DNA from: Candidatus Acidiferrales bacterium
GTDB taxonomy: Bacteria; Acidobacteriota; Terriglobia; Acidiferrales; UBA7541
Length of the DNA: 37,412 bases
NCBI GenBank assembly: GCA_030037355.1
Contig: JASHRL010000240.1
Span: 1 to 37,412, forward strand
Reading direction: 5' to 3'
In this document: piece after piece, positions 1-37,412 of the stretch
How the letters are laid out: each line of letters opens with the position of its first letter
How positions within the stretch are numbered: position 1 is the stretch's first letter
Notes under the pieces: model-generated
Databases searched by the model: none
What the model was told of the DNA's origin: nothing
What the model saw: the letters and a program-made list of their open reading frames with translations, nothing else
Position numbers and translations under genes: made by a program

Positions 1-1
1 G

Positions 2-307
2 CTCGGCGAATTGCTCAACGCCATCGAAGAGCGCGGCCAGCTCATCGCGCTGCTCAGCGGCTGCATCGAAACGCCCGAACCGGTGCACATCGAGCTCGGC
101 GTGGAGAAAATGTCCAATGCTGGCAAGCATCTGGCGCTCGTCAGCGCGCCTTACACGCGTGGCGAATCCGGCCGCTCGGGCGAGTTGACGCAGGGGACAC
201 TCGGAATCCTCGGGCCCATGCGCATGCACTACGAGCGCGTGATCACCGTCGTCGCGCTGATGTCGCAATTTTTCTCGGAAGATTCGGAGAAGGAGAAGTC
301 GTCGTGA
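2..307 (+). CDS. hrcA: HrcA heat-shock repressor, C-terminal part (5' truncated by window)
   Basis: This is the C-terminal end of the heat-inducible transcription repressor HrcA, which binds CIRCE operators and represses chaperone genes. The reading frame is open from the first bases, so the start lies outside the window. What is visible is the end of the GAF-like domain. The stretch GTLGILGPMRMHYERVI matches the conserved HrcA C-terminal motif (GxLGVLGPxRMxYxRVI) and is followed by a short helical tail. The stop codon overlaps the GTG start of grpE by four bases, which supports an hrcA-grpE operon. The DNA-binding winged-helix part cannot be assessed. Confidence 0.93.
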   Translation, partial: LGELLNAIEERGQLIALLSGCIETPEPVHIELGVEKMSNAGKHLALVSAPYTRGESGRSGELTQGTLGILGPMRMHYERVITVVALMSQFFSEDSEKEKSS

Positions 308-909
308 ACCGGCGAAATAATTCAGAAAAAGATCAGCGTTTGGCCGCGGACGAAGCCGCGGATCCCAAGAACGACCCTGCGTCCGGCGAAGACAATCCGT
401 CGCCGCTTGAGACCGCCGTCAACCGCGAAATCGAGCGGCTTGTCGCTGAAAAACTCGATTTGAAAAACACGTTGCAGCGTTTGCAGGCGGATTTCGACAA
501 TTACCGCAAGCGCATCGACCGCGAGCGCCATCAGGATCGCCATCGCGGCGCGGAGGCGCTCATCGAGCATCTGCTGCCGATTCTCGATGGCTTCGACCGC
601 GCCATCTCCGCGCATCGCGACGCTGCACACGACGAATTCCGCAAAGGCGTGCAGTTGATCCGCAAGCAATTGTTCGACGTCCTTGCCAAGCAGGGCCTGG
701 AAAAAATCGAGACCGAAGGCAAACCCTTCGATCCGAATTTCCATCACGCCATCGAGCACGTCAAGACCGTGGAAAAGCCGGATGGCGCAGTGCTCGAAGA
801 ATTGCAGGCGGGTTACGTCTTTCATGGCAAAGTGCTGCGGCCCGCGATGGTGCGTGTGGCTTCGAATCCGGAGGGCGAAGAAGCGGCATCTAATTCTCGA
901 GCGAATTGA
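304..909 (+). CDS. grpE: Nucleotide exchange factor GrpE
   Basis: GrpE is the ADP/ATP exchange factor for DnaK. The 201-residue length is typical. The first 35 or so residues are polar and acidic. A long coiled-coil dimerisation helix follows, including the signature LQADFDNYRKRIDRE near residues 60-74. The C-terminal beta domain ends with VFHGKVLRPAMVRVA, the usual GrpE ending. The start is GTG, sharing GTGA with the hrcA stop. An AGGAG sequence at 291-295 stands eight bases upstream and supports this start. dnaJ follows after 45 bases. No dnaK is present between them. Confidence 0.96.
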   Translation: MNRRNNSEKDQRLAADEAADPKNDPASGEDNPSPLETAVNREIERLVAEKLDLKNTLQRLQADFDNYRKRIDRERHQDRHRGAEALIEHLLPILDGFDRAISAHRDAAHDEFRKGVQLIRKQLFDVLAKQGLEKIETEGKPFDPNFHHAIEHVKTVEKPDGAVLEELQAGYVFHGKVLRPAMVRVASNPEGEEAASNSRAN

Positions 910-954
910 ACGCCGCGTTGAAATCGCCGGAACCAGCGTAAACGGGACAACCAA

Positions 955-2100
955 ATGCCAGCAAACACAAAACGAGATTATTACGAAATCCTCAGCGTCA
1001 GCCGCAGTGCGACCGCCGAGGAAATCAAGAGCGCCTATCGCAAAGCGGCGATGAAGTATCATCCCGACCGCAATCCGGAAAACAAAGCCGAAGCGGAACA
1101 TTTGTTTCGCGAAGCCAGCGAAGCCTACAGCGTCCTCTCCGACGCGCAAAAACGCGCTGCCTACGATCGCTATGGCCATGCCGGAGTCAGCAGCCAGGTC
1201 TTCGATTCCAGCAATTTCGGCACAATTTTCGAGCAATTTCAGGACGTTTTCGGCGACGTTTTCGGTTTTCAGGATATTTTCGGCGGAGGCGGCGGCCGGC
1301 GGCGCGGCGGACGTGCGCGGGCGCAGCGCGGCGCGGATTTGCGTTACGACCTCAAGCTCTCCTTCGAGGACGCCGCCGCGGGCGTGAAAACCAAAATCAA
1401 AATTCCGCGCCTCGAAAATTGCTCCGCCTGCCACGGCACCGGCGCGAAGCCCGGCACGAAGATGGAAACTTGCGAAGCCTGCAAGGGCCGCGGCCAGTTG
1501 CATTATCAGCAGGGATTTTTCGCCGTTTCGCGCACGTGCCCCTCGTGCCACGGCGAAGGAAAAGTCATCAAGGAAAGCTGCGCGGAGTGCCGCGGACAGG
1601 GCCGCATCGAGCGTGCGCACACCATCGAAGTCGCCATTCCCGCCGGAGTCGACAACGGCATGCGCTTGCGCGTCGGCAACGAAGGCGAGCCGGGAGAGAA
1701 CGGCGGCCCGCCGGGCGATTTGTACGTCTTCATCGAAGTGAAAGAGCATGCATTCTTCGAGCGCCGCGGCGCGGATCTCTACTGCAACATTCCCGTCACC
1801 GTCGCGCAAGCGGCGCTCGGCGCGGAAATCACCATTCCCACTCTGAATGGCGAGGAAAAACTCAGCATTCCGGAAGGCACGCAGCCCGGCACGCTTTTCC
1901 GCAAGAAAGGCAAAGGCCTGCCTGATCCTCATGGCGGCAAAGGCGACCTCTATGTCAACGTGCGCGTCGTGATTCCGTCGAAGCTGACCAAAGAGCAGAA
2001 GGCCATCTTCGAGCAGTTGCATCGCGTGGCCAAAGTCGAAAATCGTCCGATCGAGCGTTCCTCCTCCTTCTTCGACAAAGTGAAGGATATTTTCAGCTGA
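955..2100 (+). CDS. dnaJ: Chaperone DnaJ (type I Hsp40)
   Basis: This is a full-length type I DnaJ of 381 residues, which stimulates DnaK ATPase activity and delivers unfolded clients. The N-terminal J domain carries HPD at residues 36-38. A Gly/Phe-rich linker with several FGxxF elements and a poly-Gly stretch follows. The zinc domain has four CxxCxGxG-type repeats starting at Cys156 (CSACHGTG, CEACKGRG, CPSCHGEG, CAECRGQG). The C-terminal client-binding and dimerisation domains end near DKVKDIFS. All zinc-binding cysteines are present. The gene sits in an hrcA-grpE-dnaJ-rsmE run on one strand, and the next gene begins 13 bases after its stop. Confidence 0.97.
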   Translation: MPANTKRDYYEILSVSRSATAEEIKSAYRKAAMKYHPDRNPENKAEAEHLFREASEAYSVLSDAQKRAAYDRYGHAGVSSQVFDSSNFGTIFEQFQDVFGDVFGFQDIFGGGGGRRRGGRARAQRGADLRYDLKLSFEDAAAGVKTKIKIPRLENCSACHGTGAKPGTKMETCEACKGRGQLHYQQGFFAVSRTCPSCHGEGKVIKESCAECRGQGRIERAHTIEVAIPAGVDNGMRLRVGNEGEPGENGGPPGDLYVFIEVKEHAFFERRGADLYCNIPVTVAQAALGAEITIPTLNGEEKLSIPEGTQPGTLFRKKGKGLPDPHGGKGDLYVNVRVVIPSKLTKEQKAIFEQLHRVAKVENRPIERSSSFFDKVKDIFS

Positions 2101-2113
2101 CGCGCTAGAACTG

Positions 2114-2848
2114 ATGCGCCGCCGATTCTTTGTCGACAAGTTCGAAGGCGAACGCGCCGAGCTTCGCGGCGAAGCGGCCGAGCATCTGGGACGCGTCCTG
2201 CGCGCCGAGCCGGGCCAGCTCTACGAATTGAGCGACGGCGAGACCGTGTGGCTCGCGCGCGTCGAAAAAATCGCAGCGGGACGCACGCGCAGGGGCGCGA
2301 TCGAATTTTCGCTCATCGAGCCGATTGCCGCCGCAGAATCGCAACTGAAAATCGCGCTGCTGCTCTCCGTCGTGAAATTCGACCGCATGGAGTGGTGCCT
2401 GGAAAAAGCCACGGAGATGGGCGTGAGCGAAATCATTCCCCTTGCAGCCACGCGCAGCGAGAAGTTGCTCATCATGGCCGCGAAGAAGCGCGCGGAACGC
2501 TGGCGAAAAATTCTATTAGAGTCGGCGCAACAGTCGCGCAGGTTGCGGCCGCCCGAACTTCTGCCGATTTCAACTTCTGAAGATGCGTTCCGTGATGCAA
2601 GCGGCGGAACAAAAATTCTGCTCTCAGAACGGCCTGACTCGCGGCCGCTGCGCGAAGTTTTATCCGGAGCGCACGCGCAAGAAATTTGCCTGGCGATTGG
2701 TCCCGAAGGCGGTTGGACGGACGCGGAAGTTGCAGCTGCGCTAAAGAATGGGTTCCGCGAAGCATCGCTCGGCCGCGAAATTCTTCGCACGGAAACAGCC
2801 GTGATCGCTGCACTCGCGGTCGTGCGTTACGCGCTGGAGGAACGATGA
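2114..2848 (+). CDS. rsmE: 16S rRNA (uracil1498-N3)-methyltransferase RsmE
   Basis: RsmE methylates U1498 of 16S rRNA at N3, using S-adenosylmethionine, in the assembled small subunit. The 244-residue protein shows the N-terminal PUA-like start MRRRFFVDKF and a SPOUT-fold catalytic part. The family motifs are clear: KFDRMEWCLEKATEMGVSEI, then the cofactor-binding IGPEGGWTDAEV and the C-terminal LGREILRTETAVIAAL. In many bacteria rsmE follows dnaJ, often with prmA between. Here prmA is absent and rsmE follows dnaJ after 13 bases. The downstream neighbour is convergent. Confidence 0.95.
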   Translation: MRRRFFVDKFEGERAELRGEAAEHLGRVLRAEPGQLYELSDGETVWLARVEKIAAGRTRRGAIEFSLIEPIAAAESQLKIALLLSVVKFDRMEWCLEKATEMGVSEIIPLAATRSEKLLIMAAKKRAERWRKILLESAQQSRRLRPPELLPISTSEDAFRDASGGTKILLSERPDSRPLREVLSGAHAQEICLAIGPEGGWTDAEVAAALKNGFREASLGREILRTETAVIAALAVVRYALEER

Positions 2849-2931
2849 AGGATCTTCCGGCGAGCAAGCCGCATCGGGCCGGCGGAGAAGCGGATGCACG
2901 CGATCCGCACCGCGCAGTTCGCGCCGAATCT

Positions 2932-3297
2932 TTATTCGAGCGCTTTGATGTGCGTTACGTTGATGAAATCTTTTTTCGGGCCGATTTCACCGACAATCTC
3001 AACCTTTTTGCCCGCGTACTGTTTCAGCTGGCTTTGGTCCGAAGACAATTTGTAGGCGGTCTTGCCGTCATGATCGAGGAAAACGTAACGGCCATCATTT
3101 TTTTCGACGCACATGATTGTGCAGTCTCTCGCGGTCAGTCCGCCATAGATTTGCGACATTTCCTTGTGCGAAGCGGTTGTCGAGTGAACGTCATACGCGC
3201 ACTGACTGTCCATGATTTGTCCCCGGAACGTGCGCGGATTTGCCGAAGTGGCCAATACGGCCAGAAAAATCGCCGCAGGAAGGGCAATGCGTTTCAT
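2932..3297 (-). CDS. Small secreted protein, DUF5818-like
   Basis: This is a predicted exported protein of 121 residues and unknown function. The start chosen is the ATG at 3295-3297, with GAGGAG (complement of 3308-3313) ten bases upstream. From there the protein begins with a clean signal peptide (MKRIALPAAIFLAVLATSA). The open frame extends 35 codons further upstream, but that part is Arg-rich and not signal-like. The mature part contains FRGQIMDSQCAY near the start and a Cys pair in ARDCTIMCVEKND, then a small beta domain (GKKVEIVGEIGPKKDFINV) resembling an OB-like barrel. Such proteins are frequent in acidobacterial genomes; the DUF5818 assignment is from memory of that pattern. It lies 139 bases downstream of nuoF on the same strand. 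Confidence 0.8.
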   Translation of the reverse strand: MKRIALPAAIFLAVLATSANPRTFRGQIMDSQCAYDVHSTTASHKEMSQIYGGLTARDCTIMCVEKNDGRYVFLDHDGKTAYKLSSDQSQLKQYAGKKVEIVGEIGPKKDFINVTHIKALE

Positions 3298-3436
3298 GTG
3301 TCGGATGCTCCTCGTTGGGATGGGCCGGAATCGCTGCCAATAGGATGCCCGGCGCGGAGGAATGTCGCGACAAAAATTTCGCGCGAGTTTACTGGCAGGC
3401 ACCTCGGTGGGGGGAATTCGAGGAGCGGAAATTCGA

Positions 3437-4795
3437 TCAGGGAGTCAGCCGGCCGTGCGTGTAGTGGAATTCGCGCTTTTGTTCGTCGTAGTCGTGCATC
3501 TTCGGCAGCACAGGCACGCGGCAATTCTGGCAGCCGCGATTATAGTGCGCTTCGAATTCGCGCTGGAATGTGTGCACGATGCTGGGAATGATCAGCGAAT
3601 GTTCCGTCGGCAAAAAGCAGCGATTACCGCGCGGCGCGTTGGTAGAGGCCTGGAGGATCGCTTCGACATCAATTTCGTTGCCTGTGCCGTTGATTAGTTT
3701 TTCCAGGCGTTCGGTCGCTTCTTGCGTTCCTTCTTTGCAGGAGCGGCACTGGCCGCAGGATTCGATCCACAGGAACTTTGAAAAAACGTACGCGACTTGC
3801 ACCATGCAATTCGAGTCGTCGTAAACCATGAAGCCAGCGGAGCCAAGGCCGGAACCGGCGTTGCGCATGGAGCCGAAGTCGAGCGGCGTGTCGATGGCTT
3901 CGGGGTAAAGTCCCGCGCTGGCGACGCCGGAAAAAATTGCCTTGAGTTTCCGGCCCGGCTTTAATCCGCCGCCGGATTTTTCGATAAGCTCGCGCATGGT
4001 GGTGCCCATGGCCAATTCGTAAAGCCCTTCGCACTGCACGTCACCGGAAAGCGTGAAGATGGTGTGGCCGGGCGTGTCGGCGGTTCCCATGGAGCGGAAC
4101 CAGTCGGCGCCGTTGCGAATGATGTGCGTGACCGAAGACATCGATTCGCAATTGTTGACGAGCGTCGGGTTTGTATGGCCGGGAATGCATGACGGATAGC
4201 CCGCAAAGAGGCCGAGAATGTACGGAGGGAAATCCATTTCGCGTGGCATCGCTTCGCGGCCTTCGATGACTTCGAGCATGGCCTTCTCTTCGCCGAGCAA
4301 GTAGTCTTCTGGGCCGTAAACGAACTCGATCGGAATTTCGCCAAGCGCATTGCGCGCGGTCATTTCCTTGTGCGCCTGCGCGGTGCGTTCGATGGCTTCG
4401 TCGAACGTATGCTTCATGGCGATGAAAGCTTTCTTCGCATTCATCGCGTAGGCGGCGATGGCCACGCCTTCGAGCACCTGATACGGATTGCGGCGCATCA
4501 ACATGCGGTCTTTGAATGTGCCGGGTTCGCCTTCGGTGGCGTTGCACGCGACGTACTTTGTGGCGCAAGAATCGCTGGCGATGCTGGACCACTTGATGCC
4601 GACGGGGAAGCCCGCGCCGCCGCGCCCGCGCAGGCCGGACTTCTTGACCTCGGCGATGACCCCTTCGCGCGGCATGGAATACGCTTTCTTCAGTGCCTGA
4701 AAACCGCCGATGGCGATATACTCGTCGAGATTCTTGAGCGCTTTATCCGGCAGGAGGTAGGGTTTTCCATTGCGCGAGGCTTGACTGGTTTCCAT
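3437..4795 (-). CDS. nuoF: NuoF-like NADH-binding flavoprotein subunit of complex I
   Basis: NuoF binds NADH and FMN and carries one 4Fe-4S cluster at the electron-entry end of complex I; homologues also serve in NAD-linked hydrogenases and formate dehydrogenases. From the ATG at 4793-4795 the protein has 452 residues. It shows the NADH-binding glycine-rich GLRGRGGAGFP (54-64), the FMN motif NATEGEPGTFKDR (85-97), an SLBB-type region around 250-290, and cluster ligands C347, C350, C353 and C393. The open frame runs 30 codons further upstream, but that extension is Arg-rich and not conserved-looking. It is oddly alone: no nuoE, nuoG or other complex I gene is adjacent. The segment around 186-220 departs from the usual motif, and the C terminus has an extra GCQNC. 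Confidence 0.88.
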   Translation of the reverse strand: METSQASRNGKPYLLPDKALKNLDEYIAIGGFQALKKAYSMPREGVIAEVKKSGLRGRGGAGFPVGIKWSSIASDSCATKYVACNATEGEPGTFKDRMLMRRNPYQVLEGVAIAAYAMNAKKAFIAMKHTFDEAIERTAQAHKEMTARNALGEIPIEFVYGPEDYLLGEEKAMLEVIEGREAMPREMDFPPYILGLFAGYPSCIPGHTNPTLVNNCESMSSVTHIIRNGADWFRSMGTADTPGHTIFTLSGDVQCEGLYELAMGTTMRELIEKSGGGLKPGRKLKAIFSGVASAGLYPEAIDTPLDFGSMRNAGSGLGSAGFMVYDDSNCMVQVAYVFSKFLWIESCGQCRSCKEGTQEATERLEKLINGTGNEIDVEAILQASTNAPRGNRCFLPTEHSLIIPSIVHTFQREFEAHYNRGCQNCRVPVLPKMHDYDEQKREFHYTHGRLTP

Positions 4796-5118
4796 CCGTT
4801 TTCTCTCTCTAAAGGGCTTTCGGTAATTTATGAGTGCCGCCGCCGGCACCGACCGCGCGAGTAACCGCGGCGAGCTGCGACGCAAACACCAAATCCTAGC
4901 ACAGACGCGGGCGAGCGGCAGCGAGAAGAAGTAAAAAGAAACAGAAAAGTCCCTTCGGCCGGCTGCAACGCAAAGGCATCAAGCAACGTCAGATATATTG
5001 ACGAATATGGGAGTTTGACTGGCCACGCCGGGTCAGCGAGAGTCGAGAGGGCAAATCAAAAACAGCCGGCAGTCCGGATAAGTGATTGTGGAGTGTCCGC
5101 AAACATTTACGGGGAAAA
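4796..5118. other. Divergent intergenic region between nuoF and the RND operon
   Basis: These 323 bases hold no convincing gene and must contain promoters for both divergent units. A perfect six-base stem with a four-base loop (GTGCCG, CCGC, CGGCAC) lies at 4834-4849, inside the probable nuoF leader. Two TTGAC boxes on the + strand (4998-5003 and 5015-5020) lack a good -10 hexamer at the right distance, so I do not assign promoters. The region is locally A-rich around 4925-4960 and AT-rich around 4990-5010. The run CGGGGA just before position 5119 is the probable ribosome-binding site of the fusion-protein gene. Confidence 0.5.
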
Positions 5119-6222
5119 ATGAGAAAATTCGCAAAACAAAACCTTCTTTTTCCGTTCTTAATCCTTGCAGTGATAACAGGTTGCACAGAACACGCGGCGC
5201 CACCGCCGGACGTGCCGGTCATTCCCGTGATGGTAGGGCAGAGCATGGAGAAGACGATGCCGGTCGAGCTGCATGCCATCGGCACGGGACAGGCCTATTC
5301 CACCGTTTCGATTGAATCGCAAGTCGCGGGGATCGTGAGCGCCGTGCATTACACGCAGGGGCAATACGTCAAGAAAGGCGATTTGCTGGTCAGCCTGGAT
5401 GACCGGCCATTTCAGGCAGCGCTGCAGCTTGCCGAGGCGAATCTGGCGAAGGACAAGGCGAATGAAGCGCTCGCCGATGTGGAAGCGGAGCGCTATCAGA
5501 AGCTCTTTGATTCGGGGGTTGTTCCGAAGGAGCAGCTAGACCAACAGCTTGCGACAGCAGCAGCCGACAAGGCGGCGGTGGAAGCGGATGAGGCAAGCGT
5601 GCAGACGGCACAGCTGAACGTTTCGTTTTGCTCGATTTACGCTCCGATCAGCGGACGAACGGGAGCGCAGCTCGTGTATCCGGGAACTGTCGTGAAGGCG
5701 GACGACGTTCCGATTCTTGTGGTAATCAACGAGATTTCGCCGCTGTATGTTAATTTTGCCGTGCCGCAACAATATCTCGATCCAGTCAAGAACTACATGG
5801 CGAAGGGAAGGCTTTCCGTTCAGGCGACGCCTTCTGACAATTCGGCGCCGGAGGATGGATACCTGAGCTTTGTGAACAACACGGTTGATGCGACAACGGG
5901 CACGATCCAATTGATCGGCACATTTGCGAACTCCGATTTGCGATTGTGGCCGGGCGAATTCGTAAATGTCGTGTTGCGATTGTCAGAGCAGGAAGATGCG
6001 ATCGTCGTGCCGTCGCAAGCGGTGATGACGGGTCAAAGCGGCGACTATCTTTTCGTGGTGAAACCGGATATGACCGTCGATTTGCGGACGGTGAAAGTGG
6101 AGCGGACGGTGAATGGATTCTCCGTGATTGCGGAAGGAATGAAGCCCGGAGAGACGGTTGTGACGGACGGGCAAGTGCGGTTGATCCAGGGCTCGAAAGT
6201 GAAGGTTAAGACGAGTCTCTAG
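5119..6222 (+). CDS. RND efflux membrane-fusion (periplasmic adaptor) lipoprotein
   Basis: This is the periplasmic adaptor of a tripartite RND pump (AcrA/MexA family), linking the inner-membrane transporter to an outer-membrane channel. The ATG at 5119, preceded by GGGGA, gives 367 residues; a TTG 11 codons upstream is also open. The N terminus is a lipoprotein signal ending in VITGC, with Cys22 as the lipidated residue. Next come a lipoyl half-motif (SQVAGIVSAVHYTQGQYVKKGDLL), an alpha-helical hairpin rich in Ala, Glu and Lys (about 95-165), the second lipoyl half (IYAPISGRTGAQLV) and the beta-barrel and membrane-proximal domains. The pump gene starts 17 bases downstream. No outer-membrane TolC-type gene lies next to it, so the third partner is probably encoded elsewhere. 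Confidence 0.94.
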   Translation: MRKFAKQNLLFPFLILAVITGCTEHAAPPPDVPVIPVMVGQSMEKTMPVELHAIGTGQAYSTVSIESQVAGIVSAVHYTQGQYVKKGDLLVSLDDRPFQAALQLAEANLAKDKANEALADVEAERYQKLFDSGVVPKEQLDQQLATAAADKAAVEADEASVQTAQLNVSFCSIYAPISGRTGAQLVYPGTVVKADDVPILVVINEISPLYVNFAVPQQYLDPVKNYMAKGRLSVQATPSDNSAPEDGYLSFVNNTVDATTGTIQLIGTFANSDLRLWPGEFVNVVLRLSEQEDAIVVPSQAVMTGQSGDYLFVVKPDMTVDLRTVKVERTVNGFSVIAEGMKPGETVVTDGQVRLIQGSKVKVKTSL

Positions 6223-6239
6223 GGAAGAGCGGGAACAAC

Positions 6240-9200
6240 ATGCAGATCGCAGAAAATTTCATCAAACGGCCGGTGATGACGTGCCTGGTGATGGCAGCGG
6301 TGCTGATTTTCGGCATTGTAGCCTATCGCGATCTGGCTGTGAGCGATTTGCCCAACGTCGACTTCCCGTCGATCACCGTGTCCGCAAGTCTGGCCGGCGC
6401 CAGTCCAGAGACAATGGCGTCGTCGATTGCAACGCCACTCGAGAAGCAGTTCACAACGATTCCCGGGCTGGATTCGATGAATTCGACGAGCGCGCTGGGC
6501 GATACGTCGATCACCTTGCAATTCGATCTGAACCGCAACATCGATGGGGCAGCGCAGGACGTGCAAGCGGCGATCACGGCGGCGGCGAATCAACTGCCGC
6601 CGAACATGCCAACACCGCCGACGTTCCGGAAAGTGAATCCCGCCGATCAGCCGATTCTTTTCTTAGGTGCGACGTCCGCAACATTGCCGCTCTCGGAAGT
6701 CGATGAGTACGCTGAGACGCTCCTGGGAAATCAGATTTCGATGGTCAGCGGCGTGGCGCAAGTGTCGGTTTACGGCTCGACGCCCTATGCGGTGCGTATA
6801 CAGCTCGACCCGATGGAAATGGCGAGTCGGCAAATCGGTATTGATGAAGTCGAGCAAGCGGTTCAAAACGCGAACGTCAACATGCCGACGGGAACGCTCT
6901 ACGGAGCGCATAAAGCGTTCACGGTGCAAGCGAATGGGCAAATGATGAGCGCGGCACCGTACAAACAGCTCATCGTGGCGTATCGAAACGGCGCACCGGT
7001 GAGGCTGGACGAAATCGGGAACGTATACGACAGCATTCGCGACACCAAACTGGCGAACTGGATCAATGCAGTACCGGGAGTGATCCTGGCGATTCAGAAG
7101 CAGCCGGGCACGAACACGATCGAAATCGACAACGCTATCAAGAAGCTGCTGCCGGGTTTTCGGGCAATCATGCCGCCCTCGATGATTCTGACGATCGAGC
7201 ACGACCGGTCGATTTCCATCATCCAGTCGGTGAACGATGTGAAGTTCACGCTGGTGCTGGCAATTCTTCTGGTCATCCTGGTGATTTTTCTTTTTCTACG
7301 GAATGCGTGGGCGACGGTTATTCCCAGCATGGCGCTGCCGATGTCGATCATTGGCACTTTTGCAGTGATGTATCTGCTGGACTATACGGTGGACAACTTA
7401 TCGCTGCTGGCGCTGACGCTATCGGTGGGCTTCGTGGTGGACGATGCGATCGTGATGCTCGAAAACATCGTCCGGCACATCGAGAACGGCGAAGGAGTCC
7501 TCGAAGCGTCGCTGAACGGAGCGCGCGAGATCGGATTCACGATTGTTTCGATGACGCTGTCGCTGGCGGCCGTTTTCTTGCCGGTTTTTTTCATGGCCGG
7601 AATTCTCGGGCGGTTGCTGCACGAATTCGCCGTGGTGATTATCTCGTCGATTCTTGTGTCGGGCGTGGTATCGCTGACGCTGACGCCGATGCTATGCAGC
7701 CGATTCTTGAAACCGCACAGCGGCGAGCAGGAACACGGGAGGATGTACAACGCGCTGGAGCGGATGTTCGATGCGATCCTCCGGGGGTATGAGGTCACGC
7801 TGCGATGGTCAATGAGACATCGCGTGACCGTAATGGTCATCGGCATGGGGCTGCTTTTTGCAACCGCGTGGCAATTTTATGTGATTCCGAAGGGATTTTT
7901 GCCGGAAGAGGACCAGGACGAGGTGGTTGGTTTTGCCGAGGCAGTGCAGGGCATTTCCTTCGACGCCATGGCCGCGCATCAGAAGAAATTGAACGAAATC
8001 GTGAAGGACGATCTTAACACGCGGCAATTTTTCTCGAGCATCCAGGCTTCCGGAACCTCGGGACTGAATATCGGGCAATTCTACGATCACTTGTATCCGC
8101 GGTCCGAACGACCGTGGACGGACAGCCCGACCTATGACGATCTGGATGCGAAGTTCGGCCATGTGGCGATTCTCGGGGCTGTAGTCCACGCGATTCGACC
8201 TATTTTTGAGCATCACATGACCATCCCCGACGTTATTCAGGAGATGGAGCCGAAGTTAAACACGATTCCCGGGCTGCACGTATATCTTCAGAATCCGCCC
8301 GCGATTCGCATCGGCGGACAACTGACGAAGAGCCAATATCAGTACTCGTTGGTGAGTCCGGACACGGATCAGCTTTACAAGTACGCGCAGATCATGAACG
8401 ACAAGATGAAGGGTCTGCCCGGATTGGCCGATGTGACCACGGACTTGCAGATCAAGAGCCCACAAGTCGATATCCACATCGACCGAGACAAAGCCATGGC
8501 GCTCGGCGTAAGTCCGGAGCAAATCGAAGACGCGCTAGACACGGCTTATGGCCAACGATGGATTTCGACAATCTATGCGCCAACCAACGAATACTGGGTC
8601 GTCATGGAACTCGAGCCGCAGTATCAAGAAGACCCGCAGATGCTGTCGTATCTTTACATTCACTCGACGGGCGGACAGCTTGTGCCGTTAAGCGCCGTTT
8701 CCAGCATAGGCACGAGCCTGGGGCCATTGACGGTCAACCACTTGGGGCAAATGCCGTCCGTTACGGTTTCGTTCAACCTGGTGCCCGGCGTTTCGCTGGG
8801 GCAGGCAGTAAATGAGATCCAGAAAGTGGCCGCGGACACCTTGCCGCTGACCGTTACGGGAAGTTTCCAAGGAACGGCGCAAGCGTTCCAACAATCGTTG
8901 ACCGGGTTGGGTCTGCTGTTGGTGATGGCGATACTGATTATTTATATCGTGCTGGGAATTTTGTATGAGAGCTTCATTCACCCGATCACGATTCTTTCGG
9001 GATTGCCCGCGGCCGCGTTCGGAGGGCTGGGAGCTCTGATGTTGTTCCACATGCAACTCGATTTATACGGGTTCGTGGGAATCATCATGCTGATCGGAAT
9101 CGTGAAGAAGAACGCAATTATGATGGTGGACTTTGCAATTGAGCTGGAAAAGGCAGGGCACACGTCGCCGGCCGAAGCGGCCGTGCAAGGATGCCTGATC

Positions 9201-9527
9201 CGGTTCCGGCCGATCATGATGACCACGATGGCGGCGATCATGGGTACGATTCCGATCGCGCTGGGCACAGGCGAGGGCGCGGATGCGCGGCGGCCACTCG
9301 GTATGTGCGTCGTGGGCGGACTTGTCTTCGCGCAGATCGTTACGCTGTACTTGACTCCCGTCTTTTACACCTATATGGACACTTTCCAGACGTGGCTGGG
9401 GCGCGGCACGCACAAGCACGCTGCCGAAGCAGCTCCTGGAGTGGGGCTGGGCGAGGAACCTTTGCTGGCGCCAGGCATGAAACGCGCTGGAAAGGCTCCC
9501 GGAAGCCTCCGACCCGAGCAAACCTAA
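6240..9527 (+). CDS. RND multidrug efflux transporter, inner-membrane subunit (AcrB/MexB-like)
   Basis: This is a proton-driven export pump of the HAE1 type, 1095 residues. It begins with a short cytoplasmic segment and TM1 (NFIKRPVMTCLVMAAVLIFGIVA split over residues 6-30), followed by two large periplasmic loops, each preceded by one transmembrane helix and followed by a helix bundle. The proton-relay aspartates of TM4 are present in SVGFVVDDAIVMLENI. The second half repeats the layout, with the typical GIVKKNAIMMVDFAIELE segment. The C-terminal tail of about 40 residues is hydrophilic and variable. It is encoded 17 bases after the fusion protein, so the two form an operon. Substrate cannot be predicted; the pump could export drugs, lipids or metabolites. 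Confidence 0.96.
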   Translation: MQIAENFIKRPVMTCLVMAAVLIFGIVAYRDLAVSDLPNVDFPSITVSASLAGASPETMASSIATPLEKQFTTIPGLDSMNSTSALGDTSITLQFDLNRNIDGAAQDVQAAITAAANQLPPNMPTPPTFRKVNPADQPILFLGATSATLPLSEVDEYAETLLGNQISMVSGVAQVSVYGSTPYAVRIQLDPMEMASRQIGIDEVEQAVQNANVNMPTGTLYGAHKAFTVQANGQMMSAAPYKQLIVAYRNGAPVRLDEIGNVYDSIRDTKLANWINAVPGVILAIQKQPGTNTIEIDNAIKKLLPGFRAIMPPSMILTIEHDRSISIIQSVNDVKFTLVLAILLVILVIFLFLRNAWATVIPSMALPMSIIGTFAVMYLLDYTVDNLSLLALTLSVGFVVDDAIVMLENIVRHIENGEGVLEASLNGAREIGFTIVSMTLSLAAVFLPVFFMAGILGRLLHEFAVVIISSILVSGVVSLTLTPMLCSRFLKPHSGEQEHGRMYNALERMFDAILRGYEVTLRWSMRHRVTVMVIGMGLLFATAWQFYVIPKGFLPEEDQDEVVGFAEAVQGISFDAMAAHQKKLNEIVKDDLNTRQFFSSIQASGTSGLNIGQFYDHLYPRSERPWTDSPTYDDLDAKFGHVAILGAVVHAIRPIFEHHMTIPDVIQEMEPKLNTIPGLHVYLQNPPAIRIGGQLTKSQYQYSLVSPDTDQLYKYAQIMNDKMKGLPGLADVTTDLQIKSPQVDIHIDRDKAMALGVSPEQIEDALDTAYGQRWISTIYAPTNEYWVVMELEPQYQEDPQMLSYLYIHSTGGQLVPLSAVSSIGTSLGPLTVNHLGQMPSVTVSFNLVPGVSLGQAVNEIQKVAADTLPLTVTGSFQGTAQAFQQSLTGLGLLLVMAILIIYIVLGILYESFIHPITILSGLPAAAFGGLGALMLFHMQLDLYGFVGIIMLIGIVKKNAIMMVDFAIELEKAGHTSPAEAAVQGCLIRFRPIMMTTMAAIMGTIPIALGTGEGADARRPLGMCVVGGLVFAQIVTLYLTPVFYTYMDTFQTWLGRGTHKHAAEAAPGVGLGEEPLLAPGMKRAGKAPGSLRPEQT

Positions 9528-9700
9528 AACATCTCCATTTCCCAAAACGGGCCATTCGTACAGGCTTTGCTTCAGATTGAGTACCATTGACGCTGACCGT
9601 TGCAGGATGTAGCCTTTTTGAAGCTAGCGCGATGGTCAGGGCATGAGCAATGTAATCTATTGCAAATAATAGCGTTAGCTGCTGTTCCGCAGGTGTCATA

Positions 9701-10054
9701 ATGGCTACCTCAGGGCAAACACATCGAGTTACGCCGCTGGAAGGGAAAATGCGAGAAAAGCGGCGCGGACCGCGGATGAACTCACGAGTTCCGGTCGCAC
9801 TGGAATGGTCAGAAACTCATCGAGGACACGCCCGCCACGAAAACGCGCACACGCGGATCGTGAATTTCTATGGCTGCCTGCTCGTCAGTCCGGAAACGAT
9901 GCCGCTCGAACGGCATTTGCGGATTACGAACCTGGCGAATCGCAGGACTATCAGCGCCATTGTCGTGTATCAAGGCAACCGGCAAGTCGATGGATGGGAG
10001 CTGGGCGTGGAGCTGATCGAGCCGGAGATGGATTTCTGGGGAATCGATCTCTAG
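9701..10054 (+). CDS. PilZ-domain-like protein (first of two)
   Basis: This is a small cytoplasmic protein of 117 residues resembling PilZ domains, which bind cyclic-di-GMP in many bacteria. Supporting features are an Arg-rich N-terminal segment (EKRRGPRMNSRVPVALEW) that resembles the RxxxR binding element, and a C-terminal beta strand with ELGVELIEP, the usual PilZ ending GVEF. The second motif, D/NxSxxG, is poor here: the equivalent is IVNFYGCLLV, with Phe-Tyr in place of the serine stretch. An alternative ATG at 9749, preceded by GGAAGGG, would give a protein starting at MREKRR and may be the true start. c-di-GMP binding is uncertain given the weak second motif. Confidence 0.68.
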   Translation: MATSGQTHRVTPLEGKMREKRRGPRMNSRVPVALEWSETHRGHARHENAHTRIVNFYGCLLVSPETMPLERHLRITNLANRRTISAIVVYQGNRQVDGWELGVELIEPEMDFWGIDL

Positions 10055-10124
10055 CTTTAGTTTGGTGCAGGCCTTCTCCTCTCAGAACACACCTTCATCG
10101 TAATCGAATCGGAAAGCTTGCCGC

Positions 10125-10502
10125 ATGAATTCGGAGAATACTGCCCAAAACGAAAAGAGCCAGCTCGCTCCAGGAGAGGAGCGGCGGCGCAGCCAGCGCG
10201 TCACGTTGCGAGTCGGCGTGAAACTTCACATCAGCATCGAGGGCAAGCCGCCTGCGGTGGCGGCGTTTACTTCTAATGTGAACGACCACGGCGCACTGAT
10301 TCATTGCTCGGAGAATTTTGTGCCGAATGCGAGATTCGTTCTCGAACATGCGCACACGCATCAGCGAATCGGCTGCCGCGTGACGAGGACGCCGCAAGCG
10401 CTAGGAGAGGGATTTCAGGTTCCGGTGGAGTTTGATCACAGCGTTCCGGGCTTCTGGCAGATATCATTTCCGCCGACGGATTGGAAACCATTCGAGGAAT
10501 AG
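10125..10502 (+). CDS. PilZ-domain protein (second of two)
   Basis: This is a 125-residue soluble protein with a recognisable PilZ layout. A charged leader precedes ERRRSQRVTLRVGVKL (19-34), which contains the RxxxR element; SNVNDHGALIHC (49-60) corresponds to the D/NxSxxG element; and a terminal strand FQVPVEFD follows. The serine of the second motif is replaced by His (NDHG). PilZ domains usually sense cyclic-di-GMP and control motility, exopolysaccharide or transcription. It lies 70 bases downstream of a related protein, suggesting a tandem duplication followed by divergence. Its C terminus (PGFWQISFPP) resembles the WGIDL ending of the neighbour. Confidence 0.75.
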   Translation: MNSENTAQNEKSQLAPGEERRRSQRVTLRVGVKLHISIEGKPPAVAAFTSNVNDHGALIHCSENFVPNARFVLEHAHTHQRIGCRVTRTPQALGEGFQVPVEFDHSVPGFWQISFPPTDWKPFEE

Positions 10503-10508
10503 AGCCGC

Positions 10509-11501
10509 TCACTTCGCCGGGCGCGAGAATGGAATCTGGTCGAGATCGAGATTCCCCCCCGAGAGAATGATTCCGATCCGCTTGCCGCGCGCGGCGATTT
10601 TATTGTGAAGAACAATAGCGGCGGAGACGGCGCCCGAAGGTTCGACGATCAATTTCAGGCGCTCCCACAGCAGACGCATCGTGGCGATGATTTCCTCTTC
10701 GCTGGCGAGGGCGATTTCATCTACATGCTGGCGAAGAATCGAAAACGTGAGCGGACAAAGCACGGCGCGAAGGCCATCGGCGATCGTTTCGGTTTTCGCG
10801 GCAGGTTTGATTTTGCCTGCAGCGAAGGAGCGATAGGCGTCGTCGGCGTTCTTCGGCTCCGCACCCACGACGCGAATCGACGGACGCAACGATTTTGACG
10901 AAATCGCCGTGCCGCTCAGAAGCCCGCCGCCACTGACGGGAGCGACGACGATGTCGAGATCAGGCACGTCCTCGAGAAGTTCCAGAGCTGCGGTGCCCTG
11001 GCCGGCGATGACGCGCGCGTTGTTGTACGGATGAATGAGAATCGCGCCGGTTTTCTCCTGTACGGTCTTGCAAACGGCATCGCGCGAAGCGATATCGTAT
11101 TCGCATTCGGTTACCTGGCCGCCGTAGGACTCCACGGCGACGCGCTTCGCGCGCGGAGCGTTGCGCGGCATGACAATCCACGCCGGAATTCCGCGGCGGC
11201 GCGCGGCGAGAGAAATCGCTCCGGCATGATTGCCGGAGGAAACCGTTACGACACCGCGCCTGGCTTCTTCCTCGGTGAGCGAAAAAATAGCGTTCGTCGC
11301 GCCGCGGAATTTGAATGAGCCAGTCTTCTGCAGATTTTCGCATTTGAAGAAGAGATGCGCGCTGGTCATGGCGTCGAGCGTTTCCGAAGTGAACACTGGC
11401 GTCCGATGAATGTGCGCGCGAATGCGTTCGTGCGCGGCGCGAATGGTTGCGAGATCGGGGGCGAGTGATTCGACGGCTTTTTCAGTCTGTGGCGCTGTCA
11501 T
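10509..11501 (-). CDS. PLP-dependent threonine/serine dehydratase (fold type II)
   Basis: This is a pyridoxal-phosphate enzyme of 330 residues that probably deaminates L-threonine to 2-oxobutanoate, or L-serine to pyruvate. The PLP lysine is Lys64 in KTGSFKFRGA. SSGNHAGAISLAA is the Asn-containing loop that contacts the cofactor ring, VSGGGLLSG is the phosphate-binding Gly loop, and LSGGNLD closes the active site. There is no C-terminal ACT regulatory domain, so it resembles the short catabolic TdcB type or serine racemase/hydroxyaspartate ammonia-lyase enzymes rather than biosynthetic IlvA. SSGNHAGA replaces the common SSGNHAQG, which makes the exact substrate uncertain. AGAGGT upstream supports the ATG start. 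Confidence 0.9.
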   Translation of the reverse strand: MTAPQTEKAVESLAPDLATIRAAHERIRAHIHRTPVFTSETLDAMTSAHLFFKCENLQKTGSFKFRGATNAIFSLTEEEARRGVVTVSSGNHAGAISLAARRRGIPAWIVMPRNAPRAKRVAVESYGGQVTECEYDIASRDAVCKTVQEKTGAILIHPYNNARVIAGQGTAALELLEDVPDLDIVVAPVSGGGLLSGTAISSKSLRPSIRVVGAEPKNADDAYRSFAAGKIKPAAKTETIADGLRAVLCPLTFSILRQHVDEIALASEEEIIATMRLLWERLKLIVEPSGAVSAAIVLHNKIAARGKRIGIILSGGNLDLDQIPFSRPAK

Positions 11502-11551
11502 CTTCGACCTCTGGTCTATAGGTTATTTCGAAAAGTTCCAATTGATTGCAA

Positions 11552-11947
11552 TTATCCTTGAATTGCAGCCGCTAAATTTTCGATGGCGGATATGTTTTGC
11601 AGCAGCGCCTCGGGCAAATTGTGCCGCTGCTGCAAGTAAGCCGGACTGTTATAGGAAACCCAGACTTTTCCCTTGGGGTCCTCCCAAATCAAAATTTTCA
11701 AGGGGAGGTCAATGGCGATTGTAGGTGCGGCGACCATGAGGGGCGTTCCAGCCTTAGGATTGCCGAAAATTGCCAGCTTGGTGGGACGCATTTGCAGCCC
11801 GGCTTTTTCGGCTTCACCGGAATGGTCGATCACGGCGAAGAGCTTAACGGCTTTCGCTTGCAAAATACTCGTGAGTTTTTCGAGAGTTTCATCGACGGAG
11901 TGATTGCTTTGCTTATGGATGATCCCGTTCGTGGCAACCGGCGGCAT
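11552..11947 (-). CDS. DUF302 domain protein
   Basis: This is a 131-residue cytoplasmic protein matching the DUF302 family, a small alpha/beta domain of unknown function. Recognisable elements are SVDETLEKLTSILQAKAVKLFAVIDHSGEA at 17-46, the LAIFGNPKAGTPLM loop and LKILIWEDPKGKVWVSYNSP. GAGGAG stands five bases before the ATG. It is encoded upstream of the dehydratase on the same strand with a 50-base gap, so they may be co-transcribed. Nothing in the sequence links it to a specific pathway. Confidence 0.87.
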   Translation of the reverse strand: MPPVATNGIIHKQSNHSVDETLEKLTSILQAKAVKLFAVIDHSGEAEKAGLQMRPTKLAIFGNPKAGTPLMVAAPTIAIDLPLKILIWEDPKGKVWVSYNSPAYLQQRHNLPEALLQNISAIENLAAAIQG

Positions 11948-12059
11948 GAAGTCTCCTCGCCCGCAGAGGAATTGGCATTATTGCACAACGATCCGTTGCG
12001 CGCAGAGCAGGTTTTCACCGAGGCTGGCTCTCGACCGGGCGAGCGCGTAGAATGCGCAC

Positions 12060-13247
12060 ATGCGTCGCAGGACGCAATTTTCGCTGTTCGGCCTTTTGCT
12101 GTTGGTAATCAGCGCCGCGCCAATCGCTGCGCACCGGCGACAGGCTCCCGCACAGAACGTGACTTCTCAACAGGATCTCTCGCAAGGGAATGCCGCTCCC
12201 GCGCAAGCTAGTTCCTCGAAGCAGAACCTGCCACAGCAGAAAGCCAGTCCCGGCGTGCCCAAGATTCGCAGAGAAGTGAACGAAATCACGACGCCGGTGA
12301 CTGTGGAAGACAACCAGGGCAATTTTGTCCTGGACCTGCAGCGAAAGGATTTTCAGGTTTTCGACAACGGAGTGGAACAGCATATCGACCGCTGGGGTAT
12401 GGACGACCGTCCTCTCGCGCTGGCGTTGGTGATTGAGACGAGCTCGCACGTCGGGATGATGGCGCAGGAGATTCGCAGCAACGGCATCGTGTTCACGGAG
12501 GCCCTGATGGCGGACGACGGCGTGGCCGCGGTGATTGGCGCGGGCGACACACCGGAGATGATGCAGCCGTTTACCGGCGACCACGGTGCAGTGGAAAAAG
12601 CGATCGAGCGACTTCCGTTCGTCGACGACAACATGCATTTGTACGACGCGATGCTGGAGGGTGCGCTGCTGCTCGAGAAGCAGCCGGACACAACCCATCG
12701 CGTGCTGCTGGTGATCGCGGAAGCGCAAGACAGCAGCAGCAAGCACAAACTGGGGGAAGTGTTGCAGGTGGCGCAGCGCGCGGACGTCAGCATCTACACA
12801 ATTGGGCTCAGCAGCACGGCGGCGGATTTGCGCACTGATCCTGTGGAGGGTGCAGAAGCCGAGGAGGATAAGGAGAAGCGCATCGCCACGACTACGGAAC
12901 AACCAATAGCCGCACCGGGAGCCGCTGGCGGAGTGGGCGGTGGGATGGATTTGTTGAGTGTGGCAGTGTTCCTAGTCCAACGGTTCACCCACATCCGAAA
13001 GAGCCAGGCGATGGGAGCAGCAGTGGCCTTCACCGGCGGGGCGTACTTCCATCCGTTCCGCGATCGCAATATTCAGGACGCTCTAGGCGACATCGCGGAC
13101 CAACTCCATTCGGAATATCTACTGAGCTATCAACTGCAAGGGCCGGTGCAGCCGGGAGTTCACCAAATCGAAGTGCGCGTCTCGCGGCCACATCTGAATG
13201 TTCGCGCGCGGCTGGGCTACTACATTGCACCGCACGCGACGCCCTGA
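12060..13247 (+). CDS. Secreted VWFA-domain protein of the acidobacterial type
   Basis: This is an exported protein of 395 residues with a von Willebrand factor A domain. A signal peptide (MRRRTQFSLFGLLLLVISAAPIAA) is followed by a low-complexity Gln/Ala/Ser linker (about 26-65), an N-terminal beta element with the typical VTVEDNQGNFVLDL and LQRKDFQVFDNG, and the VWFA fold from about 117 to 340. The terminal segment SEYLLSYQLQG-HQIEVRVSRPHLNVRARLGYY matches the ending common to such acidobacterial proteins. The metal-ion-dependent adhesion site is degenerate: the expected DxSxS is ETSSH (126-130). A Gly-rich patch (GAAGGVGGG) lies near 290. The function is probably in protein binding at the cell surface; the partner is unknown. 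Confidence 0.88.
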   Translation: MRRRTQFSLFGLLLLVISAAPIAAHRRQAPAQNVTSQQDLSQGNAAPAQASSSKQNLPQQKASPGVPKIRREVNEITTPVTVEDNQGNFVLDLQRKDFQVFDNGVEQHIDRWGMDDRPLALALVIETSSHVGMMAQEIRSNGIVFTEALMADDGVAAVIGAGDTPEMMQPFTGDHGAVEKAIERLPFVDDNMHLYDAMLEGALLLEKQPDTTHRVLLVIAEAQDSSSKHKLGEVLQVAQRADVSIYTIGLSSTAADLRTDPVEGAEAEEDKEKRIATTTEQPIAAPGAAGGVGGGMDLLSVAVFLVQRFTHIRKSQAMGAAVAFTGGAYFHPFRDRNIQDALGDIADQLHSEYLLSYQLQGPVQPGVHQIEVRVSRPHLNVRARLGYYIAPHATP

Positions 13248-13260
13248 GAATGACCGTGCG

Positions 13261-15588
13261 CTAGTGGGCCCCGGGAACGGTGAAGGTGACTTTGCCGGCG
13301 GCGGTGTTTTCGAACTGGTCGAAGATGCGAACGGCGATGGTGTGCTCGCCGGGCTTCAAATTTTGCAACGCGATGTCGTAGTTCTCGACAGGCGCGTCGG
13401 TGAGCTGGCCGACCGGGAAGATGGTTTGCCATGGGCCAGCGTCGACGCTATAGGAAGCGCGCGCGATGGCGCTGCCTGCATCGTGCGCCGTGAAGCGCAC
13501 ATGCCAGTCGCCGCCGGAAGGCTCGGCGTGGATGCTTTCGACGGACGGCGGAGTGTTGTCGACTTGAAAGCGGTCGCTGACCATCTCCGCGGTGAGCGCT
13601 TGTCCCTGCGGATTCGAAGGCGCATCGGACGCGACGAGCTTCAAGTAATAGGCGCCGTCGGGCATGGAGTTCGTGTCCCAGGAATAATAATTTTCGCGGA
13701 TATTGTCTTTTAAGAGCTTCCAATCCTTCTCACCCTCGCCGTGATAGTAGAGCGAATAAACGAGGTCGTCTTCGTTGTCGTCGTGAGCGTCCCAGAGCAC
13801 TGTTTGGTAGCCCTTGGCGGCGAAGCCCTGTGGAAACTGCGAGAATCTTCCACCGTCACCACGCTGCTGGAAGTCGCCGTCATCGATGAAATTCACATCG
13901 CTGTCGTGAGCAGTGCGCGGGGGCCGAAGCTGGACCGGAGTTGGTTGCGCCGCCATAGCTGCTTGCCCCGGGAAGCCCTGAGCGCGCAACCCTGGGTCTT
14001 GGATGGCGACGCCGTCAATAACGGGCGCGACGTTCTTCCGCAAATACGCCAGCTTGACCCATGACAACGTGGGCTGATCCTGGCCTCCCGCAGCGTGAAA
14101 AACGGCTTTCCATTGGACGAACCGAGCGGAAGGGCACTGGACCGTTTCACCGGACATATTCGAATACGGCCCGGCCCACGGACTCCAATAATTGTCGGGA
14201 TCAGAGGTGTTGCCCGAGCGGACGTAGAAATCGATTTTTGCGGAGCCATTGTTGTTGTCGCCCCACCACGTCAGCCGGCCCCAGTGCGAAAAGATCTTGG
14301 CGTCGAAAGTGTCGGACTCGAATGTTCCTTCGGCGGCGTAGCCCGGCCCGAGCATGAAGACTTTTCCCGGATTCGCGGTAGCGACGTAAATCGCGTGGCC
14401 GGGTCCTGCCACCAAAGAAGTGACTTGAGAAGCGTCGGCAGTGGCGAGCGACGAGAAAAGCATATTGCCATCAAGCTCGATGACTTCGCCATGATTGCCT
14501 GTTCCGAGGAGAAGATGATTGTCTGGCGAGAATGCGAGCGAATAAACGAGGTCCTGAGGCGAAGACCAAAGAGATTCCGGCGAGCCGTCCGTCGCGATGC
14601 GATAGACTTCGCTTCCGCCGGTAGCGCTTGGCAAGGCGGGCAGAATCATCGGCGGCGTCGCCACGGCGGCAGCGGCGGGATTCGCGGCGTTTTGCTGTTG
14701 CTGGGTGGTTGCAGCCGAACGAGCTGCGGCAGCGGCGAAAGCGGCAGCGAGTTGGTTTGCAGCTGAAGATGCCGCTCCAAACGCGCCTCCTTCGCGAGGC
14801 GGCTTGTTTCCAACAGCGGCAGCGTAGATGTTTCCCTCAGAGTCAGTCGTCAGCGCGGTGACTTCTTTTTTGGCCGTTTCATAAATCACGAAAGCACTGC
14901 CAGCCGTGGGAATGCCATCGGAGCCGCGCGACGCGATGGGGACTCGGATGACAAGGCCGCTTGGGTCCGTGCCTATGAGCAGATTGCCGCTGTGGTCAAA
15001 AGCGAGAGAACGAGCGTGCGATTCTTCGCTCTTATAGAAGAGTTGGCCCTTGCCGTCAGGAGCGACGGCGAAGACATTGCCTTTATCTCCCGTGCCCACG
15101 AAAAGAACGCCGCGAGAATCGAAAGCGAGGGCCCAGATGTACTTCGATTTGGGATCAAAGAAAACAGTGTGCTGGCCGTCGGGCGTGATTTTGTAGACCT
15201 TGCCGTCGGGCGAAGTGCCGACGTAGACGTTGTCGTCCTTGTCGACGGCGAGAGCCTGCGCTTCGAGTTCGGCAGATTCAAAAACGGTGACTGGCTTTTC
15301 TGTCGCGCTTAGGCGAACGACCTTTGCGTCGGAGCCGCCGGCGGCATAAACGTGACCATGGGAATCGACCACGAGAGCCCAGACGTAAGCAAGATTAGGA
15401 TCGGCGAACGTCTTGAACTCAGGAGCGGGCATGAGCACGCCATCGCTGCGAAGCGCAACGCCTTTGTGCGTGCCCTTTTCGAATTCATCGAACGTGGATT
15501 GGCTCCAAAAACGCGTATGTTCCGCGTGAGCAGCAACAGCGCAGAGCAGCGCCAGGCACAAAGTGGACACGAGTGTAGCTCGCCGCAT
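13261..15588 (-). CDS. Secreted beta-propeller protein with C-terminal Ig/FnIII-like domain
   Basis: This is a predicted exported protein of 775 residues. The signal peptide (MRRATLVSTLCLALLCAVAAHA) is followed by repeated strands such as ALAVDKDDNVYVGTSPDGKVYKI, ALAFDSRGVLFVGTGDKGNVF and SLAFSPDNHLLLGTGNHGEVIEL, typical of a beta-propeller of about seven blades. The propeller is interrupted near 275-320 by an Ala/Gln-rich linker. The C-terminal third contains a region typical of extracellular jelly-roll/FnIII domains, including DNTPPSVESIHAEPSGGDWHV split across residues 675-700. GAGGT stands just upstream of the ATG. The S55 peptidase gene ends 31 bases downstream of this start in transcription order it lies upstream, so both probably share an operon. 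I cannot name a ligand or enzyme activity. Confidence 0.8.
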   Translation of the reverse strand: MRRATLVSTLCLALLCAVAAHAEHTRFWSQSTFDEFEKGTHKGVALRSDGVLMPAPEFKTFADPNLAYVWALVVDSHGHVYAAGGSDAKVVRLSATEKPVTVFESAELEAQALAVDKDDNVYVGTSPDGKVYKITPDGQHTVFFDPKSKYIWALAFDSRGVLFVGTGDKGNVFAVAPDGKGQLFYKSEESHARSLAFDHSGNLLIGTDPSGLVIRVPIASRGSDGIPTAGSAFVIYETAKKEVTALTTDSEGNIYAAAVGNKPPREGGAFGAASSAANQLAAAFAAAAARSAATTQQQQNAANPAAAAVATPPMILPALPSATGGSEVYRIATDGSPESLWSSPQDLVYSLAFSPDNHLLLGTGNHGEVIELDGNMLFSSLATADASQVTSLVAGPGHAIYVATANPGKVFMLGPGYAAEGTFESDTFDAKIFSHWGRLTWWGDNNNGSAKIDFYVRSGNTSDPDNYWSPWAGPYSNMSGETVQCPSARFVQWKAVFHAAGGQDQPTLSWVKLAYLRKNVAPVIDGVAIQDPGLRAQGFPGQAAMAAQPTPVQLRPPRTAHDSDVNFIDDGDFQQRGDGGRFSQFPQGFAAKGYQTVLWDAHDDNEDDLVYSLYYHGEGEKDWKLLKDNIRENYYSWDTNSMPDGAYYLKLVASDAPSNPQGQALTAEMVSDRFQVDNTPPSVESIHAEPSGGDWHVRFTAHDAGSAIARASYSVDAGPWQTIFPVGQLTDAPVENYDIALQNLKPGEHTIAVRIFDQFENTAAGKVTFTVPGAH

Positions 15589-15619
15589 GTTTACCTCGCA
15601 TTCCTTCGGGTCGTGGAAT

Positions 15620-17440
15620 TCACTTTACTGTAATCGAAAGATACTGCTGACCGGCAATGACCTGATTCATGGGAACCGAATGCTCGCCAATGACGGACTG
15701 GTAGAGCAATTGCGCTCCGCCCGGTGCGCGACGCTGATCGAGAACGTTGATTTCAGACGCAGGCACGTCGGGGAGTTCCTTGTCCTCGACGAGCAGCGTG
15801 GGAGTGTTCTGGAGCAGCGTGACGTAGAGGCAATCATTCTGCCGTTCGCGATTGATAACACGAATCAGCTCATCCAGATCGCGCAGACGGTTCTGCGCGG
15901 CGCCTCCGAATAGCTCGCGCATGCGATTGAGCGACGAAGCGTCGCTGACGAGTATCTGCAAGTTCCCTTGAGATGCTTGAGGCGGGACGGTCACAGGGAT
16001 TTCCCGCAAGAAAGGCTCGCCTCGATAGGGGCGAAGGAGAACCTTGATATTCAGGTTGTCGCCGGGAGAAACTTCGCTTTTATCGCTCCAAGCGCCTTCG
16101 ATTTGCGACCAGCGGCTGCTCGACAAGCTGTCGACGTTAACCGTGACTTTGGAAACTTTTGGCTGCTCGTAGGGATTTCCGTAAATAATTCCGAAGGCCG
16201 CTTCCACAGTCGCGGCAATCTGGAATGCATCGGGCATTCCAGTGTCCGACGGAACGAACATGTCGCGGAGATCGACCGAGGGATGCCCTTCGAGGCTAAT
16301 TTCTCCATTCATTTCAAGGGTTGTGCCTTCGGAGTAGGCAGTGTTGGAAAGAACTCCATTGTAGGCAACCATGGCAACCAGCAGAGGCGTGAGCTTCGGA
16401 TTCTCGACCACACGGAAGTGAAAATGCCGCTGTTGCGTTGACGTGGTGAGGTTGATTTCGACCGGGATTGTCGGCGGACCGCCGCCGAGCTGGCCGACCA
16501 CGCCCGTAGTTGTATCCTGCTGGAAAGTTCCGATTACGCCGCCCGTGTTCATGATTTTCGTGGATTCGAGCGAAGACGCCAGCGTAGTGACGACGTAGGC
16601 GCGCGTCATGGGCAAAGCGACCGAGCCGAGACCGTTGAATGGATGGCCACAGACGAATACGCGACCGCGAATGATCGCGGTGACCGTGCATCCCGCGGCA
16701 ACGGAAATGTCTCCGGAGACCAAATCCATGCCCACCATGTCACCCGGTTGGACTTGCGCATCCTCTGGACTGGGCGGCACGGTTCCCCCAGCCATCGCGC
16801 TCATTCCGAGAGCTTGGAAATTGGAAGAAAATCGCGAGAGGGCTTGCGGGAGAACGCCGGAAAAAATGAGGGGCGTTTCGATGGGGATGAGGAATTGGCC
16901 CCCGCCCAAAGGGACTCTTGTTGCGTTTTCATCGGTCGCAGGTGCAGGTGACATGGATGGAATCGTGAGGTCGGATGCTGCTTGCGGCGATGCATTCGCA
17001 ACAGCTTGAGTAGCCGGTTGCGTCATGGACTTCTCAATATCGAGCATGTTTTGAATGGGAGTAACGCCGGCGATGGGGTCCTTGCTGAACAGGCCGATTT
17101 TCAGGGAGATGGCCCCGGCTAGCTTGCCATCGAAATATACCGGGCTGCCGCTCATGCCCGCCACGACGCCTGTTTTTGCGACGTCGGCGCCCGCCAGTTC
17201 GACGAGGATGATGTCCTGCTGAGGCCCCATGGCGTTCTTGAGGATGCCGAGGACTGTGACGTCGAGCTTTTCAATTTGATCGCCGGAAAAGATGGTGTAC
17301 GCGACGCCTTTCATTCCCGGCGTGACGTCGGCCAGAGGGAAAATGGCTGGATTTTCCTGAGCCACGGCAGGAAGGGCTAGAAAAACGAAGAGTAGGGCGG
17401 CCAACCAAAAGCCAGGTCGCAGGCGCATAAGACTTTTCAT
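15620..17440 (-). CDS. SpoIVB/S55-type serine peptidase-like secreted protein
   Basis: This is a predicted exported protein of 606 residues from the ATG at 17438-17440, where a signal peptide (FWLAALLFVFLALPAVAQ) begins after a basic leader. The open frame extends 79 codons upstream but is not signal-like. Residues 30-135 match the S55 peptidase core: ADVTPGMKGVAYTIF, then VVAGMSGSPVYFDGKLAGAIS, with the catalytic-type serine in SGSP (Ser97/Ser99). A possible catalytic His is H266 in VFVCGHPFNGLG. The remaining part is beta-rich, ending in a charged tail. B. subtilis SpoIVB cleaves SpoIVFA during sporulation; no sporulation gene is seen here, so the role is different. The order of Ser and His segments is unusual. 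Confidence 0.8.
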   Translation of the reverse strand: MKSLMRLRPGFWLAALLFVFLALPAVAQENPAIFPLADVTPGMKGVAYTIFSGDQIEKLDVTVLGILKNAMGPQQDIILVELAGADVAKTGVVAGMSGSPVYFDGKLAGAISLKIGLFSKDPIAGVTPIQNMLDIEKSMTQPATQAVANASPQAASDLTIPSMSPAPATDENATRVPLGGGQFLIPIETPLIFSGVLPQALSRFSSNFQALGMSAMAGGTVPPSPEDAQVQPGDMVGMDLVSGDISVAAGCTVTAIIRGRVFVCGHPFNGLGSVALPMTRAYVVTTLASSLESTKIMNTGGVIGTFQQDTTTGVVGQLGGGPPTIPVEINLTTSTQQRHFHFRVVENPKLTPLLVAMVAYNGVLSNTAYSEGTTLEMNGEISLEGHPSVDLRDMFVPSDTGMPDAFQIAATVEAAFGIIYGNPYEQPKVSKVTVNVDSLSSSRWSQIEGAWSDKSEVSPGDNLNIKVLLRPYRGEPFLREIPVTVPPQASQGNLQILVSDASSLNRMRELFGGAAQNRLRDLDELIRVINRERQNDCLYVTLLQNTPTLLVEDKELPDVPASEINVLDQRRAPGGAQLLYQSVIGEHSVPMNQVIAGQQYLSITVK

Positions 17441-17599
17441 GATAACCCGCGCCGTTGCGCGAAGCAATGCGCGTTGCGCGACTGTGATGTCGCGGTAACG
17501 GCGGGCTGGATGCTCGTTTTCGCGCTGATGCATGCGCACTCTATTGGACACAGGAGCGGGGCTTGGGGTTGTTTCAAAGCGGCGTGCTACTATTTCAGC

Positions 17600-18904
17600 G
17601 TGGCGAAGAAGCGAATTCATCCAGCGCAAGCGTTCAGCGGCGTGCTGATGGTGCCCGGCGATAAATCCATCTCGCACCGGTATGCAATCGTGGCATCTCT
17701 CGCGGAGGGGCGAAGCGAAATCGCCAATTTTTCCGCGGCGGCAGACTGCCGGAGCACGCTCGATTGCTTGCGCGGCCTGGGCGTCCAGATCGAAGAAAAG
17801 GGCAATGGCGTAATCATCGACGGAAAGGGACTGACGGGCTGGAAAGCGCCGCGAAAGACGCTCGACGCGGGCAATAGCGGAACGACCATGCGATTGCTGG
17901 CCGGGGCGCTGGCGGGACAGGAATTTGCGTCGTCGCTAACGGGAGATCGTTCGTTGCGGAGCCGCCCAATGCGGCGCGTGATCGAGCCCTTGCGGCAAAT
18001 GGGCGCGCGAATTTCCGCGCGAGAGGATGAGTTTGCGCCACTGGAGATCGGTTGTGGAAAGCTGCGAGGGATTGAATTCACGCAGAAAATTGCCAGCGCA
18101 CAAGTGAAGTCGGCGCTGTTGCTGGCCGGACTTTTCGCCGAAGGCGAGACGATCGTGCGCGAGCCGGTACGGACGCGCGATCATACGGAGCTGATCCTGC
18201 GTGAAATGGGCGCGGTAATCGAGCCCCGGGATGGCGCGATTTCCATTCAAGGCAGGCCAAAGCTTCTCGCGCGGCCGCTGATAGTGCCGGGCGATTTGTC
18301 CGCGGCGGCTTTTTTCCTGTGCGCGGCGCTCATCGTGCCGGATACGGAGATGACCATCCAGGGTGTCGGCTTGAATCCGACGCGGACGGCGATCCTGGAT
18401 TTTCTGGCGTCGATGGGTGCGCTGGTGTCTGTGGTTGCGCTAGGAATACGCGAAGGTGAGTTAGTAGGCGACATTCAGATTAAGCACAGTCCTGTAAAAG
18501 GCGGCAAGATTTCCGGCGCGATGACGGCACGACTTATCGACGAATTGCCCGTGCTTGCGGCGCTTGCACCCTATACAGAGGAGGGAATCGAGATACGCGA
18601 TGCGCAGGAGCTGCGCATAAAGGAAAGCGACCGCATTGCGACGGTGGCGGAAAACCTGCGGAGGATGGGAGCGCATGTGGAAGAATTTCCGGATGGGTTG
18701 CGCGTTGCAGGACGTTCTGCAGGCCGCCTTCGTGGTGCGACAATTGACCCGCGCGACGACCATCGCATTGCGATGGCCTTCTCCATCGCGGCGCTCGGAG
18801 CCGAAGGAGAAACGGTGATACGCGATGCAGATTGCGTGAAGATTTCGTTTCCGGAATTTTTTGAGCTTCTCGAAGGGCTTGCGAAACTGGGCAAGGAGGA
18901 TTAA
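17600..18904 (+). CDS. aroA: 3-phosphoshikimate 1-carboxyvinyltransferase (EPSP synthase)
   Basis: EPSP synthase joins shikimate 3-phosphate and phosphoenolpyruvate in the shikimate pathway to aromatic amino acids. From the GTG at 17600 the protein has 434 residues, the normal length. Substrate-binding motifs are visible: VPGDKSISHR (18-27), LDAGNSGTTMRLLAG with the PEP-binding GNSGTT, DRSLRSRPM, and ELRIKESDRI near residue 340, with DPRDDHRIAMAF towards the C terminus. No strong ribosome-binding site precedes the GTG; the frame is open 42 codons further upstream, but that portion has no family similarity. The gene stands alone, divergent from the S55 gene and convergent with the DUF4097 gene. 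Confidence 0.95.
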   Translation: MAKKRIHPAQAFSGVLMVPGDKSISHRYAIVASLAEGRSEIANFSAAADCRSTLDCLRGLGVQIEEKGNGVIIDGKGLTGWKAPRKTLDAGNSGTTMRLLAGALAGQEFASSLTGDRSLRSRPMRRVIEPLRQMGARISAREDEFAPLEIGCGKLRGIEFTQKIASAQVKSALLLAGLFAEGETIVREPVRTRDHTELILREMGAVIEPRDGAISIQGRPKLLARPLIVPGDLSAAAFFLCAALIVPDTEMTIQGVGLNPTRTAILDFLASMGALVSVVALGIREGELVGDIQIKHSPVKGGKISGAMTARLIDELPVLAALAPYTEEGIEIRDAQELRIKESDRIATVAENLRRMGAHVEEFPDGLRVAGRSAGRLRGATIDPRDDHRIAMAFSIAALGAEGETVIRDADCVKISFPEFFELLEGLAKLGKED

Positions 18905-18932
18905 GCAGCTAAAACGGCGCGCGTTTTACTGC
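18905..18932. terminator. Bidirectional terminator-like hairpin between aroA and the DUF4097 gene
   Basis: Directly after the aroA stop, TAAAACG (18910-18916) and CGTTTTA (18922-18928) form a perfect seven-base stem around a GCGCG loop, extended by GCAG (18905-18908) pairing with CTGC (18929-18932) across a single bulged C. Because the stem carries A residues on one side and T residues on the other, it could end transcripts from both convergent genes. It overlaps the stop codon of the minus-strand gene. Confidence 0.6.
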
Positions 18933-20287
18933 GCCTTGTGGATGGAGATCGTCCCGTAGCTTGTATTAAGGGTGATGCGCGGACCGCGCGTGCCGAAGGC
19001 TCCCTCCAGGACCGTTGTGTCGCTATTGTTTGAAGACTTCACGCCGGAACTGCCGAAATCGTTGTCGATTTCGCCGCTGCGAGAGACAGCGGAAATTTCG
19101 AAACTCGATTGCGCCGGAAGCGTGAGGTCAATATTGCCGGACTGATCGGCGATTAAAATTTCGTCGCGCGGCGGCTGCTTGAAGGTGACTTCGACGTCTC
19201 CGCGCTGATCAGTCAGATCGATTCTCCCCGCGACATTTTCCAGCGTGACGTCTTTGTTCGTGGTTCGCAGTTGAACGCCACCGGGCTGATCGGAGATTGT
19301 CAAATCGCCGGAATCCATCTCCAACTGGCCGGTCAAGTGAACCAGTGTCAGGCTGGTGAGGGACGACGTGTAGCGCACGGTGTTATCGATGTTTTGCGCG
19401 CGAATCGGGCCATAGAAATCGCCTTCCACAGTAGCGTCGCCCGAAATGGCTGAGAGATTGACTTCTCCGCCGCCCCCCGTGAGACGAACATTGCCTTTGA
19501 TATTGTTCGCGCGAATGTCGCCGTGAGCCATTTCTATGCTGACGTCGCCGGTAATGTTATGAATCTCCAAATCGCCACTTTGCGAATGAATCGTGACCGG
19601 TCCGGTCATTTGCGCCACGGTGATATCGCCGTGAGTCGTGTCGGCGGTGATGCCTGCCTGAGCGGGCAAGCGAATGTCAAGATCTACGCGCACATCGGAG
19701 GCCTCTCCGCCTGTTTCTTGAGGCTCAATCTGGAAGCCGTCGCCGGTGCGATTCATGCTGACACGGACTTTGTCCGCGAGTTGCCGCGCCTCATTCTCGT
19801 TTTCGCCGCGAGCGCTCTTGTGGACGGAAACATGAATTTCAGAATCCGAGCTTGGACTTACGGATATGTTGCCACGCTGGGTGATGATCGAAATCACTTC
19901 GTTTGGCTTCGCGGAGACTGCTGGCAAATCGTTGGTCCAGTCGTAGGAATGGTCGAAGACGTCTCCCATGTCGAAATCGATGTCAGGATTTTGCTTGCGC
20001 ACCCAATCGTATCCGGCAATGCTCGCGACGACCATGAACAGAACGATCATGAGCGCGATCTCGCCGCCGGAAATTCCGGAGGGCCTGGGGCCGCCAGTGC
20101 GGGTCGCGAGGAGATGTTCCACGAGATGCGCGACGCCCCAGACGATCAAAATTAGGGGCCAATAACGGCGGAACAGATGGCCGATAGGGAATTCAGGGTG
20201 AAGCTCATAAAGCAGGAGAATCACACCGAAAAGGATCAAGATCAAGCCGCTGAATATCGAGCGCCGGCGCTGGTAGTAATAGGTCAT
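18926..20287 (-). CDS. Membrane protein: LiaF-type TM domain fused to DUF4097 beta-repeat domain
   Basis: This is a 453-residue membrane-anchored protein. The ATG at 20285-20287 is preferred because it shares ATGA with the stop of the upstream gene. Residues 8-62 contain two hydrophobic helices with the motif RRYWPLILIVWGVAHL, like the DUF5668/LiaF N-terminal domain; a further helix (ALMIVLFMVVASIAGY) follows. From about 120 the protein is outside the membrane and consists of repeated beta strands of roughly 20 residues with GDI/GDV/GDL turns (HGDITVAQM, SGDLEIHNI, HGDIRANNI, SGDLTIS), typical of DUF4097, which is also found in LiaG. It is the last gene of the sigma/anti-sigma operon. The role is probably envelope-stress sensing or response. 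Confidence 0.85.
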   Translation of the reverse strand: MTYYYQRRRSIFSGLILILFGVILLLYELHPEFPIGHLFRRYWPLILIVWGVAHLVEHLLATRTGGPRPSGISGGEIALMIVLFMVVASIAGYDWVRKQNPDIDFDMGDVFDHSYDWTNDLPAVSAKPNEVISIITQRGNISVSPSSDSEIHVSVHKSARGENENEARQLADKVRVSMNRTGDGFQIEPQETGGEASDVRVDLDIRLPAQAGITADTTHGDITVAQMTGPVTIHSQSGDLEIHNITGDVSIEMAHGDIRANNIKGNVRLTGGGGEVNLSAISGDATVEGDFYGPIRAQNIDNTVRYTSSLTSLTLVHLTGQLEMDSGDLTISDQPGGVQLRTTNKDVTLENVAGRIDLTDQRGDVEVTFKQPPRDEILIADQSGNIDLTLPAQSSFEISAVSRSGEIDNDFGSSGVKSSNNSDTTVLEGAFGTRGPRITLNTSYGTISIHKAQ

Positions 20288-20562
20288 CGCGGCGGTTGCG
20301 GCGGCTGCGGAGGATTTTGAGGCGGAGCGCCGGGCGGCGAGACTTGCCAACCCGTGCGGTCCACATGGCCCTCCATCGAGGCGGTATCAGACAAGAGCCT
20401 TACGACGCCAATGACAATCAAGATCACTGGCCACAATCTTCCAAAAGAGTAGTCGCTATACTGGTCGATGAAAAAGATCACACCGATGGTGATGAGAATG
20501 GCGGGACCAGTCAGCCCGCGAATACGGCAACGAGCGCAATTGCATGATCTCCAGTAAGACAT
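20284..20562 (-). CDS. Small membrane protein with LiaF-type (DUF5668-like) TM domain
   Basis: This is a 92-residue protein. A Cys/Arg-rich N terminus (RSCNCARCRIR) precedes two hydrophobic helices, GPAILITIGVIFFIDQY and LWPVILIVIGVVRLL, which match the DUF5668 pattern seen in LiaF-like proteins. The C-terminal tail is hydrophilic and strongly Pro-rich (PPGAPPQNPPQPPQPPR), suggesting an unstructured or protein-binding segment. Its stop shares ATGA with the start of the DUF4097 gene, so translation is probably coupled; it begins 12 bases after the preceding gene. No enzymatic motif is present. Confidence 0.82.
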   Translation of the reverse strand: MSYWRSCNCARCRIRGLTGPAILITIGVIFFIDQYSDYSFGRLWPVILIVIGVVRLLSDTASMEGHVDRTGWQVSPPGAPPQNPPQPPQPPR

Positions 20563-20574
20563 AATCCGAATCTC

Positions 20575-21171
20575 CTACGTACGAGGCTGTGTCCGCTTCC
20601 AGATCAGAAATGCGCCGAAAGCAATCAGCGCCAGAGGCCAAAATCTCCAGACGTATATGGAATTGAGCAAGCCGAACGTGCCAAGCAGGAATAAAATGCC
20701 GAGAACGATTAGTACGTACGCACCGATGGGTTTGGAGCCTTCGCCTTCGGAAAAGAGGCCAGGCGATTTCTCTCCCAATTGTTTCGCGCGGGCCGTGCGG
20801 TAAGCCTCGATCGGCATATAGCAGCAGAAAGCGACGAAAAGCACAATCACGATGGCGAGCGTGCTGTTGGGTATCGAATCGCTGCTCATCATGGCGATCA
20901 GGCCGCCAAAAATGACGACGTGAATCAGTCCCTTCACGTATTCGCCGTTATAAACAGCGCCGAGCCCAGGAATGAAACCCAGAGCGCAAGCCAGGCCAGG
21001 ATTCGGACCGCTTTGAACCGCAGCGGGAGCCGGTCCGGTCATCATGTGTGACAGGCACTCCTCGCAGTAAAGAGCGCCGCGGACTTCGCGCGCGCATTGC
21101 GCACAGAGGGCCTTGCCGCAATTGCGGCAGTATCCGGTGGCTTGAATGTCAGTGTGGACCGCGCAATTCAT
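20575..21171 (-). CDS. B-box-type zinc-binding membrane protein
   Basis: This is a 198-residue membrane protein. The first 42 residues form a B-box-like zinc-binding module with C3, H6, C15, C18, C23, C26, C36, C39 and H42. A membrane part follows: GLACALGFIPGLGAVYNGEYVKG resembles the start of TM2-type domains, then a helix around 95-118, and a C-terminal pair ending in VWRFWPLALIAFGAFLIW, which is the DUF5668-like motif. Its start shares ATGA with the anti-sigma stop. The zinc module may mediate protein contact in the cytoplasm. A specific function is not known to me. Confidence 0.82.
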   Translation of the reverse strand: MNCAVHTDIQATGYCRNCGKALCAQCAREVRGALYCEECLSHMMTGPAPAAVQSGPNPGLACALGFIPGLGAVYNGEYVKGLIHVVIFGGLIAMMSSDSIPNSTLAIVIVLFVAFCCYMPIEAYRTARAKQLGEKSPGLFSEGEGSKPIGAYVLIVLGILFLLGTFGLLNSIYVWRFWPLALIAFGAFLIWKRTQPRT

Positions 21172-21812
21172 CGAGAGCTCCCTCCCGGCATATCCGCCAG
21201 GACCGCAGCAACGAGTGCGAATCTGCCGTTGGCTCTGGAATCCTGGGACTGGTGCGGGGATTTGGATTCAGGTTGTGCCGGAGTTGCGGAAGGCGCCTGT
21301 TGATTTGGCGCCGGGCCGCTGGCCGGCTGCAGTCGCGACTGAATCTCGTACACGATGCGGAGGTCGTTCACAAACTTTACGCTGCGCGCAAATACCAAGT
21401 GCGCGCGGCGATCCGCGGAATGATACAGGTTGACGGGATTCAGGCTCGCGGCCGTAACGTTCGACGGGCTCACGCCGATGGCGTGAAACACGATGATGAT
21501 TGTGGCCAGCACAGTGACCAGGCCGGTAGCAAAGCGCGGCTGCCACAACAGCGGAATCCAGCCCAGCCAATTGCGCGCGGCCTTGCGCGGGCCGAGCGTC
21601 TGGTCGAGGATTTTGGAAACGAGCGCAGCAGGCGGCTGCTCCTCTTCGATTGCGCGGAGACGATTGACGACATGCGAGACTTGCGCGAGCAGCGGGGCGC
21701 AGTTCGAGCAAGAATCAACATGAGCCTGGAATTCCCGCCGCTCGGATTCCGGCAGCAGTCCATCCAGGTAATCGCTCAGCCTTTCCTCGATTTGTACGCA
21801 AGTCCAGTTCAT
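21168..21812 (-). CDS. Anti-sigma factor with zinc-finger (zf-HC2) domain
   Basis: This is a transmembrane anti-sigma factor of 214 residues that probably sequesters the sigma factor encoded just upstream. The cytoplasmic N terminus carries the ZAS signature HVDSCSNC (H31, C35, C38) preceded by C5, after an amphipathic helix RLSDYLDGLLPESERREF. One membrane helix spans about 94-114 (FATGLVTVLATIIIVFHAIGV in two pieces). The outer part (115-214) is poorly conserved and ends in a Pro/Gln/Ser-rich tail. The ATG at 21810-21812 lies 22 bases after the sigma stop; an upstream in-frame start exists 13 codons earlier and would overlap the sigma gene. Signal loss is usually by regulated proteolysis, which cannot be seen here. 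Confidence 0.9.
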   Translation of the reverse strand: MNWTCVQIEERLSDYLDGLLPESERREFQAHVDSCSNCAPLLAQVSHVVNRLRAIEEEQPPAALVSKILDQTLGPRKAARNWLGWIPLLWQPRFATGLVTVLATIIIVFHAIGVSPSNVTAASLNPVNLYHSADRRAHLVFARSVKFVNDLRIVYEIQSRLQPASGPAPNQQAPSATPAQPESKSPHQSQDSRANGRFALVAAVLADMPGGSSR

Positions 21813-21834
21813 TTGCTTCACTCGCCTTGAAACG

Positions 21835-22404
21835 CTAATCCGGCCGAACACCCATTTCCTGAAGTATCCGCGCCAATTCGATTCTTCCGCGATTGATTCG
21901 CGATTTCACGGTCCCTTCGGGCACGGAAAGGACCTCTTGAATCTCGTTGTATTCCAAACCCTGCAGGTCGCGCAAGATAATTGCTTCGCGAAGTTCCGGA
22001 GAAAGGCGCGAAAGCCCCCGCTGAACCTGCTCGCTCAATTCGCGCGCCATCGCTGCTTTGTCCGGAGTGCGGACTGGCGAATGCTTCTCCTCGACCTTGG
22101 GCATCACGTCGTCGAGGGCGTCGGTCGCCCGATCGCGGCGAGTGCGGCGATAGTGGTCCACAAGCAGATTGCGCGTCACGCTGGTGAGCCAGGTCGGGAA
22201 TCCGCCATAGGCGGTCCGATAGCTGGCCAAAGTCCGATAAATACGAAGAAAGACTTCTTGGCTCAAATCCTCGGCTTCGGTCGAGTTGCCGGTAAAGCGG
22301 TAGCAAAGATTGTAAACACGGCGCGTATGGCGGCGGACAAGCTCTTCCCACGCTGGACCCTCGCCCCGCAGGCAGCGCTGCACCAGTTGAGCATCCGGCT
22401 CCAA
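21835..22404 (-). CDS. ECF RNA polymerase sigma factor (RpoE/SigW-like)
   Basis: This is an extracytoplasmic-function sigma factor of 189 residues, directing RNA polymerase to a small regulon. Region 2 includes YRFTGNSTEAEDLSQEVFLRIYR (residues 35-57), then FPTWLTSVTRNLLVDHYRR; region 4 holds LSPELREAIILRDLQGLEYNEI and the helix-turn-helix VPEGTVKSRINRGR. The start is the unusual TTG at 22402-22404: an in-frame TGA lies two codons upstream, and GAGGA stands at suitable spacing before it. The gene heads an operon with its anti-sigma factor and three membrane proteins. A candidate ECF-type promoter just upstream suggests autoregulation. Confidence 0.93.
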   Translation of the reverse strand: MEPDAQLVQRCLRGEGPAWEELVRRHTRRVYNLCYRFTGNSTEAEDLSQEVFLRIYRTLASYRTAYGGFPTWLTSVTRNLLVDHYRRTRRDRATDALDDVMPKVEEKHSPVRTPDKAAMARELSEQVQRGLSRLSPELREAIILRDLQGLEYNEIQEVLSVPEGTVKSRINRGRIELARILQEMGVRPD

Positions 22405-22450
22405 TCGTCATTGTCCTCGCAAGTGGCATCACCTTCAGCCTCACAATCTA

Positions 22451-22479
22451 TGAAACGCAATTGGAGGCCGAAAAGTTCC
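22451..22479 (-). promoter_or_regulatory. Candidate ECF-type (autoregulated) promoter of the sigma operon
   Basis: On the minus strand, GGAACTT (complement of 22473-22479) is followed after 16 bases by GTTTCA (complement of 22451-22456). The -35 element equals the RpoE consensus GGAACTT. The -10 element, GTTTCA, is close to GTC-type ECF boxes. Transcription from it would begin about 40 bases before the TTG start. This is inference from the motif and position only. Confidence 0.5.
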
Positions 22480-22636
22480 GCACGGTGAGGGCATCTTAGC
22501 TGGGGCGCGACGGCAAGACAAGGAGATTGAATGTTTGTGCGCCGCAATCAATGTTATTTGCGTGCGCATTCTGATTTCGCCGATTGCCGCTTCACTTGAC
22601 CTTGTGTAAACCTTGCTGATACGTTGGCGCGCCACT

Positions 22637-23761
22637 ATGCGGAGACATTGGCAGAGAGCAATCTGGGTTGTCGCCGGGCTTCTGATATTTGTTGCGCTAT
22701 TTTACCGGTTTCGCGGCGCGACAATGCTCGGCGGCTTCAACTGGCTGAAGCTCGGTGCGTCGCTGGCCAGCGCGAACATTCTCCTGCTATTCCTGTCGCT
22801 GGGAACGATCTTTGTCTCCTATGCTATCCGTGCGCTGCGATGGACCCATTTTTCGCGGTACATGGGCCGGCCTACTTTCCCTCATGTCTATAGCGCGACG
22901 CTGATGGGTTTTGCCGCGATATTCCTGCTCGGCCGCGCAGGGGAACCGATCCGTCCGCTCTTGATCGCGCGCAAGGATCGCTTGCCGGTGACCAGCAGTT
23001 TCGGCGTCTACGTTTTGGAGCGAATCTTCGACGCGGGCGCAACGGCTGTGATGGCCATTCTTGTCTTACTTGCGCTGCCGCCGCGGGCCGTTTTTTCGCC
23101 AGAGGCCGATGGTGGCGTTCTCCTTCATGACGCGCGGCTCGCCGGATGGGTACTGCTGGCCGGGTTTCTCGTGATGATTGGCGCGCTCGCGTATTTTCGC
23201 CTGCACGGTGCGCGAGGTTTACAGGCGCGCCTTGCGCCTCTGCGAAGCCATCCGGGATGGCGCGGCAAAATCGCAACGATGGTGGACGGCTTCAGCGAAG
23301 GGTTGCAAGCGATTCGATCGCCCGCGGACGTTCTGGCTGCCGTCGGATATACGACGATTCACTGGCTGGTCGTCGCGCTCGTCTATTGGTGGATCATTCT
23401 CAGTTTTCGCGCGCACCTCGGATATTTTGAATTTCGCGCCGCGCTGCTTGTGCTTGCGTTCACCATGGTTGGGTCTGTGGTGCAGCTTCCTGCCGTCGGC
23501 GGAGGAATGCAGTTGGCGACGTTCCTTGCGCTGACAATCATTCTTGGAGTAGAAAAGGAGCCGGCTGCGGCAATCGCGATTCTGACCTGGCTGATAACGT
23601 TTGCCGCGGTGAGTCTGGTCGGTGTGCCATTGCTGATCCGTGAGGGGTGGTCGATGGGAAGTCTGCGTCAACTGGCGCGCGAAGAATCGGAAGATGAAGC
23701 GCGCGGGAAGCACGCCACGCTGGCGGATATTGCCAAGGATCTTGGGGAGACGCGCCGGTGA
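22637..23761 (+). CDS. Integral membrane protein, LPG-synthase TM/UPF0104 family (flippase-like)
   Basis: This is a 374-residue polytopic membrane protein with about eight hydrophobic helices, resembling the transmembrane domain of lysylphosphatidylglycerol synthase (MprF-type, UPF0104/AglD-like). Supporting segments include [41 protein letters not shown] and YVLERIFD, then [16 protein letters not shown] near the C-terminal side. Such proteins lack the lysyl-transferase domain and are thought to move lipids. The ATG at 22637 is preferred; a TTG eight codons earlier is possible. Its TGA overlaps the GTG of nrdR (GTGA). Confidence 0.85.
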
Positions 23762-24222
23762 AGTGCCCTTTTTGTTCGCACCTTGATGACAAAGTGGTGG
23801 ACTCGCGCGAAGGCCGCGCGGGAGATTTGATCCGGCGCCGACGCGAATGTCTGAAGTGCGGCAAGCGCTTCACGACTTATGAACGAATCGACGAAATCCC
23901 CTATATGGTCATCAAGAAAGACGGCCGCCGCGAGAAATTCGACCGTCACAAAATCCTGCAAGGTTTGTTGCGCGCCTGCGAGAAGCGGCCTGTGCCGACG
24001 GGAAAGCTCGAAGCGCTGGTGGATGAGGCCGAGCGCTACGTCAATGAGGCAAAGGATCGCGAGCGGACGACTTCTGAAATTGGTGAACTCCTGATGAACC
24101 GCTTGAAGAGGCTCGATAAGGTTGCTTATGTGCGCTTCGCGTCGGTCTATTCGGACTTCAAGGATGTGAAGGAATTCATGTCCGAGCTGAAGAATCTGCT
24201 CAAAGAGCGCGCACGCAAATAG
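23758..24222 (+). CDS. nrdR: Transcriptional repressor NrdR
   Basis: NrdR represses ribonucleotide reductase operons, binding ATP/dATP through an ATP-cone and DNA through a zinc ribbon. The 154-residue protein has the ribbon cysteines C3, C6, C31 and C34 (MKCPFCSH and ECLKCGKRF), followed by RFTTYERI and the ATP-cone ([19 protein letters not shown], residues 51-69). [17 protein letters not shown] near the C terminus is typical. The GTG start at 23758 overlaps the membrane-protein stop by four bases. No NrdR box or nrd gene is seen within the window, so its targets are elsewhere. Confidence 0.96.
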
Positions 24223-24227
24223 GTCAT

Positions 24228-25160
24228 CTAGGGCTCCCAGACGCCCGCGGCGAAGGTCTGCACGGTGTGGAATCCCAGGTCTTCATAGAGGCTGACAGCG
24301 TTAACGTTCTTCGACGTCACCGTCAGTGAGAGCGCGCGATACCCCTGCTGACGCAGCGCCGCGAGCGAAGCCTCCATCAAGCGCCTACCCAGGCCGTTTT
24401 TCTGATAACCCGGCAAAACGCAAATTTGAGTCGTATGACCAACGCCGGGAGCGACGATGGAAGTCAGTACCATACCGATCGGTTTCTCTGTCGGCCCCGG
24501 CCGCAGAATAAAGGAAGCTTCCGGGAAAAACTGGCCACAGCCGGGCAACAACACGATGTTACGCAGAAATTTCATGGCCCCGGCTTCCGTTCGATACTGA
24601 TCGTTGATCTCGCTATCGATGTGATCCGTATAGGCGCGCTGGATGAGTTGAGCGCAGGGCTCGAGGAAGCGATCGGTCCAATGTTCCAACCACAGCCCAT
24701 TCTGAGTGACAGGCCGCGCGGCGGAGTCCTTCGACAGCTCAAGAAGCATGAATTGGCGCCGGTGCAGGCGGAAGTGATGCTCCGTCAGAAAATCGTCAAG
24801 AGCGATGCCAAACGGCATCAATTGCGCTTCGATGCGTTCGATGAAAGGAGTTCCGCGCAAGGAATCGAACATTTCCAAAAGCAGTTTCTTGCTGATGCCG
24901 AGCTGGTCGAAACGCGGCGACGCGAACAATCCTCCGATCAGCCCCTTCTGTTCTTCGAAGACATAGAAGCCGTAGCCAACAGGCTGCTTTCCTTCAAATG
25001 CTGCATATCCCGCCAGAGAACGGGAATCGATGAATTTTCGAATGAGCTGTTGGGAGGGGCGGTAATCCCAGTAGAGATCCTTGCGCCACTGTTCGGCTTC
25101 TTCCAGCAAGAGTGGTTCGAGCGTTCGGGAATGAACTTGCCGGAGGTCGACAACCTGCAT
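24228..25160 (-). CDS. GNAT-family acetyltransferase with two GNAT-like halves
   Basis: This is a protein of 310 residues that contains two acetyltransferase-like halves. The C-terminal half has a good acetyl-CoA-binding motif A (VLPGYQKNGLGRRLMEASLAAL, Q/RxxGxG) and the motif B sequence ALSLTVTSKNVNAVSLYEDLGF, so it should be the active one. The N-terminal half shows FASPRFDQLGISKKLLLEMF, similar in layout but with the CoA loop weakened (QLGI), and may bind substrate. It could acetylate a protein terminus, an antibiotic or a metabolite; substrate is not predictable. It is convergent with nrdR (five-base gap) and has a strong promoter of its own. Confidence 0.85.
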   Translation of the reverse strand: MQVVDLRQVHSRTLEPLLLEEAEQWRKDLYWDYRPSQQLIRKFIDSRSLAGYAAFEGKQPVGYGFYVFEEQKGLIGGLFASPRFDQLGISKKLLLEMFDSLRGTPFIERIEAQLMPFGIALDDFLTEHHFRLHRRQFMLLELSKDSAARPVTQNGLWLEHWTDRFLEPCAQLIQRAYTDHIDSEINDQYRTEAGAMKFLRNIVLLPGCGQFFPEASFILRPGPTEKPIGMVLTSIVAPGVGHTTQICVLPGYQKNGLGRRLMEASLAALRQQGYRALSLTVTSKNVNAVSLYEDLGFHTVQTFAAGVWEP

Positions 25161-25188
25161 AGACGTTCCGTTTGGCCCCTGGAGGCTA

Positions 25189-25218
25189 ATTATAACCGCG
25201 CTTCACGTATGGTGTCAG
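25189..25218 (-). promoter_or_regulatory. Sigma-70-type promoter of the GNAT gene
   Basis: On the minus strand the -35 hexamer CTGACA (complement of 25213-25218) and the -10 hexamer TATAAT (complement of 25189-25194) are separated by 18 bases. The -10 is perfect and the -35 differs at one base. Transcription would start about 22 bases before the GNAT ATG. This is the clearest housekeeping promoter in the window. Confidence 0.72.
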
Positions 25219-25399
25219 TGAAACCTCGCGAGTGTTCGCCGAAAGCAAGCTCGTTTTTCCGATTTTTTCAAATTCAAAACCAGGGCAGTCACATTCTGAA
25301 TCATTAATCAATTGTTTGCGCGCCTCTCGCGGTGCGCTAGCAGCAGCCGACAAATATGCTACACTCCGCGCGTTCGCTCGGGGGTATGTCCTTTTTGGA

Positions 25400-26335
25400 A
25401 TGAGTCCGTTGCCTAATCTCCGGGTAGTGGTCGCGCGCATCATGCGGGTTCTGGGATCGCTCCTGGCCCTGGCGCTATTTGTCTTTCTGGCGGCGACGAC
25501 CATTTCCGGATACCTGCTCTATCAAGTTTTGACGCCGCCTCGCAGCCCGGCGAATGTGGACGTCACTTTGCTGATGGGCCATCCGACGACGTACAACTTC
25601 ACGATCCCCGGCGAAGGCTCGCGCGAAGGATGGTTTTTCCCCGGCTTGATTCGCGCTCCAACGATTATTTTGTGCCATGGCTACGGATCGCAGCGAGCAG
25701 ACATTCTGACGCTTGTGACGGCTTTGCAGGAGCACGAATTCAACGTGTTCCTTTTCGACTTCGTGGGCCACGGAGCTGTGCCGGGGCGGACAACGCTGGG
25801 CTATCAAGAAACTCAAGAATTGCTCGCGGCGATTCATGGACTGGAGCAGCGCGACGACATTGACAAAACGCGCTTCGGTGTTTGGGGCGCGGACCTGGGC
25901 GCTTACGCGGCTCTCTCGGCCGCGATCCAGGAGCCAAGAATCGAAGCGATTGCCGTGGATTCGGTCTACGACCAGCCGGCCGATTTTCTACTCATGCAGG
26001 TAGGACACACGGGGCTCGGTTCCTTGCCGCTCGCGAGATCGTTTTGCCTGGTTGGTTTTCGATTGCTCAACCGCCAGTACAGTTCTGTTCGCCCGTTGAT
26101 GGATCAACTCGGAAAATTGCAAGGAATCCCCAAGTTGTTCATCGAATCGACCGACAAACCGGAGCTGGATAAGGAAACACTGCATATGTTTGAGGTTGCT
26201 CCCGGGCCAAAGGATCACCTCGTGGATTCGCAGACATACTCGGAGATGAGCGACGAGGGACGACGCGATTACGAAAACAAGATCGTCAGTTTCTTCCTGC
26301 AGTACCTTCCGCCGGGTGGCCAACCCGCACAGTAG
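25400..26335 (+). CDS. Membrane-anchored alpha/beta hydrolase-fold protein with Asp at the nucleophile elbow
   Basis: This is a 311-residue protein. A basic leader and one helix (residues 16-40) anchor it to the inner membrane or serve as an uncleaved signal. The hydrolase core starts near 85 with the oxyanion segment ILCHGYGSQRAD, followed by the strand FNVFLFDFVGHG. The nucleophile elbow reads GVWGADLGAYAAL, so residue 165 is Asp where serine hydrolases have Ser. Candidate partners are D252 in IESTDKPELD and H273 in GPKDHLVD. Asp nucleophiles are used by haloalkane dehalogenases and epoxide hydrolases, but overall the protein looks more like the acyl-peptidase/esterase branch. It is either an Asp-type hydrolase or inactive. 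The ATG at 25400 is chosen; an ATG at 25442 is also possible. Confidence 0.8.
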   Translation: MSPLPNLRVVVARIMRVLGSLLALALFVFLAATTISGYLLYQVLTPPRSPANVDVTLLMGHPTTYNFTIPGEGSREGWFFPGLIRAPTIILCHGYGSQRADILTLVTALQEHEFNVFLFDFVGHGAVPGRTTLGYQETQELLAAIHGLEQRDDIDKTRFGVWGADLGAYAALSAAIQEPRIEAIAVDSVYDQPADFLLMQVGHTGLGSLPLARSFCLVGFRLLNRQYSSVRPLMDQLGKLQGIPKLFIESTDKPELDKETLHMFEVAPGPKDHLVDSQTYSEMSDEGRRDYENKIVSFFLQYLPPGGQPAQ

Positions 26336-26338
26336 CGC

Positions 26339-28042
26339 TCATTTATCCTCGGGAACTTCTTGTGCTGGCAACGACTCCACCCAGCAATAGGGAAGGAACT
26401 TCGCGACGATTTTGCGATGAATGATTCCCAGATTATTCAGCGTCATGTCGCCATCGCCGCTCAAGAGAACAAAACCTTCGCCTGCCGCCTGCGGAGTGAG
26501 CTGCGTGATCCTATCCGGACCCAAATAAAAGCGAAGGCCGTAATCGCAGTTGCGGTTGACTTCTCCAACCGAAAAAAGATGCGAACCAGAAGTCTGCGGA
26601 TCTGCTGAAAGTAAATGCTGAATTTCATGCGCCAGTGGTCGCGTGGAGAGCAGCGGATCAAGTTCCGGCAGGATTCGCGCACCGGCAGCTATGACCAAGC
26701 CAGCGCACACGAGCGACGTGAGCGCAAGGGCATGCCACGCGCGGCGAGCTAGGCTGAGGCATTCGACAGCCACGCCGGTAAAAACCCCAATTAGAATTGC
26801 GACTACAGCGAGTTTGTGGAGACCATTCGCGTAAGGCGCTTCGTAGGGCGGGAGCTTTTGAAAGCCGAACGCGCCGGCGATCCCCAGAATTGCCCACATC
26901 GTGCCAGTTGCCACACCGAGCCACTGGGCTGTTCGCGGAGCCTGCTCGATAACACGAACGTAGGAATGCGCGAGGAGAAGTATGAGCGGCGGAAATATAG
27001 GCAAGATGTATTCCGGCAGCTTCGATTGCGAAAAGCTGAAAAATATCAATGGGAATATCGCCCAGCAAGCGATGAAGAATCCGAAGGAGTTTCGCCATGA
27101 GCCGTCGCGAAAAATGCGGCGGCCATCGAGCGCTGCACCGATCAGCAGGGCCGTCCAAGGTAACAAGCCGAGCAGGACAATCGGACCGAAAAACCAAAAT
27201 GGCTGGCGATGCTGAAAAACGGGCGTGAGATAACGTTGGAAATTGTGCAGGAGAATGAAGGTGCGGAAAAAACTTGGATTGAAATAGGCGCACAGGATAT
27301 ACCAGGGCAATGCAATGATGCAGAAGGACAAGATTGCGAGCGGGTGGAGCAGCCGCATCGCTTCTTTCACGTGTCGAGTTGCGATGGCCCAAAGGAGGAT
27401 GCTTCCACCAGACAAAATTAACGCTGCTGGTCCCTTCGCGAGCGTCGCGAAGCCGAGCGAGACGCCGAGAAAAATCAGGGCAGACTTATCACTTGGTGCT
27501 CCGGAACCCAACGGAGTATTTCTGGCGTTCTTGCCGGCGGCAAGGAACAAGCCATGCTTTTCTAATGCACTGGCGGCGCAAACGAGCGCGAGCGCCAAAC
27601 TCGCCGTGAAAAGCATGTCTGGAGCAGCAGCGCGAGCGAAGGCAATAACGGCCACGCAAGTCGGAAAAATCAGCAGAATCGCCCAGCCCGTCCGCTCACC
27701 GTAGCGCTTCCATCCAAGCCATGCAGTGGCAAGCGCAGCGACGAGTGCGGCAAATGCCGATGGCAGACGCGCGGCCCACTCTGGCGACGGAACCAGTTTG
27801 AAGCCGAGGGCCGCGGTCCAATAATACAGAATCGGCTTCTCGAACCAGGGTGCTCCATAGAGAAGAGGCGTGATCCAATTGCCATTGTGCGCCATGCCTT
27901 GCGCGATCCAGGCGTAGCGCGGCTCATCGGGGCCAAGGAGACCGACTGCGGCAAGCCCGCTGAAAAGGCAGACCAACAACACGATCAACGCGATCACGGC
28001 TGCGGCGATTTTTTGCAAAGACCACGCGCGTTTCGTTTCCAT
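26339..28042 (-). CDS. GT39/ArnT-like membrane glycosyltransferase
   Basis: This is a 567-residue integral membrane glycosyltransferase of the PMT/ArnT type, which uses polyprenyl-phosphate sugars on the periplasmic side. About 11-12 hydrophobic helices are visible. The catalytic acidic motif near the first periplasmic loop is LLGPDEPRYAWIA (D39, E40). FEKPILYYWTAALGFKL follows, as in ArnT-like proteins. A soluble periplasmic domain of about 110 residues forms the C terminus (from about residue 450). Acceptor could be lipid A, another envelope lipid or a protein; no dedicated arn genes are adjacent. It is divergent from the LpxL-like gene (68-85 bases apart) and convergent with the hydrolase gene. 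Confidence 0.86.
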   Translation of the reverse strand: METKRAWSLQKIAAAVIALIVLLVCLFSGLAAVGLLGPDEPRYAWIAQGMAHNGNWITPLLYGAPWFEKPILYYWTAALGFKLVPSPEWAARLPSAFAALVAALATAWLGWKRYGERTGWAILLIFPTCVAVIAFARAAAPDMLFTASLALALVCAASALEKHGLFLAAGKNARNTPLGSGAPSDKSALIFLGVSLGFATLAKGPAALILSGGSILLWAIATRHVKEAMRLLHPLAILSFCIIALPWYILCAYFNPSFFRTFILLHNFQRYLTPVFQHRQPFWFFGPIVLLGLLPWTALLIGAALDGRRIFRDGSWRNSFGFFIACWAIFPLIFFSFSQSKLPEYILPIFPPLILLLAHSYVRVIEQAPRTAQWLGVATGTMWAILGIAGAFGFQKLPPYEAPYANGLHKLAVVAILIGVFTGVAVECLSLARRAWHALALTSLVCAGLVIAAGARILPELDPLLSTRPLAHEIQHLLSADPQTSGSHLFSVGEVNRNCDYGLRFYLGPDRITQLTPQAAGEGFVLLSGDGDMTLNNLGIIHRKIVAKFLPYCWVESLPAQEVPEDK

Positions 28043-28127
28043 CGCGGCTGAGTGTATCAGACGAATCGGTCAACTCTAAAGAAGCACCGCTGGCTCGCGC
28101 AAAACGACTGTGACAGAATGGCGCGCG

Positions 28128-29033
28128 ATGCGCGAATGGTGCGAATATGCCGCCGCCTGGGCGATTCTTAGGTTTCTGGGACTTCTGCCGCGGCCGGTGG
28201 CACGAGCAGTTGCGGCGCAGATCGCGCGATTTCTGTTGCTTTGCAGGCCGACCTTGCGGCGAGCCGCGCTCGTGAATCTTCGCCTCGCATTTCCAGAATG
28301 GTCGGATGCGCAGCGCCGCCAGACAATTCGCGGCATGACGCGTCAACTCGGTTGGATGGCGGCAGAGTTCGCATATTTTCCGCATTGGTCCCGCGAGAAT
28401 ATCGAAGAGCTTGTCGTGATCGATGGCTTTGACAACTTTGAAGCCGCGCGAGCTTTGGGCAAAGGCGTAATTTTTCTGACCGGCCACATGAGCGCATGGG
28501 AAATTGCACCTTTCGCACAGGCAGTCTACGGAAATCCGCTCTCGTTTCTCGCTCGTGCGATTGATAATTCGCGCGTCGACGCGCTCATCAATCGCTATCG
28601 ATGCCTTTCTGGCAACCAACCGATCGAGAAAAACAACGCCGCACGCGCCATCCTGCGCGCACTCCACGACGGAGGCACGATCGGAATCCTGGCGGATCAG
28701 AATACTTCTCTCGACGAAGGAACATTCGTCGATTTTTTCGGCGTTCCCGCTGCGACCACGACGGGGCTTGCGCGCGTCGCCTTGCGGACCGGAGCGGTCG
28801 TCGTTCCTGGTTTTATTTCCTGGGACGATTCCATCCGGAGATACCGGCTGCGTTTCGAGCCTGCGGTGAACCTTGCCCGATCCGATGATGAAGAGGCGGA
28901 TATTCGTGAGGACACGCTCAGATTTAACAAAGTCATCGAGAATTACATTCGCGCGCATCCCGATCAATGGCTCTGGGTACACAAAAGATGGAAGAATCGC
29001 CCGCCGGGAGAGCCGTCGCTGTATTCCTCCTAA
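28128..29033 (+). CDS. LpxL/HtrB-type lipid A (lysophospholipid) acyltransferase
   Basis: This membrane-associated acyltransferase of 301 residues probably transfers a secondary acyl chain to lipid A or its precursor. The catalytic H-x4-E motif is GHMSAWE (H120, E125), preceded by KGVIFLT. Later family elements are GTIGILADQN, FVDFFGVPAATTTGLARVALRTGA and the near-terminal HPDQWLWVHKRWKNRP. One N-terminal hydrophobic helix (AAAWAILRFLGLLP) anchors it. An upstream GTG at 28110 would add six residues; no clear ribosome-binding site decides. lpxD follows on the same strand after 72 bases, consistent with a lipid A role. Confidence 0.9.
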   Translation: MREWCEYAAAWAILRFLGLLPRPVARAVAAQIARFLLLCRPTLRRAALVNLRLAFPEWSDAQRRQTIRGMTRQLGWMAAEFAYFPHWSRENIEELVVIDGFDNFEAARALGKGVIFLTGHMSAWEIAPFAQAVYGNPLSFLARAIDNSRVDALINRYRCLSGNQPIEKNNAARAILRALHDGGTIGILADQNTSLDEGTFVDFFGVPAATTTGLARVALRTGAVVVPGFISWDDSIRRYRLRFEPAVNLARSDDEEADIREDTLRFNKVIENYIRAHPDQWLWVHKRWKNRPPGEPSLYSS

Positions 29034-29105
29034 GGGTTTTGCAAGAAACTAGCAGTGGAGCAAGATTCTCATGGCAGGCCAAAGAGTTTGACGAGGAGCG
29101 AAATC

Positions 29106-30125
29106 ATGAAGCAAACGGCGCAGGAACTTGCGGATCATTTGCATGCAACGCTGGACGGAGACCCAAGCGCACTAATTTCAGGGCTGGCCGGACCAGAAGA
29201 TGCGGGCGCCGAAGATTTAATCTACGTAGATTCTGCGAAGCACCTGCTGCGTTGCGAATCCTCGGCCGCTCGATGCGCGCTGGTCCGCGAAGGATTGAAG
29301 CTTCCGGGGAAGACGCTTATCGTCGTACGCGAGCCGAAACTCGCGTTTGCCAAAGCAGCTGCATGGATGCTGGAGCAGCAGCCAATTGCGTCACGAGTTC
29401 ATCCGACCGCTTTGATTGACGGCTCGGCGATGATTTCGGCAGGAGCGCATATCGGCCCATACGTTGTGATTGAAGAGGGTGCTGTCGTCGGAGCAGAGAC
29501 GGAAATCGGAGCGTTCTGCTTTGTTGGCCGCGGCGCGAAGATCGGCGAGTCGTGCCGGTTGTATCCGCGCGTTACGCTCTATGCCGGCGCGAAATTGGCC
29601 AACCGCGTGATCGTTCATTCGGGAGCGGTGATCGGCGGGGACGGTTTCGGTTACGTTTATGGCGAGGCGCAGAATTGGAAATTTCCGCAGATCGGCGGTG
29701 TCAACATTGACGATGACGTTGAAATCGGGAGCAATTCGACGATCGCGCGCGGATCGCTGGAAACGACGCACATCGAGCGCGGTGTGAAGCTCGATAATCT
29801 TGTGCATGTCGCTCACAATGTCCGCATCGGAGAGAACACAGTCATCGCCGCACAAACGGGAATTTCGGGGAGCTGCGACATTGGCCGGCACGTTTTGATT
29901 GGCGGGCAGGCAGGCCTCGGCGAGCACTGCAAAATCGAAGACGAAGCAATTCTCGGCGGACAATCCGGTATCCTGAATAGCAAAATCATCCGCAGCGGAC
30001 AAATAGTTTGGGGCACGCCGGCGCGCCCGCTCGGCGAATTCAAGAAGCAGTATGCACGATTTGCCCGTTTGCCCGAGCTGGCGGAACGAGTTCGCCAGTT
30101 AGAAGGAAATCGTGACACGAAGTAG
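29106..30125 (+). CDS. lpxD: UDP-3-O-acylglucosamine N-acyltransferase LpxD
   Basis: LpxD adds the N-linked 3-hydroxyacyl chain to UDP-3-O-acylglucosamine, the third step of lipid A synthesis, using acyl-ACP. The protein has 339 residues from the ATG at 29106, which is preceded by GAGGAG. The N-terminal uridine-binding domain (about 1-98) is followed by a left-handed beta helix of hexapeptide repeats from [19 protein letters not shown] onwards. The catalytic histidine lies in [14 protein letters not shown] (H234/H237 region), and GGDGFGYV is the typical loop. The C-terminal helix ends at [10 protein letters not shown]. The stop overlaps the next gene by 14 bases. Confidence 0.95.
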
Positions 30126-30738
30126 TGTGACGCCGCGCCGTGCTAAGGGCGGCAGACATGAGACGCCGCGAATCATCTTGATCACTGGCCAGTGCAGCAG
30201 CGTCGGCAAGACGACGCTCGCCGCCGACATTATTCACGCCTTTCCTGAGCCGGATTGGCTAGCGCTGAAGATAACAGGGCATCATACAGATCGAATCACC
30301 AGCGAGGCCGGGTATGCTTTTCATGCAGAGAGCGACCGGGAAGGGAAGTCGGACACGTCGCGCTACCTCGCCGCAGGAGCGAATCGGTCGTTCTTGGTGG
30401 AGATTCGAGCAGGTTACTTCACGGAGGCTATGCAAGAAATCAATCTGCTGATCGCAGGCGCTGAGACGGTCCTCGTTGAAGGCAATTCAGTCCTCGAATA
30501 TCTGCACCCGTCGTTAGCCCTGCTTGTCCTGGACCCGCGCAAATCTGATTTCAAGCCGTCCGCGCGCAAAGCGCTGAGTCAAATCGACGCTGTAGTCTTG
30601 CGCTCCGCCATTCATACCGCATATTGGCAGGGAATCAATCCGCAGCGGGTCGCCTCGATACCGAATTACCTGCAACCTTTCCACCGGCCTCTCAGAATCG
30701 GGCTGCGCTGCCTTATCCGGCGTTCCCTAGCGAGCTAA
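30112..30738 (+). CDS. MobB-like P-loop NTPase, translationally coupled to lpxD
   Basis: This is a soluble nucleotide-binding protein of 208 residues. The Walker A motif is [10 protein letters not shown] (26-35) after a beta strand RIILIT. The arrangement [17 protein letters not shown] and [11 protein letters not shown] resembles MobB-type proteins, which bind GTP, but no molybdenum-cofactor gene is nearby and the C terminus is different. The start is GTG at 30112, with AAGGA at 30103-30107; it overlaps the lpxD end by 14 bases. A GTG at 30127 is possible. Genomic context suggests a role connected to lipid A or another envelope process, but the function is unknown. Confidence 0.72.
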
Positions 30739-30769
30739 GATTCGTCTGCCGAATCATGTATGTCTTTTT
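30739..30769 (+). terminator. Possible intrinsic terminator after the P-loop gene
   Basis: GATTCG (30739-30744) and CGAATC (30750-30755) form a six-base stem with a five-base loop directly after the TAA stop. A T-run (TCTTTTT) lies eight bases downstream, which is further than ideal, so termination strength is doubtful. Confidence 0.4.
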
Positions 30770-30772
30770 GTG

Positions 30773-30802
30773 TTGACCAACCCACTATGCACCAGTGATA
30801 AT
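30773..30802 (+). promoter_or_regulatory. Sigma-70-type promoter upstream of shc
   Basis: TTGACC (30773-30778) and GATAAT (30797-30802) are spaced by 18 bases. Each differs from consensus at one position. It would give a leader of about 280 bases before shc. Promoters nearer to shc cannot be excluded. Confidence 0.55.
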
Positions 30803-31088
30803 TTGAAGCGAGCGTGTGTGTAAGTTCTTGCATTTGTAGCTCATTGTTGAATAGCACTTTATTGCGAGGCTGTGCGGCATACGTTCTGGGACTTGGCAGC
30901 ATCTTATGTCAGGAGCTGTGTGCCCAGCAGATGAGCCTTGCGGCGATAGTCGTCTAAATGCGCGGGGCGGCGCATGACCCGTGGAGCGGCTCTTGTGTGT
31001 TTTCGTGCCTGCAGGCGGAAGCGTGGGGCGCAATCCCAGGATTCTTGTGATTTGGCGCGAGATTTCTGATTTGAAAGGTTGGAACTGA

Positions 31089-33128
31089 ATGTCTGAAGGC
31101 ATGCAAATGCCGGAAGCTCAAATACAGACTGCGACCGCAGTGAAGCGCGCTCGTATCCACGAGAGCGAGCTTGATTCGCGAGTTGCAGATGCCGTCGAGC
31201 GGAGTGTGCAGCATTTGCTTTCGCTGCAGGCTGCGGATGGCTACTGGTGGGGAGAACTGGAAGCCGACACGACGCTGGAGTCTGACCACATTTTGTTGCA
31301 CTTCCTTCGCGGAGACATCAAGAACGACAAAGTTCGGATGCTGGCCAATTATCTCCGTAAAAAGCAGCTTCCGAATGGCGGCTGGAATATCTATCCCGAC
31401 GGCCCAGCTGAGTTGAATACGAGCGTGAAAGCCTACTTTGCGTTGCGGCTCGCGGGCGACTCGGCGAGTTCCCATCATCTCGAGCGTGCGCGAAACGTAA
31501 TCCACGAGTTGGGCGGATTGGAGTCCACGAATTCTTACGTTCGCTTTTATCTTGCCATGACCGGCGCGATTGGCTGGGACATGGTACCGGCGATTCCGCC
31601 AGAACTTTTGCTGCTGCCCAACTGGTTTTTCGTGAATTTGTACGACATGTCTTCGTGGACACGCGCGATTGTCGTGCCGCTGACGATCATTTATGCGCTG
31701 AAACCCGACTGGAAAGCCGGGCATATGCCAAACATTGACGAGCTCTTCGCGGATCCGAATAACAAGCGGAAGGCGCTCGCGTGGAGCCGGAAAGTCATAT
31801 CCTGGCGCAATCTTTTTTTGGCTATCGATCGCGTCTTGAAGATTCATGAAGCGCTGCCCTGGAAGCCGTTTCGCCGCCGGGCTGTCGAGGAGGCCAAGCG
31901 CTGGCTGTTCGAGCATATCGAGCGCACCGAAGGCTTAGCGACAATTTTCCCCGCTATGGCGCATTCGGTTTACGCCATGCTCACGCTGGGTTATCCACCG
32001 GAAGATCCATTGATCATGCGCGAAATGGGCTGGATTTCGACGTTCGAAATCGAAGAGAACGATACACTGCGCATGCAGCCTTGCATTTCGCCCGTGTGGG
32101 ATACCGCTATCGCGATGGTGTCGCTCGAAGAAGCGGGTCTCGACCCGGCTCATCCGTCGCTGCAAACCGCTTCGCAATGGCTGATCGATCATCAAATTTT
32201 GGGGCCGGGCGACTGGCAGGTGAAAAACAAAGATGCGCCGCCGGGCGGCTGGGCTTTCGAGTTTCGCAATGATTTTTACCCGGATGTCGACGATACAGCG
32301 TTCGTATTGATGGCGCTGCAGCCGGTGGAGCATCCTGAGCCTGTTCGATTTGAGCAGGCAGCGCGCCGCGGGATGACGTGGTTGCTCAGCATGCAAAACC
32401 GCGATGGGGGATGGGGCGCATTTGACCGCGACAACGATCATGTCCTGTTGACGCAGATTCCGTTTGCGGATCACAACGCCATGATCGATCCGTCGAGCGC
32501 CGACGTTGCGGCCCGCTCTATCGAGTGCTTGGCGAGATTCGGCTGGTCCGCTTCTCACCCCGCCATGCGGCGGGCATTCGCTTATCTTCAGCGCGAGCAA
32601 ACGCCGGACGGCGCCTGGTATGGACGCTGGGGCTCGAATTATGTCTATGGAACAAGCGGCGTGCTGCGCGCACTTGAAGTTGCGGGATTGGGCGAGAGCA
32701 TGGAAAGCCATCGCGGCATCGCGTGGCTGAAAAAAGTGCAGAACCCCGATGGCGGATTTGGCGAAACACCGCGTTCCTACGCCGACCCGTCGTTGAAGGG
32801 CCAAGGGCCGAGCACAGCATCGCAAACGGCGTGGGGACTAATCGGTCTGCTGGCCGTCGTCCCTCCGGATGATCCTGCTGTGCTGAAAGCTATGGCGTGG
32901 CTCATCGAACACCAGAATGCCGACGGTTCCTGGGATGAGGATGCGTTCACCGGCACGGGATTCCCGTGCGTGTTCTATCTCAAATACCATCTGTACAGGA
33001 ATTCCTTCCCGCTCTATGCGCTGGCGCGTTATCGCAACATGCGAAGGGGCATGCAAAATAGTTTGAAGCCGTTTCAGTTCGACGCCAATGAATTCATTTA
33101 TAGGAATGGACACGGGGGTAAACGATGA
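31089..33128 (+). CDS. shc: Squalene-hopene cyclase
   Basis: Shc cyclises squalene to hopene and hopanol, the first committed step of hopanoid synthesis, at the cytoplasmic membrane. The protein has 679 residues. The catalytic DxDD motif is D399-V-D-D402, in DFYPDVDDTAFVLMAL; by analogy Asp401 protonates the substrate. Several QW-type repeats are visible (for example QNRDGGWGAFD, QTPDGAWYGRWG, QNPDGGFGE, QNADGSWDE) that stabilise the alpha-barrels. An unusual run of about 20 residues precedes the conserved start SRVADAVERSVQHLL. The TGA stop overlaps the ATG of hpnH (ATGA), so translation is coupled to the downstream operon. Confidence 0.97.
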   Translation: MSEGMQMPEAQIQTATAVKRARIHESELDSRVADAVERSVQHLLSLQAADGYWWGELEADTTLESDHILLHFLRGDIKNDKVRMLANYLRKKQLPNGGWNIYPDGPAELNTSVKAYFALRLAGDSASSHHLERARNVIHELGGLESTNSYVRFYLAMTGAIGWDMVPAIPPELLLLPNWFFVNLYDMSSWTRAIVVPLTIIYALKPDWKAGHMPNIDELFADPNNKRKALAWSRKVISWRNLFLAIDRVLKIHEALPWKPFRRRAVEEAKRWLFEHIERTEGLATIFPAMAHSVYAMLTLGYPPEDPLIMREMGWISTFEIEENDTLRMQPCISPVWDTAIAMVSLEEAGLDPAHPSLQTASQWLIDHQILGPGDWQVKNKDAPPGGWAFEFRNDFYPDVDDTAFVLMALQPVEHPEPVRFEQAARRGMTWLLSMQNRDGGWGAFDRDNDHVLLTQIPFADHNAMIDPSSADVAARSIECLARFGWSASHPAMRRAFAYLQREQTPDGAWYGRWGSNYVYGTSGVLRALEVAGLGESMESHRGIAWLKKVQNPDGGFGETPRSYADPSLKGQGPSTASQTAWGLIGLLAVVPPDDPAVLKAMAWLIEHQNADGSWDEDAFTGTGFPCVFYLKYHLYRNSFPLYALARYRNMRRGMQNSLKPFQFDANEFIYRNGHGGKR

Positions 33129-34276
33129 GGTTTCCGCTGAGCCTGACGGCGAACCTGACAAAATATCTGGCCGGAAAGGCCATCCGCGGCGAAAAGAAAT
33201 TTCCGCTGGTCATGATGCTCGAGCCGCTGCACGCGTGCAATCTGACGTGCACGGGTTGCGGGCGCATCCGCGAATACAAGGGCACGATCAATGAAATGCT
33301 GACCGTCGAACAGTGCATCGCCGCGCTCGATGATTGCGGTGCGCCCATCGTTTCCATTTGCGGCGGGGAGCCTTTAATCTATCCGGAAATTGGCCGTCTG
33401 GTGAAGGAGATTTTGGCGCGCAAAAAGAACATCTATCTCTGCACGAATGGGATGTTCATTCGCAAGCGGCTGCAGGAATTCAAGCCGACGTCGCGTTTCT
33501 TCTTCAACGTCCACCTAGATGGCCTGGAGAAAACCCACGATCTTTGCGTCGAACGCGACGGCGTCTTCCGCGATGCCATTGAGGGGATCAAGGCCGCGAA
33601 AGCGGCGGGGTTCCTGGTCTGCTCGAACACGACGATTTACAAAGAGACGGACATCGAGGAAGTCGCCGAGCTTTTCGCCTTTCTACGCACGCTAGGCGTC
33701 GATGGCAATATGCTTTCTCCCGCGTACTCCTACGCCTCGGTCCAGACGAAGGATATTTTCATGTCGCGCGAAGACGTGCATGAAAAATTTCAGCGCGCCA
33801 GCAAGCTTCTGGAACAATTCAACGTCATCACGTCGCCGATTTATATGGAGTTCCTGCGCGGCGAACGCAACTTGATGTGCACGGCATGGGGCAATCCGAC
33901 CTACAATCCGCGCGGATGGAAAGGCCCGTGCTATTTGATGACGGACGAGCACCACAAGACCTTCGGCGATCTGATCAACAACACGCCGTGGGAAAAATAC
34001 GGCTACGGTCGCGACCCGCGTTGCGAAAATTGCATGGTGCAGTCCGGCTATGAGGCTTCCGCTGTGCTCGGCGGCAATCACAAGTTCGGCGATACGTGGA
34101 AAATGCTTCAGTGGCAGGTTTCCGGACGCCTCGGAGGCCGCAAAGGTGCGAATGCCAGTTCCAACGGCGCGCCGAAGCAAAACGGAAACGGGCACAAAAC
34201 GAATAAAACTTCAACCGCTGTCCCTGCAGCGGGCGCGCAAGCCCGGGAAAAGGAAGAGGCCTTCCGCATTCTATGA
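33125..34276 (+). CDS. hpnH: Adenosyl-hopene transferase HpnH (radical SAM)
   Basis: HpnH uses the 5'-deoxyadenosyl radical from S-adenosylmethionine to attach adenosine to hopene, forming adenosylhopane, the precursor of all C35 hopanoids. The 383-residue protein has the radical-SAM motif CNLTCTGC (C38, C42, C45) after LEPLHA. ICGGEPLIYPEIG is the SAM-binding GGEP loop. The C-terminal half contains further cysteines (CTAWGNPTYNPRGWKGPCYL, CENCMVQSGYEAS) of the family. The last 50 or so residues (from about GRLGG) are low-complexity, Asn/Gly/Lys/Ala-rich and probably disordered. It overlaps shc and hpnA by ATGA on both sides. Confidence 0.96.
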   Translation: MRFPLSLTANLTKYLAGKAIRGEKKFPLVMMLEPLHACNLTCTGCGRIREYKGTINEMLTVEQCIAALDDCGAPIVSICGGEPLIYPEIGRLVKEILARKKNIYLCTNGMFIRKRLQEFKPTSRFFFNVHLDGLEKTHDLCVERDGVFRDAIEGIKAAKAAGFLVCSNTTIYKETDIEEVAELFAFLRTLGVDGNMLSPAYSYASVQTKDIFMSREDVHEKFQRASKLLEQFNVITSPIYMEFLRGERNLMCTAWGNPTYNPRGWKGPCYLMTDEHHKTFGDLINNTPWEKYGYGRDPRCENCMVQSGYEASAVLGGNHKFGDTWKMLQWQVSGRLGGRKGANASSNGAPKQNGNGHKTNKTSTAVPAAGAQAREKEEAFRIL

Positions 34277-35298
34277 AGACGTTGGTTACCGGCGCGACCG
34301 GGTTCGTGGGCTCCCACGTTGCCCGGCGGCTGGTCGCTTCTGGTGAAGCTGTTCGTGCGCTCGCGCGGAAGGGAAGCCGCCGTCAGGCGCTGGACGGAGT
34401 AGCCGTCGAGTGGGCCGAAGGTGACTTGCGCGACGAATCTTCGCTCGTTCGCGCTCTCGACGGGATTGATCGTGTGTACCACGTCGCCGCAGATTATCGC
34501 CTCTGGGCGCGCAATCCACAGGAAATTTACGAGAGCAACGTGACGGGAACGAAAAATCTTCTCGCGGCGGCTCTTCGCGCGCGAGTTCAGCGATTTGTTT
34601 ATACGAGCACCGTCGCGACGATTGCCGTCCCTCGCGGCAATGCCGTGCCGGACGAAACGAATCGCGCGACGGTCGACGAGATGGTCGGAAACTACAAAAA
34701 GTCGAAATTGCTCGCGGAGCAGGAGGCGCTACGCGCCGCGCATGAAGGCTTGCCAGTCGTGATCGTCAATCCGACAACGCCGGTCGGGCCGGGGGACTGG
34801 AAGCCGACGCCGACAGGCAAGATTATTTTGGATTTTCTGCAGGGGAAGATGCCCGCCTATGTGGATACGGGCTTGAATTTCGCGCCTGTCGAAGATGTCG
34901 CCGAAGGCCATCTTCTGGCGGCTCAGAGAGGAAAAATCGGCGAGCGATATTTGCTTGGCGGACGCAATATGACGCTGAAGGAATTCCTCGATGCGCTCGC
35001 GAAGATCACGAACCTCGCCGCGCCAACGCGAAGGATTTCACACTCCATGGCGCTCTTCGCGGCCTATGCAGATGCAGCTTTTTCGCGCGTCTCCGGCCGT
35101 GAGCCGCGCATACCGATTGAAGGAGTGCGCATTGCGCGACATACGATGTTCATCAACGACTCGAAGGCGCGCAAGGAATTGGGCTATCAGCCCGGACCTG
35201 TAGAAGGAGCCCTCGAACGCGCTGTGGAGTGGTATGCTGGCAATAGGTATGTGAATCTTCCGGACCGTGCGCGGAGTGCGCGGGCTTCTGCTGCTTGA
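34273..35298 (+). CDS. hpnA: Hopanoid-associated NAD-dependent sugar epimerase HpnA
   Basis: This is an extended short-chain dehydrogenase/epimerase of 341 residues associated with hopanoid loci; its exact reaction is not firmly established in the literature that I know. The nucleotide-binding motif GATGFVG (7-13) is followed by VAADYRLWA, TSTVATIAVP and the catalytic-type YKKSK. NPTTPVGPGDWKPTPTG and the C-terminal TRRISHSMALFAAYADAAF are typical HpnA features. The start shares ATGA with the hpnH stop. hpnG starts two bases after its stop, or overlaps if a TTG start is used. Confidence 0.93.
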   Translation: MKTLVTGATGFVGSHVARRLVASGEAVRALARKGSRRQALDGVAVEWAEGDLRDESSLVRALDGIDRVYHVAADYRLWARNPQEIYESNVTGTKNLLAAALRARVQRFVYTSTVATIAVPRGNAVPDETNRATVDEMVGNYKKSKLLAEQEALRAAHEGLPVVIVNPTTPVGPGDWKPTPTGKIILDFLQGKMPAYVDTGLNFAPVEDVAEGHLLAAQRGKIGERYLLGGRNMTLKEFLDALAKITNLAAPTRRISHSMALFAAYADAAFSRVSGREPRIPIEGVRIARHTMFINDSKARKELGYQPGPVEGALERAVEWYAGNRYVNLPDRARSARASAA

Positions 35299-35300
35299 AC

Positions 35301-36065
35301 ATGGCCGTGAAAATCCTGATCACATTCGCACTGGAAACGGAATTCGCTCCTTGGCGGCGAGTGCGTTCGTTTGGCGGCGGCGCGGGAATGGCCTTCCCAG
35401 TTTACGAAAGCGCGATCGGTGATGCGGCGATGCGCGTTGTGCTGACAGGTGTTGGTCCCATGCACGCACAGAGAGTTGCTGCCGAAGCCTTGAAATGGAA
35501 GCCGGACATGTGCATCTCATCCGGCCTTGCGGGCGCTTTGCGATCGGACCTTGGCATCGGAGACGTTTTTTTCGCACGTAGCGTGAAAGAGTTGGAAAGT
35601 GGCCGGACAATAGGTTGCAGCCCAGAATTAGCGGCGGCTGCGCAGAAGCTTGGCGTCGGCCTTATGGAGCAATTGCTTTCGACTTCCAGCATGGTTCTCA
35701 CGGCAGAAGGGAAGGCGCGGCTCGGCAGCATGGCGGAAGCGGTTGATATGGAGAGCTTCTCCGTTCTTGCGGAGGCCAACGCGCAAGGCGTTCCAGCGAT
35801 CGCTGTTCGCGCGATCAGCGATTCGGCTGACGAAAATCTGCCGATGGATTTTCAATCTTTCTTGAATGAACGGGGCAGCTTGGATCGGTCAAAGGTGGCG
35901 CGAGCTCTTGCGCGCGCCCCTTACAAGTTGCCGGGCCTTGTTCGTCTCGGCCGAAATGCCAAACGGGCAGCAACAAGACTGGCGCAATTCTTGGACGTTT
36001 ATGTGGCGGACATCACCAAGCATTCCGCTTCGCAAATGGAAATGGCCGAGGCGTATCACAAATGA
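35301..36065 (+). CDS. hpnG: Hopanoid-associated phosphorylase HpnG
   Basis: HpnG belongs to the purine nucleoside phosphorylase fold and removes adenine from adenosylhopane, giving a (phospho)ribosylhopane. From the ATG at 35301 the protein has 254 residues; a TTG two codons earlier overlaps the hpnA stop. Characteristic parts are ILITFALETEFAPW at the start, VVLTGVGPMHAQRVAAEAL, ISSGLAGALRSDLGIGDVFF and AEAVDMESFSVLAEANAQGVPAIAVRAISDSAD, the last holding the ribose-binding MES and the catalytic-region Asp. The stop shares ATGA with the first dehydrogenase gene. The C-terminal 60 residues are basic and helical. Confidence 0.92.
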   Translation: MAVKILITFALETEFAPWRRVRSFGGGAGMAFPVYESAIGDAAMRVVLTGVGPMHAQRVAAEALKWKPDMCISSGLAGALRSDLGIGDVFFARSVKELESGRTIGCSPELAAAAQKLGVGLMEQLLSTSSMVLTAEGKARLGSMAEAVDMESFSVLAEANAQGVPAIAVRAISDSADENLPMDFQSFLNERGSLDRSKVARALARAPYKLPGLVRLGRNAKRAATRLAQFLDVYVADITKHSASQMEMAEAYHK

Positions 36066-37168
36066 GCTCCACGACCGCGCACATTGGGAGTGATTCGCGC
36101 GAAAATCGCGCAAACGGCAAGATGCTGGCCGGAGTCTATCGCGGCAAGGGCCGTGTCGTTTGCGAAGAAGTTCCAATTCCTGAAATCGGCGAGGGCGAAG
36201 TTCTTTTTCGCGTGGCCGCGTGCGGAATCTGCGGAACGGATATCAAGAAAATCGCGCACGGTTTTGCGGAGCCGCCGCAAATCTTTGGGCACGAGCTTGC
36301 TGGCACAGTGGTCGAAGTCGGGCGCGGCGTGCGCAAATTCAAGCCGGGCGATCGCGTGGTCAGCTTTCACCATGTTCCTTGCGAAAAGTGCTTTTACTGC
36401 GAACGCAAACTATTCTCGCAATGTTCGCAGTATAAGAAAGTGGGCCTAACGGCGGGCTTCACCCCGAATGGTGGCGGCTTTGGGCAATATGTTCGCGCCA
36501 TGCCCTGGATTGTCGAGCGCGGCATGCTATTGCTTCCGGCGGACATCACATTTGAGGAAGCGACATTCATCGAGCCTGTCAATACCGCAGCCAAGGCGGT
36601 TTGGAAAGCGCATGTCGCAGAAGGCGAATTCGCTGTCGTCATCGGCCAGGGGCCCATCGGAATGCTCTTGACCGGCCTGTGCAAACTGAAAGGCGCGGAA
36701 ATTGTTACTACGGATCCTTTGGCGGCGCGACGCGCTGCGAGCCTGACGCTCGGCGCAACGGCCAGCTTCGATCCATCATCAGATAGCATAGAGGCGGAAG
36801 TTCGCGAGCGCACGCACGGCAGAGGTGCCGACGTCGTCCTGCTGGCGGCGCCGCATCCGAAATTGGTTAGCGAAGCGCTCGCCATGGCTCGGCCCGGCGG
36901 TCGCGTCATGCTATTTGCTCATAACGACCCGGTGTTGCGTATCGAATTTCCTGCGGCGGCAGTTGGCATTGAAGAGAAGGAAATTCTCGGAAGTTATAGC
37001 GCATCAATTACCGAACAACAGGAGTATGCTGGGATAGTGTTCGAGCGGCGTATGCCGGTGGCCCAGTTGGTTTCCCACCGCTTCTCGACCGAGCGAATAG
37101 CGGACGCGCTGGAACTGGCGGGGCATCCGAAGGAAGATACTTTGAAAGTGGTGATCACGCATTCATGA
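36062..37168 (+). CDS. Zinc-dependent medium-chain alcohol/polyol dehydrogenase (first of two)
   Basis: This is a medium-chain dehydrogenase of 368 residues related to threonine/sorbitol dehydrogenases, oxidising an alcohol or reducing a carbonyl with NAD(P). The catalytic zinc site is in CGICGTD (C57) and GHE (H77, E78). The structural zinc site is complete (C107, C110, C113, C121). The Rossmann motif is GQGPIG (195-200), and D218 at the end of the next strand suggests NAD over NADP. A hydrophilic 20-residue extension precedes MLAGVYRGKGR. ATGA overlaps link it to hpnG upstream and to a second dehydrogenase downstream. Its position suggests a role in hopanoid side-chain metabolism; this is inference. 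Confidence 0.9.
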   Translation: MSSTTAHIGSDSRENRANGKMLAGVYRGKGRVVCEEVPIPEIGEGEVLFRVAACGICGTDIKKIAHGFAEPPQIFGHELAGTVVEVGRGVRKFKPGDRVVSFHHVPCEKCFYCERKLFSQCSQYKKVGLTAGFTPNGGGFGQYVRAMPWIVERGMLLLPADITFEEATFIEPVNTAAKAVWKAHVAEGEFAVVIGQGPIGMLLTGLCKLKGAEIVTTDPLAARRAASLTLGATASFDPSSDSIEAEVRERTHGRGADVVLLAAPHPKLVSEALAMARPGGRVMLFAHNDPVLRIEFPAAAVGIEEKEILGSYSASITEQQEYAGIVFERRMPVAQLVSHRFSTERIADALELAGHPKEDTLKVVITHS

Positions 37169-37412
37169 AGACGGATTCCAATGGGGTAATGACAGCAGCG
37201 GTCCTCTATGGCCGCGAAGATCTGAAAGTCGAGCGCGTCGGCATTCCCGCGGTCGGCGAAGACGAAATTTTGGTGCGCGTACAGGTGGCGCTGACCTGCG
37301 GCACAGACCTTAAAGTTTGGAAACAGGGCTCGCATCCGCGCATGATTCATCCGCCAGCGATTTTTGGCCATGAGCTGGCTGGCATCGTGGAAGAAACCGG
37401 TTCGGCTGTTGC
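37165..37412 (+). CDS. Zinc-dependent alcohol dehydrogenase (second of two), N-terminal part only
   Basis: The first 82 codons of a second medium-chain dehydrogenase are visible; the rest is beyond the window. It begins MKTDSNGVMTAAVLYG, overlapping the previous stop by ATGA. The catalytic zinc ligands appear as TCGTD (Cys) and FGHELAG (His, Glu), in the same layout as the preceding gene, but overall the two sequences differ (for example LTCGTDLKVWKQGSHPRM here). They may form a heteromeric enzyme or act on successive steps. Structural zinc residues and cofactor preference cannot be judged. Confidence 0.85.
   Translation, partial: MKTDSNGVMTAAVLYGREDLKVERVGIPAVGEDEILVRVQVALTCGTDLKVWKQGSHPRMIHPPAIFGHELAGIVEETGSAV

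Follow-up and report, generated by a model that had tools for sequence, protein, structure and literature searches.

Paired zinc-dependent dehydrogenases of acidobacterial hopanoid operons as candidates for ribosylhopane reduction

Introduction

Bacteriohopanepolyols are membrane lipids of bacteria. Their fossils see wide use in geology, and they rank among the most widely used bacterial biomarkers of sediments. In the established pathway to their side chain, HpnH makes adenosylhopane, from which HpnG strips the adenine to yield ribosylhopane. The enzyme for the conversion of ribosylhopane to bacteriohopanetetrol was still stated to be not established in November 2025 (PMC12583986), in keeping with the preliminary description of the locus studied here, in which this reductase was said to lack a firm assignment. 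A cell-free extract of Methylobacterium organophilum is cited as reducing ribosylhopane (Bodlenner et al. 2015, as cited in PMC12583986); this is the reaction that we propose below for one of two dehydrogenases.

For Acidobacteria, work published in 2017 listed two associated genes without an assigned function, ug1 downstream of hpnG and ug2, which lies upstream of hpnC and codes for a Zn-binding alcohol dehydrogenase, and noted that strains of subdivisions 1 and 3 make almost only tetrafunctional polyols and lack hpnK (PMC5462960). The two dehydrogenases described here, DH1 and DH2, occupy the positions of ug1 and ug2 (~350 aa), respectively, in those acidobacterial clusters, and by position DH1 would be ug1 and DH2 would be ug2. 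Whereas ug1 and ug2 were treated there as unconnected genes of different clusters, DH1 and DH2 form one pair of medium-chain (MDR) dehydrogenases whose genes are adjacent in most families. The preliminary description had put the locus forward as the best candidate for an undescribed system in the window; the recognition of both enzymes as one MDR pair is indeed new, but their association with hopanoid genes had already been listed in 2017. Also new here are the split in predicted cofactor between the two enzymes, a family with DH2 only, a sister family that is nearly hopanoid-free, and the limits of the pair's distribution.

A dehydrogenase pair within a hopanoid operon

The window, meaning the whole stretch of 37,412 nucleotides that was analysed, carries at 31089-37412 (+ strand) a compact operon with the order shc-hpnH-hpnA-hpnG-DH1-DH2, the last gene being partial (Table 1). 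Most junctions within this operon are four-base ATGA overlaps. They include the two that had been described earlier as joining hpnG to a pair of medium-chain dehydrogenases, which we confirmed at 36062-36065 (hpnG stop and DH1 start) and 37165-37168 (DH1 stop and DH2 start). SHC, HpnH and HpnA all score above their NCBIfam cut-offs. HpnG falls below the TIGR03468 cut-off of 187 bits, yet TIGR03468 is its best NCBIfam match. Moreover, HpnG residues E16, M152/E153 and D176 correspond to the catalytic Glu, Met-Glu and Asp of nucleosidases and vary little or not at all among 22 orthologues; by likeness to the MTA/SAH nucleosidase family they would be catalytic. The name HpnG is given because of synteny and these conserved nucleosidase-type residues.

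Table 1. Genes of the hopanoid operon in the window.
Gene and product	Position	Strand	Remarks
shc (hpnF), squalene-hopene cyclase, operon gene 1	31089..33128	+	TIGR01507 743 bits, cut-off 431
hpnH, adenosylhopane synthase (radical SAM)	33125..34276	+	TIGR03470 429 bits, cut-off 225
hpnA, hopanoid-associated SDR of unknown function	34273..35298	+	TIGR03466 454 bits, cut-off 368
hpnG, adenosylhopane nucleosidase/phosphorylase	35301..36065	+	TIGR03468 120 bits; ATG 35301, stop codon ends 36065; alternative TTG start 35295
DH1, zinc-dependent medium-chain dehydrogenase, predicted NAD-type	36062..37168	+	PF08240 + PF00107
DH2 5' part (82 aa), zinc-dependent medium-chain dehydrogenase, predicted NADP-type	37165..37412	+	PF08240 (in-window part)

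The window stops at 37412 because it is the whole of contig C202, which ends there. The first 197 bases of another contig from this genome (C71, locus L050) are identical to the window end, an exact overlap, and this contig completes DH2 to 354 aa and continues with hpnC-hpnD-hpnE, whose products were identified by sequence and synteny. Across the two contigs, the joined order in the source genome is shc-hpnH-hpnA-hpnG-DH1-DH2-hpnC-hpnD-hpnE. The join is supported by a congener (G004) with the same gene order, in which most of the proteins are 86-98% identical and HpnG is 76% identical. The dehydrogenase pair thus sits between hpnG and hpnC within one nine-gene hopanoid operon. The preliminary description had seen only the 82 in-window residues of DH2, which is the stronger reductase candidate.

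Directly upstream of the operon lie lipid A-type genes (ArnT-like, HtrB/LpxL-like acyltransferase and LpxD; window 26339-30125), and the space between lpxD and shc (30112-30738) encodes a 208-aa protein that gave no more than a weak match to MobB (17 bits against a cut-off of 76). A search with Rfam across the window returned no match.

Conservation of gene order across families

Across 62 hpn-linked DH1 loci from nine families, the gene directly upstream of DH1 is hpnG in 51 and hpnA in 10, and one locus lies at a contig end. In 62 DH2 loci, the gene directly downstream of DH2 is hpnC or hpnD. In family f1, hpnG, DH1 and DH2 are contiguous in all 36 assembled loci; hpnC comes next in 33 of these, and the other three loci end without an hpnC match. 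This hpnG-DH1-DH2 order is also found in f2, f4, f5, f7, f60 and part of f11. Conservation of the pair beside hpnG in relatives, on which the preliminary description had staked its proposal, was therefore borne out in f1 and eight other families, a recurrence that rules out chance adjacency.

The exceptions are informative as to which neighbours each gene keeps. In f11 the pair is contiguous in some cases and parted in others. The parted form has two clusters, shc-hpnH-hpnA-hpnG-DH1 and DH2-hpnC-hpnD-hpnE, which lie ~500 kb apart in one genome (G094), so that DH1 remains beside hpnG and DH2 beside hpnC. Family f38 has the order hpnA-DH1-DH2-hpnD, with hpnG elsewhere in most genomes. In f8, five genomes have DH2 without a DH1 orthologue, and in four of them the order is hpnG-DH2-hpnC. 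That DH1 and DH2, when parted, both retain hpn genes as neighbours is hard to explain unless both act in the pathway. Lying between confirmed hpn genes and conserved in this position across lineages, DH1 and DH2 qualify as members of the hopanoid operon, and we consider a role of the hpn-linked pair in hopanoid biosynthesis very probable.

Some of the operons examined differ in hpnH. In place of HpnH, the operons of G030 and G035 (L071, L082) encode a radical-SAM protein that is ~25% identical to it, and HpnH is missing from those of G018, G028, G014 and G036 (L056, L059, L069, L072). All six genomes encode a different HpnH type elsewhere (540+ bits, TIGR03470), and this looks like HpnH replacement.

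Enzyme class and predicted cofactors

Both proteins have the GroES-like N-terminal domain and the Rossmann cofactor domain of the MDR superfamily, as judged from Pfam domains and AlphaFold matches. The AlphaFold model of DH1 (mean pLDDT 91.7) has the MDR fold, and both this model and that of a 98% identical DH2 orthologue (sequence from G004, L051; mean pLDDT 91.9) match MDR alcohol and polyol dehydrogenase structures with a TM score of about 0.8-0.9. The catalytic (C57/H77/E78/E171) and structural (C107/C110/C113/C121) zinc ligands of DH1, together with Asp218, are invariant in 24 orthologues, in agreement with the complete zinc sites and the NAD-type Asp first noted in the window sequence, and all catalytic and all four structural ligands are complete in 62 of 62 DH1 sequences. 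In DH2, the catalytic His, both Glu and the four structural Cys are present in 68 of 68 sequences, and the first zinc ligand is Cys in 58, Asp in nine and unread in one. The nine with Asp are all f1 genomes (G005, G008, G016, G017, G020, G026, G027, G030 and G035); the same Cys-to-Asp change of a catalytic-zinc ligand occurs in haloarchaeal glucose dehydrogenase.

As a general rule in MDR enzymes, an acidic residue (Asp or Glu) at the NAD-selecting position goes with NAD preference, and a small residue followed by Lys or Arg with NADP preference. This position is Asp or Glu in 62 of 62 DH1 sequences and Gly, Ala or Val in 67 of 68 DH2 sequences, most of which have Lys or Arg next. By this rule, DH1 is predicted to be NAD-type and DH2 NADP-type.

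The closest solved relatives are polyol and ketose oxidoreductases such as the ketose reductase 1e3j. PDB 1e3j and 1pl6 (NADP(H)-dependent ketose reductase/sorbitol dehydrogenase) share the fold and the catalytic zinc ligands Cys/His/Glu/Glu, and the NADP-type motif of 1e3j, a small residue plus Arg/Lys, is also found in DH2. However, identity to these two is 24-29%, the gene context is different, and the Arg-Tyr substrate pair is absent. In sorbitol dehydrogenase this pair contacts the polyol (R298-Y299 in the human enzyme); by alignment, DH2 has His-His at this position and DH1 has Ser-Tyr, which makes a simple sorbitol-type substrate unlikely. Of plasmid-borne proteins, the one closest to DH2 (42% identity) comes from Rhodococcus, where its gene shares an operon for sugar-alcohol catabolism with genes for an FGGY kinase and a class II aldolase. 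The NCBIfam models that DH1 matches best include TIGR00692 (L-threonine 3-dehydrogenase) and NF041097 (scyllo-inosose 3-dehydrogenase IolM), but with 149 and 153 bits where 458 and 450 are required, it belongs to neither family. Threonine dehydrogenase, IolM, galactitol-1-phosphate dehydrogenase and other NCBIfam functions were all rejected as far below cut-off.

Possible role in side-chain biosynthesis

DH1 and DH2 may form a two-enzyme module that was recruited into the hopanoid operon and would modify the ribose-derived side chain. We infer substrates, reaction directions and division of labour as follows. The ribosylhopane released by HpnG would present an aldose-like end, for whose reduction to bacteriohopanetetrol one zinc MDR enzyme should be enough. 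Most likely, DH2 would use NADPH and its catalytic zinc to reduce the open-chain C35 aldehyde to bacteriohopanetetrol, and DH1 would use NAD+ for the reversible oxidation of a side-chain hydroxyl of the tetrol, tuning or diversifying the head group, a step that can be likened to that of sorbitol dehydrogenase after aldose reductase in the polyol pathway. DH2 is preferred as the reductase because it is of the predicted NADP type and is kept where DH1 is absent. To this reading as a whole, with DH2 as an NADPH-dependent ribosylhopane reductase and DH1 as an NAD-dependent polyol dehydrogenase, we assign a probability of roughly 0.35. The chances that at least one of the two enzymes reduces ribosylhopane are about even, and the assignment of this reaction to DH2 specifically is tentative. 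By analogy with the polyol pathway, the pair might even constitute a dedicated redox branch, in which DH2 would be the missing ribosylhopane reductase of Acidobacteria and DH1 would make an undescribed keto- or stereo-altered bacteriohopanepolyol, although this bolder version is unlikely.

Distribution of the pair and other candidate reductases

Among 247 genomes of the phylum, shc is present in 36 of the 38 with both orthologues versus 27 of the 209 without. The associated Fisher value (p about 1e-23) ignores shared ancestry, and the argument therefore draws its weight from gene order and from the pattern across families. Within f5, for example, G059 has hpnH and the pair, and G044 and G052 have neither. 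The two genomes with the pair but without shc are G268 (84% complete, with hpnA adjoining the pair) and G278 (family f49, 100% complete). The expected co-occurrence of the pair with hopanoid genes in Acidobacteria thus holds for the great majority of pair-bearing genomes, but it fails for the 27 shc genomes that lack the pair and for f49, where the pair is nearly always found without shc.

Many Acidobacteria with shc and hpnH keep the order shc-hpnH-hpnA-hpnG without both orthologues (L115, L117-L124), and if bacteriohopanetetrol is made there, another enzyme must act. In the slot after hpnG of pair-less clusters, the ORFs inspected included no obvious common replacement reductase. Outside the phylum, no nearby DH1 or DH2 homologues were found in five plasmid hpn loci (Cupriavidus, Burkholderia, Azospirillum, Roseomonas and Streptomyces), and a scan of genome contigs with narrow peptide patterns, which are insensitive for other phyla, returned acidobacterial loci only. 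Chloracidobacterium thermophilum produces bacteriohopanetetrol without ug2 (PMC5462960). The pair is therefore absent from many producers, which rules it out as a universal hopanoid enzyme and makes it at most a lineage-specific solution for ribosylhopane reduction.

The existence of such producers also fits a different arrangement, in which neither dehydrogenase makes bacteriohopanetetrol, this being left to a general or other reductase such as HpnA, and the pair oxidises and re-reduces a side-chain hydroxyl to give changed stereochemistry or a keto- or extra-functionalised head group. The opposite cofactor preferences of DH1 and DH2 would suit such an oxidise-then-reduce pair, and HpnA, an SDR that has been suggested for this very step (PMC5462960), is the oxidoreductase retained in most pair-less acidobacterial clusters. 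However, the pair-less G117 has no HpnA match in its cluster, hpnA is reported to be non-essential for bacteriohopanetetrol in Burkholderia cenocepacia, and Rhodopseudomonas is without it (PMC5462960). Moreover, a paired mechanism would not allow for DH2 alone, as seen in f8, and almost every acidobacterial polyol that has been analysed to date is tetrafunctional (PMC5462960). We regard this arrangement as doubtful.

The division of labour could also be the reverse, as the link of DH1 to hpnG or hpnA is at least as tight as any of DH2. DH1 with NADH would then be the ribosylhopane reductase, and DH2 would carry out a second redox step or some other reduction. The position of DH1 directly after hpnG, which it keeps when DH2 goes with hpnC, favours this, as does the finding that the post-hpnG gene is part of cluster C in a larger number of subdivisions (SD3 among them) than show ug2 beside hpnC (PMC5462960). 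Nevertheless, f8 has hpnG with DH2 in the place of DH1, and the NAD-type Asp of DH1 would, as a general rule, suit oxidation better than biosynthetic reduction, so that a reversal appears quite improbable.

A nearly hopanoid-free sister family

In f49, about ten of 14 genomes have DH2, DH1 adjoins it in nine sampled loci, and shc is present in only one of the 14. Judging by neighbour names read from translations, DH1-DH2 lies downstream of queF-like and proline-dehydrogenase-like genes (L132, L133, L156-L162), and in some genomes nucleoside-salvage-like genes are near the pair. More distant adjacent MDR pairs away from hpn genes occur in f42, f55, f57 and f70; loci with such adjacent DH1-like and DH2-like genes are L129, L136, L148 and L151. 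In quick trees, the f49 sequences group in a clade of their own for both DH1 and DH2; the hpn-linked clade of DH2 has a support of 97 with f49 outside, and the DH1 tree leaves the branching order of f49, f38 and the rest unresolved.

These distant pairs suggest an old two-enzyme unit. Together with f49, they indicate that the pair may predate its link to hopanoids and may have been recruited. Since the f49 pair is nearly always without shc, it can serve some other pathway, and strict hopanoid specificity of DH1 and DH2 is weakened accordingly. One could go further and suppose that the pair serves a non-hopanoid pathway throughout, such as sugar-alcohol or nucleoside-sugar turnover, and sits in the operon by history or co-regulation. 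This is distinctly unlikely: where clusters split, DH1 and DH2 each keep to hpn genes rather than to each other, the f38 pair has kept its hpnA and hpnD neighbours despite the relocation of hpnG, and the f49 genes are a clade apart. Finally, it is very unlikely that DH2 acts in the squalene part of the pathway (hpnC, hpnD, hpnE) and not on the side chain, despite its hpnC or hpnD neighbour in 62 loci and the listing of ug2 in the squalene cluster in 2017, because squalene can be made with HpnC, HpnD and HpnE alone (Pan et al. 2015, as summarised in PMC5462960) and DH2 directly follows hpnG in f8 and DH1 in most families.

Implications

Their place within the hopanoid operon of many Acidobacteria makes DH1 and DH2 good and easily tested candidates for the step from ribosylhopane to bacteriohopanetetrol. 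With the pair anchored next to hpnG in a lineage from which hopanoid producers have been cultured, the candidate list for the ribosylhopane reductase becomes short and concrete. Even if the reductase assignment fails, genetic tests should reveal what DH1 and DH2 add to the lipid.
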